Virus record (IMG/VR): IMGVR_UViG_3300025889_000220
Coordinates: 1-44,173 of that record
DNA length: 44,173 nucleotides
Origin: a virus
Reading direction: 5' to 3' (one strand)
Shown: piece after piece, positions 1-44,173 of the stretch
Layout of the letters: the number at the start of each line of letters is the position of its first letter
How positions within the stretch are numbered: the stretch's first letter is position 1
Position numbers and translations under genes: made by a program
Notes under the pieces: generated by a model
Databases searched by the model: none
What the model was told of the DNA's origin: nothing
The model's input: the letters and a program-made list of their open reading frames with translations, nothing else

Positions 1-197
1 GCAAATGGCTGCCATCGACTAGCAGGGACATTGTTCATTGCGTTAGTTGTGAAAACGAGGTGGATACCCCGGAAGAGATTGCTTCTTACCCCGATGGAAA
101 CTGCCCTCAGTGCGGTTCTTCATGGACGGGCGGGGAAAAGAGAAGTACAATGATACAGGTAACTATGCCTGAAAGTATCACTGGTGGAGCGGGGTAA
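1..197 (+). CDS. C-terminal end of a zinc-ribbon protein (partial)
   Basis: An open frame enters from the left edge (codons in frame from base 3) and stops at TAA 195-197, which overlaps the next ATG as TAATG. The roughly 64 visible residues contain two CxxC pairs, CVSC and CPQC, about 20 residues apart and followed by GSSW. This is the layout of a small zinc ribbon. The start and any upstream domains lie outside the window. It precedes structural genes, so it is probably a late gene, but nothing visible gives a specific function. Confidence 0.7.
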   Translation, partial: KWLPSTSRDIVHCVSCENEVDTPEEIASYPDGNCPQCGSSWTGGEKRSTMIQVTMPESITGGAG

Positions 198-2026
198 TGG
201 CAGAAGCAGTCGAAAAAATTGAAGAGTTGACCGTTCCAGAGGGTGGTATTGGTGATTTCGTCATGGAAGATGACGAAATTGAAGAAGTATACGGTGAAAA
301 ATCCTCTGATTACGGTGACGAAGGTATTGCTCAGTTCCCTGCTTTAGCGGAACGAATGGCTAAATATGGCCGCAATGAAGACAATATGTTGGCTCACGTT
401 GCAGAAGGTGAGCTTATTATCCCCGCCCAGTTTCTGGCAGACCCTGCAATCAAGGAGCGCATTTTTGACATGCTCATTGAGCAGGGTGTCGAAAACCCCG
501 AAGCTTACGTTGTAGGTGCAGAAGCAAACGATATTAACCCGACTACTGGTCTGCCAGAGTTTTTCTTGAAGAAACTGTTCAAGAAGATCGTCAAGGCCGT
601 TAAGAAAGTGGTCAAGGCGGTTGTTAAGGTCGTTAAAAAGATTGCGCCAATTGTTCTTCCAATCGCAATGCCTTTCTTGCTACCTGCTTTGGGCCCAATG
701 TACGGAGCCGCGTTAGGTTCGGGTATTGGAACATTAATAGGTGGCGGAAGTCTTAAAGACGCATTGAAGTCTGCGCTTGTTGCCGGTGCGATTGGTGGTG
801 TAACAGCCGGATTTACTGGACCAAACCAAGGTGCAGGAAGTTTCTTCAAAAACATTGGAGACGCAGCAAATCCCGCAAGATTGACTCAAGGCTTCTCAAA
901 TTTAAGCGAAGGCTTAACGAGTGGTTCGTGGCAGGGCTTTAAAGATGCTATTGCTACACCGTTTGATCGCGGTGTCGTTGCACCTCCTGCGGGTAGTTCT
1001 ACTGGAACGACCAAAATTATCGAATCGGGTGACACGTTGAGCGAGATTGCTGCTCAAAACAACACTACTGTTGACGCGTTGCTAGAAGCTAATCCGAATA
1101 TTACTGATCCAAACAAGATTTATGCTGGGTCTGAAATAAACATACCTTCAACGACTACAGCGCCTGCTGCTGGTGATGCTGGTGGTGCTGGTGGTGCTGG
1201 TGATGCTGGTGGTGCTGGTGCTGGTGGTGGCACTGGCGGCACTGGTGGTGCCACAGCAGAACGCGGAATCCTCGAAAAAACGGGTGATTACATGTTCCGC
1301 GGCGGTCAAACACCTCTGGAAGTCGAAGCAGCAAAACAAGCAGCAGGTCAATCTTACCTGTCAGAGATGGCAGCGTCTGGTATCACACCTACAGAAGCAG
1401 GCTTGAGAGCTGCGCAAGCCGCAGCAGGCCCCGGTATGCTGGCACGTTTTGGACCAACCGCAGCAGTTGGCGCTCTTACGATGGGCGCAACCGGCATGTT
1501 CGACGTGCCGCAGCCTGAACAGGCAAACTTTATCGACTACAACCCAGACGGTACTCCAGTTACGGGTGCCGATTTGATTGCTCAAGACCCCGGTAAATAC
1601 CTCGTAAAAGACCTTGGATCACAGGTTCTGAACGAAGAAACGGGAGAATACGAGCCTAGAGAAACCACGGACATGGCTATTATGCAAAGCGACCTTGATC
1701 CTTATGTCGCACCAGAAATTCAGCCATTTGTTCCAAGCAGAGCATTCGTTAATGACGCTGGATACTTGATGTCCAGCACTCCCGGCGGCCCGTTTGCACG
1801 TCCCTTGGCGGCAGCGGCTGGCGGAGCTATTTTCCCGCGCCGCAATGGCGGCATTATGCCTAATGAAGGTATCCCCGGACAGGATAGCGTTAGAGCCATG
1901 TTAATGCCCGGTGAGTTCGTAATGACCACCGATGCAGTACGTGGTGCTGGAAATGGAAACCTTAATAATGGCATCAAGAACATGTACTCAGTCATGAGAA
2001 GTCTTGAAGCCCGCGGGAGGGCATAA
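197..2026 (+). CDS. LysM-domain virion protein with cationic helix and glycine-rich hydrophobic segment
   Basis: This 609-residue protein starts at an ATG sharing one base with the upstream stop. Residues 60-82 (LAHVAEGELIIP) and the C-terminus (MLMPGEFVMTTDAVRGAG) carry the PGE-type phrase often seen in phage tail or tape-measure-like proteins. Residues 122-149 are a Lys/Val/Ala amphipathic stretch with almost no acidic residues. It runs into a hydrophobic, Gly-rich segment at about 150-206. A LysM peptidoglycan-binding domain (ESGDTLSEIAA... to INIP) spans about 273-318, followed by a Gly/Ala linker at 324-353. The combination suggests an ejected or tail-tip protein that binds peptidoglycan and touches membrane. 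The LysM call is firm; the ejection role is inferred. Confidence 0.75.
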   Translation: MAEAVEKIEELTVPEGGIGDFVMEDDEIEEVYGEKSSDYGDEGIAQFPALAERMAKYGRNEDNMLAHVAEGELIIPAQFLADPAIKERIFDMLIEQGVENPEAYVVGAEANDINPTTGLPEFFLKKLFKKIVKAVKKVVKAVVKVVKKIAPIVLPIAMPFLLPALGPMYGAALGSGIGTLIGGGSLKDALKSALVAGAIGGVTAGFTGPNQGAGSFFKNIGDAANPARLTQGFSNLSEGLTSGSWQGFKDAIATPFDRGVVAPPAGSSTGTTKIIESGDTLSEIAAQNNTTVDALLEANPNITDPNKIYAGSEINIPSTTTAPAAGDAGGAGGAGDAGGAGAGGGTGGTGGATAERGILEKTGDYMFRGGQTPLEVEAAKQAAGQSYLSEMAASGITPTEAGLRAAQAAAGPGMLARFGPTAAVGALTMGATGMFDVPQPEQANFIDYNPDGTPVTGADLIAQDPGKYLVKDLGSQVLNEETGEYEPRETTDMAIMQSDLDPYVAPEIQPFVPSRAFVNDAGYLMSSTPGGPFARPLAAAAGGAIFPRRNGGIMPNEGIPGQDSVRAMLMPGEFVMTTDAVRGAGNGNLNNGIKNMYSVMRSLEARGRA

Positions 2027-2031
2027 GCGAT

Positions 2032-5000
2032 ATGGCTGAAGAAACAACCAGTATTGTCCGCGAAGCCCCGGAAATTGAGGCCTATAAGCTAGGCCTACTT
2101 TCTTCCGCAAAAGCTCTCGCAGACCAAGGGATAGAAATACCGCCATATATGGTGGCGGATATGACTGCTGCCCAGCTTACAGCAAGAGACATAGCTGAAG
2201 CGGGCATTGGTGGTTATCAACCTTATTTACAAGAAGCCGGTTACACCCTTGGTGATGCGCAACAAGCCATTGGGGCGACCATGGCTGGCGCTTTGCCTTA
2301 TCAACAAGATGCGGCAGCAGCGATGCAGGCCGGTCTTACAAACATTGCCCCTCAAGTAGAAGCCGCTCAAACCGGTATTACCGGAGGCATTGACTACGGC
2401 GCTGGAGCTACCGAAACAGCTACTAGCGCAATGAGTGACGCCGCCACAGGCGCACGTTTAGCGGCTACTGGCGGTCAAAATGCTTTAGGTACGGCAGCAA
2501 GCCGTATTCCGGGGATTTTAGAAGGTACGCAGACTGGAATGCAGTCTGCCTTGAACCAAGCTGCCGGAGCGGTAGAAACCGCAGGTCAAACAACTGCCTA
2601 TGACAATTTGGCAGCGCAACTAGCTGGCGAACAGGGGGCCACGGCCCAAGCACGAGCCCAAGCGGCTGCCGCTCAACAGGCTGGATATGACGCCGCAACA
2701 GGCGCACAAGCCGGACTTGCAAACGCGGCCCAACAAGCTACTGACGTAGCAGGTACTGGCATTGCTGGTTTAAACACCGCTGCTCAAAACGCTTTAAATG
2801 CTCGTAATATTGCAAACGCATTAGGCACCAATATTGAAAACGTTATTGGGGCTGCTCAAACAACCGCGTCAAACGCAGGAACCGCACTAGGACAAGCGGC
2901 TCAAAATGCACAAACCGCAGCAGGCGCTGCTGGTTTAGGTGCTCTGGGTTCTGCGGGTGCAAGCGCACAAGACAGTGCTGCTGCCATACAGGCGGCCCGT
3001 AACGCTGTTGCGGGAGCAGGCGAGAGACTAGCCGCCGCCGGACAAGGCGGATTAGGCGCAGCCGATGCTGCGAGTGCAGGTACTCTTCAGGCTATTAATC
3101 AAGCCCGTGGGATCGCTGGCGCAGGAGCAGATGCTCTAGCTGCCTCTGGTTTAGCGGGTGCAAATGCCGCAAATGTGGCTGCCCTGAATGCTCGTACCGG
3201 CGCTGCCGGAACTGGCGCAGGTCTAGCAGGCGTAAGTGACGCTGCACGTGCCGCGGCACAAGCTACTGGCACGGGTGTAGGCGGTGCGACTGACGCAGCG
3301 CGGCTCGCGGCCCTCCAAACAACGCAAGGTATTACAGGCACAAACGAAGCCGCACGTGCCGCCGCGCAACAAGGTATTGCTGGATTAGCTGGCGCTACTA
3401 CAGGTGCGCGTCAAACTGCAACTGGCGCATTAAGTGATTTATCAGGCGTTTCAGACGCTGCTCGTCAAGCAGCAGCAACGTCTGGAGCTGGTGGTATTGG
3501 TGCATACGAATCCGCAATGGGCGGTATTGGCGATGTAACCGCGGCTGCTCGTAACGTCGCTGCACAAGCAGGCACAGGTGGAAGAACCGCAGCACAACAA
3601 GCGGCTCTGGATACTCAAGGCGCTATTACTGGCGCTCGTGGTGTAGCGGGTCAAGCCGCCACTGGAGCCCAAGGTATCGCTGATTTAGCCCGCACGGGCG
3701 GAGCCGGTGCATACCAAAGTGCGTTGGCAGGCAGTCAGCAAGCGGTTCAAGGCGCTCGTGGTATTACTGGTCAGGCCGCGCAGGCTTTACAACAGGCTGG
3801 GGCCCTCGGAACACAGACTGCTCAACAAGGCATTGCCGGGTTAGCCGGTACGACCGGTATGTTTGATCCGGCTTCTACTGGTTCGTTTATGAACCAATAC
3901 GAAGATGCCGCAGTTCAACAAGCTCTGGCTGATATTGCCAGAGCTGGACAAATTCAAGGTAATCAACTGGCCTCACAAGCGGTTGGTGCCGGAGCCTTTG
4001 GTGGCTCACGTCAAGCCGTTGCAGAAGCAGAGCTTGCACGTAACATTCTCGAACAACAAGGCCGTACTGCCGCAGGAATGCGTCAGGCTGGCTATGAAAG
4101 TGCCGCACAACGCGCACAACAAGCCTTTGAAGCGCAGCAAGGCCGTGCCCAACAAGCGGCACAGCTTACCGGCGCTTTGGGTGCGCAAGGCTCGCAAGCA
4201 GGACTTCAAGCAGCTCAAGCGGCGGGCCAACTCGGTCTGTCCGCAGAGCAATTGGCGGCAGCTCAAGCTGGCCAGTTAGGTCAGCTTGGCATGTCCGCGG
4301 AACAGTTAGCTGCTCAAACAGGTCTTTCCGCCGAACAACTAGCCGCACAATTCGGCATGTCGGCGGAGGAATTAGCTGCACGGACCGCGCAACAGCAAGG
4401 ACAACTTGGTCTATCCGCCGAACAATTGGCGGCTCAGACAGGTATGTCCGCAGAGCAATTGGCTCAAGCAGGCTTGCTACAAGGCGGCCAGCTTGGTCTT
4501 TCAGCTTACGGTCAAGCGGGACAACAGGCGCTTTCTGCCGAACAAATTGCTGCACAAAACGCAGCACAAGCACGTCAAATGGGTTTGTCGGCAGAGCAGT
4601 TAGCTGCACAAAACGCGGCACAAGCGGGCCAGTTGGGCATGAGTGCCGAACAGTTGGCTCAAGCCGGTCTATTGCAGGCTGGTCAGCAACGTCTCAGTGC
4701 AGAGCAATTAGCGCAGGCTGGATCGTTGGGCGCTGGACAACAAGCGTTGTCCGCAGAACAGCTCGCCGCATCAAACCTTTCTCAGGCAGGACAACTGGGT
4801 CAATCGGCAGAACAGCTTGCCGGTCAGCTTGGTATGTCGGCTGCGCAACTTCAGGGCCAGCTTGCACAACAAGCGGCTCAGATGGGTATTTCTACCGAAC
4901 AACTTGCCGGTCAGCTCCTACAGCAACAAGCGCAAACAGGCCTTTCCGCAAATCAATTATTGGCTCAAACCGGTCAGCAAGCTGGTCAGTTAGGGCTTTC

Positions 5001-6072
5001 CGCAGAGCAATTGGCAGCGCAAACCGCGCAACAGCAAGCCCAGACAGGTATTGCCGCCAACCAACTTGCGGGACAATTAGGCATCAGTGCCTCGCAGCTT
5101 GAAGGTCAATTGGCCGGTCAGGCTGCACAACTGGGCATGTCAGCAGAACAGCTCGCTGGACAACTCCTCAACCAGCAAGCACAAACTGGCATGTCCGCCG
5201 AACAACTTATTACGCAAAGCGGAATGCAATCCGCGGCCCAAGGCGCTCAACTTGGTATGCAGGCTGCTCAGATGGGGCAGCAAGGCGCACAAATTGGGGG
5301 TCAGCTAGGTCTTCAAGCCGCTCAACAGGCAGGCACAATGGGTCTGTCTACTGAGCAACTTGCGTCTGCTAATGCGCAGGCGCTGTCTCAGACGGGTATG
5401 AATTTGCAGCAGCTTGCTTCACAAACCGGCTTGAGCGCAGCACAACTTGCTGGGCAACTTAATACTAACTTGGGTCAAATGGGCCTACAGGGTGTTAACC
5501 AAGAAGCAGATATTGCACAACGTGCGGCTCAATTGGGCATCAGCGCGGAGCAATTAGCCGGTCAGTTGGCAGGGCAGGCTGGAACGCTTGGACAGAATCA
5601 AGCAAATCTTGCGGTATCGGGCGCTCAAGCTGGCGGACAGCTAGGGTTGCAAGGTTCCGAAATGATGGGACGCTTGGGCGAAGGGATTGGCAACCTCGGT
5701 ACGCAGTACGGACAACTCAATCTACAACAAGGCGATGCTCTCAGTCAGCTCGCACTCCGCCAAGGCGCTCTTGGAGAGCTGTCACAACAGCTCAACCAGA
5801 AAGACGCTGGATTCTTGTTCGACATGGGCAAACAGTTCCAAGCACAAGATCAGGCGGTATTGGAAGCACAACGTCAAAGCGAAATGGCACAGCTTTACGA
5901 ACCATATCAGCGTGTCGGCTTCCTATCCGATATTTACAAGGGTGCGCCTACGAGCCAAATGGCAATATCCCAAACTTCCGGAGGTAATGTATCTCCGGCC
6001 CAATCCATTCTTGGCTTGGGTATAGCTGGCCTCTCCGCAGCGGCTGGCGCAAGCAAAGCGGGGTTATTTTAA
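2032..6072 (+). CDS. Giant Ala/Gln/Gly-rich repeat protein, probable virion fibre or tape-measure-like protein
   Basis: A 1346-residue protein of very low complexity. The first half is Ala/Gly-rich with imperfect AAR...AA units. The second half (about residues 733-1190) is built of LSAEQLA(A)Q units spaced mainly 11 or 18 residues apart. The pattern suits long alpha-helical coiled coil, since 11 is a hendecad and 18 is 7+11. A non-repetitive block near residues 605-700 and the last 100 residues may be attachment domains. It begins six bases after the LysM gene, with a GGGAGGG ribosome site, and ends TAATG into the next gene. It is placed among late virion genes. Whether it is a length-determining, internal or fibre protein cannot be told from sequence. 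Confidence 0.7.
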   Translation: MAEETTSIVREAPEIEAYKLGLLSSAKALADQGIEIPPYMVADMTAAQLTARDIAEAGIGGYQPYLQEAGYTLGDAQQAIGATMAGALPYQQDAAAAMQAGLTNIAPQVEAAQTGITGGIDYGAGATETATSAMSDAATGARLAATGGQNALGTAASRIPGILEGTQTGMQSALNQAAGAVETAGQTTAYDNLAAQLAGEQGATAQARAQAAAAQQAGYDAATGAQAGLANAAQQATDVAGTGIAGLNTAAQNALNARNIANALGTNIENVIGAAQTTASNAGTALGQAAQNAQTAAGAAGLGALGSAGASAQDSAAAIQAARNAVAGAGERLAAAGQGGLGAADAASAGTLQAINQARGIAGAGADALAASGLAGANAANVAALNARTGAAGTGAGLAGVSDAARAAAQATGTGVGGATDAARLAALQTTQGITGTNEAARAAAQQGIAGLAGATTGARQTATGALSDLSGVSDAARQAAATSGAGGIGAYESAMGGIGDVTAAARNVAAQAGTGGRTAAQQAALDTQGAITGARGVAGQAATGAQGIADLARTGGAGAYQSALAGSQQAVQGARGITGQAAQALQQAGALGTQTAQQGIAGLAGTTGMFDPASTGSFMNQYEDAAVQQALADIARAGQIQGNQLASQAVGAGAFGGSRQAVAEAELARNILEQQGRTAAGMRQAGYESAAQRAQQAFEAQQGRAQQAAQLTGALGAQGSQAGLQAAQAAGQLGLSAEQLAAAQAGQLGQLGMSAEQLAAQTGLSAEQLAAQFGMSAEELAARTAQQQGQLGLSAEQLAAQTGMSAEQLAQAGLLQGGQLGLSAYGQAGQQALSAEQIAAQNAAQARQMGLSAEQLAAQNAAQAGQLGMSAEQLAQAGLLQAGQQRLSAEQLAQAGSLGAGQQALSAEQLAASNLSQAGQLGQSAEQLAGQLGMSAAQLQGQLAQQAAQMGISTEQLAGQLLQQQAQTGLSANQLLAQTGQQAGQLGLSAEQLAAQTAQQQAQTGIAANQLAGQLGISASQLEGQLAGQAAQLGMSAEQLAGQLLNQQAQTGMSAEQLITQSGMQSAAQGAQLGMQAAQMGQQGAQIGGQLGLQAAQQAGTMGLSTEQLASANAQALSQTGMNLQQLASQTGLSAAQLAGQLNTNLGQMGLQGVNQEADIAQRAAQLGISAEQLAGQLAGQAGTLGQNQANLAVSGAQAGGQLGLQGSEMMGRLGEGIGNLGTQYGQLNLQQGDALSQLALRQGALGELSQQLNQKDAGFLFDMGKQFQAQDQAVLEAQRQSEMAQLYEPYQRVGFLSDIYKGAPTSQMAISQTSGGNVSPAQSILGLGIAGLSAAAGASKAGLF
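4231..5590 (+). repeat. Coding repeat array of LSAEQLA units
   Basis: Inside the 1346-residue protein about twenty or more degenerate copies of a unit encoding L/M-S-A-E-Q-L-A recur. The spacing is 33 or 54 bp for most neighbouring copies. Synonymous codons vary between copies, so the array is old and kept at protein level rather than being a fresh DNA duplication. Confidence 0.8.
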
Positions 6073-8714
6073 TGAATAGAAGTGTAATGGACCGACAAAT
6101 GTTCCGTAATGGCGGCGTTGTCAGAATGCAGGAAGGGGGAATGGCACCTATGATGCCTTCTGCCTCTCCTACCATTCCGTCAATGCCTGTTGATCCGAAC
6201 AGCGTTGATTTACCACAAGCTGCACAATATGCGATGCAGAGTGGTATTGATCCTCAAGCAATAGAAAGCATGTTAGGTCAATATGCTTCGCAAATGCAGG
6301 ATTTGGATAATGCCGAAGACTACGAAACCGTAATAAACGGTATTCGAGGTGACGATCTACCGATTGAGGCTCGCTATCAGGAATTGGCACAGATAGTGGG
6401 CCCGGAAGATTCACAGGCCACCCCGGAATCAGTGCTTGCACTTGTTCAGCCTGTAATGCTGATGGCCGCGGTAGACCAAGGTATTGGTGGTCTAGCACAA
6501 GATCAAATGGCCGCACCGGTAGAAGGTGCGATGGCCGAAGGGATTATGTCAACCGTAGACATGGGTGCAGCGGAGGCTCCCAATCCCGTAAATTTTAACC
6601 AAGGGGGTCCGGTTCAATACATGGCTGCGGGTGGGCCCCCGTCACGTCAGCAGGCATTATTTGATGAACAAAGAGAGCTTTACAGACAGTTAATTGATCC
6701 TGCGCAACAAGCCAATCAATTACAAGAACAGAAAGACATGACTCAAGCGCAAATGCTTTTTGATATTGCGCAGGGTGGTCTTTTGTTCGCGTCAGGGGCG
6801 GGTAAACCCGGCGCTACGCCAGCGGAACAGCTTGCGGCCTCTTTTGTGCAGCCGCTTGGGAACATTGGAGCCCGTGCGGGTGAGTTCCAAAAATATAAAG
6901 ACGCACAAGCCAAGGAAAACAGAGCCCTTGATTTAGCGGCATTGCAGAGTTCCGGCAGCTTGTATGCCGCCGAACGTCAAGCAGAACTAACGGCTGCCGG
7001 TAAAGACCTCGGAGACTCTTATCGCATTCAAATCCGCGAAACTGACGCGGACGGCAACGAAATTCTGAAGGACTACGGATCGCGGCCCTTGAACCGTGGT
7101 GATTTACAATCTTTGGAAGCAGAGTTCGGTAAAGGCAATATTGTTATTACGCCTATAGCCAAACCTTCTGGTTCACCACAGAGCGCAGAAAACTTTATTT
7201 TGCGCGACGGTAGTTCTATTGCAGCTATTCCCGGCACAGCGCGTTACGTCGCCCTAGTCGAACAAGGTGCTATGCGTCAAAACGCCTATAGCCCAGACAT
7301 GATAATGAAACGAGACCAAGTGACGTTGAACATGGACATCACTATAGGTAATCGTAATTATCCTGCGGGTTCTTCTCCTAATTTCTCGCAAGCCGAACTT
7401 AACGCCATTGCACAAACGTATGGTGCAGATGCTTACAGAGAATACGAAGCCCCAATCAACGATAGAGATTATTGGGATAAGTTCCGCATGACCAAGGCGC
7501 AGTTTGATGCGTTACCTGCATCTGATCGTCAATTTTTGCAAGGATTGCCGGTCCTTACCGACCGCGATTACTTCACTAAATTTGGCATGACCAAAGACAA
7601 TTGGGATCAATTGGAGCTTTCTACGCGTAATCGCCTTCTTGGTGTTGCGCCTGAGTATGAGTTCCGCACCGTTGATACTGGCGGAAAAATAGACATTCTA
7701 CGGATTGACAAAAACGATCCAAATGCAGTGCCTGTCAGCATTTACGACACAGACAAAATACTCGAACCTGATTACATGGTTATCACAACCACCAACGCAG
7801 ACGGCGTTAGCACTCGTCAGCTTGTGGATGTCAATTCCACGGAAGGTCAAAATGCTATTGAAACAGCTTCCAATACACCTAATTTCACTCTTCAGAAAAT
7901 TGGTACGGAAAGCGTTACGCCTCGTGGCTTTTATGTTCCGGCTGATCCAGACAATGATGTTCAGTCTGGTGTTTACACCTCTTATGACGGTAGAACAGTT
8001 ACGATGCCGAATGGCACACAGTACACGATGCCTAGCAACGCGTTTGAAGTGTCTAGTACGACCGCTTACGAGGTTATGCGTAATGCTCGTATCTCGGCCA
8101 ACGCGCTGGAACAACTTAACCAGATGGACAATGACCTTGTTTCCGGCATGACCGACATGCAAGGCCAGCCTCTTTCAAGTCAAACGCAGCGACGAGTGCG
8201 CGACGCACTTCGAGAAGCACGAGAAGGTACAGGTTTCTGGTCTAAAGTGTACTCAGGCTTGGACGGTGTTCTTGGTGGTGTTATCAGCCCAGAATACTTT
8301 GGCGAAATGTTTGCCGACAACCAAGATTCGCGTCAATACATCGAAATGGTTCGTGTGTTTGGTCGATCTGCCTTGTCCGCATCGCCAAGGTTTGCGGTGG
8401 CCGATTTGGAAACAACGGCTCAGTTGTTCCCAGACGAAAGAGCCTTCTTCCGCAACCCTGTTTCGGAAGCGCGTAAACTTTCAAGACTTGCTGAAGAACT
8501 ACGGTCTGAAAAAGCCCGTATTCTTAGGCTGCAAGCGAGTGGTACGCCTCTGCCGTCAGATCAAGCCAGCACTCTCAGCCAGAAACTGTTTGAAATTGAC
8601 CGACTTGAAAAACTGCTTGGCCCAATCTTGACTCTATCTAATACTGCCAACCAAGGTAATATTCAAAGAGCCCAAGACTTGATGAATCAGGCGGCAACTG
8701 GAGCTGGAAATTAA
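6072..8714 (+). CDS. Large structural protein with two GG-tag motifs (880 aa)
   Basis: The ATG overlaps the previous stop (TAATG). Residues 12-23 read RNGGVVRMQEGG, and near residue 180 there is QGGPVQYMAAGG followed by a Gln-rich helical stretch. Both belong to a short tag shared by several proteins here. Around residues 460-520 two units of about 30 residues lie in tandem, each with DRDY(W/F)xKFxMTK. No enzyme motif was recognised. Position between the giant repeat protein and another large protein in a late operon suggests a virion or internal ejection protein. Confidence 0.65.
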   Translation: MNRSVMDRQMFRNGGVVRMQEGGMAPMMPSASPTIPSMPVDPNSVDLPQAAQYAMQSGIDPQAIESMLGQYASQMQDLDNAEDYETVINGIRGDDLPIEARYQELAQIVGPEDSQATPESVLALVQPVMLMAAVDQGIGGLAQDQMAAPVEGAMAEGIMSTVDMGAAEAPNPVNFNQGGPVQYMAAGGPPSRQQALFDEQRELYRQLIDPAQQANQLQEQKDMTQAQMLFDIAQGGLLFASGAGKPGATPAEQLAASFVQPLGNIGARAGEFQKYKDAQAKENRALDLAALQSSGSLYAAERQAELTAAGKDLGDSYRIQIRETDADGNEILKDYGSRPLNRGDLQSLEAEFGKGNIVITPIAKPSGSPQSAENFILRDGSSIAAIPGTARYVALVEQGAMRQNAYSPDMIMKRDQVTLNMDITIGNRNYPAGSSPNFSQAELNAIAQTYGADAYREYEAPINDRDYWDKFRMTKAQFDALPASDRQFLQGLPVLTDRDYFTKFGMTKDNWDQLELSTRNRLLGVAPEYEFRTVDTGGKIDILRIDKNDPNAVPVSIYDTDKILEPDYMVITTTNADGVSTRQLVDVNSTEGQNAIETASNTPNFTLQKIGTESVTPRGFYVPADPDNDVQSGVYTSYDGRTVTMPNGTQYTMPSNAFEVSSTTAYEVMRNARISANALEQLNQMDNDLVSGMTDMQGQPLSSQTQRRVRDALREAREGTGFWSKVYSGLDGVLGGVISPEYFGEMFADNQDSRQYIEMVRVFGRSALSASPRFAVADLETTAQLFPDERAFFRNPVSEARKLSRLAEELRSEKARILRLQASGTPLPSDQASTLSQKLFEIDRLEKLLGPILTLSNTANQGNIQRAQDLMNQAATGAGN

Positions 8715-8723
8715 GAGGTAGCA

Positions 8724-11700
8724 ATGGCTGACAATAACACTACTCCTACAAATGCCGAAGGTCTCTTTATTCCACGTGCAACGTTTGGTGCAGATGAATT
8801 TTCGGAAATAACAGAGGTTCTCAGATCATCCGGGCCGGTTGTTCCACAACTGGCCGAAATGATGGCAAATACCTTGGGCCGCGACCCACGGCTCCAAAAC
8901 AGAGGTGATAACTACCTTAACTACAACGCTTTGCGTATGGGCAATGCGGGTATTCTGCGTGATTTGGGTATAGAACCGGGGAAGAGCGTAACCGACGAGC
9001 AAATTATTGAGCTTTTTGGACGTGACACTCAGGGACGGCCTATCTCAGCAGGCACCGATTTCTGGGATGATTTCATTAGCGGCGCAAAACGAGAGGTTGC
9101 TCCCGCAGCGGTAGGTGCCGGTGGTTTTTACGCAGGCATGTTGTATGGAAATACGTTAGTTGCGGGGGTTCCTCCTGTAACACCTTGGACAGCCGCAGTT
9201 CGTATTGGTGTTCCGATACTCACAGGCCTTGGCGCGTCCATGTTTGGAGACTACGCCACTAGGGTTGCGCAAGACGCTTTATTTGGCGAAGAAGAATTAT
9301 ATGTACCCGGCACACGCGCTGCTTACGAAGCCGGTAAAGCTACCGCAGGCGGACTAGCCTTTTTACCAATGCCTTTCTTAATTTCAGGAAAGGTCAATCT
9401 TGGTTCTCGACTTGTATTAGACAACATAGAAGCCGGGGCAAAAGTTCCCCTTTCTACACGTTTTATACGCCAAGTTGAAAACAGTTTAGAACGGACAGGC
9501 TCCGCAGCACGGGATCAGGTAGGCCGAACTTTGACGGCGGAAGGATTGGCTGTTGCCGGGGGTGCATTTGCCGCAGGCGGGGCAGAAAAACTAGCTCCAG
9601 ACGACCCTTGGGTAAGGTTTGGTTTTGAAACAGCCGGGGCCGTTTCCGGAGGGTTAATTGGTGACCTAGCAGCCAAAAGAATACCGCAACTAACTGGTAT
9701 GGCTTGGGAAAAAGCTTTACAACTTTTTGATCGCACTAAAGCCGATAGCGCCGTCAACGCGACGGGAGGGCTAACAGAAGCCCAACAAATTGAGGGCGGA
9801 ACTTGGATTTACGATCAATTAAGGGCTAATAAAGAAGACCCAGAAAAAGTTATTGAGCTGCTTTTAACACCTGAGTTTCAAGATCAGTTAAGAGATGCAG
9901 ACGGCAATCTGATTCAGTTAGATTCCGCAACTTTAACCTCAAGCCCTACACTCCTACGCATGATTATGGATCGCGGGGGAGACACCGGGGTTTCTGCGAC
10001 TGGACAAAACAAAACCGAACAAGCAACAGAAGCTTTGCGTAGGCTTATTTTATTTACTTACGCAAAAGGAGACCGGCAAGCCCTTGGACAAATGTCTGAG
10101 CTGTACACCGGTCTTTGGGACGCCGATATTACACAACAACTGGACCAAGCAACTCAACGACTTAGGTCGGCAATGAGCCGCGTAGGGGAAGCTGGTGGAG
10201 AAAGTGTTGATAACCTTGAAGAAGCTAGGCGTCTGTATGAAGTTATTTCTAACCTGCAACAACGTTTAAGGGGTCAGGAAAGAACCCTTTGGCGACGCGT
10301 TCCACGCGACGTGGAACTTACGACGTTCAATGTACCAGATGGACAAGGTGGTTTTACTGAGTCGAATACGCCGAATTTCATAACCGCGTGGCGCGACTTA
10401 ACCGATTTAGACGAAAACGCAAGAAACGTTTTGCTGCGAAACGCTGATCTTCGTGAGATGGACGCGTATGTAAATAGAGTGTCCACAGACCTAGGAATAA
10501 ATCCAAATACACCTGCACCGCGTCAACTTAGAGAAGTAGGAGCTTTTAACACCGCTCGAAACAAGCTCGAAGGCACACCTTTCGGTATTACTTTTGATGA
10601 TATTGTTAAGCGAACGGAAGGTTTGCCAGAAGCTGAACAGATTGCAGCCTTACGTCGAGAAGCGGATGGCATGACCGCAGGCGGTGCGAGACTAGATCAA
10701 CGTCAGCGAGATTATGTGGCGGCGCTAAATGCGCGGGCCAACATGATTACTGCCCAAGCACAACAAACAGCGATGGACGGGACGCCTGCCCCTAGTGGCG
10801 GTATTTCAATACGATCTTTGATTGATATGCGTAGTGTAGCTTTGGACGCCGGTCGCGCCTTGGCAGCAGATGGGCGTAGTAATCAAGCGCGTGTAGCTTA
10901 TGAATTTGCAGACGCGATTTTAAAAGACTTGGAGTCTATCCCTGCTGGATCAGTCAGCGCAGAATATGACAATGCAAGAGCTTTTTCACGCGCCTACAAT
11001 GACGTGTTTACAAGAAGTTTTGCAGGCGATGTTTTGGGAACCAGTCGAGACGGCGCACCGCGCATTCCTGTTGAGGTGCTTAGAGACCGTTTATTTAGAG
11101 GCGACGCCGGTTATCTCCGTGCGCAGCAACTAGACCTGATTTCTCAAACACAGTTTGGTACGTCTCTAACCAATATGTTACAAGGAGACGCCCGCGAAGC
11201 AGGTCAAGCCTTGTTGACAAGCGCCCAAGAAGCGGGAGTCATTGATCCGCGTACTCAGATGCTAGATAGACGAGCTTTCAATAGCTGGTTTACCGCAAAC
11301 GAAAATGCAATTGATGCCATACCCGGTTTGCGCACTCAATTGACCGACATGTACAACGATAACGCTACTATCCGTGGCGCTTCTGAAAATTTGTTGAGAA
11401 GCTTGCGTTCTGAAGTTTTGAACCCGGACGGCACTTTAAGCACCAGCGCCCTTGAAACTTGGATGCGTAAAGACCAGAACCAACGGTTGTTGGAATCCAT
11501 GCCTGCGCTGCGAGCTGATTTAGAAAACATACCTATAGCTCGACATCTTTTGGAAGACACTAAAAGAGAAACAACTGAATTAGCTGCCAGTCGTAGGGAC
11601 GGTGAGCTGTCTCTTTACGAACTGCTGCCGGACAAAACGCAAAATCCAACCACACAAGTATCCCTTGCGTTGTCTTTGGATAACCCCCGTCCGTTCAATG

Positions 11701-12746
11701 AATTAAACAGGCTGTGGGAATTCATTGAAAATGTTGGTGAAGGCGGGTTTACCGTTACACAAGGACCGAACAGAGGCAAAACGTATAGCAGAGAAGATTT
11801 GGTGAACGGCTTCCGAACGGCCATCATGGAGTCTGTTTTTAACCGTCAAGGTGAAAACGGACCTATCTTCAATGTTGGTGGCGCTTTCAATACGTTGTTT
11901 GAGGCTCATCCTAACTCTTCTGCTAACATTCGCTTATCCGAATGGATGCAAGAAAAGGGAATTATGTCGTCAGAGGAGATTGGCCGCACACGACAATTGC
12001 TCAGACGTATGGCTGAAATACAAGCATTTGCGGCACGTGGCCGGGCTGGAGATACCGAAGGTTATATTCAACAAGTAGGTCCTCTATTCGCTCTTGTTAC
12101 AAGAATTTCTGGTTCAGAGATGGGTGCTGGTGTCCAATCTGTAATGAGTGGAAGCAACCAAAGCTTGATCGCACGACAAGCTGGTTCGCAGTATGCTCAG
12201 ACGATTGTAAATAAATATTTATCAGAACTTCCTGCCAGCTTGCGGATGGACGTTATTGAAACATTAATCAACGATCCGCAGTTACTCGCAACTGCCCTCA
12301 AGAAAGTTCACGATACCAGAACGCAAGGTGCTTCTCATCTTTCGCCAGAAGGAACGAGAATCATGACTCGACTGGTCCAAGGCCTAGTTGATAACGGATT
12401 GATGAGCAGCATTCGCCGGACCGCCGGACCGACAGAAAGGTTAGGTTCGGAAATGATTGACCAATTCGGTGATTACATTCAAGATTCTGTGAGTGAAGAA
12501 GAGCAAACGCCTCCTCCACCACAGAACGTACCGCCGTCAAACCAACAAGGTTCACTTAATCCAAATGTTATTCCGTCTCCCACACCGAATAACGTTGGAC
12601 CTGCGCCTAGTCCGATTAATACTGCCGCAGCCCCACAGGTTGCACCCATACAGAGTTCAGGTCCTGTAGATCGGACTAGGTACGCAGCTTTATTCCCAGA
12701 AGACCGTGATTTGGTCGGTATTATGAGCTTGAGTGGAGCGTCTTAA
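8724..12746 (+). CDS. Very large probable internal virion protein (1340 aa)
   Basis: The ATG follows AAGAGGTAGC, a plausible ribosome site. The N-terminal 300 residues include hydrophobic Gly/Ala-rich stretches (about 115-170, 205-225 and 265-310) that could insert in membrane. The rest is mostly charged and helical, and the last 90 residues are rich in Pro, Asn and Gln. Size, position at the end of the late operon and composition recall the large internal ejection proteins of short-tailed phages, but no catalytic motif such as a lytic transglycosylase could be assigned. The stop overlaps the next ATG (TAATG). Confidence 0.6.
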   Translation: MADNNTTPTNAEGLFIPRATFGADEFSEITEVLRSSGPVVPQLAEMMANTLGRDPRLQNRGDNYLNYNALRMGNAGILRDLGIEPGKSVTDEQIIELFGRDTQGRPISAGTDFWDDFISGAKREVAPAAVGAGGFYAGMLYGNTLVAGVPPVTPWTAAVRIGVPILTGLGASMFGDYATRVAQDALFGEEELYVPGTRAAYEAGKATAGGLAFLPMPFLISGKVNLGSRLVLDNIEAGAKVPLSTRFIRQVENSLERTGSAARDQVGRTLTAEGLAVAGGAFAAGGAEKLAPDDPWVRFGFETAGAVSGGLIGDLAAKRIPQLTGMAWEKALQLFDRTKADSAVNATGGLTEAQQIEGGTWIYDQLRANKEDPEKVIELLLTPEFQDQLRDADGNLIQLDSATLTSSPTLLRMIMDRGGDTGVSATGQNKTEQATEALRRLILFTYAKGDRQALGQMSELYTGLWDADITQQLDQATQRLRSAMSRVGEAGGESVDNLEEARRLYEVISNLQQRLRGQERTLWRRVPRDVELTTFNVPDGQGGFTESNTPNFITAWRDLTDLDENARNVLLRNADLREMDAYVNRVSTDLGINPNTPAPRQLREVGAFNTARNKLEGTPFGITFDDIVKRTEGLPEAEQIAALRREADGMTAGGARLDQRQRDYVAALNARANMITAQAQQTAMDGTPAPSGGISIRSLIDMRSVALDAGRALAADGRSNQARVAYEFADAILKDLESIPAGSVSAEYDNARAFSRAYNDVFTRSFAGDVLGTSRDGAPRIPVEVLRDRLFRGDAGYLRAQQLDLISQTQFGTSLTNMLQGDAREAGQALLTSAQEAGVIDPRTQMLDRRAFNSWFTANENAIDAIPGLRTQLTDMYNDNATIRGASENLLRSLRSEVLNPDGTLSTSALETWMRKDQNQRLLESMPALRADLENIPIARHLLEDTKRETTELAASRRDGELSLYELLPDKTQNPTTQVSLALSLDNPRPFNELNRLWEFIENVGEGGFTVTQGPNRGKTYSREDLVNGFRTAIMESVFNRQGENGPIFNVGGAFNTLFEAHPNSSANIRLSEWMQEKGIMSSEEIGRTRQLLRRMAEIQAFAARGRAGDTEGYIQQVGPLFALVTRISGSEMGAGVQSVMSGSNQSLIARQAGSQYAQTIVNKYLSELPASLRMDVIETLINDPQLLATALKKVHDTRTQGASHLSPEGTRIMTRLVQGLVDNGLMSSIRRTAGPTERLGSEMIDQFGDYIQDSVSEEEQTPPPPQNVPPSNQQGSLNPNVIPSPTPNNVGPAPSPINTAAAPQVAPIQSSGPVDRTRYAALFPEDRDLVGIMSLSGAS

Positions 12747-13648
12747 TGTCCATTCTTACTGAATTTACCGGCAGCCCTTACTACACCCGCGAAGAGCTTG
12801 CGAAGCTCAACAACGCTGACTGGGCCAAGGACCAAGCAGAATATGACGCGTACCACGCCGCAACGACGGCAAAAGCAAAGCGTCGAGCCCGCGCAGAAAA
12901 CATGGCGGTTCAAACCGCAATAGGTTCGGGTTATGCCGGTGTTCAACAAGGTGGCACAGACGCCATCGTAAGTTTGGGTGGCCGCGGTGGAAGGACCAGT
13001 GGCGGCATTGCAGGATTAGCCGGATTAGCCGGAACGGGCAGCCCCGTAGGCTATTCTTCATCAGGGGGTGGTAGCAGCACCGAAAACACTAACCCCGGCG
13101 ATAAAAACCCCGGTGACCGCGTTGATCCCGGCGTAATTACAAGAGCGGAGGGCGGCGTAGTGCCTTACATACAGTATATGCAGGAAGGTGGTTCTATTAC
13201 TTCGCCGTATGCGGACCCGATGTCTAATGATTTAAACGAAAAAGTAATGTATGGGACAATGCCGGTGCGCAGGGAGCCGATCAAATCGGACCCCATGCCG
13301 ATGCTCGCGGGCCCTCAACCTCAACAAGGGGTAGGAGGCTTGTTCGAGCAAATCCACCAGCAGTTTGGCATGATGCAATCGTCGCCACTCAGGGTATATC
13401 AGAACTATCTAATGCAAACCTACGCGCAACCAGAAATGCAACAGCAGCAGCAAAAGGTAGATCATTTCTTAGACTTGGTTGACCAAGCAGAACGCGCTCA
13501 TTTCGGCGCAGAACAAAGCTACGGCTTTGGGGGCGGACCTATGATGCAGCAATATATGCCGCAGCCACAGGCCCAATTTGAACAACAAACGCCAATGGAT
13601 CGGGGGATTGTAGGAGGCCCAGCTATACCGCAGGCAACAACGTATTGA
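12746..13648 (+). CDS. Gly/Gln-rich structural protein with GG-YMQ-GG tag (300 aa)
   Basis: Translation is coupled to the upstream gene through TAATG. Residues 1-60 are charged and helical and resemble a small folded head. A Gly/Ser-rich linker follows, then EGGVVPYIQYMQEGG near residues 134-148, which is the clearest copy of the tag also found in the 6072, 31791 and 35149 genes. The C-terminal third is rich in Gln, Met and Pro. No known domain was recognised. It is probably a virion-associated protein. Confidence 0.6.
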   Translation: MSILTEFTGSPYYTREELAKLNNADWAKDQAEYDAYHAATTAKAKRRARAENMAVQTAIGSGYAGVQQGGTDAIVSLGGRGGRTSGGIAGLAGLAGTGSPVGYSSSGGGSSTENTNPGDKNPGDRVDPGVITRAEGGVVPYIQYMQEGGSITSPYADPMSNDLNEKVMYGTMPVRREPIKSDPMPMLAGPQPQQGVGGLFEQIHQQFGMMQSSPLRVYQNYLMQTYAQPEMQQQQQKVDHFLDLVDQAERAHFGAEQSYGFGGGPMMQQYMPQPQAQFEQQTPMDRGIVGGPAIPQATTY

Positions 13649-13657
13649 TTATGAAAA

Positions 13658-14056
13658 ATGGCAGAGATCAGTGATGACACACGGGTCGAGATACCGCTAA
13701 GAAATCTCGTAGCTTTGGCCGCAGGACTTGTTATGGCGACCACGGCTTACGTTACCTTAAACTCCAGAATAACCACTGTCGAGCATGGCCTCGAAATGAG
13801 CGACAGAACCATAAAGGACAACGCCTCATTTGTTCGCGAGTGGCCTTTAGGCTTAAGAGGCGCTTTACCAGACGATCTAATTCAAAACGCCAAAATTATG
13901 GCGTTAGAAGAAAAAGTGCAAGAAATCCAAGAACTGAAACGCGAAATGCGGGTCATGGAAATAGAACTTGGGCGGCTAAGAAGCCAGACCGAAACCCAAG
14001 AAGAGAAAATAGAGACCCTTTTCGAGCTTTGGAATAATCAAAAAATAGGAATTTAA
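13658..14056 (+). CDS. Membrane-anchored coiled-coil protein (132 aa)
   Basis: A short charged N-terminus is followed by one hydrophobic segment at about residues 14-36 (NLVALAAGLVMATTAYVTL). A long helical tail with heptad-like spacing follows at about 85-127. This type I/II membrane plus coiled-coil layout occurs in i-spanins and in other small phage envelope proteins. No lipoprotein partner is embedded or adjacent, so a spanin role is not claimed. It is the last gene of the plus-strand late block and ends 20 bases before the convergent helicase gene. Confidence 0.6.
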   Translation: MAEISDDTRVEIPLRNLVALAAGLVMATTAYVTLNSRITTVEHGLEMSDRTIKDNASFVREWPLGLRGALPDDLIQNAKIMALEEKVQEIQELKREMRVMEIELGRLRSQTETQEEKIETLFELWNNQKIGI

Positions 14057-14075
14057 TGATCTATTTGGCTCTGGG

Positions 14076-15521
14076 CTAGGTAAGCCAGTCTTTAGCGTCT
14101 TCGCCCAGCACTTTGCCTGCAATGTCAATTTTGTTACGCAGGGCCTCTAATATCCGCTCGTCAATCGTGTTAGGAGACACCAAGTCAATATATGTAACCT
14201 TGTTGGTCTGACCAATTCGGTGCGCCCTGTCCTCTGATTGCAGCCGGATTTCTAAGTCGTAACTGTTGCTGTAGTAAATTACCGTGTTTGCGGCTGTTAA
14301 AGTGATGCCGTACCCGCCTGTTTTAGGCTGCCCGATGAAGAAGCGCAGGGGATCGTTACGGTCTTGAAACCGATTAACGATCTCCTGACGCTCATCTTGG
14401 GGTGTAGCACCATAATAGGTTGCGACCGAATCGGGCCCGAAACGGTCGCGCAGGGCATAAGCTATTTGTTGGATGTCGTGTGTATACGTCGCCCAAATAA
14501 TAGCCTTTCCCTGTAACTCTTCAGACAAATCCAACAGCTCGTTGAGCCTGTTGTTTTTGATGAGCTGTATTTCACCATCGTCTGGCTGCAAATGCCCGCA
14601 GCAAATTTGTTGAAGACGCATGATCTGCGTCAATACACTGGCCGTCGTCGCTAACTCCCCAGATTCTAATTTTGCCAGCGCAAGCTTTTTCATCTGCTTG
14701 TACAAGCGTTCTTGTTCTGGGGTGAGTTCTATCTCGCGGCGCACGTAAACTTTGACAGGCAGATCAAGGCACTCTTCCTTCAGTACCCGGCTGCTGAACC
14801 TATCTAACTTTTCAGAAAGTTCGTCCAACCGGCGGTAGCCTGTAATCTGCTGGAAGCTGCGATGTCCCATCGTGCGTTTCTGGACGTTGGCGTATCGTGC
14901 CTGAAATGCAAAGTAACTATTAAAACCTAACGCCTTTTCCGCAAGAAAACCGCATTGACTAAACAGGTCCATAGGGCTCTTTGTTATAGGTGATCCGGTC
15001 AATATCCGGCGATATTTAGCCCTGCGCTGAAGAGCAATGATGTTCTTGGTTCTCGCAGCTTTCCTATTTTTTATTGTAGTCGATTCGTCAATTATCACAA
15101 TGTTTTCTGCATTTTGATAACAAAACGCTTCTGCGGCCTCTGCACCACGTGGTGTCGAAAACGCTTCCACGTTGATGACAAATATCTTCAGCATGGGGGT
15201 GCGGTCTACGATGAAATCTTTCAGCTCGTTTTCAAATTTTTGCGTCTTAGAAGGGGTCCAGCGGATCACTTGGCGTGGTATTCTGTCCGGAAGGTGAATC
15301 GGTATTTCGCCTTTTACCCAGTTGTCATACACACCTTTCGGTGCAACAACGAGCGCGGCTTTTATCTTGCCCGCTTCATACAGCGCAGCCATGGTGTCGA
15401 TAGCTACCTTGGTCTTACCTGTGCCCATCTCCATGAAGAGCGCAAAAAACTCCGCGGACCACGAGCCTTCAAAGGCGCGTCTTTGGTGATCGTAAGGCTG
15501 TGTTTTGTATTCGTAGTCCAC
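14076..15521 (-). CDS. SNF2-family helicase/ATPase
   Basis: This 481-residue protein is the only minus-strand gene. Walker A is EMGTGKTK (residues 31-38), the DEAH-type box is DEST (145-148), motif III is LTGSP (about 174-178), and motif VI is the SNF2 hallmark QSEDRAHRIGQ near residue 435. The length matches the compact phage SNF2 proteins that lie beside replication genes. It would translocate on duplex DNA, probably helping replication or recombination. The start is GTG at 15521-15519, preceded by AGAGGA on the minus strand. It is divergent from the replication operon and shares overlapping promoters with it. Confidence 0.92.
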   Translation of the reverse strand: MDYEYKTQPYDHQRRAFEGSWSAEFFALFMEMGTGKTKVAIDTMAALYEAGKIKAALVVAPKGVYDNWVKGEIPIHLPDRIPRQVIRWTPSKTQKFENELKDFIVDRTPMLKIFVINVEAFSTPRGAEAAEAFCYQNAENIVIIDESTTIKNRKAARTKNIIALQRRAKYRRILTGSPITKSPMDLFSQCGFLAEKALGFNSYFAFQARYANVQKRTMGHRSFQQITGYRRLDELSEKLDRFSSRVLKEECLDLPVKVYVRREIELTPEQERLYKQMKKLALAKLESGELATTASVLTQIMRLQQICCGHLQPDDGEIQLIKNNRLNELLDLSEELQGKAIIWATYTHDIQQIAYALRDRFGPDSVATYYGATPQDERQEIVNRFQDRNDPLRFFIGQPKTGGYGITLTAANTVIYYSNSYDLEIRLQSEDRAHRIGQTNKVTYIDLVSPNTIDERILEALRNKIDIAGKVLGEDAKDWLT

Positions 15522-15547
15522 CGTGTTCCTCTTTTTTTAAAAACCGC

Positions 15548-15575
15548 TTGACAAGATTATGGTATAAGATATTAT
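15548..15575 (+). promoter_or_regulatory. Sigma-70-like promoter of the replication operon
   Basis: A perfect TTGACA (15548-15553) is followed after 16 bases by TATTAT (15570-15575). The 5' leader to the ATG at 15628 holds an ACAGGAG ribosome site. An extended -10-like TGGTATAAG (15560-15568) lies in the spacer; the same nonamer recurs before the holin gene. Confidence 0.7.
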
Positions 15576-15587
15576 CTGTAATTGTCA
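15559..15587 (-). promoter_or_regulatory. Overlapping divergent promoter for the SNF2 gene
   Basis: On the minus strand TTGACA (15587-15582) is followed after 17 bases by TACCAT (15564-15559). This promoter is superimposed on the plus-strand one, so both -35 boxes form an inverted repeat flanking shared DNA. Polymerase should be able to occupy only one direction at a time. Confidence 0.55.
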
Positions 15588-15627
15588 AGGCCCAAAAGGT
15601 GCCTTTAACCACGACAGGAGAAACACG

Positions 15628-16209
15628 ATGAGTGACCTAACCGACTTGATGGAGCAGGATTTTGAACAAAATCTCGCAACGTCCATCGACAAAATCGACC
15701 AGCAAGGCCTAACTTCGGTGGCTGCGTTGGCCCGAACAATCCGAGACAAAGAAGTGCGGATCGAATCTCTTGAGGCTGAACTCAAGGAGGAGAAGAAGGC
15801 GCTTATAAAGTTAACGGATGAAGAGATGCCCGCAATGCTGGCAGAAATTGGGTTGTCATCGTTTGCCTTAGACGACGGTTCTACCGTTGATATTAAGCAA
15901 ACGTATGGTGCCTCAATCCTCGTAGACAATCGTCCACAAGCCTATGAATGGCTACGCGACCATGGGTACGACGACATTATCAAGAATACTGTCGCCTGCC
16001 AGTTTGGTCGTGGAGAAGACGATCTAGCAAGCGCCTTTGCTGCTTTTGCGCAGAAGCAGGGGTATGTTCCAGAGCAAAAAACAGAAATACACCCGCAGAC
16101 ACTACGGGCTTTTGTCAAAGAGCGTGTAGAAAACGGGGAGGAGTTTCCTATGGAGCTTTTCGGAGCATGGGTTGGTCAACGCGCAGTTATCAAGAGAGGT
16201 AAGAAATGA
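15628..16209 (+). CDS. Conserved phage early protein with N-terminal coiled coil (193 aa)
   Basis: First gene of the replication operon, with ribosome site GACAGGAG seven bases before ATG. Residues about 40-68 form a charged coiled coil, followed by a compact domain with the phrases WLRDHGYDDIIKNTV and QFGRGEDD. The layout resembles an unnamed family common next to SSB and primase genes in phages. No catalytic motif is visible. A role with single-stranded DNA or recombination is suggested only by context. The stop overlaps the next gene by four bases (ATGA). Confidence 0.7.
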   Translation: MSDLTDLMEQDFEQNLATSIDKIDQQGLTSVAALARTIRDKEVRIESLEAELKEEKKALIKLTDEEMPAMLAEIGLSSFALDDGSTVDIKQTYGASILVDNRPQAYEWLRDHGYDDIIKNTVACQFGRGEDDLASAFAAFAQKQGYVPEQKTEIHPQTLRAFVKERVENGEEFPMELFGAWVGQRAVIKRGKK

Positions 16210-16976
16210 GTAATAAGCAAGTAGCCAAAGCTGGCGATAAAGAGATCGTAGCATTCGATCCAACGATGTTCGAGCAGGACGCCGGACGTGGAATGGAGAA
16301 CTTGGGACAGGAAGACCTCGCGCTTCCCTTCTTAAAGGTTCTGTCAGGAAACGATCCTGTCCTTGACGAAAACGAAACGGCTCGTAAGGGCGATATTTAC
16401 AACACCGTAACCGGGAGGGCTTACAAAGGTAAAGATGGCATTCGTGTTGTGCCGTGTGCTTACCAGCGTAGGTTCATCCAATGGGCTCCGCGTGGCAGCG
16501 GAACCGGTGCGCCTGTGGCAATTTACGAACCGGGTGAAGGCCGTCCTGAGACGCAACGCTCTGCCGACGACAACAAAGATTATGTTGTTGGAGGTAATGG
16601 CGAGTACATCGAAGAGACGCACCAGCATTTCGTCATCCTAATCAACGAGGATGGGTCTCATGAGACCGCTCTGATTGCCATGAAATCTACGCAGCTCAAG
16701 AAGTCGCGTAAGTGGAATAGCATGATGGCGTCTCGCAGCATGATGGGCAAGAACGGACCGTTTACTCCGCCACGCTTTTCACATGTCTACCACCTCAAGA
16801 CCATTGCGGAGGAAAACTCCAAAGGTTCTTGGCACGGGTGGGAAATGTCTTGTGAAGGCCCCATCGACGACGCAGCTCTTTACACACGAGCAAAGGGCTT
16901 CGCTGATAGTATCTCAGCAGGCGAGGTTGTTGTGAAACATACGGATGATGAAGAGGGCGGTTCCTCCGTTTTCTAA
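16206..16976 (+). CDS. Probable phage single-stranded DNA-binding-like protein
   Basis: A 256-residue protein with a beta-rich, Gly/aromatic-rich middle and an acidic tail (KHTDDEEGGSSVF) ending in Phe. Acidic tails with a terminal aromatic residue are typical of SSB proteins that recruit replication partners, as in T7 gp2.5 and bacterial SSB. It sits between a conserved early protein and the primase, start-coupled by ATGA, and is closed by a terminator. I do not see a diagnostic OB-fold signature, so the assignment rests on tail, length and position. Confidence 0.5.
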   Translation: MSNKQVAKAGDKEIVAFDPTMFEQDAGRGMENLGQEDLALPFLKVLSGNDPVLDENETARKGDIYNTVTGRAYKGKDGIRVVPCAYQRRFIQWAPRGSGTGAPVAIYEPGEGRPETQRSADDNKDYVVGGNGEYIEETHQHFVILINEDGSHETALIAMKSTQLKKSRKWNSMMASRSMMGKNGPFTPPRFSHVYHLKTIAEENSKGSWHGWEMSCEGPIDDAALYTRAKGFADSISAGEVVVKHTDDEEGGSSVF

Positions 16977-16985
16977 TTATTCATC

Positions 16986-17014
16986 ACGGCGGGGCTTCGG
17001 CCCTGCCGTTTTTT
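16986..17014 (+). terminator. Rho-independent terminator
   Basis: A GC-rich stem (ACGGCGGGGC / GCCCTGCCGT, one mismatch) with a TTCG tetraloop is followed by six T. It falls between the SSB-like gene and primase, so it probably lowers expression of the enzymes relative to the binding proteins rather than ending the operon, since no new promoter is evident. Confidence 0.8.
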
Positions 17015-17030
17015 CCGTATGGGGGCAACG

Positions 17031-18572
17031 ATGTCAGCAGTTGAAAAATTTTCGTCAATCTTTAACGGTCTTAAAGAAGCGTATGGCTACTTTAAAATCG
17101 AGAAGACTGGCGCAAACGGCAAAGCACAGGGAAAGGCTGGCGTAACACGCGAACCACGGACCACGAAGCTTTGGGAGAACCACCTATCGGGCAAAGGTAA
17201 TGGCCTTGGAATTATCCCGATTAATGAAGACAATCAATGCGTATGGGGTTGCATTGACATAGACCAATACCCCTTAGATCACAAATTGCTGGTGGATAAA
17301 ATCCGCCGCATGAAACTACCTCTGGTAGTCTGCCGCTCCAAATCGGGCGGCGCACACTGTTTCTTGTTCGCGTCCGGATGGACGGATGCGAAGGATATGC
17401 AGAAGGCTCTGCAACACATGTCCGCGGCCCTTGGGTATGGCGAGAGTGAGATATTCCCCAAGCAGATTAAGCTGCAATTGGACAGAGGCGATGTAGGTAA
17501 CTTTCTGAATTTGCCGTACTACGACCACGAAAACGGCTTGCGTTACGCTTTCCTTGACGACGGTACATCAGCAACCCTCGTAGAATTTTTTGAACTGTAC
17601 GATAAACATGTTCAAACCCCCGAAGAAATCATTAAGTTACAAGTAGCAGGAAGCGGTCCGACCGACCTACTGCCGGATGGTCCGCCATGCCTACAGATAC
17701 TTTGCAGTTCTGGTATCAGTGAAGGAGGCAGAAATAATGGTCTATTCAACTTGGGGGTATATCTTCGGAAAGCGTACCCCGATAGTTGGGAATCTGAAAT
17801 ACTCAAGTTCAACATGGAGTACCTATCTCCGCCATTGCCATTGTCGGAGGTCAACATAGTTGCCAAGCAGGTGCAGCGCAAAGACTACGCCTACAAATGT
17901 AACGACGCTCCAATCAATTCGCACTGCAACAAACAGCTTTGTCTTACCAAGAAGTTTGGTATCGGCGCAGCCGTAGCAGGGGCGACCATTGCGAACCTAC
18001 GCAAATACAACTCAACCCCACCGGTCTGGTTCATGGACGTTAACGGTGAGCCATTAGAGTTAGATACCGACGCCTTGATGAACCAAGGCACTTTCCAGAA
18101 GGCTTGCATGGAGCAGCTTAACTTCATGCCGCGCTCCGTCGCCAAGGCCCAGTGGGAAAGCAGGATCAGCACGTTGTTAACAGAGATGCGAGACAACGAA
18201 AGCGCCATCATTGAGGTGGCACAAGACGCCAGCATCAGCGGTCAGTTCTACGATTATCTCGAAGAGTTCTGCCGTCACCTACAGCAGGCGCAAGACAAGG
18301 AGGAAATCTTATTACGCAGACCGTGGACTGATGATGAGAAGAACATTACGTTTTTCAGACTTAAGGACTTCGAGGCTTTTCTCCGCAAGAATAAGTTTTT
18401 TGAATACAAGAGCCACAAGATTGCCCAGCGTTTACGCGACATAAACGGTGAGAGTGTGGTGCTAAAGATCAAGGGCAGGGCGGTGCGTGTCTGGCAAATC
18501 CCAGCATTTGACAGTGTAGATTTTGAAATTGATCCACCGTCGTTCGGATCACAACAGGAGGCCCCGTTCTGA
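17031..18572 (+). CDS. AEP-type phage primase
   Basis: A 513-residue protein from ATG 17031, chosen because GGGGG lies five bases upstream; an ATG at 17019 has no ribosome site and lies in the terminator tail. The archaeo-eukaryotic primase motifs are visible: DxD in CIDIDQYP (D76, D78), SGGAH (residues 105-109), and a later LQLDRGDVGNFLNLPYYD stretch. The second half contains a Cys/His patch and a helical C-terminal region like primase-C-terminal modules. It would make primers for the neighbouring PolA. No helicase domain is fused, so unwinding is left to the separate SNF2- and UvrD-like proteins. Confidence 0.8.
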   Translation: MSAVEKFSSIFNGLKEAYGYFKIEKTGANGKAQGKAGVTREPRTTKLWENHLSGKGNGLGIIPINEDNQCVWGCIDIDQYPLDHKLLVDKIRRMKLPLVVCRSKSGGAHCFLFASGWTDAKDMQKALQHMSAALGYGESEIFPKQIKLQLDRGDVGNFLNLPYYDHENGLRYAFLDDGTSATLVEFFELYDKHVQTPEEIIKLQVAGSGPTDLLPDGPPCLQILCSSGISEGGRNNGLFNLGVYLRKAYPDSWESEILKFNMEYLSPPLPLSEVNIVAKQVQRKDYAYKCNDAPINSHCNKQLCLTKKFGIGAAVAGATIANLRKYNSTPPVWFMDVNGEPLELDTDALMNQGTFQKACMEQLNFMPRSVAKAQWESRISTLLTEMRDNESAIIEVAQDASISGQFYDYLEEFCRHLQQAQDKEEILLRRPWTDDEKNITFFRLKDFEAFLRKNKFFEYKSHKIAQRLRDINGESVVLKIKGRAVRVWQIPAFDSVDFEIDPPSFGSQQEAPF

Positions 18573-18730
18573 TGCCCACCAGTGCAGTAATCAAAATGAG
18601 GAACCGCGAAATTGTCCGCATGATCGACCAAGATAAAATGACCATGACGGCGGTAGCTGAGTTCTTCAACATATCAAAACAGCGTGTCCAGCAAATATAT
18701 AGGCGGGAGAAAGAGAAGAAGAATGTTTAG
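18572..18730 (+). CDS. 52-residue HTH protein resembling sigma factor region 4
   Basis: A short gene coupled by TGATG to the primase stop and ending eight bases into the UvrD-like gene. Its core, MTAVAEFFNISKQRVQQIYR at about residues 25-44, is a helix-turn-helix with the S-x-x-R-V-x-Q-I recognition helix typical of sigma-70 region 4.2. There is no room for other sigma domains. It could be a small DNA-binding regulator or replication accessory. The overlaps at both ends support a real gene. Confidence 0.7.
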   Translation: MPTSAVIKMRNREIVRMIDQDKMTMTAVAEFFNISKQRVQQIYRREKEKKNV

Positions 18731-20237
18731 GATATTTGGACCGCCCGGAACTGGCAAAACCACTACCCTGCTCAACATGGTAGATAAGGCGCTAGAAGAT
18801 GGGATACACCCGGAGCGGATTGCATTCCTTGCCTTTACTCGCAAAGCAGCAAACGAAGCCAAAGAACGGGCAGCCGCACGGTTCAACTTGGACCCGAAGA
18901 AAGATTTAATTTTCTTCAGAACACTTCATTCGCTGGCGCTCACCATGACCGACATCCGTCCGGAACAGGTGATGCAGGATGAGAACTACAAGGAACTGAG
19001 TAACCATATTGGTATCACGCTAGGTGGGCGCAACACGTCCATCGACGATGACATCCCTAGTATGGTGAACAGCAGCGACCCAGTGCTTGGCTTGATTAAC
19101 TTGGCGCGACTACGCAAGGTTGATCTGCGGGAGCAGTACAACCAAAGTCACATTGAAGAAGATTGGAACATCGTCAACTATGTAGACAAATGCCTGCGTG
19201 ACTACAAAGAAAGCATGGGTCTCTATGACTTCACAGACATGCTTGAACACTTTGCCAAAGGCGCAGATAAGTTCTGCCCAGACTTTGACCTTTGCTTTTT
19301 AGACGAAGCGCAAGACTTGAGCCCACTACAATGGGACATAGCCCATATCTTGGACAGCCATTCAAAGCGGATGTACTGCGCGGGAGATGATGACCAAGCT
19401 ATCTATCGGTGGGCTGGCGCTGACGTAGACCATTTTATTAACTTGGAAGGCGGGTCCGAAACTTTGTCTCAGTCTTACCGCATACCTCTTGCAGTGCATG
19501 AAGTGGCAGAGAAAGTGGTGCGTCGCATTACGAGACGGTTTCCGAAAAAATACGAACCCCGCTCTGAGCGAGGTAATGTGACGCGTATTAACACTATTAA
19601 CTCTTTGGACATGGCGCAGGGGTCTTGGCTGATTTTGTCGCAGGCAGCCTATCAACTACAGCCCGTGTATTACGACCTGCGCTCCGGTGGATACCTGTTC
19701 ACGTACCGCGGCAAACGGTCCATTAGTGAGAAAGTAAGCGAGGCCGTCAACGGATGGGAGCAGCTACGCAAGGACAAAGAAGTGTCTGGGAAGGTAGCGC
19801 GGATTATCTACAGCTACATGTCAATCAAGGACCGCGTTACCAGAGGCTATAAAAAGCTACCCGGCGTAGACGACACGGACCTGATAACTTTTGAAAATTT
19901 AGTTTCTCAACACGGCTTGCTGGCAACCAAGGACATGATCTGGTCCGAAGCCATGGACAAGCTACCGGAAACCGACCGGGCCTATGTCACTGCGCTGTTG
20001 CGGCGCGGCGAGAAGTTCAATGGCATCCCCCGCATTACAGCGTCCACGATCCACGGATCAAAAGGTGGGGAAGCGGAAAACGTCGTGCTGTTCACGGACC
20101 TGAGCCCAGCAGCCGACAATGAAATGCAAATTAACCCAGACGACATGCACCGCGTGTTTTACGTTGGTGTCACTCGTGCAAAACAGAATCTATATATCGT
20201 AGATGCAGAAGATGTAACAAGGAGTTATGACCTATGA
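18723..20237 (+). CDS. UvrD/Rep-like superfamily 1A helicase
   Basis: A compact 504-residue helicase. Walker A is GPPGTGKT (residues 6-13), motif II is LDEAQD (D194), motif III is GDDDQAIYRW (221-230), motif IV contains QSYRIP, motif V is TIHGSKGGEAENVVL and motif VI is YVGVTRAKQNLYI. This is the full SF1A set in about 500 residues, shorter than the roughly 700 of bacterial UvrD, so accessory 1B/2B domains are reduced. It would move 3' to 5' on single strands, presumably as the replicative or repair helicase. The start at ATG 18723 puts Walker A right at the N-terminus. Confidence 0.92.
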   Translation: MFRIFGPPGTGKTTTLLNMVDKALEDGIHPERIAFLAFTRKAANEAKERAAARFNLDPKKDLIFFRTLHSLALTMTDIRPEQVMQDENYKELSNHIGITLGGRNTSIDDDIPSMVNSSDPVLGLINLARLRKVDLREQYNQSHIEEDWNIVNYVDKCLRDYKESMGLYDFTDMLEHFAKGADKFCPDFDLCFLDEAQDLSPLQWDIAHILDSHSKRMYCAGDDDQAIYRWAGADVDHFINLEGGSETLSQSYRIPLAVHEVAEKVVRRITRRFPKKYEPRSERGNVTRINTINSLDMAQGSWLILSQAAYQLQPVYYDLRSGGYLFTYRGKRSISEKVSEAVNGWEQLRKDKEVSGKVARIIYSYMSIKDRVTRGYKKLPGVDDTDLITFENLVSQHGLLATKDMIWSEAMDKLPETDRAYVTALLRRGEKFNGIPRITASTIHGSKGGEAENVVLFTDLSPAADNEMQINPDDMHRVFYVGVTRAKQNLYIVDAEDVTRSYDL

Positions 20238-20431
20238 AAGGTATGAGTTGGACCGAATGGCAAGAGTACGAGAAGCAACGTCGTGCTACGTTAAAAGAAA
20301 ACGGGATCATTGATTTCGAGCAAAAACGTGCTGAGAAGTTATGGAACGACCCCAGTGTTCCAGACGACGACATCCCCAGCGTTAAATTCACGTTTGATAA
20401 GAAACGCAAAGAGTTTGTGAAGGATGAATGA
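20234..20431 (+). CDS. Small charged phage protein (65 aa)
   Basis: ATGA-coupled to the helicase gene, with AAGGAG nine bases upstream. The protein is highly charged, has several Trp residues in its first half and an acidic segment (PDDDIPS). No family recognised. Its place between helicase and polymerase genes suggests an accessory role in replication. Confidence 0.65.
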   Translation: MKGMSWTEWQEYEKQRRATLKENGIIDFEQKRAEKLWNDPSVPDDDIPSVKFTFDKKRKEFVKDE

Positions 20432-20724
20432 TGCGGCGCGAAGAGATACTCAAGCAAGCGGAGCAGTTGATTAACGGCGACCGCGCAAAAGATTACGGTG
20501 ATGCGTATCAAAACCATTGGCGCATCGCCCAATTGTGGTCAGTCATATTAGACAAAGACGTGACCGTCGAGCAGGTTTATCAGTGCATGATTGCTGTTAA
20601 GCTATCAAGATTAATAGTAACGCCCGACCATGAAGACTCATGGCTAGACATCTGCGGATATGGCGCGTTAGGTGGAGAGAGTAATGGCGGGACTACAAAT
20701 GGCGATGTTTGCACCGATGAGTGA
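20428..20724 (+). CDS. DUF6378-like phage protein
   Basis: A 98-residue protein coupled by ATGA. It has the phrases GDRAKDYGD, NHWRIAQLWS, VTVEQVYQCMIAVKLSRL and HEDSWLDICGYGALG. These are the conserved landmarks I associate with the DUF6378 family of phage early proteins. Function of the family is not established to my knowledge. The C-terminal 14 codons overlap the polymerase gene. Confidence 0.75.
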   Translation: MMRREEILKQAEQLINGDRAKDYGDAYQNHWRIAQLWSVILDKDVTVEQVYQCMIAVKLSRLIVTPDHEDSWLDICGYGALGGESNGGTTNGDVCTDE

Positions 20725-22579
20725 GTGGGTGCCTCCGCTGGAATTACCAGACCTTACGTCTGCAACAAAGATTGCAATTGACGTAGAAACAAAAGACCCC
20801 AACCTAAAACAGAATGGTCCCGGCTGGCCAACTGGCGATGGTGAGGTGGTTGGTTATGCAATTGCCGTTGATGGCTGGTCTGGGTATATCCCAGTCCGCC
20901 ACCTTGGCGGTGGCAACATAGATGAAAAGCAAGCCAACAAGTGGCTGAATAAAGTCTTTGAATGCCCCGCCGATAAGATCATGCACAACGCCCAATATGA
21001 CTTGGGTTGGATAAAACGCATGGGGTTCACGGTCAACGGACGCATCATCGACACGATGTTGATTGCGTCATTGCTTGATGAAAACAGATTAAGCTACAGC
21101 TTGAATGCCTTGGCCTACGATTACTTGGGAAAAGTTAAATCAGAAAAAGGGCTCATCGAGGCAGCGCGGGAGTTCGGCATCGACCCAAAAGCTGAAATGT
21201 GGAAAATGCCAGCTATGTACGTCGGACCATACGCTGAAACCGACGCTGAACTGACTCTCGAACTCTGGAACTTCTTCTCCATTCAACTTAGCAAAGAAGA
21301 TTTGTGGCAGATCGCGAACCTTGAGCTGGATTTGCTGCCATGTCTCGTTGACATGACTTGGCGCGGCGTCCGCGTCGATCTCGACCGGGTGGAGCGAACG
21401 CGGGATAGTCTGCTCAAACGAGAAACGGAAGTGCTGAAGAAGATTAAGAATGTCGCGGGCGGACAGGTTGAAATCTGGGCTGCTCAGTCCCTTGCGAAGG
21501 CTTTCGATAAACTCAACATCGCATACCCAAAGACCGAAAAAGGCGCACCTAGCTTCACCAAGCTCTTCCTCCAAGAGCATCCACACCCGCTCGCGCAGCT
21601 CATCGTCGAGGCGCGGAATCTGAATAAGACATCCGGAACTTTCATCAATACCATCATGAAGCACTGTCACGCTGATGGCCGAATACATGCTCATATTAAT
21701 CAAATCCGTTCTGACGACGGGGGAACAGTCAGCGGCAGAATCTCAATGTCGAACCCCAATTTACAACAAATCCCGGCCCGCGACCCTGTGATGGGTCCAA
21801 TGATCCGGTCTCTCTTTCTCCCAGAAGAAGGAGAACAATGGGCGGCTATTGACTTCTCGCAACAAGAACCACGCATCTTGGTCCATTATGCCCATGTATA
21901 TGGCAAAACGCGAGGAATCGAACTGGAGGGCGCGGCTGACTTTGTTGAGGCATACAACAACAATCCAGATACCGACTTCCATACCCTTGTGGCAGAGATG
22001 GCGAACATCCCACGTAAGCAAGCCAAAACGATTAACCTTGGCATGATGTATGGCATGGGAGTGAATAAGCTTTCTGAACAGTTAGACATATCGGTTGACG
22101 AAGCGCGGGGCATCATCAAGCAATACCATAACCGCGTTCCGTTCGTTAAAGGTTTGATGAACGGCGTGATGAACAGACTGAACGAGAAAACGTCTGGCGG
22201 CTCGCTACGCTCCATCAAAGGCCGTAAGTGTCGTTTCGACCTGTGGGAGCCGGATACGTTTGAGATGAACAAGGCGCTGCCCTACAAAGACGCGGTGGAC
22301 GCCTATGGGCCCACGACCCGTCTAAAACGAGCCTACACCTATAAGGCGCTCAATCGTTTGATCCAAGCGTCTGCTGCGGACATGACCAAGCAAGCCATGG
22401 TTAATCTTTACCAAGCAGGACATCTGCCAATGGTGCAAATCCATGATGAGATTGCAATGTCGGTCAAGAGCAAAGACCAAGCGGCTGAGATTGCCACAAT
22501 CATGGAAACTGCCGTGCCGTTGGAGGTTCCATCCAAGTGCGACATAGAGATCGGACCGTCGTGGGGAGAGGCAAAATAG
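20684..22579 (+). CDS. polA: Family A DNA polymerase with 3'-5' exonuclease (Leu762 type)
   Basis: A 631-residue polymerase from ATG 20684, preceded by GGAGAGAG; the frame extends to a GTG at 20672 that overlaps this ribosome site. Exonuclease motifs: DVE (D33, E35), HNAQYDLGW and YAETDAELT. Polymerase motif A is DFSQQEPR (D390), motif B RKQAKTINLGMMYG (R444, K448), and motif C IHDEIA (H587-E589). The residue equivalent to E. coli Phe762 is Leu452. Leu at this site defines a class common in marine virioplankton, linked in the literature to slower, more accurate synthesis and a possibly temperate style. It has no 5'-3' exonuclease domain, as usual for phage enzymes. Confidence 0.95.
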   Translation: MAGLQMAMFAPMSEWVPPLELPDLTSATKIAIDVETKDPNLKQNGPGWPTGDGEVVGYAIAVDGWSGYIPVRHLGGGNIDEKQANKWLNKVFECPADKIMHNAQYDLGWIKRMGFTVNGRIIDTMLIASLLDENRLSYSLNALAYDYLGKVKSEKGLIEAAREFGIDPKAEMWKMPAMYVGPYAETDAELTLELWNFFSIQLSKEDLWQIANLELDLLPCLVDMTWRGVRVDLDRVERTRDSLLKRETEVLKKIKNVAGGQVEIWAAQSLAKAFDKLNIAYPKTEKGAPSFTKLFLQEHPHPLAQLIVEARNLNKTSGTFINTIMKHCHADGRIHAHINQIRSDDGGTVSGRISMSNPNLQQIPARDPVMGPMIRSLFLPEEGEQWAAIDFSQQEPRILVHYAHVYGKTRGIELEGAADFVEAYNNNPDTDFHTLVAEMANIPRKQAKTINLGMMYGMGVNKLSEQLDISVDEARGIIKQYHNRVPFVKGLMNGVMNRLNEKTSGGSLRSIKGRKCRFDLWEPDTFEMNKALPYKDAVDAYGPTTRLKRAYTYKALNRLIQASAADMTKQAMVNLYQAGHLPMVQIHDEIAMSVKSKDQAAEIATIMETAVPLEVPSKCDIEIGPSWGEAK

Positions 22580-22590
22580 TGGGGTTTTTC

Positions 22591-22619
22591 TTGCATTCTA
22601 GTATATGTTCCTATATTAT
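22591..22619 (+). promoter_or_regulatory. Promoter of the small early gene cluster
   Basis: TTGCAT (22591-22596), 17 bases, TATTAT (22614-22619). It lies just after the polymerase stop and 35 bases before the next ATG. No clear terminator separates it from the polymerase gene. Confidence 0.5.
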
Positions 22620-22653
22620 CGTAGATGCCGGTATATAAACTGGGAGCAATGTA

Positions 22654-22842
22654 ATGGATACTAGCCGCTGGAAAAGCGTCCTTGTGCCACGTGAAGTGTA
22701 TGAGGAAATAAAAGATTTAGCTAAAAACGAAGGCAGGACCATCGGTGGTCAACTGCGCGTCGTTTTTGAATGGTACAAGGAAGCAACAACCTCGCAACTG
22801 TTGGAGGATGATGATGACCGAATGGGAACAGGAACACGGTGA
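22654..22842 (+). CDS. Possible ribbon-helix-helix protein (62 aa)
   Basis: The central sequence SVLVPREVYEEIKDLAKNEG then TIGGQLRVVFEWYKE has the strand-helix-turn-helix pattern of Arc/MetJ-type DNA-binding proteins: a short alternating strand followed by two helices. It is the first gene after its own promoter, with GGGAGCAATGTA upstream of the start, so it may regulate the early genes. The assignment is by pattern only. Confidence 0.6.
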   Translation: MDTSRWKSVLVPREVYEEIKDLAKNEGRTIGGQLRVVFEWYKEATTSQLLEDDDDRMGTGTR

Positions 22843-23011
22843 GATTCACAACCGGCTGATGAAGAATCACTGTCCGAAGTGCGATACCCCTATGATCGTC
22901 CGCGCCAACAGAGAAATGCTCATCCGTAAATGCAACACCTGCAAACTAGAAGTGCGCGATGAGTTAAGTACAGCAGAATATCCCGGTTCAACATGTGATG
23001 TATGCGATTAA
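22814..23011 (+). CDS. Small zinc-ribbon protein (65 aa)
   Basis: Start at the third of three consecutive ATGs (22808, 22811, 22814), which has TTGGAGG at the best distance. The gene overlaps the previous one by 29 bases. Residues include CPKC and CNTC about 22 residues apart, then CDVCD at the end. The first two pairs form a classic zinc ribbon. It may bind nucleic acid or a polymerase subunit; no family name is assigned. Confidence 0.7.
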   Translation: MTEWEQEHGEIHNRLMKNHCPKCDTPMIVRANREMLIRKCNTCKLEVRDELSTAEYPGSTCDVCD

Positions 23012-23014
23012 GTG

Positions 23015-23044
23015 TTGCTTATCCCATATAATTGTGCGTATAAT
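23015..23044 (+). promoter_or_regulatory. Promoter driving a short structured transcript
   Basis: TTGCTT (23015-23020), 18-base spacer, consensus TATAAT (23039-23044). A second TATAAT is at 23027-23032. The predicted start near 23051 coincides with the first base pairs of a hairpin. Confidence 0.55.
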
Positions 23045-23050
23045 CACAAT

Positions 23051-23126
23051 CGAACATGGCAGCATGTTCTCCGTAGTTGACCCTGCCCCTAGTTCGGTTG
23101 CCCCCGTCTAGGGGCATTCTTTTTTG
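23051..23126 (+). ncRNA. Possible small structured RNA or attenuator leader
   Basis: Between promoter and terminator lie only about 75 bases without an open frame of note. The 5' end forms GAACATG-GCAG-CATGTTC (23052-23069). The 3' end is a terminator whose 3' arm can pair with either of two 5' arms, TGCCCCTAG (23084-23092) or TGCCCC (23099-23104). It could be a free small RNA or a leader that controls read-through into the 23137 gene. Confidence 0.4.
23099..23125 (+). terminator. Rho-independent terminator upstream of the 23137 gene
   Basis: TGCCCC, six-base loop, GGGGCA (to 23116), then TTCTTTTTT. A longer alternative stem uses 23084-23092 with 23108-23116. The T tract merges into the TTGGAGG ribosome site of the following gene, so terminator and translation start are close together. 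Confidence 0.7.
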
Positions 23127-23136
23127 GAGGACTGAA

Positions 23137-23349
23137 ATGTCAGAAAAAATCTTTGTCGATGGCTTGATTGCCAAAAAACCAGACGAAAAAGCACCTGATT
23201 GGGTGAAATGCAAACTCAGCGTAAAGCGCGAGGAACTCATTGCGTGGCTCACGAACCAAGAAGGCGATTGGCTGAACCTGCAAGTCAGCGAAGGCCGTAA
23301 CGGCAAATACTATGCGGAGGTAGATACATGGAAGCCGAAAAACGATTAA
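23137..23349 (+). CDS. Small early protein (70 aa)
   Basis: Start at ATG 23137, six to seven bases after TTTGGAGG; an upstream in-frame ATG at 23077 lies inside the terminator and is rejected. The protein is compact, with Trp/Lys-rich strands (APDWVKCKLSVKREELIAWLTNQ, YYAEVDTWKP). It resembles small phage proteins with an OB-like or beta-barrel look, but no family is assigned. It ends within the next gene. Confidence 0.65.
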   Translation: MSEKIFVDGLIAKKPDEKAPDWVKCKLSVKREELIAWLTNQEGDWLNLQVSEGRNGKYYAEVDTWKPKND

Positions 23350-23504
23350 GCGACATCGACTGGTCTTGGGCGGTATCCCAAGTCAACAAAGCGGTCAATG
23401 AACAAATGACGTTGATCGAGAAAGATGCTACGCTGAAACCAGATATAAAAAAGCAGAAAGTTAATGAGCTTGAAAAAGCGTGGCAAAGAATACTCCTTGG
23501 TTGA
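23328..23504 (+). CDS. Short helical early protein (58 aa)
   Basis: A strong GCGGAGGT lies seven bases before ATG 23328. The gene overlaps the upstream gene by 22 bases and the downstream one by 41, which is typical of the dense early cluster. The protein is highly charged and probably all-helical (EKRLSDIDWSWAVSQVNKAV). No recognised family. Confidence 0.6.
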   Translation: MEAEKRLSDIDWSWAVSQVNKAVNEQMTLIEKDATLKPDIKKQKVNELEKAWQRILLG

Positions 23505-23757
23505 GGAACAAGCCCGCGCAGACTTTGCGGAGGCAGCCGACTGCACGGCAGATTTGTTGATGCAGTTTGATGAAATGGGCCTCGACAAAGGACCAGCTTT
23601 GGGGGGAGCCCTAACGCAGATTATCCATCACCTTATCACTGTCTCTCCAGACACCACATCTGCAATGGGGCTCCTCTCATCCTGCATTCAGAACGCAGCC
23701 TGCACCGCTGATTCGACAAGTGTTTACTACATGGACGCAGGCGATACAGTTCATTAG
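23464..23757 (+). CDS. Early protein of unknown function (97 aa)
   Basis: A 97-residue acidic protein with a helical middle (EQARADFAEAADCTADLLMQFDEMGL) and four Cys residues. The ribosome site is weak, so it may depend on coupling to the overlapping upstream gene. A new promoter starts at its stop codon. No family recognised. Confidence 0.55.
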   Translation: MSLKKRGKEYSLVEEQARADFAEAADCTADLLMQFDEMGLDKGPALGGALTQIIHHLITVSPDTTSAMGLLSSCIQNAACTADSTSVYYMDAGDTVH

Positions 23758-23787
23758 TTGACAAAAACCCACATTATCGCATATCAT
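23758..23787 (+). promoter_or_regulatory. Promoter of the AlpA-like regulator gene
   Basis: TTGACA (23758-23763), 18 bases, TATCAT (23782-23787). The spacer holds ATCGCAT (23776-23782), a heptamer that recurs at other early promoters in this genome. The -35 box overlaps the upstream stop region. Confidence 0.6.
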
Positions 23788-23817
23788 CTATCACGTGGTT
23801 AATCACGGAGAAATGAT

Positions 23818-24294
23818 ATGAAAGAAAAACTCACTATTGACGAAGTAGCAGAGCTGGCACGGGTGTCAGTCCCTACGATCTATCGTCGCGTAAAACTGGG
23901 AGACTTCCCGAAACCCTGCAAGGTTCCAACGACCGCGACTCGCGGCCCAAAGAACGTCAACCGATGGGAACGTGCGGAAGTCATGGGATGGCTGTTAAAG
24001 GGCAAAGACCCACGCTGGATCAATCAACCCGTCAAGGACATTAAAGACTTGTGCGCTAAATTGGATAAAGCTCCAATTACCAGCGACGAGCTGTCCAAAG
24101 ACTTTCAGCCCACGATCCACGCTTTCTTTAAAGATGAACAATTGACGCCAGAAGATGCAGCTCGACGTGCGGACGTTTTCGACATTTACGATTTCGAGAA
24201 CGCTGAACCGCCGTCAAATACCAAAAAATACATCATCCAAGCCGCCATTGGAGGCATCTTAGCTGGCTTCCTGTGGGCCGTGTTTCATGGCTGA
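23818..24294 (+). CDS. AlpA-like HTH regulator with C-terminal membrane anchor
   Basis: Residues 1-62 have the winged-HTH pattern of AlpA/excisionase proteins: LTIDEVAELARVSVPTIYRRV, then GDFPKP, then WERAEVMGWL. Residues 63-130 are a linker with acidic parts. The last 22 residues, after NTKK, are IIQAAIGGILAGFLWAVFHG, a good single membrane helix. A DNA-binding domain tethered to membrane is unusual for this family, whose members are normally about 70 residues and soluble. It could localise phage DNA at the membrane or sense envelope state. The stop overlaps the next gene by eight bases. Confidence 0.75.
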   Translation: MKEKLTIDEVAELARVSVPTIYRRVKLGDFPKPCKVPTTATRGPKNVNRWERAEVMGWLLKGKDPRWINQPVKDIKDLCAKLDKAPITSDELSKDFQPTIHAFFKDEQLTPEDAARRADVFDIYDFENAEPPSNTKKYIIQAAIGGILAGFLWAVFHG

Positions 24295-24607
24295 TGATTT
24301 GAAAACCAAATGGTGGACATGGCATAAGCAAAATCCAGAGTTTTATGCACTGTTTCAACGGTTCACCTACCAAGCTATCGAACGCGGACACAAGCGTTTG
24401 TCAGCTTGGCTCATCGTTAATCGCATCCGGTGGGAAACCATGATCGTTACCACCGGAGACGATTACAAAATCAGTAATGACTACATCGCGCTCTACGCAC
24501 GATTATTCATGCACGAAAACCCACAATACAAAGGTTTCTTCAAAACCAAGCCAATGAAGCGTGTTTACATCGCAGAGGAGCAACGTGATGAAAATTCTAA
24601 CTATTGA
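24287..24607 (+). CDS. Conserved phage protein (106 aa)
   Basis: The sequence SAWLIVNRIRWETMIVTTGDDYKISNDYIALYARLFM...KPMKR is a strongly conserved phrase I recognise from hypothetical proteins of many phages and prophages. It is basic and aromatic, with no known catalytic motif. It overlaps both neighbours, so it is translated within the same message as the AlpA-like gene. Confidence 0.7.
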   Translation: MADDLKTKWWTWHKQNPEFYALFQRFTYQAIERGHKRLSAWLIVNRIRWETMIVTTGDDYKISNDYIALYARLFMHENPQYKGFFKTKPMKRVYIAEEQRDENSNY

Positions 24608-24803
24608 TATGCACCCGTCAGTCGGGACGCAGCTTAACTACAGCGTCACGTCTTGGAAGTGGGGCAAAGACATGATCGAACTGAAACTGGACAACGGAAA
24701 GCTTGTCCAGATCAACCCGTCTTACGTCATCGCAATTGTCTGCACTGAAGTAGAAGACGAGGGCGCAGTTCCTCCCGTCTCTGAATACGAAGACCGGCTT
24801 TAA
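24588..24803 (+). CDS. Small early protein (71 aa)
   Basis: Start at ATG 24588, preceded by GAGGAGCAACGTG; upstream in-frame ATG 24561 lacks such a site. The sequence looks like a small beta-rich domain (MKILTIDMHPSVG, WGKDMIELKLDNGKLVQINPSYVIAIV). No family recognised. Its stop codon lies inside an 18-base palindrome. Confidence 0.6.
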   Translation: MKILTIDMHPSVGTQLNYSVTSWKWGKDMIELKLDNGKLVQINPSYVIAIVCTEVEDEGAVPPVSEYEDRL

Positions 24804-24810
24804 AGCCGGT
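24793..24810 (+). terminator. Palindromic hairpin at the stop codon, possible weak terminator
   Basis: ACCGGCTTTAAAGCCGGT is a perfect 18-base palindrome spanning the TAA stop. There is no T tract directly after it, so it may be a processing or Rho-type end, or an operator, rather than an intrinsic terminator. Confidence 0.35.
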
Positions 24811-24859
24811 TAACCCCTTCTCTTCCTCGAACCGACTTAATTTTTTTAAAAATTAGGTC

Positions 24860-24888
24860 TTGACATCTATGCGATAGTATGCGATAAT
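24860..24888 (+). promoter_or_regulatory. Strong early promoter with tandem ATGCGAT motifs
   Basis: TTGACA (24860-24865), 17 bases, GATAAT (24883-24888). The spacer and -10 contain two copies of ATGCGATA at 24869-24876 and 24879-24886, exactly 10 bp apart, so both lie on the same helix face. This looks like an operator for a dimeric or cooperative regulator. Confidence 0.75.
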
Positions 24889-24894
24889 GGTTTT

Positions 24895-24951
24895 ATCAAG
24901 TGGGAGGTCCACTTGATTGGGGCGGGCAAGCCCCACGCTCTTTAACAATTT
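24895..24951 (+). promoter_or_regulatory. Structured leader with two hairpins and rrn-like boxA (possible antitermination site)
   Basis: The predicted start lies at the first base of ATCAAGTGG-GAGGT-CCACTTGAT (24895-24917). A second hairpin, TGGGGC-N6-GCCCCA, follows at once (24918-24935). Then comes GCTCTTTAACAA (24937-24948), which matches the boxA core of E. coli rrn leaders and resembles lambda nut boxA. Hairpin followed by boxA is the rrn order; two hairpins at the 5' end recall HK022 put RNA. This could make RNA polymerase pass the downstream terminator. Confidence 0.6.
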
Positions 24952-24972
24952 AACCTACTACGGAGGTTCACC

Positions 24973-25344
24973 ATGAGTGAAACATCAAACCATGTCTTGC
25001 CTAACGGCTTTACTTTCCTCGCAGTCACTTCCGGTTTCTACGGCTCTTGGGCCAAAGCAACCGATCCAGTCACCGCAATCCGTAACGCTCACCGCGATGC
25101 GGGTGGAAAGAAAAACGCGATCTACGTCATCTACGGCAAAAACGAAGAACTCAAGGTCTCGGACTACGGAGGATACCAATGGCACCGCGAAACACCGCCC
25201 ACGCCAATCGGTATCTTCACCGTCACCGACCGGTCCATCAAACCAGTGGCCAAAGGTGACTTCAACGAAGACCACGACGATTGCTTGGAATGGATGACAG
25301 ACCATATCAAAGACATCGAGCGATGCAGCAAAGTAGAGGACTAA
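24973..25344 (+). CDS. Early protein of unknown function (123 aa)
   Basis: Ribosome site ACGGAGG before ATG. The protein has a small-domain look with alternating strands and helices (GFTFLAVTSGFYGSWAKATDPVTAIRNAH, AIYVIYGKN) and an acidic C-terminus with a Cys pair. It is the only gene between the strongest early promoter of the window and a strong terminator, so it is probably abundant early in infection. This is what one would expect of a host-takeover or regulatory protein, but no family is recognised. Confidence 0.7.
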   Translation: MSETSNHVLPNGFTFLAVTSGFYGSWAKATDPVTAIRNAHRDAGGKKNAIYVIYGKNEELKVSDYGGYQWHRETPPTPIGIFTVTDRSIKPVAKGDFNEDHDDCLEWMTDHIKDIERCSKVED

Positions 25345-25347
25345 ACC

Positions 25348-25375
25348 AAGGGCCCTTCGGGGCCCTTTTCTTTTG
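25348..25375 (+). terminator. Strong rho-independent terminator
   Basis: AAGGGCCC-TTCG-GGGCCCTT followed by TTCTTTT. An eight-pair GC-rich stem with a stable tetraloop, just after the 24973 gene. It is the natural target of any antitermination by the boxA leader. Confidence 0.9.
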
Positions 25376-25787
25376 GATGGGGTGGCCCGACCTGCGTATT
25401 GGGGTTCACCAACAGAGTGTCGGCGCTTTAGGAGTGACGCAGGCCGGACCGAAGCACGATTATCGCGGATCACGGCCCTTGGGGCAACGCAATGAACAAA
25501 CTATCTATTTATATAGAGCCAAAATTAAAATAATTATTTTTCATAAAAATAGCCGTAACCGGTGTAACCGCGTAACCTTGGCCTAAAATCCTTTGTATTA
25601 TATACACTTACAGAGTTACATAAGGTAATTAACCAAATGTAACGTAACCAATGTTTGTGTAACCAATAGAGGGCGTTCGGTCCTTAAGGGGGGCTGGCGA
25701 CGTTTTTTGAAAAAATATTTTTCTGGATACATATATATAAAGGCGCTATTTTATGGCAAACTATCTTGTAATAACTGGGGAAATAGT
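25376..25787. other. Non-coding region before terS, possible origin, pac or regulatory site
   Basis: No convincing gene in about 410 bases; the frames present overlap known genes or lack ribosome sites. The left half is mixed composition. From about 25500 it becomes strongly AT-rich (runs such as AAAATTAAAATAATTATTTTT), then carries the GTAACC repeats, then a short G-rich tract (25687-25694) and a T/A-rich promoter-like stretch before the ATG at 25788. Confidence 0.6.
25555..25664 (+). repeat. Cluster of GTAAC(C) iteron-like repeats
   Basis: Same-strand copies lie at 25555-25560, 25564-25569, 25572-25577, 25639-25643 (GTAAC), 25644-25649 and 25659-25664. A GTTAC in the opposite sense is at about 25615. 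Three are spaced 8-9 bp apart. Clusters of short direct repeats next to AT-rich DNA are typical of replication origins or of terminase-recognition sites. Confidence 0.6.
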
Positions 25788-26417
25788 ATGGCCACCAAAT
25801 CAACCTCGAAAATGGTTGCAGTCCAGCCAAAAAAGAAAGTTGGACGACCAAAGGCAACGAAAGCGCAGCCACTGACTCGCAGGCAGGAATTGTTTGTGAA
25901 AGAGCTGGTTTCAAAAGATGGCCAAATAACTATGCGGGAAGCTGCGATCAACGCGGGCTATCCTGCCTCCTCTGCACATACGAGAGCGTATGAACTAACC
26001 AACCCTCACATAAGCCCGCATGTTGTTGCAGCGATTCAAGCTTATCGTGCGGAGCTGGATGAAAAGTTTGGGGTAAACTACCAAAGACACCTGAGAGACT
26101 TGCAAGTCATTAGAGATATGGCTTTGCAAAACGGTGCCTATTCGGCAGCCGTGCAGGCAGAATACCGGCGGGGGCAAGCGCAGGGCGATATTTATGTGAG
26201 TAAAAGCGAAATACGCCATGGCAGCATTGATTCGATGAGCAAAGAAGAAGTGCTGAAGGCGTTGCAGGAGATAAAGCAAACCTATGCCCCGATCACTATC
26301 GACGTTACTCCCGAAGGAGAGAGCAATTCCCAGAACCGCGACAAAGCGCGAAGCCGACTTTTGGCGCACGATGAAGACGGGGATGGAGAAGAGCGACAGG
26401 AATCTAAAGTACACTAG
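25788..26417 (+). CDS. terS: Terminase small subunit
   Basis: Start at ATG 25788 after ACTGGGGAAATAGT; the frame runs further upstream but through AT-rich promoter-like DNA. The 209-residue protein has a basic N-terminus with an AT-hook-like KVGRPKAT (about residues 17-25). A TerS-type HTH follows at about 30-72 (LTRRQELFVKELV, REAAINAGYP, SAHTRAYELTNP), then helical oligomerisation segments and an acidic tail that would contact TerL. It would bind the packaging site and start genome packaging. TerL is almost 4 kb downstream, separated by a cargo block, instead of adjacent. Confidence 0.82.
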   Translation: MATKSTSKMVAVQPKKKVGRPKATKAQPLTRRQELFVKELVSKDGQITMREAAINAGYPASSAHTRAYELTNPHISPHVVAAIQAYRAELDEKFGVNYQRHLRDLQVIRDMALQNGAYSAAVQAEYRRGQAQGDIYVSKSEIRHGSIDSMSKEEVLKALQEIKQTYAPITIDVTPEGESNSQNRDKARSRLLAHDEDGDGEERQESKVH

Positions 26418-26763
26418 GCTAGAAACTTGGGCGATGCCCGGCGTACCGGATGTTTTGATTTGCGATGAGCAAGGGAACTTCCATTTTGTAGAGCTAAAAG
26501 CGACGGCGGGAAATGCCGTTGACTTACGACCGCACCAAGTTGCGTGGTTGACAACGCATGGCCATGCGAGTGTTTGGGTGCTAGTCCGAAAACAAAAAAC
26601 AAAAAATAGTGACCAGAAAATTTTCGTGTTTCCGGGCGCAGCCGCAGTTGATTTGAAAATGGACGGGCTAAAGACCGAGCCCTTGTACAGTGCGGAGGGA
26701 AATTTCGATTGGGGTCAAATCTTGGGCTTGATCTGTCCGATAGACTCGCATATAATCCCATAG
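26284..26763 (+). CDS. VRR-NUC domain nuclease
   Basis: A PD-(D/E)XK-type VRR-NUC protein: KREADFW (E23), MPGVPDVLI (D55), FVELKAT (E69, K71) and a Gln/His after it (RPHQVAWL). In phages such proteins act as structure-specific or Holliday-junction nucleases in recombination and packaging. From ATG 26284 (AGGAG 13 bases upstream) it overlaps terS by 134 bases in another frame. Starting at 26371 or 26383 would lose Glu23, so the long overlap is preferred. The length of 159 residues is within the usual range of stand-alone members. Confidence 0.75.
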   Translation: MPRSLSTLLPKERAIPRTATKREADFWRTMKTGMEKSDRNLKYTRLETWAMPGVPDVLICDEQGNFHFVELKATAGNAVDLRPHQVAWLTTHGHASVWVLVRKQKTKNSDQKIFVFPGAAAVDLKMDGLKTEPLYSAEGNFDWGQILGLICPIDSHIIP

Positions 26764-26787
26764 GCACTTTAACTACGGAGGAAAATT

Positions 26788-26916
26788 ATGGCGTTATTGG
26801 CAAAGCTTTGGGCCCGTATTTTTTACGGATCGGAAGCAATTGAAAATTTTGAACGGAAACAAAGGCGAGCCCGACCGATAAAAAGGCCGCCCATAAAAGC
26901 CCGGCGACGCCGGTAA
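26788..26916 (+). CDS. Tiny very basic protein (42 aa)
   Basis: A near-perfect ACGGAGGA lies seven bases before ATG 26788. The product has a hydrophobic first third (MALLAKLWARIFYG) and an Arg/Lys-rich tail ending ARRRR. It may bind nucleic acid or insert in membrane. It ends just before a terminator, so it closes the terS-nuclease transcript. The call rests on ribosome site, position and composition. Confidence 0.5.
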   Translation: MALLAKLWARIFYGSEAIENFERKQRRARPIKRPPIKARRRR

Positions 26917-26920
26917 AACA

Positions 26921-26946
26921 AAGCCCGCTTGACTGCGGGCTTTTTT
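26921..26946 (+). terminator. Terminator whose loop is a -35 box
   Basis: AAGCCCGC (26921-26928), loop TTGACT (26929-26934), GCGGGCTT (26935-26942), then TTTT. A textbook intrinsic terminator. The six-base loop is itself a good -35 element for the next promoter. Confidence 0.88.
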
Positions 26947-26958
26947 ATGCCTTATGAT
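26929..26958 (+). promoter_or_regulatory. Promoter embedded in the terminator
   Basis: TTGACT (26929-26934, the terminator loop), 18 bases, TATGAT (26953-26958), overlapped by ATGCGAT (26959-26965). It serves the 26995 gene. Confidence 0.6.
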
Positions 26959-26994
26959 ATGCGATAAGTCTTATATCACTACGGAGGGCAAACC

Positions 26995-27738
26995 ATGTTA
27001 AAGACTGTTGAATACAGCCGCGCAACGAAAACCCGCGGCATCGCTGTAACCTATCGCGCCGGGAGCGGAGAAAAATACGCGACTTGCCCGGCATCGTGCA
27101 AAATGAATTGCAGCGGCAAAGGTTCGCAAAAAATCGACGCGGAATATCTGGACGCGCTTTTGGACGCGGTGCCACGCCGGGGCGTCTCTTTTACTTACTC
27201 GCATTTTGAATGGCACCAATGGGCCGACCGATTGGCCGACGGGAAAACCGTTATCAACTACAGCACCGAAAGCTTAACCAAAGCCGCGGCAGCGTCGCGG
27301 GCGGTGCCGACCGTGGTGGTGGTTAGCGAAAAAGATTGGGGCGAATCCAAAACCATGCGGGCCCCATTGTTTGGCCGCACCGACAGCCGGGGCAATTTTG
27401 TTCAATCCGATTCGGTCCGGGTGGTTCGCTGCCCGGCAGAATATCGCGCCGGGTTTAGCTGCGCCGATTGTGGCAACGGCGAACCGTTATGCGCCCGGCT
27501 GGATCGGGATTACATCATTGGATTTTCTGCGCATGGTCCTAGCAAGAAAAAAGCCGCGGACCCGGAGACGCGTGGCGGATGCTATGCCGACGCGGGCAAT
27601 TGCCGGATATGGTGGGACGATACTGCGAACGGCCAGCAATGCGAGACCGACGCGGAAAAGGTCCGCCGGTTTGCGCAAGGTCTCCCGCCGGGCTCAATCA
27701 TCCGGCACCATGTTGCCGGGGATATTGGGGCCGAATAA
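26995..27738 (+). CDS. Cys-rich phage/plasmid accessory protein (DUF7227-like)
   Basis: A 247-residue protein with clustered Cys: CPASCKMNC (about residues 32-40), CPAEY...CADCG...LC (about 144-165), and GGCYADAGNC (about 198-207). The pattern could bind metal. The sequence resembles an uncharacterised family that I recall next to DUF932 genes on phages and plasmids. It has its own promoter and an ACGGAGG ribosome site, and is visibly more GC-rich than the virion genes. Function unknown. Confidence 0.6.
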   Translation: MLKTVEYSRATKTRGIAVTYRAGSGEKYATCPASCKMNCSGKGSQKIDAEYLDALLDAVPRRGVSFTYSHFEWHQWADRLADGKTVINYSTESLTKAAAASRAVPTVVVVSEKDWGESKTMRAPLFGRTDSRGNFVQSDSVRVVRCPAEYRAGFSCADCGNGEPLCARLDRDYIIGFSAHGPSKKKAADPETRGGCYADAGNCRIWWDDTANGQQCETDAEKVRRFAQGLPPGSIIRHHVAGDIGAE

Positions 27739-27755
27739 CTTTTGAAAAAATAAGC

Positions 27756-27786
27756 TTGCAACATATGGGAAATTCTGCGATATTAT
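27756..27786 (+). promoter_or_regulatory. Promoter of the DUF932 gene
   Basis: TTGCAA (27756-27761), then GATATT (27779-27784, spacer 17) or TATTAT (27781-27786, spacer 19). The -10 region contains TGCGATATTAT, a near match to the ATGCGAT motif. The leader ends with ACTACGGAG. Confidence 0.5.
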
Positions 27787-27839
27787 GGGGGCAGGCCGGG
27801 CAATGGTCTGCCCTTAACTTTTAACTACGGAGAAAAATC

Positions 27840-29030
27840 ATGACTTATCAAACAAACGCTTTTGCGCATGGCATTGGAAACAGCACTGTTTCATCGCAAT
27901 GGTTCAGCCGCCCGGACGATCAAAAGTTTTTGACGCTGGACGATATGCTGGCATTTAAGAAAGTGGACGCGCAGCGGATGACAAGCCGCACCGTTGACAC
28001 TCACAAAATCCAAATCATTGGCGAATTGGATCAAGACAACCCCAGCCGGGGAGACTTGCGCATTGAGTATGCCGACGATAATTACCGGGAACACGTGAAC
28101 ACGCCGACCAATTGGAGTTTTGGCCAGCTTTCGCAATTGGCCGGGGCACCGTCGGGCTACCTTCGCGACTTGCCCGCACCATTGGCGGCGGACTGTATCC
28201 AATGGGGTTTGCGCTATAACCGGGGCAAGGAACTGGTGAAAGTTTACGGAAGCCAAACCGATGGCGGAGAACTGCGAGCCGCAACTGGTCCGGACTATGG
28301 CCGCATTTTTGATTGGGAAATCTTGGAACCAATTAAACAATTGGTCGACGCATCGGGCGGACGCTGGAAAGTGCCCGGCATGATGGTCGGGCAATCTAAC
28401 GGGCTGGCCGTATATGATCCCGAAATCCCAGTGAGCATGGAAACGACGACGCTGTTTGCATCCGACCGCGATGTTTTCGTTTTCTTGGTCGACGACCGCA
28501 ACCCCATCGAAGTCGGCAAGCTTGCCAATGGGGAGCCCGATCTAATGTTCCGCGGCTTTTACGCTTGGAACAGTGAAACCGGGAGCAAAACCGCCGGGAT
28601 CGCTGCAATGTATCTCCGCGGCGTTTGCATGAACCGCAACCTTTGGGGCGTCGAGAATTTCCAAGAGATCAAAATTCGGCACACTAAATTCGCGCCGGAT
28701 CGTTTCGCAATGGAAGCCCGCCCGGCTTTGGAAAGCTTCGCGCATGGTGCGACCTCTACATTTATTGAGGGCGTCCAAGCCGCGAAAGCCGCCACCATTG
28801 CCCGGGATGATGAAAGCCGCCTAGACTTTTTGACCAAACGCGCCGGGCTATCTGGACGCATGGCCAAAGCCGCAGCGGCCCGCCACATTGAGGAAGAGGG
28901 CCGCCCGGTTGAATCTGTATGGGATGCCGCGCAAGCGATAACCGCAATCGCCCGGGACATTCCCCATCAAGACGCCCGGATTGAGATCGAACGCAAAGCC
29001 GGGGCGCTGCTTGATAAGGTGGCCGCGTGA
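27840..29030 (+). CDS. DUF932 family protein
   Basis: A 396-residue protein with the family landmarks: an N-terminal segment leading to LDDMLAF, a middle with LAGAPSGYLRDLPAPLAADCIQWGL, GPDYGRIFDWEIL, and GFYAWNSETGSKTAGIAAMYLRGVCMNRNLWG. DUF932 proteins are common on plasmids and phages; their role is not firmly known. Its stop shares one base with the next ATG (TGATG). GC-rich codon use matches the rest of the cargo block and differs from the portal and capsid genes. Confidence 0.8.
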   Translation: MTYQTNAFAHGIGNSTVSSQWFSRPDDQKFLTLDDMLAFKKVDAQRMTSRTVDTHKIQIIGELDQDNPSRGDLRIEYADDNYREHVNTPTNWSFGQLSQLAGAPSGYLRDLPAPLAADCIQWGLRYNRGKELVKVYGSQTDGGELRAATGPDYGRIFDWEILEPIKQLVDASGGRWKVPGMMVGQSNGLAVYDPEIPVSMETTTLFASDRDVFVFLVDDRNPIEVGKLANGEPDLMFRGFYAWNSETGSKTAGIAAMYLRGVCMNRNLWGVENFQEIKIRHTKFAPDRFAMEARPALESFAHGATSTFIEGVQAAKAATIARDDESRLDFLTKRAGLSGRMAKAAAARHIEEEGRPVESVWDAAQAITAIARDIPHQDARIEIERKAGALLDKVAA

Positions 29031-29206
29031 TGGTGTTTCTAAATAAAAACCAGCGGGCCGCACTGGCCCGCGTTTGGAAACGCGACGGGCAGCGGATGAC
29101 CTACCGACAATTCCGCGCCACCGTGCAACCCGGGCCGGACTGCGTTTTGGTCCAATGGTGCGGGATGTGGCTGGGGATTGAACCCGACGGATATACCCAC
29201 TCATAA
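29030..29206 (+). CDS. Small protein coupled to DUF932 (58 aa)
   Basis: Starts ATG at 29030, overlapping the DUF932 stop by one base, and ends TAA at 29204-29206 before a terminator. The sequence has MTYRQFRATVQPGPDCV followed by WCGMWLGIEPDGYTHS. I associate this with small phage and plasmid proteins of unknown role. The one-base coupling and in-frame GC-rich codons support it. Confidence 0.65.
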   Translation: MVFLNKNQRAALARVWKRDGQRMTYRQFRATVQPGPDCVLVQWCGMWLGIEPDGYTHS

Positions 29207-29228
29207 CTGGCCCCGCTGCCGAACCATA

Positions 29229-29256
29229 AACCCCGCCACCGTGCGGGGTTTTTTTT
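29229..29256 (+). terminator. Rho-independent terminator after the DUF932 operon
   Basis: AACCCCGC, six-base loop, GCGGGGTT, then TTTTTT. Closes the DUF932 and 58-residue genes. A new promoter follows within ten bases. Confidence 0.9.
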
Positions 29257-29261
29257 GTGGG

Positions 29262-29291
29262 TTTACTTTTTTAAAAGTTATCGCATATAAT
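29262..29291 (+). promoter_or_regulatory. Promoter of the 29338 gene
   Basis: TTTACT (29262-29267), 18 bases, consensus TATAAT (29286-29291). ATCGCAT (29280-29286) abuts the -10 box. The upstream TTTTTTAAAAGTTATC resembles the palindrome before the lysis cassette. Confidence 0.65.
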
Positions 29292-29337
29292 CGCAGACAC
29301 CGGGCAAGCCGCCCGGCAATTACGGAGAACCGAAACT

Positions 29338-29745
29338 ATGCAAACTTTAAACATCAGACCCAGCGATCTTTTATTGGATCGCGTTTTAAACCCAACCCGC
29401 GACGCTGACATTGGCGGCGCTCGCCCGGCGGACATTATCGAAGCTTGCGGGATTATTCCCGACCTTTTCTTGGCTGGATGCCTTGAAGCGAAAGCCGACC
29501 CGGTAACGCTCGACGCGGTGGCCGATGCAATCGACGAAGCCTACCAGTTCGGCGGCTTTCGTTATCCGTTCGGCGGGACGATAACCGACGCGGGCGTGTA
29601 TCAATCCAGCCACGACGAAGACCCCGACTTGCCACCGTTGGCCCGGTTTACCTTTGAGGGTTTCGAGTGTTTCGTTTACCGGTACGGGATAACCGCAATT
29701 CGCGACCGGGAGACGCGCCAGACCAAAATAGCCCGGCTCGATTAA
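29338..29745 (+). CDS. Accessory protein of unknown function (135 aa)
   Basis: Has its own promoter and an ACGGAG ribosome site, and ends before its own terminator, so it is a single-gene unit. It is acidic with a short helical segment (DAVADAIDEAYQFGGF) and later strands (RFTFEGFECFVYRYGITAIRDRETRQ). GC-rich like the rest of the cargo block. No family recognised. Confidence 0.6.
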   Translation: MQTLNIRPSDLLLDRVLNPTRDADIGGARPADIIEACGIIPDLFLAGCLEAKADPVTLDAVADAIDEAYQFGGFRYPFGGTITDAGVYQSSHDEDPDLPPLARFTFEGFECFVYRYGITAIRDRETRQTKIARLD

Positions 29746-29764
29746 AACCAGCCCGGCCACGATC

Positions 29765-29792
29765 AAAGCCCGCCACGTGCGGGCTTTTTTTT
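29765..29792 (+). terminator. Rho-independent terminator
   Basis: AAAGCCCGC, loop CACGT, GCGGGCTTT, followed by TTTTT. Ends the cargo block genes. Confidence 0.92.
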
Positions 29793-30175
29793 GCGCCGTG
29801 TTTCGCAGTTAAACAAGCCGGGCCCTGCCCCGCGGGCCCAGCCCCAAACTTACCGGGCCGCGGGCGGCTGGCCGGTGGCCGTTATCCCCGGCCCCCGGTG
29901 CCCGGTTCCCGAACCCCAGCCGGTGCCAGTTATCCGCCGCCCGGTGCCGCCGGATCGTGGACGCCGGGCCGCTGGCTGGAAGTTAAAACAAACGCACCGC
30001 GCACCGATGGCCGCGGGCCGTGATCCCAGCCGGTGGAAATTGCCCAGGGTCCCCCGGATATCGGGTCAAGAACCGGGGAACGCGAGCCGAAAACCGACGA
30101 GCAGCGCCCACGCCCCCGGCGCGTGTCACGACGGCTAGGGCCATGTTTCGCGCAAATATTCAGCAGTGAAATAGA
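29793..30175. other. GC-rich non-coding stretch before the terL leader
   Basis: About 380 bases rich in CCGG, GCCCGG and CCCCGG words. Frames exist on the plus strand, but they encode only Pro/Arg-rich text forced by composition, begin at poor starts and lack ribosome sites. I see no tRNA. It may be a packaging or replication site, or a decayed insert. Composition changes sharply to AT-rich at about 30160. Confidence 0.5.
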
Positions 30176-30208
30176 ATGGACTTTAACTGTCTTATATTTG
30201 CGGTTAAA

Positions 30209-30220
30209 ATCGCATATATT
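30209..30220 (+). promoter_or_regulatory. Probable -10 region of the terL promoter
   Basis: ATCGCAT (30209-30215) runs into TATATT (30215-30220), in an AT-rich stretch between GC-rich DNA and the parS-like sites. No good -35 box stands out, so it may need an activator. Confidence 0.4.
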
Positions 30221-30228
30221 ATGGTGTA

Positions 30229-30244
30229 TGTTTCACGTGAAACA
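30229..30244. promoter_or_regulatory. parS-like ParB-binding site 1
   Basis: TGTTTCACGTGAAACA, a perfect 16-bp palindrome identical to the canonical chromosomal parS consensus bound by ParB. It extends to an 18-bp palindrome (30228-30245). It lies in the leader between the likely terL promoter and the terL start. No parA or parB gene is visible in the window, so the host ParB would be the expected ligand. Confidence 0.85.
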
Positions 30245-30252
30245 TCGAATAT

Positions 30253-30268
30253 TGTTCCACGTGGAACA
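30253..30268. promoter_or_regulatory. parS-like ParB-binding site 2
   Basis: TGTTCCACGTGGAACA, also a perfect 16-bp palindrome, differing from site 1 only by the symmetric pair T/A to C/G. The centre is 24 bp from that of site 1. Compensated change on both arms shows selection for symmetry. Confidence 0.85.
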
Positions 30269-30305
30269 TTGAAAACTGCGTGTGAAAAATTAACTAGGGG
30301 CCCCC

Positions 30306-31769
30306 ATGAATGTAGCTAAGAACACGGCACTAGAAGAGAAAAAATTGAAGCTTGAGCTTCGGCTCGCGCAGATCGAAAAGAACGAGAAGTGCCAAAATGA
30401 TTTTCTAACTTTCGTGAAAACGGTTTGGCCTGAATTTATCGCGGGCCGTCATCACAAAATCATTGCTGAAAAGTTAGAGCGCGTGGCAACGGGTGAATTG
30501 AAGCGTGTCATTATCAATATGGCTCCGCGTCACACGAAGTCAGAGTTTGCATCGTTCTTATTTCCTGCTTGGATGATGGGCCGTAATCCGCGGATGAAGA
30601 TCATTCAGGCCACGCACACGACTGAATTGGCGGTGAACTTTGGCCGTAAGACAAAAAATTTGATTGACAGTGACGAATATAAGGTAATTTTCCCAGATGT
30701 TAAGTTGGCTGCTGATAGTAAGGCTTCTGGTCGTTGGGACACTTCTGTTGGGGGGATGTACTACGCCGTTGGTGTTGGATCGAACCTCGCGGGTCGTGGT
30801 GGTGACTTGGTAATCATTGACGATCCTCATTCGGAACAGACGGCGATGTCGAGTTCTGGATTTGATGATGCGTGGGATTGGTACACTGGGGGCCCCCGGC
30901 AACGTCTCCAGCCCGGAGGCAGTATAGTTTTGGTTCAAACTCGCTGGTCTGAGAAGGATATGACCGGTCAGTTAATGCGGGCTATGGCTAAAGACCCGTT
31001 AGCCGATCAGTGGGAAGTCATTGAATTACCTGCAATTTTTGACGATGGGACTCCGTGTTGGCCAGAATTTTGGTCGATTGAAGATTTGACCGCGGTCCGC
31101 GCCTCTATTCCGCCGTCTAAGTGGAACGCGCAGTATCAGCAAAATCCTACGGGTGAAGAGAACGCTATTATCAAGCGTGAGTGGTGGCGTTGTTGGGAGA
31201 AGGAGAAGGTTCCCCAGCTTGAGTATGTGATCCAGAGTTACGATACGGCATTTAGTAAGCGTGAAACGTCAGACTATAGTGCGATTACGACTTGGGGTGT
31301 GTTTTATCCCAATGAGGGCGGGAGTGGTCCGAATTTAATTTTACTGGACAGCAAGAAAGGAAGATGGGATTTTCCTGAATTGAAACAGGTTGCATTAGAA
31401 AGCTATCAATTCTGGGAGCCTGACACTGTTATTATTGAAGCCAAGGCGAGCGGTATGCCGTTGACACATGAATTAAGGAACATGGGGATACCTGTAGTTA
31501 ATTTTACACCTAGTCGGGGTAATGATAAGGTATCCAGAGTACACAGTGTGTCGCCCTTGTTTGAGGCTGGAATGGTTTGGGCCCCCGATTCAAGTTGGGC
31601 AGACGAGATGATAGAGGAGGTTGCTGCGTTTCCGAATGGCGAGCATGACGATTTGGTCGATAGTATGACGCAAGCGTTAATGCGCTATCGTCAAGGAAAT
31701 TTTGTGCAGTTGCCAACTGATGACTGGGAAGATGATGAAAACTCTGTTAAAGTGAGAGCGTATTACTAA
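30306..31769 (+). CDS. terL: Terminase large subunit
   Basis: A 487-residue packaging motor. The ATPase part has a degenerate Walker A, MAPRHTKSEF (residues 72-81), Walker B LVIIDDPH (168-175) and the coupling-type QTRW (211-214). The nuclease part has SYDTAF (D313), IIEAKASG (E378) and HDDLVDS (D448/D449), the three acidic sites of RNase H-like TerL nucleases. It cuts concatemers and pumps DNA into the prohead through the portal. Start ATG 30306 follows AACTAGGGG. The position of terL, 3.9 kb after terS, is unusual. Confidence 0.95.
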   Translation: MNVAKNTALEEKKLKLELRLAQIEKNEKCQNDFLTFVKTVWPEFIAGRHHKIIAEKLERVATGELKRVIINMAPRHTKSEFASFLFPAWMMGRNPRMKIIQATHTTELAVNFGRKTKNLIDSDEYKVIFPDVKLAADSKASGRWDTSVGGMYYAVGVGSNLAGRGGDLVIIDDPHSEQTAMSSSGFDDAWDWYTGGPRQRLQPGGSIVLVQTRWSEKDMTGQLMRAMAKDPLADQWEVIELPAIFDDGTPCWPEFWSIEDLTAVRASIPPSKWNAQYQQNPTGEENAIIKREWWRCWEKEKVPQLEYVIQSYDTAFSKRETSDYSAITTWGVFYPNEGGSGPNLILLDSKKGRWDFPELKQVALESYQFWEPDTVIIEAKASGMPLTHELRNMGIPVVNFTPSRGNDKVSRVHSVSPLFEAGMVWAPDSSWADEMIEEVAAFPNGEHDDLVDSMTQALMRYRQGNFVQLPTDDWEDDENSVKVRAYY

Positions 31770-31790
31770 TTTTAATGGGAAGGTCTGCGC

Positions 31791-32690
31791 ATGTATAAAT
31801 CGGCAGTGAACCTCGGTGCAGGCGGTCACGTTCGTTATATGCAAGACGGCGGTGCCACGGTTGAGCTTATGCAAGAGTACCTTGGTAATACTGCAATGGG
31901 AAGTCCTAACTATGGCGTGATGCCTGAAGAAGAAGTAATTCCCCCGCAGAACAATGATTATTCCCAACAGTTTATTGAAGAAGAGGACGTGCCTTCAAAG
32001 GCCGAAAGCTCAAAATTTATTGAGCGTGTTTCCGCACAAGAAACCGCGGACCGCGAACCTCAGTATCCTGAAAAAGGATTAATGAGGGTATTTTCTGATT
32101 CGTTGTTCACTTCTCCCTCTTCTGGAGTTCCCCTCCCTTTGAACTCCGCACAATCGAATCAGATAAGCTCCTCCGGTCAATCTAACGCAGAAATGCGGGA
32201 CGTATTTTATCCGGAGGGGCCGACCTTTTATGAAACATTAGCAACCGACTACGGCTATCCTGATCCAAACGTTGATCCTTTGAGTGGACCAACACGCATG
32301 GATCGTCCGCCCGGTCGTGAAGATATGCCGACACCGCAAGAGCTTCGTGATGTACGAAGCCACATGTTGGGTTCAGCGTTGATGGCTCGCGAGTATGGAC
32401 CGGAAACGGCGCTTGCGGCTGGAGATTTCCGTGAGACATACCACTTTGGTAATCGCTTACATAACGCGATGGATAGACGGAACAACGCAGTTGGCGTAGA
32501 TATATTTAGGAAAGCGGGTATGAATGCAACGCCCGCACAACTGGCGCAAATGGTAGACAGTACGATATATGCCCAGTTAAGTGTAATATTAGGTAGGAAG
32601 CGTAGCGAGAGAGGTTTTAGCAGTCCCGAAGGCGGACCTGACGTTTATTTCCCTCGTGACAGCTACGGATACTTCCTACCAGATCATTAG
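31791..32690 (+). CDS. GG-tagged protein between terL and portal (299 aa)
   Basis: Residues 9-20 read GAGGHVRYMQDGG, a copy of the tag found in several virion proteins here. A long acidic, Pro-rich linker follows. The C-terminal 110 residues form a helical domain with HMLGSALMAREYGPETALAAGDF and HNAMDRRNNAVGVDI. The latter resembles the MDxxNNxxG phrase of DUF6973-type domains found in toxins and some marine phages; this match is by eye only. It is probably a virion or assembly protein. Confidence 0.6.
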   Translation: MYKSAVNLGAGGHVRYMQDGGATVELMQEYLGNTAMGSPNYGVMPEEEVIPPQNNDYSQQFIEEEDVPSKAESSKFIERVSAQETADREPQYPEKGLMRVFSDSLFTSPSSGVPLPLNSAQSNQISSSGQSNAEMRDVFYPEGPTFYETLATDYGYPDPNVDPLSGPTRMDRPPGREDMPTPQELRDVRSHMLGSALMAREYGPETALAAGDFRETYHFGNRLHNAMDRRNNAVGVDIFRKAGMNATPAQLAQMVDSTIYAQLSVILGRKRSERGFSSPEGGPDVYFPRDSYGYFLPDH

Positions 32691-32698
32691 GAGTGGTC

Positions 32699-35152
32699 AT
32701 GGCAAACGGTAAACCAAATGCAGGAATGATGGATCGAAATGTTCCATCGCAGCTCGACGAAGAAGATTTGAAAGCAGAAATTGAGCTGGAGCTTCCTGAC
32801 TCTCAGAACGACGTAATGGCAATGATTAATGCTGAAGACGTTGGTTCGATTGAGGTTACGCCGGAAGATGATGGCGGAGTCGTTATTGATTTTGATCCGC
32901 AAGATCAGCGCGGTAAAAGCAATGACTTCTACATGAACCTTGCGGAAGAAATACCAGACCGCGAACTAGGACGTATTTCTTCTGAGCTATTAGGAGAATT
33001 TGATGCAAATAAGGCGTCTCGCCAAGACTGGGAAGAGGCTTATAGCCACGGTCTTGAACTACTTGGATTCACTTATGAGGAAAGGACGCAGCCTTTTAGA
33101 GGGGCTTCGGGCGTCACTCATCCGCTTTTGGCAGAGGCTGCAACGCAGTTCCAAGCTCAAGCGTTTAATGAACTTCTTCCACCTACAGGCCCTGTACGCA
33201 CTATCGTCATGGGTTCAGAAACGCGTGAAAAGGTTGCTCAAGCGCAACGCGTAAAACAATTTATGAACTACTACATCACGAATGTGATGGAAGAGTACAC
33301 ACCAGATATGGACCAGATGCTGTTTTATTTGCCTCTGGCCGGTTCAACATTTAAGAAAACTTACTACGATGAAACGCTTGGACGCGCTGTATCCAAGTTT
33401 GTGCCTGCGGAGAACTTGATTGTTCCTTATGAGACCGCGGACCTCGAAACATGCCCTAACATTACGCAAGTTGTGCGTATGCCTCTTAATGATCTGCGCA
33501 AACGACAGATTGCGGGGCTATATTTAGATGTTGAAGTTATCCCTGCACAGAAAGATTTGGACGGGGTAACAGAAGAACTCGACAAGATTGAAGGCATTGA
33601 ACCTAGTCAGATTGACTATGATTGCACAATCTTGGAAGTACATGCCGATCTTGACTTAGAAGGTTACGAAGACCTTGATTCAGACGGCGAGCCTACCGGA
33701 ATTAGGATTCCGTATATTGTAACCATCTCTGAAGATAACGGTCAGATTCTATCTATCCGTCGTAATTATCGCGAAGACGATCCCCTTAAGAAGAAAATCC
33801 AATATTTCACCCATTACAAGTTCCTACCGGGCTTCGGGTTCTATGGTTTGGGGTTGATTCACACCATTGGCGGTTTGTCACGAACCGCTACGGCGGCACT
33901 GCGACAGTTGATCGACGCTGGTACGTTGTCCAACCTCCCGGCGGGTTTCAAGGCCCGCGGACTACGGATCAGGGATGACGATGATCCGTTGCAGCCCGGA
34001 GAGTTCAGAGACGTGGACGCACCCGGAGGGGCTATTCGTGACAGCCTAATGCCGCTGCCGTTTAAGGGCCCCGATCAAACATTGTTTAATTTGTTGGGCT
34101 TTGTAGTACAGGCCGGTCAGCGTTTTGCGACGATCACGGACCTTCGTGTTGGTGAGGGCAATGAACAAGCAGCCGTGGGTACAACCATGGCAATGATGGA
34201 ACAAGGCTCACGGGTCATGAGCGCAGTGCATAAGAGATTGCACTATGCGATGCGTCAGGAGTTTAAGATTCTTGCGCGTGTGATGTCTGAGAGCTTGCCA
34301 CAGGAGTATCCGTACACGGTTCCCGGTGGCGATCAACGGATCATGGCACAGGACTTTGATGACCGTGTGGATGTTATCCCGGTTAGTAATCCGAATGTCT
34401 TTAGCCAAGCGCAGCGCATTATGCTTGCGCAGACTAAACTACAGCTCGCGACCCAAGCACCAGAAATTCACAACATGCACGAAGTGTTCCGTGACATGTA
34501 TGAAGCGTTGGGTGTTGCGGATGTAGACAGATTAATGAAGGCGATTCCGGCAGAGATTCCGGAGCCTCTTGATCCAGCGCAGGAGAACATTAATGCGTTG
34601 GATATGTTGCCATTGAAAGCGTTTGAGGGTCAGAACCATCAGGCGCACATCATGGCTCACTTGTTGTTTGGCACGTCACCCATGGTAGGTCAGATGCCTC
34701 CTGTGGCCATGGCGTTGCAAAAGCATGTGATGGAACACGTACAGCAAGCCGCAAGAGAACAAGCGGCGGTTGCTTATTTGCAGCAAGTTCAGCAGACAGG
34801 TCAGCCTGCGAGCGACGACGAGATGTTGCAGATCGAACAGCTTACGGCACAGTTTGTTGCCGAAGGTATGCAGCAGGTTAAGGAACTGTCTGGTCAGCTT
34901 TCTGGTCAGGGCGCTCCCGATCCGCTGGTACAGCTCAAAGAACAGGAGATTCAGCTCAAGGCACAGTCCGATCAAGCAGACAATCAGATCGACCAAGCAC
35001 GTGTTCAGTTGGAGGCTCAGAACCAAACGATGCGTTCGCAGCAATTCGATCAACGGTTGGCTTCGCAAGAACGTCAGACACAGGCGCGTATTCAGTCTGC
35101 GATGGAGCGCGAGCTGCTCAAGCAGCGTAACAACGGAGGTGCCCCACAATGA
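32699..35152 (+). CDS. Portal protein
   Basis: An 817-residue protein from ATG 32699, which has AGGAG five bases upstream; a GTG at 32693 overlaps that site and is rejected. After an acidic N-terminus comes the portal body, with YEERTQPFRGASGVTHPLL, PTGPVRTIV, FYLPLAGSTFKKTYYDE, VPAENLIVPY, GFYGLGLIHTIGG and TAALRQLIDAGTLSNLPAG. These are phrases of the large podovirus-type or marine-phage portals. The last 170 residues are a Gln-rich helix, perhaps the barrel or crown. It makes the dodecameric DNA channel and docks TerL. Confidence 0.85.
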   Translation: MANGKPNAGMMDRNVPSQLDEEDLKAEIELELPDSQNDVMAMINAEDVGSIEVTPEDDGGVVIDFDPQDQRGKSNDFYMNLAEEIPDRELGRISSELLGEFDANKASRQDWEEAYSHGLELLGFTYEERTQPFRGASGVTHPLLAEAATQFQAQAFNELLPPTGPVRTIVMGSETREKVAQAQRVKQFMNYYITNVMEEYTPDMDQMLFYLPLAGSTFKKTYYDETLGRAVSKFVPAENLIVPYETADLETCPNITQVVRMPLNDLRKRQIAGLYLDVEVIPAQKDLDGVTEELDKIEGIEPSQIDYDCTILEVHADLDLEGYEDLDSDGEPTGIRIPYIVTISEDNGQILSIRRNYREDDPLKKKIQYFTHYKFLPGFGFYGLGLIHTIGGLSRTATAALRQLIDAGTLSNLPAGFKARGLRIRDDDDPLQPGEFRDVDAPGGAIRDSLMPLPFKGPDQTLFNLLGFVVQAGQRFATITDLRVGEGNEQAAVGTTMAMMEQGSRVMSAVHKRLHYAMRQEFKILARVMSESLPQEYPYTVPGGDQRIMAQDFDDRVDVIPVSNPNVFSQAQRIMLAQTKLQLATQAPEIHNMHEVFRDMYEALGVADVDRLMKAIPAEIPEPLDPAQENINALDMLPLKAFEGQNHQAHIMAHLLFGTSPMVGQMPPVAMALQKHVMEHVQQAAREQAAVAYLQQVQQTGQPASDDEMLQIEQLTAQFVAEGMQQVKELSGQLSGQGAPDPLVQLKEQEIQLKAQSDQADNQIDQARVQLEAQNQTMRSQQFDQRLASQERQTQARIQSAMERELLKQRNNGGAPQ

Positions 35153-36312
35153 TGGAGAAAAGTTTAAACTACGCTTATCCGCGTAATTTTGCTGAAGGTG
35201 GCGAAGTTGCGGTGGCGGACCCTAATCCAGAAAGGTTAGAGCCTGCAACTGCCGAGGCCGATCAATTAAGTGATACGCAGCTCAGTATGCTTCGGGCAGC
35301 GGAGCAGATGGCAATTAGTTCTGGTCAAATGCCGGAAGAGTTAGCTGGTGAAATAAACCGATACTACGGCCAACTCGATCAATACGACTTTTCGCCGTTC
35401 GAGCCTAATCAAGTCGAGTATGTCACAGGACTAATGGATTACTTGGGTATGCCTTATACCCAGCGTAACTTATTTGAGGTATTGGACAACCAGTTTGGTA
35501 GTAAAAATACGGTCAGTGCCGATACGTTGAACATGTTATTCCCCGGCGGCAACAGCGACCGCATGAGTGTTTTGACCGCATTAAGTTCAGATAATTATGG
35601 GCAGTACGACCCGAACAAGCAGTACGGCGCACAAAATCAAGCCAACACGCAAGGTGATCTAAACCAAGCAGCGGCTGATGCTACAGCGGCTATTGGTGAC
35701 GTTGCACAGCCTACTAGCGCACCTGTAACAGAAGGCCCTGTCACCCCTACCCCTCTCTGGGAAGACGCCCCTGAAATTGATTGGGGTATTTTTGGGAATC
35801 GACAAAACGTTACGGTTACGCCGGGTGCGGATGCGTTAGCTGGCGCGGGTTATGAGGCTCCGACGAACACTATTGGAGACGTTTATACAGGCAGTGGCAC
35901 TCCCGCTATCCCGACAACGCCTATGCCAGACCCTGTTGTAACAACACCTGTCCAGCCAAACCCTGTTGTGCCTGATCCTTTTCAACCTGCGCCCGTAGTA
36001 CCCGGAGTTCCCGGCAACATTAATATTGCGCCTATTGACACAAGCGGTGTGACCTCACCAGCGCAAAATCTATCTATGGGTAATATTGCAGGCGCATTCA
36101 CGTCTAACCCGCCACCACCGGCTGGCGGACAACAAGCGTATCAAAATTTTGTATCGCCTGAGTTACAAGCCTATCAAGCACCCACTATGACGGGGGCTGC
36201 TCAAGGCTTGGGTTCTCTCATGAGCGATCCGTTGCAGCAACAAGAAGAAGAAAATCCTTATTTGTTGAGCAGCACACCAACAAGCAGTGTATTTAGCAGA
36301 CCCGGAGGTTAA
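35149..36312 (+). CDS. Probable virion-associated protein with GG tag and Pro-rich tail (387 aa)
   Basis: Coupled to portal by ATGA, with GGAGG eight bases before the first ATG. Residues 14-20 are FAEGGEV, a short form of the tag. A helical N-terminal domain (about 25-150) is followed by Ala/Asn/Gln linker and a Pro/Val/Thr-rich region (about 190-300). There is no recognised family. Position after portal fits an adaptor, neck or internal protein. Confidence 0.55.
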   Translation: MMEKSLNYAYPRNFAEGGEVAVADPNPERLEPATAEADQLSDTQLSMLRAAEQMAISSGQMPEELAGEINRYYGQLDQYDFSPFEPNQVEYVTGLMDYLGMPYTQRNLFEVLDNQFGSKNTVSADTLNMLFPGGNSDRMSVLTALSSDNYGQYDPNKQYGAQNQANTQGDLNQAAADATAAIGDVAQPTSAPVTEGPVTPTPLWEDAPEIDWGIFGNRQNVTVTPGADALAGAGYEAPTNTIGDVYTGSGTPAIPTTPMPDPVVTTPVQPNPVVPDPFQPAPVVPGVPGNINIAPIDTSGVTSPAQNLSMGNIAGAFTSNPPPPAGGQQAYQNFVSPELQAYQAPTMTGAAQGLGSLMSDPLQQQEEENPYLLSSTPTSSVFSRPGG

Positions 36313-36313
36313 A

Positions 36314-36511
36314 ATGAAAGGTAAAGTAAAATATCAGGGCTCCGCTCCCGGCAAATCACCCAAAGCGGTGGAATATGCGGATATTAAAGGCCAAGGGCGA
36401 GTTCCCTATGGTAAAACAGCAAAGCCGCCTATGGCAGGCGACAAGCAGCGCAAGATGAAAATGCGCGGTGCAGGAGCTGCCATCAAAGGCACCGACTTTA
36501 TGGGTTGCTAA
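36314..36511 (+). CDS. Small basic phage protein with RGxGAAxxGTxFxGC tail (65 aa)
   Basis: Start at ATG 36314, six bases after CGGAGGTT. The product is Lys/Gly-rich and ends [18 protein letters not shown] recognise this C-terminal phrase from small proteins near portal genes of many environmental phages; no function is known to me. The terminal Cys is notable. It is followed one base later by another small basic gene. Confidence 0.7.
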
Positions 36512-36512
36512 C

Positions 36513-36737
36513 ATGCCGTTAAAGAAGGGCAGTAGTGATAAGACGGTTAGTGCAAACGTCAAGAAGTTGATGGACGAGGGCTATCCCCAACGTCAAGCGG
36601 TTGCTATTGCCCTTTCGACGGCAGGTAAGTCGAAAAAGAAAACTAGGCGCAACAAGGTGGTTAAGAAAGCCAAAGGTGGGGCCATTAAAGGCTTTAGCCC
36701 GATAGCGCGTAAACAGCGTTTTGAAGGAGTTTTGTAA
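36513..36737 (+). CDS. Small basic phage protein (74 aa) ending in [12 protein letters not shown] motif
   Basis: Start at ATG 36513. Residues 1-45 ([20 protein letters not shown]...[18 protein letters not shown]) are a conserved small helical fold seen in many marine phages. The C-terminus is [22 protein letters not shown] Gly-Gly tag followed by SPIAR-QRF is a conserved end of these proteins. It is strongly basic and may contact DNA or portal. The stop overlaps the next ATG (TAATG). Confidence 0.65.
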
Positions 36738-38695
36738 TGGTCAAATTAAATTTTGGAGGGTTTCAGTTAACGCCTGAGATGTTAGCTCAAATTGGTATGG
36801 CAAACCCTGCGCCTGCTCCTTTACCTACGCCTGTAGCGCCACCTCCTGCGGCTTTACCATCAATTCCAGATTTGTCACAAATAGATTTGTCTAATATTCA
36901 GCTACCGGCTGAGTTAAACATTCCTATGCCTTCGGAGTTACCTTTACCTCCGCCTCCACCACCTATGGAAGTTGCGCCTGGTCCAATGCCAGAACCCGTG
37001 ATGCCACCACCGTTACCGCCTCGACCTATAAACGAACTCGAGCCTGATTTTGAAATTGCGCCGGCCGCTCTGCCGGAGTTAGTAACTCCGCCACCGACGC
37101 CTCCTGTGAAAGTTCCCCCACCGGTTCTTCAACCAGAGCCAGTGGCACCTCCTCCGCCTCCAATACCGGTAGAGCCGCCACCTCAACCTGTGCCTGCGCC
37201 TCCGCCCCCACCGGTTCCTGCGCCTCCGCCCCCACCGGTTCCTCAACCAGAACCAGTGGCACCGCCGCGTAGGCCTATACCTAATCCGGAGCCAGAACCG
37301 ACACCGTTGCCGGAGCCAGAACCGACACCGTTGCCGGTTCCTGCACCGCCGCCTCCTCCGCCCCCAACGCCAGCTCCTCCGCCTCCAATGCCGGTAGAGC
37401 CGCCTCCAATGCCGGTAGAGCCGCCTCCGGACAGTTTGGAGTTTATTCCAGTTCCAACGACGCCTCCTCCGCCTCCTCCGCCAGAGGCTGTGGCTCCTCC
37501 GCCTCCTCCGATGCGAGTGGACCCACCTCCCGCACTTGCGCAACCGACGCCAGAGCTAATGGGGCGTATTGCGGCAGAGGCAGGAAGACTTTTTGAGGAA
37601 GAGCCGGGAATAAGGCTAGACCCTACACCTGTTTCGCCTCCACCAGCGCCTGTAGTTACTGACCCTGCGCCCGCCCCTGCTACCACAGGTATTGATGCTT
37701 TGATCGGTAATCCGATTTTGGACATCACGCCAGAGCAAATAGAAGAAGCGAAGGCAATGATGGCAGAGAACGGGATTTCTACGGCTGGATTAGATCAAGC
37801 CGCGGCTGCTATTACGCCAAGGGTTGAGCCAACCACAACCGTACAACCGACTACGACTGTAGAACCTGCCTCTACTACTCCCTCTCTAGCTGAGATAAGA
37901 GAGGCCGCAGGACAATTTGATTTGTACGGCGGGGAAGGTTTTGATCCAGAAACGTTTGCCCAAATTCAGCAAGCTACTGGCATTGAAACGATAGATAACC
38001 CAATGGTAAACGATTACGTTGCACCAACAACTGTAACCGAAGCCGTATCTAACCCAACAACAAACCCTGTTGCTGTTGCGTTAGAAGACTCAATCACTTT
38101 ACCGGATGGTAGCGTTATAGATTTATCTGGCATCGAAACGGGTCAGTTTTTGTCCGGTGAGGGCATTGAGATAAACCCGAACGTTTTTGGGGGTACGGCA
38201 GAAAACGTCAACGTTACCGTAAATCAGGATGCGCCAATTTCCACCGCAGACGTTATGGCGGGCGTACCAAGCAATGTAATCAACACCGCCCCGGCTGGTG
38301 ATTATTTTACGGATGGGCAATTAGCTGAGATGGGGGATGTAGAACCCGGCTCAACTTATGTAGAAGGCGTAGACCCCGAAGTGTATGGTAATTTGACACC
38401 GGAACAACAAGCTGCATTAGACGATTGGATTGCAAATAATCCACCCGGAACTGTGATTGCCACGCCGTTTGGCGGTGTTACCATACCGGGCACAACCTCC
38501 ACTTATACTCCTAGAACAGTCACACCTGTTGCAGATGTAGGTGATTTGGTAATAAGAGGCGCAAGCGGTCCGTCAACGTCAGCGTCTAGTTATTCGCAAA
38601 TGGGAGCAGGATACACCCCACCTCAGTCTTTAGGTAATCCATTCAAACGGCCCGAATCACAGCAAGGCATTGGTTCTTTGGCTGGCGGCGGATAA
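36737..38695 (+). CDS. Proline-rich structural protein (652 aa)
   Basis: Residues about 15-310 are dominated by Pro with Val, Ala, Glu and Met (PxP, PPPP and EP runs), predicting extended polyproline helix. Residues 310-652 are acidic and less biased, with Asn/Thr/Val-rich strands and a short Gly/Ser C-terminus. Tandem DNA duplications are visible in the proline region. Proline-rich stretches in phage virions can act as spacers or arms; no family is recognised. It is TAATG-coupled to the preceding small gene. Confidence 0.6.
   Translation: MVKLNFGGFQLTPEMLAQIGMANPAPAPLPTPVAPPPAALPSIPDLSQIDLSNIQLPAELNIPMPSELPLPPPPPPMEVAPGPMPEPVMPPPLPPRPINELEPDFEIAPAALPELVTPPPTPPVKVPPPVLQPEPVAPPPPPIPVEPPPQPVPAPPPPPVPAPPPPPVPQPEPVAPPRRPIPNPEPEPTPLPEPEPTPLPVPAPPPPPPPTPAPPPPMPVEPPPMPVEPPPDSLEFIPVPTTPPPPPPPEAVAPPPPPMRVDPPPALAQPTPELMGRIAAEAGRLFEEEPGIRLDPTPVSPPPAPVVTDPAPAPATTGIDALIGNPILDITPEQIEEAKAMMAENGISTAGLDQAAAAITPRVEPTTTVQPTTTVEPASTTPSLAEIREAAGQFDLYGGEGFDPETFAQIQQATGIETIDNPMVNDYVAPTTVTEAVSNPTTNPVAVALEDSITLPDGSVIDLSGIETGQFLSGEGIEINPNVFGGTAENVNVTVNQDAPISTADVMAGVPSNVINTAPAGDYFTDGQLAEMGDVEPGSTYVEGVDPEVYGNLTPEQQAALDDWIANNPPGTVIATPFGGVTIPGTTSTYTPRTVTPVADVGDLVIRGASGPSTSASSYSQMGAGYTPPQSLGNPFKRPESQQGIGSLAGGG
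37193..37423 (+). repeat. In-frame tandem repeats in the proline-rich gene
   Basis: Perfect tandem pairs: 24 bp at 37193-37216 and 37217-37240, 24 bp at 37287-37310 and 37311-37334, and 21 bp at 37382-37402 and 37403-37423. All are multiples of three, so the protein frame is kept. Perfect identity points to recent slippage or unequal exchange. Confidence 0.9.
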
Positions 38696-38697
38696 TA

Positions 38698-38747
38698 TAA
38701 CTTTTTAAAAAGTTATCCCTGTGATACATTGAATATATAAGTATCAC
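38698..38747. promoter_or_regulatory. Promoter and operator-like inverted repeats of the lysis cassette
   Basis: TAACTTTTTAAAAAGTTA (38698-38715) is a perfect palindrome; with no T tail beyond it, it is more likely an operator or UP-like element than a terminator. Then GTGATAC (38721-38727) and GTATCAC (38741-38747) form an inverted repeat around a -10-like TATAAG (38736-38741). TTATCC (38713-38718) sits 17 bases upstream as a weak -35. Confidence 0.5.
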
Positions 38748-38760
38748 GGGGGCAACTAAT

Positions 38761-39225
38761 TTGTTAGCTGAACTTGCCGCTTTTAACGCCGGGTTTGCCG
38801 TCGTCAAGCAATTTGTAGCCAATGGGCGCGATTTGTCTGACGCAATGGGCGCTATTGGCCAAATGGTGGGCGCAAAAGAAGACCTTAAAAATCGTGGTGA
38901 AAAAAAGAAAAAGAGTGTTCTGTCGGTTTTAGGAGGCAAAACCGAAAACGATTTTGAAGAGTTCATGGCGCTTGAAAAAATCAAGCAGATTGAAAAAGAA
39001 TTAACCTCAATGATGAAACTTTATGGTCGTCCGGGGTTGCACGATGATTGGGTGCGCTTTCAAGCAGAAGCTCGAAAACAACGAAGACAACAAGCCTTAG
39101 AGGAAAAGAAGCGTAAAGAAAAGCTAGTAGAGTATGCTGCATGGGTGTTTGCCAGCGTTGTCTTAGTTGGCGGGTTCATTGGCTTAGTTCTCTGGGTAAA
39201 GTATCTTAGGGACGGCACACTATGA
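38761..39225 (+). CDS. Membrane protein with charged helical stalk (154 aa)
   Basis: TTG start preceded by CACGGGGG. Residues 1-45 are a mild helical region, 46-130 are very Lys/Glu-rich coiled coil, and about 128-148 is one membrane helix (AAWVFASVVLVGGFIGLVLWV) with a short tail. Similar proteins sit before holin genes in marine phages. It overlaps the next gene by four bases. A part in lysis, for example as a holin partner, is inferred from context. Confidence 0.65.
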   Translation: MLAELAAFNAGFAVVKQFVANGRDLSDAMGAIGQMVGAKEDLKNRGEKKKKSVLSVLGGKTENDFEEFMALEKIKQIEKELTSMMKLYGRPGLHDDWVRFQAEARKQRRQQALEEKKRKEKLVEYAAWVFASVVLVGGFIGLVLWVKYLRDGTL

Positions 39226-39542
39226 CACGAAAAGAGTTACAAGAAAGAAGTCGTTACGAGGAGTTTGACTTGAACCACGACGGGGTAGTGGACGACGAGG
39301 AAATCAAACGTAGCCAAGAAATGCTGGAGCTGGAACTAAGAGAAGAAAAAGCTCTTGCCCAGAAACGTATGGCGTGGGTGGCATTGAGCAGCATGGTTTT
39401 GTTTACCGTTGTGCTTTTTACCCCCTATGTTTCAGAAACGCGTGTCTCTGCATTGGGCGATCTGCTTGGTCTGTTTTACATAGCGCAAGCTTCTGTTGTC
39501 GGTTTTTACTTTGGCGCAACAGCTTACATGAGCCGCAAGTAA
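39222..39542 (+). CDS. EF-hand membrane protein, possible calcium-responsive holin-like protein
   Basis: A 106-residue protein. Residues 15-27 (FDLNHDGVVDDEE) form a complete EF-hand calcium loop with D, N, D, G, V and E at the expected places. After a charged helix come two hydrophobic segments, about 49-68 and 80-99, so the EF-hand would sit on one side of a membrane hairpin. It lies between another membrane protein and the holin. I infer a role in lysis timing or envelope sensing; calcium-linked lysis is not shown. Confidence 0.7.
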   Translation: MTRKELQERSRYEEFDLNHDGVVDDEEIKRSQEMLELELREEKALAQKRMAWVALSSMVLFTVVLFTPYVSETRVSALGDLLGLFYIAQASVVGFYFGATAYMSRK

Positions 39543-39568
39543 ACTTTTACTTTATAACACGTGTTTTC

Positions 39569-39577
39569 TGGTATAAG
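39569..39577 (+). promoter_or_regulatory. Extended -10 promoter before the holin gene
   Basis: TGGTATAAG, a TG-extended -10, identical over nine bases to 15560-15568. The palindrome AACACGTGTT (39556-39565) lies just upstream, where an activator could bind. The ribosome site before the holin start is TAGGAGG. Confidence 0.4.
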
Positions 39578-39607
39578 ATTAAATGCGGGAAATCTTAGGA
39601 GGTTACT

Positions 39608-40015
39608 ATGCTAGGACAGATAGTAGGTAGCCTTGTCGGACCAGTCACAGGCTTACTAGACAAGGTTATCGAAGACAAAGATGAAAAAGCCAAGTTGGCG
39701 CATGAAATTGCGACGATGGCCGAAAAACAAGCACACGCTGTTGCGCTTGCGCAAATTGAAGTCAATAAGATTGAAGCTCAATCGTCTAGCTTCTTTAAAT
39801 CGTCGTGGAGACCCTTTATCGGATGGGTCTGTGGAGTAGCATTTGCATATCATTTTGTTGTTCAGCCCTTGCTAATTTTTGGGTTGGCCGCTACTGGAAC
39901 ACAATTACCCCCTCTTCCTGAGTTTGACATGTCTACTTTACTGACGGTCCTTGGCGGCCTTTTAGGCCTTGGTACGTTACGCACGTATGAAAAGTCGAAA
40001 GGGCTGTCCAGATGA
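39608..40015 (+). CDS. Holin of the GTA 3-TM type
   Basis: A 135-residue protein. A helical N-terminus (KVIEDKDEKAKLAHEIATM) leads to SSSFFKSSWRPFIGWVCGVAFAYHF, the WRPFIGW signature of GTA_holin_3TM. This is followed by QPLL hydrophobic and LLTVLGGLLGLGTLRTYEK segments. It would form inner-membrane lesions that free the endolysin encoded next. The stop overlaps the endolysin start as ATGA. Confidence 0.85.
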   Translation: MLGQIVGSLVGPVTGLLDKVIEDKDEKAKLAHEIATMAEKQAHAVALAQIEVNKIEAQSSSFFKSSWRPFIGWVCGVAFAYHFVVQPLLIFGLAATGTQLPPLPEFDMSTLLTVLGGLLGLGTLRTYEKSKGLSR

Positions 40016-40485
40016 GTTTTAAGCTTTCTCAGCGCAGTTTGGATAAGATGGATGGCGTACACCCCAAGCTTGTCGAAACTGTAAAACGTGCCATAGAACT
40101 GACCGATACTGATTTCGGTGTAATCTATGGAGTAAGAACCCTTGAAGAACAGGAAGCTCTTTTTAAAAAAGGGGCATCAAAGACTATGAAGTCATACCAC
40201 CTTGTACAAGACGATGGGTATGGTCATGCTGTTGATTTGATGGCTTATGTAGGCTCCCGCGGATCGTGGGAGTTGAATTTGTATGACGATTTAGCGGATG
40301 CTATGAAGGCGGCTGCTAAAGAAACAGGAGCCCACATTCGTTGGGGTGCTGCATGGACTGTTGACGATCTTCGTGATTGGGACGGGACCATGGAAGAAGC
40401 TATGAACAGCTATGTGGATTTACGGAGGAGCCAAGGAAAACGACCTTTTATCGACGGTCCGCACTTTGAACTGCGATCTGTCTGA
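40012..40485 (+). CDS. M15-family peptidase endolysin
   Basis: A 157-residue D-Ala-D-Ala carboxypeptidase/L-Ala-D-Glu peptidase-like enzyme. YGVRTLEEQEALFKKG precedes zinc-site S-Y-H63 and G-H72-A-V-D75, and the end is D149-G-P-H151-FEL, the DxPHFEL box with its general acid/base and third zinc ligand. Family members usually read SxHxxGxAxD; here five or so extra residues separate His63 from the GHAVD. No signal peptide, so it depends on the adjacent holin. Confidence 0.9.
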   Translation: MSFKLSQRSLDKMDGVHPKLVETVKRAIELTDTDFGVIYGVRTLEEQEALFKKGASKTMKSYHLVQDDGYGHAVDLMAYVGSRGSWELNLYDDLADAMKAAAKETGAHIRWGAAWTVDDLRDWDGTMEEAMNSYVDLRRSQGKRPFIDGPHFELRSV

Positions 40486-40570
40486 TAAAATCACACTTTC
40501 TCCTAGTACATCTTATACAACTTGTGCTAGGATATTATCTGAAATTGTTCGATAATATGCGAGGGTGTGC

Positions 40571-40768
40571 ATGAGTGACATTTATTTAGCCGAAGCAGTG
40601 TTTAGGATTATTCGTGAACGACGCCAAGGCTGCGTTGACTACATGCAGAATGGCAACGTAAAGTCAATGGAACACTATCGTGAGTTAATGGGCAATCTCG
40701 AATGTCTAACTCACGTGGAACAGGAACTCAAGAGCCTGCTAGATAAACAGGAGCGATCAGATGACTGA
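40571..40768 (+). CDS. Small conserved phage protein (65 aa)
   Basis: Start at ATG 40571 after GAGGGTGTGC; a GTG at 40565 overlaps this ribosome site. The sequence MSDIYLAEAVFRIIRERRQG followed by DYMQNGNVKSMEHYRELMG is all-helical, and I associate it with short proteins of environmental phages near head genes. Function unknown. It overlaps the GroES-like gene by eight bases. Confidence 0.65.
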   Translation: MSDIYLAEAVFRIIRERRQGCVDYMQNGNVKSMEHYRELMGNLECLTHVEQELKSLLDKQERSDD

Positions 40769-41234
40769 AGCAAGTCAAGCAATTGATCTTTCAGCCGCCA
40801 AAGAAGGCGTCGAAGAGATTAAAAAGAAAGAAGAGCAAAGTTTGGCAGACGTTTACGTCGAAAAGCCTAGACTTAACCCAGAAGCAATCGGCGCAAGCCT
40901 ATTAGAAAGAATGCCATCACCTACAGGTTGGCGCATTCTTATTCTTCCTTATCAAGGCAAAGCAAAAACGGCGGGAGGTATCTTTCTCCCGACAGAAGTG
41001 CAAGAAAAAAGCCAAGTCTCTACGCAAGTAGGTTATGTCCTTAAGGTAGGCCCTTTGGCCTACAAAGATACAGATAAATTCCCGTCCGGTCCGTGGTGTC
41101 AAGAAAAGCAATGGGTCATGTTTGCCCGTTATGCTGGTTCTAGGTTCCAAATAGACGGCGGGGAGGTGCGAATTTTGAATGATGACGAAATTCTAGCCAC
41201 TATTCTGGACCCCGAAGATATACAGCACTTGTAA
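40761..41234 (+). CDS. GroES-like co-chaperonin
   Basis: A 157-residue protein. After a charged 50-residue leader, the Cpn10 fold is visible: PTGWRILILPY, KTAGGIFLP (mobile-loop to strand region), then VGYVLKVGPLAYKD, WVMFARYAGSRFQIDGGEVRILNDDEILATI. It would cap host GroEL so that the large capsid protein can fold, as T4 gp31 does. It is placed just before scaffold and capsid genes. The mobile loop differs from bacterial GroES and the N-terminus is longer. Confidence 0.85.
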   Translation: MTEASQAIDLSAAKEGVEEIKKKEEQSLADVYVEKPRLNPEAIGASLLERMPSPTGWRILILPYQGKAKTAGGIFLPTEVQEKSQVSTQVGYVLKVGPLAYKDTDKFPSGPWCQEKQWVMFARYAGSRFQIDGGEVRILNDDEILATILDPEDIQHL

Positions 41235-41245
41235 GGAGATAAATA

Positions 41246-42103
41246 ATGGCTGCAACAGAAAACCAAGTTGAATTGGATTTTGAGGGCGAAGACACTGAGG
41301 TCGAAGTAAAAGACGATCCCAAGCTGTCTCGTGACGATGACGATTCAGAAGACCAGTTTGCGAAAGCCGAAACCGCTACACAAAAGCGGATAGATCGGCT
41401 CACCAAGAAAATGCGAGAGGCCGAAAGGCGCGAGCAAGAGGCCATGCGCTATGCGCAAGCCGTGCAGAGTGAGAGTAATAACCTCAAGCAACGCATTTCT
41501 AACTTAGATACCAATTACGTCAGCGAGTACACTAATCGCGTTAACACTCAAATCCAGCAGGCAGAGGCTAATCTAGCCCGCGCTATTGAAATGGGTGATA
41601 GTAAAGCGACTGTGGAAGCACAGCGTAATTTGACAGCTTTAGCCATTCAGCAAGACCGTGCTGCACAAGCTAAACTGCAACAAGACAGGTATCGCCAACA
41701 GCAAGCCGCCGCAGCTCAATATCAAGCACGGCGTCCGATGCCAGCTCAACAGCCCAAAAGGCCTGACCCAAAGGCGGAACAATGGGCTTTGCGTAATACT
41801 TGGTTTGGCCAAGATGAGGCCATGACTTATGCAGCTTTTGGAATACACAAAAGATTAGTTGAAGACGAAGGGTTTGACCCGCAGTCAGATGACTATTATA
41901 CTGAACTAGACCGCCGTATTTCTGATAAATTCGGAAATGGTGGAAATGGTGCTAACAGACGACCCGCTCAGACGGTTGTTGGCGCTTCAAGAAATACTTC
42001 TGGGCGCAGTGGGAAAAAGGTTCGACTCACCCCGAGCCAAGTCGCGATAGCGAAGAAATTGGGTGTGCCGCTTGAAGAATATGCGAAATACGTGAAGGAG
42101 TAA
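41246..42103 (+). CDS. Head scaffolding protein
   Basis: A 285-residue protein: acidic N-terminus (about 1-45), coiled coil with Glu/Lys/Gln (about 46-150), Gln/Ala-rich linker (about 150-170), then a C-terminal region with WALRNTWFGQDEAMTYAAFGIHK, DDYYTELDRRI and a basic last helix (SQVAIAKKLGVPLEEYAKYVKE). This shape, acidic coiled coil plus basic C-terminal capsid-binding helix, is typical of scaffolds. It lies two genes upstream of the decoration and capsid genes. Ribosome site AAGGAGAT. Confidence 0.8.
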   Translation: MAATENQVELDFEGEDTEVEVKDDPKLSRDDDDSEDQFAKAETATQKRIDRLTKKMREAERREQEAMRYAQAVQSESNNLKQRISNLDTNYVSEYTNRVNTQIQQAEANLARAIEMGDSKATVEAQRNLTALAIQQDRAAQAKLQQDRYRQQQAAAAQYQARRPMPAQQPKRPDPKAEQWALRNTWFGQDEAMTYAAFGIHKRLVEDEGFDPQSDDYYTELDRRISDKFGNGGNGANRRPAQTVVGASRNTSGRSGKKVRLTPSQVAIAKKLGVPLEEYAKYVKE

Positions 42104-42107
42104 GAAG

Positions 42108-42596
42108 ATGAGCGAACAAGAAAACCAAACCGGTGGTTCGGCCATCAATCGAACTTCTCGCGCCAACCAAACTCGGGAGAAACAGGCCGTTCGTAAGCCT
42201 TGGGCTCCCCCGTCAATGTTAGATGCACCACCTGCCCCTGATGGCTTTAAACACCGTTGGATTCGTGCGGAAACGCGTGGATTTGATGATACAAAGAACA
42301 TCAGTGCCAAGATGCGTGAAGGTTGGGAATTGGTCCGTAAGGACGAATATCCTGATTTTGAAGCGCCCGTTGTCGATTCAGGTAAATACCAAGGTGTGTT
42401 TGGAGTTGGCGGATTGCTTCTTGCTCGGATTCCCGAGGAGACTGTTGCAGAACGAACTGCGTACTTCAATCAACGAAGTGCAGACCAAATGCAAGCTGTT
42501 GATTCGGATATGATGAGAGAGAATGCACATTCAACGATGCGGATCAGCAATGCTGACCGTCAATCTCGTGTAACCTTCGGCGGTCCCAAACGATGA
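42108..42596 (+). CDS. Capsid-region protein of unknown function (162 aa)
   Basis: Starts four bases after the scaffold stop, with GGAG in the scaffold end. The sequence has PDGFKHRWIRAETRGFDDTKNISAKMREGWELVRKDEYPDFEAPVVDSG, then GLLLARIPEETVAERTAYFNQRS. This two-part pattern occurs in proteins between scaffold and capsid of several marine phages. It may be a minor head protein or assembly helper. Confidence 0.65.
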   Translation: MSEQENQTGGSAINRTSRANQTREKQAVRKPWAPPSMLDAPPAPDGFKHRWIRAETRGFDDTKNISAKMREGWELVRKDEYPDFEAPVVDSGKYQGVFGVGGLLLARIPEETVAERTAYFNQRSADQMQAVDSDMMRENAHSTMRISNADRQSRVTFGGPKR

Positions 42597-42626
42597 TGTG
42601 GACTGCCCCAATAGGAGAGAACTAAA

Positions 42627-43277
42627 ATGGCAAACTCAAATACTGCCTATGGTCTCCGTCCTATCGGGCTTGTTGGTAGCGGTGCTAACTCTACTGGTGT
42701 AACTCAGTACGAGATCGCTTCTAACAACACCAACGCTATTTACCAATACTCCATCTGCGTTCCGACTGCGGCTGGTGTTATTGACCAAGCGGGTGCTACT
42801 GATGGTGGTACTACGCAAGCACTTGGTGTACTGATGGGTGTGGAGTACGTGGACTCGGTTTCTAAGAAGCCGGTCTGGATTAACTACTGGCCCGGTTCGG
42901 GCTCTGTCAGCGTTGACACTAACCATCCGGTTAAGGCTTTCGTTGCAGACAACCCTGACCAACTTTTCAAAGTGGCCTCTGACGCGTCTTTGACTGACCG
43001 CGCTACTGCTCTTGCAACTGTGTTTGCAAACGCATCGCTCGGAACGTCTGCACGTACCGGTTCTACCGATACAGGCTCGTCAAACTCTGCTTTGAGTGTA
43101 TCGTCGGTTGCGGTGACGGCAACTTTGCCTCTTCGCATAGTCGGCATCATGGACGACGCAGCTAACAGCGACTACACAGCCGCTGGTATTCCGCTGATTG
43201 TTCGTCTGAACGCACACTTTAACGCTGGAAGCCGCCGGTTTGATTCTCAAACCACTGCGGACTCCACCGGCATTTAA
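42627..43277 (+). CDS. Probable capsid decoration protein (216 aa)
   Basis: Ribosome site AGGAGAGAAC. A Ser/Thr/Asn/Ala-rich beta protein with NTAYGLRPIGLVGSG at the start, a middle with ALGVLMGVEYVDSVSKKPVWINYWP, and few charged residues. This composition and the position directly before the capsid gene fit a head decoration or minor coat protein. It could alternatively be a second coat protein. No domain was identified for certain. Confidence 0.65.
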   Translation: MANSNTAYGLRPIGLVGSGANSTGVTQYEIASNNTNAIYQYSICVPTAAGVIDQAGATDGGTTQALGVLMGVEYVDSVSKKPVWINYWPGSGSVSVDTNHPVKAFVADNPDQLFKVASDASLTDRATALATVFANASLGTSARTGSTDTGSSNSALSVSSVAVTATLPLRIVGIMDDAANSDYTAAGIPLIVRLNAHFNAGSRRFDSQTTADSTGI

Positions 43278-43290
43278 GGAGGGCTAATCA

Positions 43291-44173
43291 ATGGCTATTT
43301 CTCGCGCACAATTAGCGAAAGAGCTAGAACCCGGCCTTAATGCCTTGTTCGGGCTCGAATACAACCGTTACGAGAATGAGCATTCGGAAATCTTCGAGGA
43401 AGAGTCTTCGGACCGTGCCTTTGAAGAGGAAGTGATGCTCGGTGGGTTTTCCACGGCACCTGTTAAGAGTGAAGGCGGAGCCATCACTTTTGACGATGCG
43501 CAGGAAACTTACACTGCTCGTTACACTCATGAAACCATTGCGCTTGCTTTCTCTATTACTGAGGAGGCAATTGAAGACAATCTCTATGACCGTCTGGCAT
43601 CGCGCTACACCAAGGCTCTGGCCCGTTCTATGGCCCAGACCAAGCAGATCAAAGCTGCTGCTATCCTGAACAACGCGTTCACGGCTGGCTCTTCTGCGAT
43701 TGGCGACGGTGCAGCTCTTTGCTCCAACGCGCACCCTAGCCTCTCAGGCAACCAGTCAAACATTCTGGCAACTGCTGCGGACCTCAACGAGACTTCGCTT
43801 GAGCAGATGTTGATTGACATTGCTGGTTTGACTGACGAGCGTGGGCTTAAGATTGCTGTTCGCGGCATGAAGCTTATCATTCCGAAAGAGCTTCAGTTCA
43901 TCGCAGAGCGAGTTATTAACTCTAACCTGCGTCCGGGCACCGCAGACAACGACCTGAACGCCATGAAGTCTATGGGTATGCTCCCTGATGGTGCGGTAGT
44001 TAACCACTTCCTCACCGACACGGATGCGTTCTTCATTAAGACTGACGCGCCTAATGGTTTCAAATACTTCAACCGTTCGCCGATCAAGACGGCAATGGAA
44101 GGAGACTTTGACACTGGCAACATGCGCTTCAAGGCTCGCGAGCGTTACTCCTTCGGTGTATCCGACTGGCGTA
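43291..44173 (+). CDS. Major capsid protein (3' end beyond window)
   Basis: The open frame starts at ATG 43291 after AAGGAGGG and runs to the window edge without stop, so 294 codons are seen. The sequence follows the Mu gpT/HK97-like pattern: an N-terminal arm with KELEPGLNALFGLEYNRYENEHSEIFEEESSDRAFEEEVML, then SITEEAIEDNLYDRLASRYTKALARSMAQTK, and later RGMKLIIPKELQFIAERVINSNLRPGTADNDLNAMKSMGMLPDG. It forms the shell and is the likely client of the GroES-like protein. Confidence 0.88.
   Translation, partial: MAISRAQLAKELEPGLNALFGLEYNRYENEHSEIFEEESSDRAFEEEVMLGGFSTAPVKSEGGAITFDDAQETYTARYTHETIALAFSITEEAIEDNLYDRLASRYTKALARSMAQTKQIKAAAILNNAFTAGSSAIGDGAALCSNAHPSLSGNQSNILATAADLNETSLEQMLIDIAGLTDERGLKIAVRGMKLIIPKELQFIAERVINSNLRPGTADNDLNAMKSMGMLPDGAVVNHFLTDTDAFFIKTDAPNGFKYFNRSPIKTAMEGDFDTGNMRFKARERYSFGVSDWR

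Follow-up and report, generated by a model that had tools for sequence, protein, structure and literature searches.

ParB–parS is the segregation system of most bacteria. The virus record analysed here, called the window (G000; a 44,173-bp IMG/VR record that is classed linear and thus possibly a fragment), carries two copies of what looks like a bacterial parS site directly before its terminase gene (Table 1). This raises the question of what a phage gains from a centromere site of its host. An earlier note on this DNA had described two perfect 16-bp palindromes with centres 24 bp apart, and both sites proved to be exact. Based on its related TerL and the common gene order, we assign the window phage to the HTVC023P-type marine podovirus family, whose members have a mean genome size of 58.8 kb (PMC9599517). 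Its TerL is 56–64% identical to those of the pelagiphages HTVC027P and HTVC023P, 023Pt_psg01 and DSL-LC04. The gene order in the family is primase, UvrD-like helicase, PolA, terS, terL, portal, GroES, capsid, large virion proteins and SNF2-type helicase. The phage falls outside the phi29-like Salasmaviridae, as it has a phrog_38 TerL, a phrog_17 DNA polymerase and a 55–60 kb genome plan.

Table 1. Positions of the parS sites and neighbouring features in the window, and of parS in phi29-like phages.
Feature	Position	Strand	Remarks
Small HTH_17 protein	23818–24294		no known target
terS, terminase small subunit	25707–26417	+	phrog_51, E 3.6e-11; PF03592 just below cut-off
Sigma-70-like promoter, TTAACT-16-TAAAAT	30183–30210	+	promoter scan: 1 found vs 0.3 expected
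parS site 1, TGTTTCACGTGAAACA, T-type	30229–30244	none	exact parS palindrome
Inter-site spacer	30245–30252	none	8/8 columns variable among relatives
parS site 2, TGTTCCACGTGGAACA, C-type	30253–30268	none	exact parS palindrome
Shine-Dalgarno-like AGGGG before terL ATG	30296–30300	+	within conserved box 30295–30305
terL, terminase large subunit, 487 aa	30306–31769	+	phrog_38, E 3.4e-111
Portal protein	32693–35152	+	phrog_1216, E 8.7e-52
Major capsid protein, continues to window end	43291–44172	+	phrog_371, E 8.3e-22
parS of phi29-like phage L099	5525–5566 and 12130		
parS of phi29-like phage L402	8742–8776		

Both sites are exact matches to chromosomal-type parS, the 16-bp palindrome TGTTYCACGTGRAACA, and with its flanks the palindrome of site 1 extends perfectly to 18 bp (30228–30245). 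They are the sole parS matches in the window with at most one mismatch. With up to three mismatches there are four, against 0.53 expected, and four was reached by 0 of 100 shuffles. The sites indeed lie between a promoter and terL, as the earlier note had held. The promoter stretch (30183–30216) is invariant in 30 of 34 columns across the 12 lineages that bear the pair. The terL transcript would start near 30217, so that both parS would lie in its 5' leader, with sites 1 and 2 beginning at about +12 and +36, respectively. The cumulative GC skew of the window has no turning point at the parS sites. Upstream of the terL promoter is a GC-rich, apparently non-coding stretch (29745–30140), bounded by a predicted terminator (29765–29787) and a conserved GGGCCATGTTTC..CAAATATT element, and a packaging start might be located there.

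To what extent is the palindrome itself conserved? In the 12 lineages with paired sites, the parS bases show no variation other than at the symmetric positions 5 and 12 (30233/30240 in site 1 and 30257/30264 in site 2). These two positions always co-vary, with six T-A and six C-G at each site, which bears out the proposal that the symmetry is under selection. A T-type site is always paired with a C-type site, the order varying, and no T,T or C,C pair occurs; this may reflect repeat avoidance or breadth of ParB binding. An inverted two-site block as the source of the swapped order was rejected, as the spacers do not look reverse-complemented. In 144 non-redundant loci (1.29 Mb), exact parS occurs 50 times, whereas 599 of 600 permuted palindromes do not occur at all and the sole one that does, TGTYTCACGTGARACA, includes the parS sequence itself. 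Every other single-position symmetric variant of parS is likewise absent from the 1.29 Mb. The invariance across 12 lineages and the 50 sites against none in the controls indicate that the parS sequence is maintained by selection.

Such palindromes could also work as hairpins in the terL leader RNA instead of as DNA sites. The leader RNA folds at -25.7 kcal/mol, slightly better than shuffled sequences (z -2.15), and in this fold the two palindromes pair. However, a stem would tolerate compensatory changes at every pair as well as changes in the loop, whereas just the 5/12 pair varies here and the other symmetric variants are absent, and relatives have parS outside leaders. The hairpin reading was rejected on this pattern of variation, and we consider it exceedingly improbable.

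The earlier note reckoned that absence of the palindromes from close relatives would refute it, and this refutation did not materialise. To define close relatives, we took members at 80% TerL identity or above, of which dereplication at 98% TerL identity left 49, the window included; the relatives were selected without regard to the presence of parS. The terL leader contains one or two perfect parS in 29 of these, one has parS in an ORF before the portal gene instead, and the available sequence of the remaining 19 holds no perfect parS. Similarly, the 80 IMG/VR loci with the closest TerL mostly have one or two perfect parS some 40–80 bp before terL. On the TerL tree of the relatives, the presence of parS changes state at least 12 times, which means that sites in this family have been lost and regained, or relocated. 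No perfect parS is found in the cultured HTVC023P, nor in 023Pt_psg01 and DSL-LC04; together with the 19 close relatives, this shows that parS is dispensable. Some relatives retain the terL promoter without parS.

More distant members of the family carry perfect parS at other, non-homologous places. In some, the sites lie 1.5–5 kb upstream of terL and are mostly intergenic; others are found in frame inside ORFs near the portal gene, where they are translated as N-V-[SP]-R-[EG]-T and apparently occupy flexible linkers (e.g., SKPNVSRETVYQQPQPQPQ). In five near-complete genomes, 11 of 11 sites (one mismatched) fall between pol and the capsid gene, a region of about 40% of the genome, of which the major capsid gene is the far flank and within which terS lies. 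One record, G002, both starts and ends inside pol and is thus close to a whole genome. We further examined 164 parS-bearing IMG/VR stretches, of which 47 belong to this family (29 among the first 120 listed). None of these 47 loci has parS in the half with the virion-protein, primase and helicase genes, and the one that holds pol has its parS downstream of pol. As the sites move within a fixed region, selection appears to act for parS in the pol-to-capsid region and not for one regulatory position. Because the majority of records are fragmentary, a number of sites or genes may have gone undetected. Repeated GTGGGCGGGACCCACCC-like inverted repeats are found beside parS in one of the more distant lineages (L359, L366, L321, L368 and L126).

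A look-alike in HTVC027P (L084; CGTTTCACGTGAAACA at 16412) and its relatives was rejected as parS. It sits in an unannotated reading frame (16207–16499) that encodes SPHQIAFHVKHPDN, and as the synonymous third positions vary (CAC/CAT, GTG/GTA), it is best read as a coding coincidence. The site of G086, TGTTTCACGTGAAACG, has one mismatch to parS and may be a coincidence of the same kind.

The placement of the sites bears on the suggestion that they are a decoy, by which replicated phage genomes titrate host ParB and so halt chromosome segregation or cell division. With a perfect site or two per genome and many genome copies, phage sites would exceed the chromosomal ones in number, as MAGs contain just 1–5 sites, some of them on phage contigs. 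Yet for a decoy any position would do, while 47 of 47 family loci and the five near-complete genomes keep the pol-to-capsid placement, a confinement that a pure decoy does not predict. Moreover, most genomes hold merely 1–3 sites. We therefore retain the decoy as an unlikely explanation.

P1/N15-type plasmid prophages bring a ParA, a ParB and a parS of their own. The window phage resembles them in that phage DNA carries a ParB site, but own ParA and ParB genes were not found in its family. The window contains no ParB_N, HTH_ParB or ParA-type (PF13614) domain, in line with the earlier note, which saw no parA or parB there. Profile searches of 19 records detected ParB_N in just one, G003, as a divergent match within a 1056-aa frame. 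The family also showed no HTH_ParB (18 records), no PF13614 (13 records) and no integrase (18 records).

On the bacterial side, identity with the chromosomal ParB site was confirmed, as the same 16-mers are present beside parAB in bacterial MAGs. In a Maricaulis bin the 16-mer flanks mnmG, beside mnmE and parA-parB; in a Rhodospirillales bin it precedes parA-parB; and in a Rhodobacteraceae bin it flanks mnmG. These loci are ordinary chromosomal parS, which is no proof that these bacteria host the window phage. Host assignment via MAG bins was rejected because six contigs that bear relatives were placed in disagreeing bins of different phyla (Verrucomicrobia, Rhodobacteraceae, Maricaulis and Rhodospirillales).

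Host-type parS is not restricted to this family. The mirror-image palindrome, which has equal composition, was found in two IMG/VR stretches, against at least 120 for parS. When a 42-base query comprising both sites was run against 50,697 GenBank phage records, it gave 801 matches in 327 of them, and its mirror gave none. ParB_N is encoded in two of 47 other parS-bearing viral records. Phage phi29 (L399) has four perfect TGTTTCACGTGGAACA sites, at the end of gene 10 (10445), inside gene 15 (15903), right after gene 16 (17243) and in gene 17 (18760). One of these is within the endolysin gene (KNVSRGTSSTK) and one directly 3' of the packaging ATPase gene, and the phi29 feature table has no parB annotated. 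Two inoviruses of about 6 kb from rodent faeces, L400 (PQ006135.1) and L401 (PQ006097.1), contain six perfect TGTTTCACGTGAAACA each, several of them similarly placed and including a close pair, with no ParB gene annotated in either record. In two phi29-like phages, L099 and Glutamicibacter phage Voltaire (L402), a tail protein gene has tandem parS in its short leader, an arrangement like that of the pair before terL in the window. The unrelated phage L116, whose small terminase is of the Sf6 type, has five perfect parS between terS and terL (2657–3444). A 116.7-kb viral contig (L424) has twelve perfect parS within 5 kb (8906–13863). In the open-licence literature we found no report of lytic non-sporulating phages with host parS.

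Conceivably, the palindromes serve a phage regulator whose operator happens to match parS, and the window does encode a small HTH_17 protein. Against this, the motif is exactly that of chromosomal parS, its T/C variation is confined to a single symmetric position, and it is also found in unrelated phage families; the lack of HTH_ParB in the 18 records points the same way. A phage operator is thus very unlikely.

As many relatives keep parS in one part of genomes that apparently lack ParA and ParB genes, these viruses probably borrow the segregation machinery of their hosts. Host ParB very probably binds and loads at the phage sites; that the palindromes are kept for this purpose, as host-type parS that brings host ParB onto phage DNA, has in our estimate an even chance of being right. 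Host ParB would bind parS and then close into CTP-dependent clamps. These would slide across the neighbouring kilobases, so that a partition complex would cover the terS-terL-portal module. ParB that has loaded at parS spreads about 15 kb (PMC9242446), and spreading over 16 kb has been reported in V. cholerae (PMC7022226). As ParB spreads this far, one parS anywhere in the packaging and head module would give it wide reach, which fits sites that move within a fixed region.

What the phage gains is less certain. Phage genomes may be coupled to host ParA/SMC and thereby positioned, separated or condensed during replication and packaging, in parallel to phi29 and Spo0J; we give this gain slightly less than an even chance. 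A further gain, for which the case is more tentative, is that the clamps additionally hold back the late packaging operon for as long as replicated phage genomes do not outnumber host ParB. The most likely order thus has coupling to host partition and SMC first, late-gene timing second and the decoy third. The earlier note had suggested that host ParB is hijacked in a persistent state: the use of host ParB is favoured, but persistence is not, with no integrase in the 18 family records.

The same note had suggested a ParB-dependent switch on packaging. In this scheme, host ParB bound in the leader would block terL transcription, or keep the late operon silent, until ParB is titrated by replicated phage DNA. 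The sites at about +12 and +36 behind a conserved promoter could block terL transcription directly in the window lineage, and the tandem parS in the tail-gene leader of the unrelated phi29-like phages has a similar placement. In P. aeruginosa, genes next to parS3/parS4 are repressed by the ParB at these sites (PMC7022226), and KorB clamps exert silencing on promoters as far as 1.5 kb away (PMC11790492). KorB, of plasmid RK2, is a ParB-family CTPase clamp that loads nearby and represses promoters, which makes it a model for such timing; unlike the ParB considered here, it is plasmid-encoded and acts with KorA, and no such partner is known for the window phage. However, many relatives have parS away from any late promoter, several within coding sequence, and others have the promoter without parS. 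Moreover, genes near parS usually respond little in their expression to chromosomal ParB (PMC7022226), a finding that weakens the case for late-gene timing. As relatives keep perfect parS away from the terL leader, a terL switch is not the general function of the sites, although it may apply in the window lineage. We regard such a block as possible but somewhat unlikely. More doubtful still is the combined proposal that parS carriage is a widespread, repeatedly evolved phage strategy, shared by marine podoviruses, phi29-like phages, inoviruses and others, and that ParB clamps over the packaging module here act as a copy-number sensor that delays late genes or packaging until genome copies are sufficient in number.

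Host ParB loading, the reading that we prefer, is favoured by ParB spreading and by the precedents of phi29 with Spo0J and of the SGI1 parS mimics, which are the closest to the window. Host Spo0J, the ParB of B. subtilis, is involved in spore entrapment of phi29 DNA (Meijer et al. 2005, as cited in PMC9437464), which shows that host ParB can be of use to a virulent phage. Phage phi29 is a virulent podovirus whose perfect parS are partly in coding sequence and which has no annotated parB; the window phage and its family likewise have perfect host-type parS without a ParB of their own. The two phages are unrelated, however, and the known use of Spo0J is spore entrapment, whereas the window phage has a tandem pair in the terL leader and a different genome plan. 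The parS mimics of SGI1 bind the ParB of IncC plasmids and stabilise SGI1 (PMC10954446). This is likewise a mobile element with two copies of the centromere site of another replicon, whose ParB it uses; unlike the phage, it integrates, it hijacks a plasmid system and its use of the sites is proven by experiment, whereas the phage sites match chromosomal parS. Alphaproteobacterial phages carry CtrA-binding sites (PMC9437464), which are also sites for a host protein that are clustered in one genome part and arose independently in several lineages. CtrA differs in being a transcription factor that is read as a cell-cycle signal, whereas parS loads a partition clamp.

Phages with host centromere sites are a rare theme, and in the window family such sites are real and strongly selected. 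That selection keeps parS within one genome region, at times even in coding sequence, suggests repeated plugging of phages into ParB–parS. What was a single case linked to sporulation, that of phi29, thereby becomes a general question of what a lytic phage gains from host ParB. ParB ChIP and community surveys of parS will encounter phage DNA.
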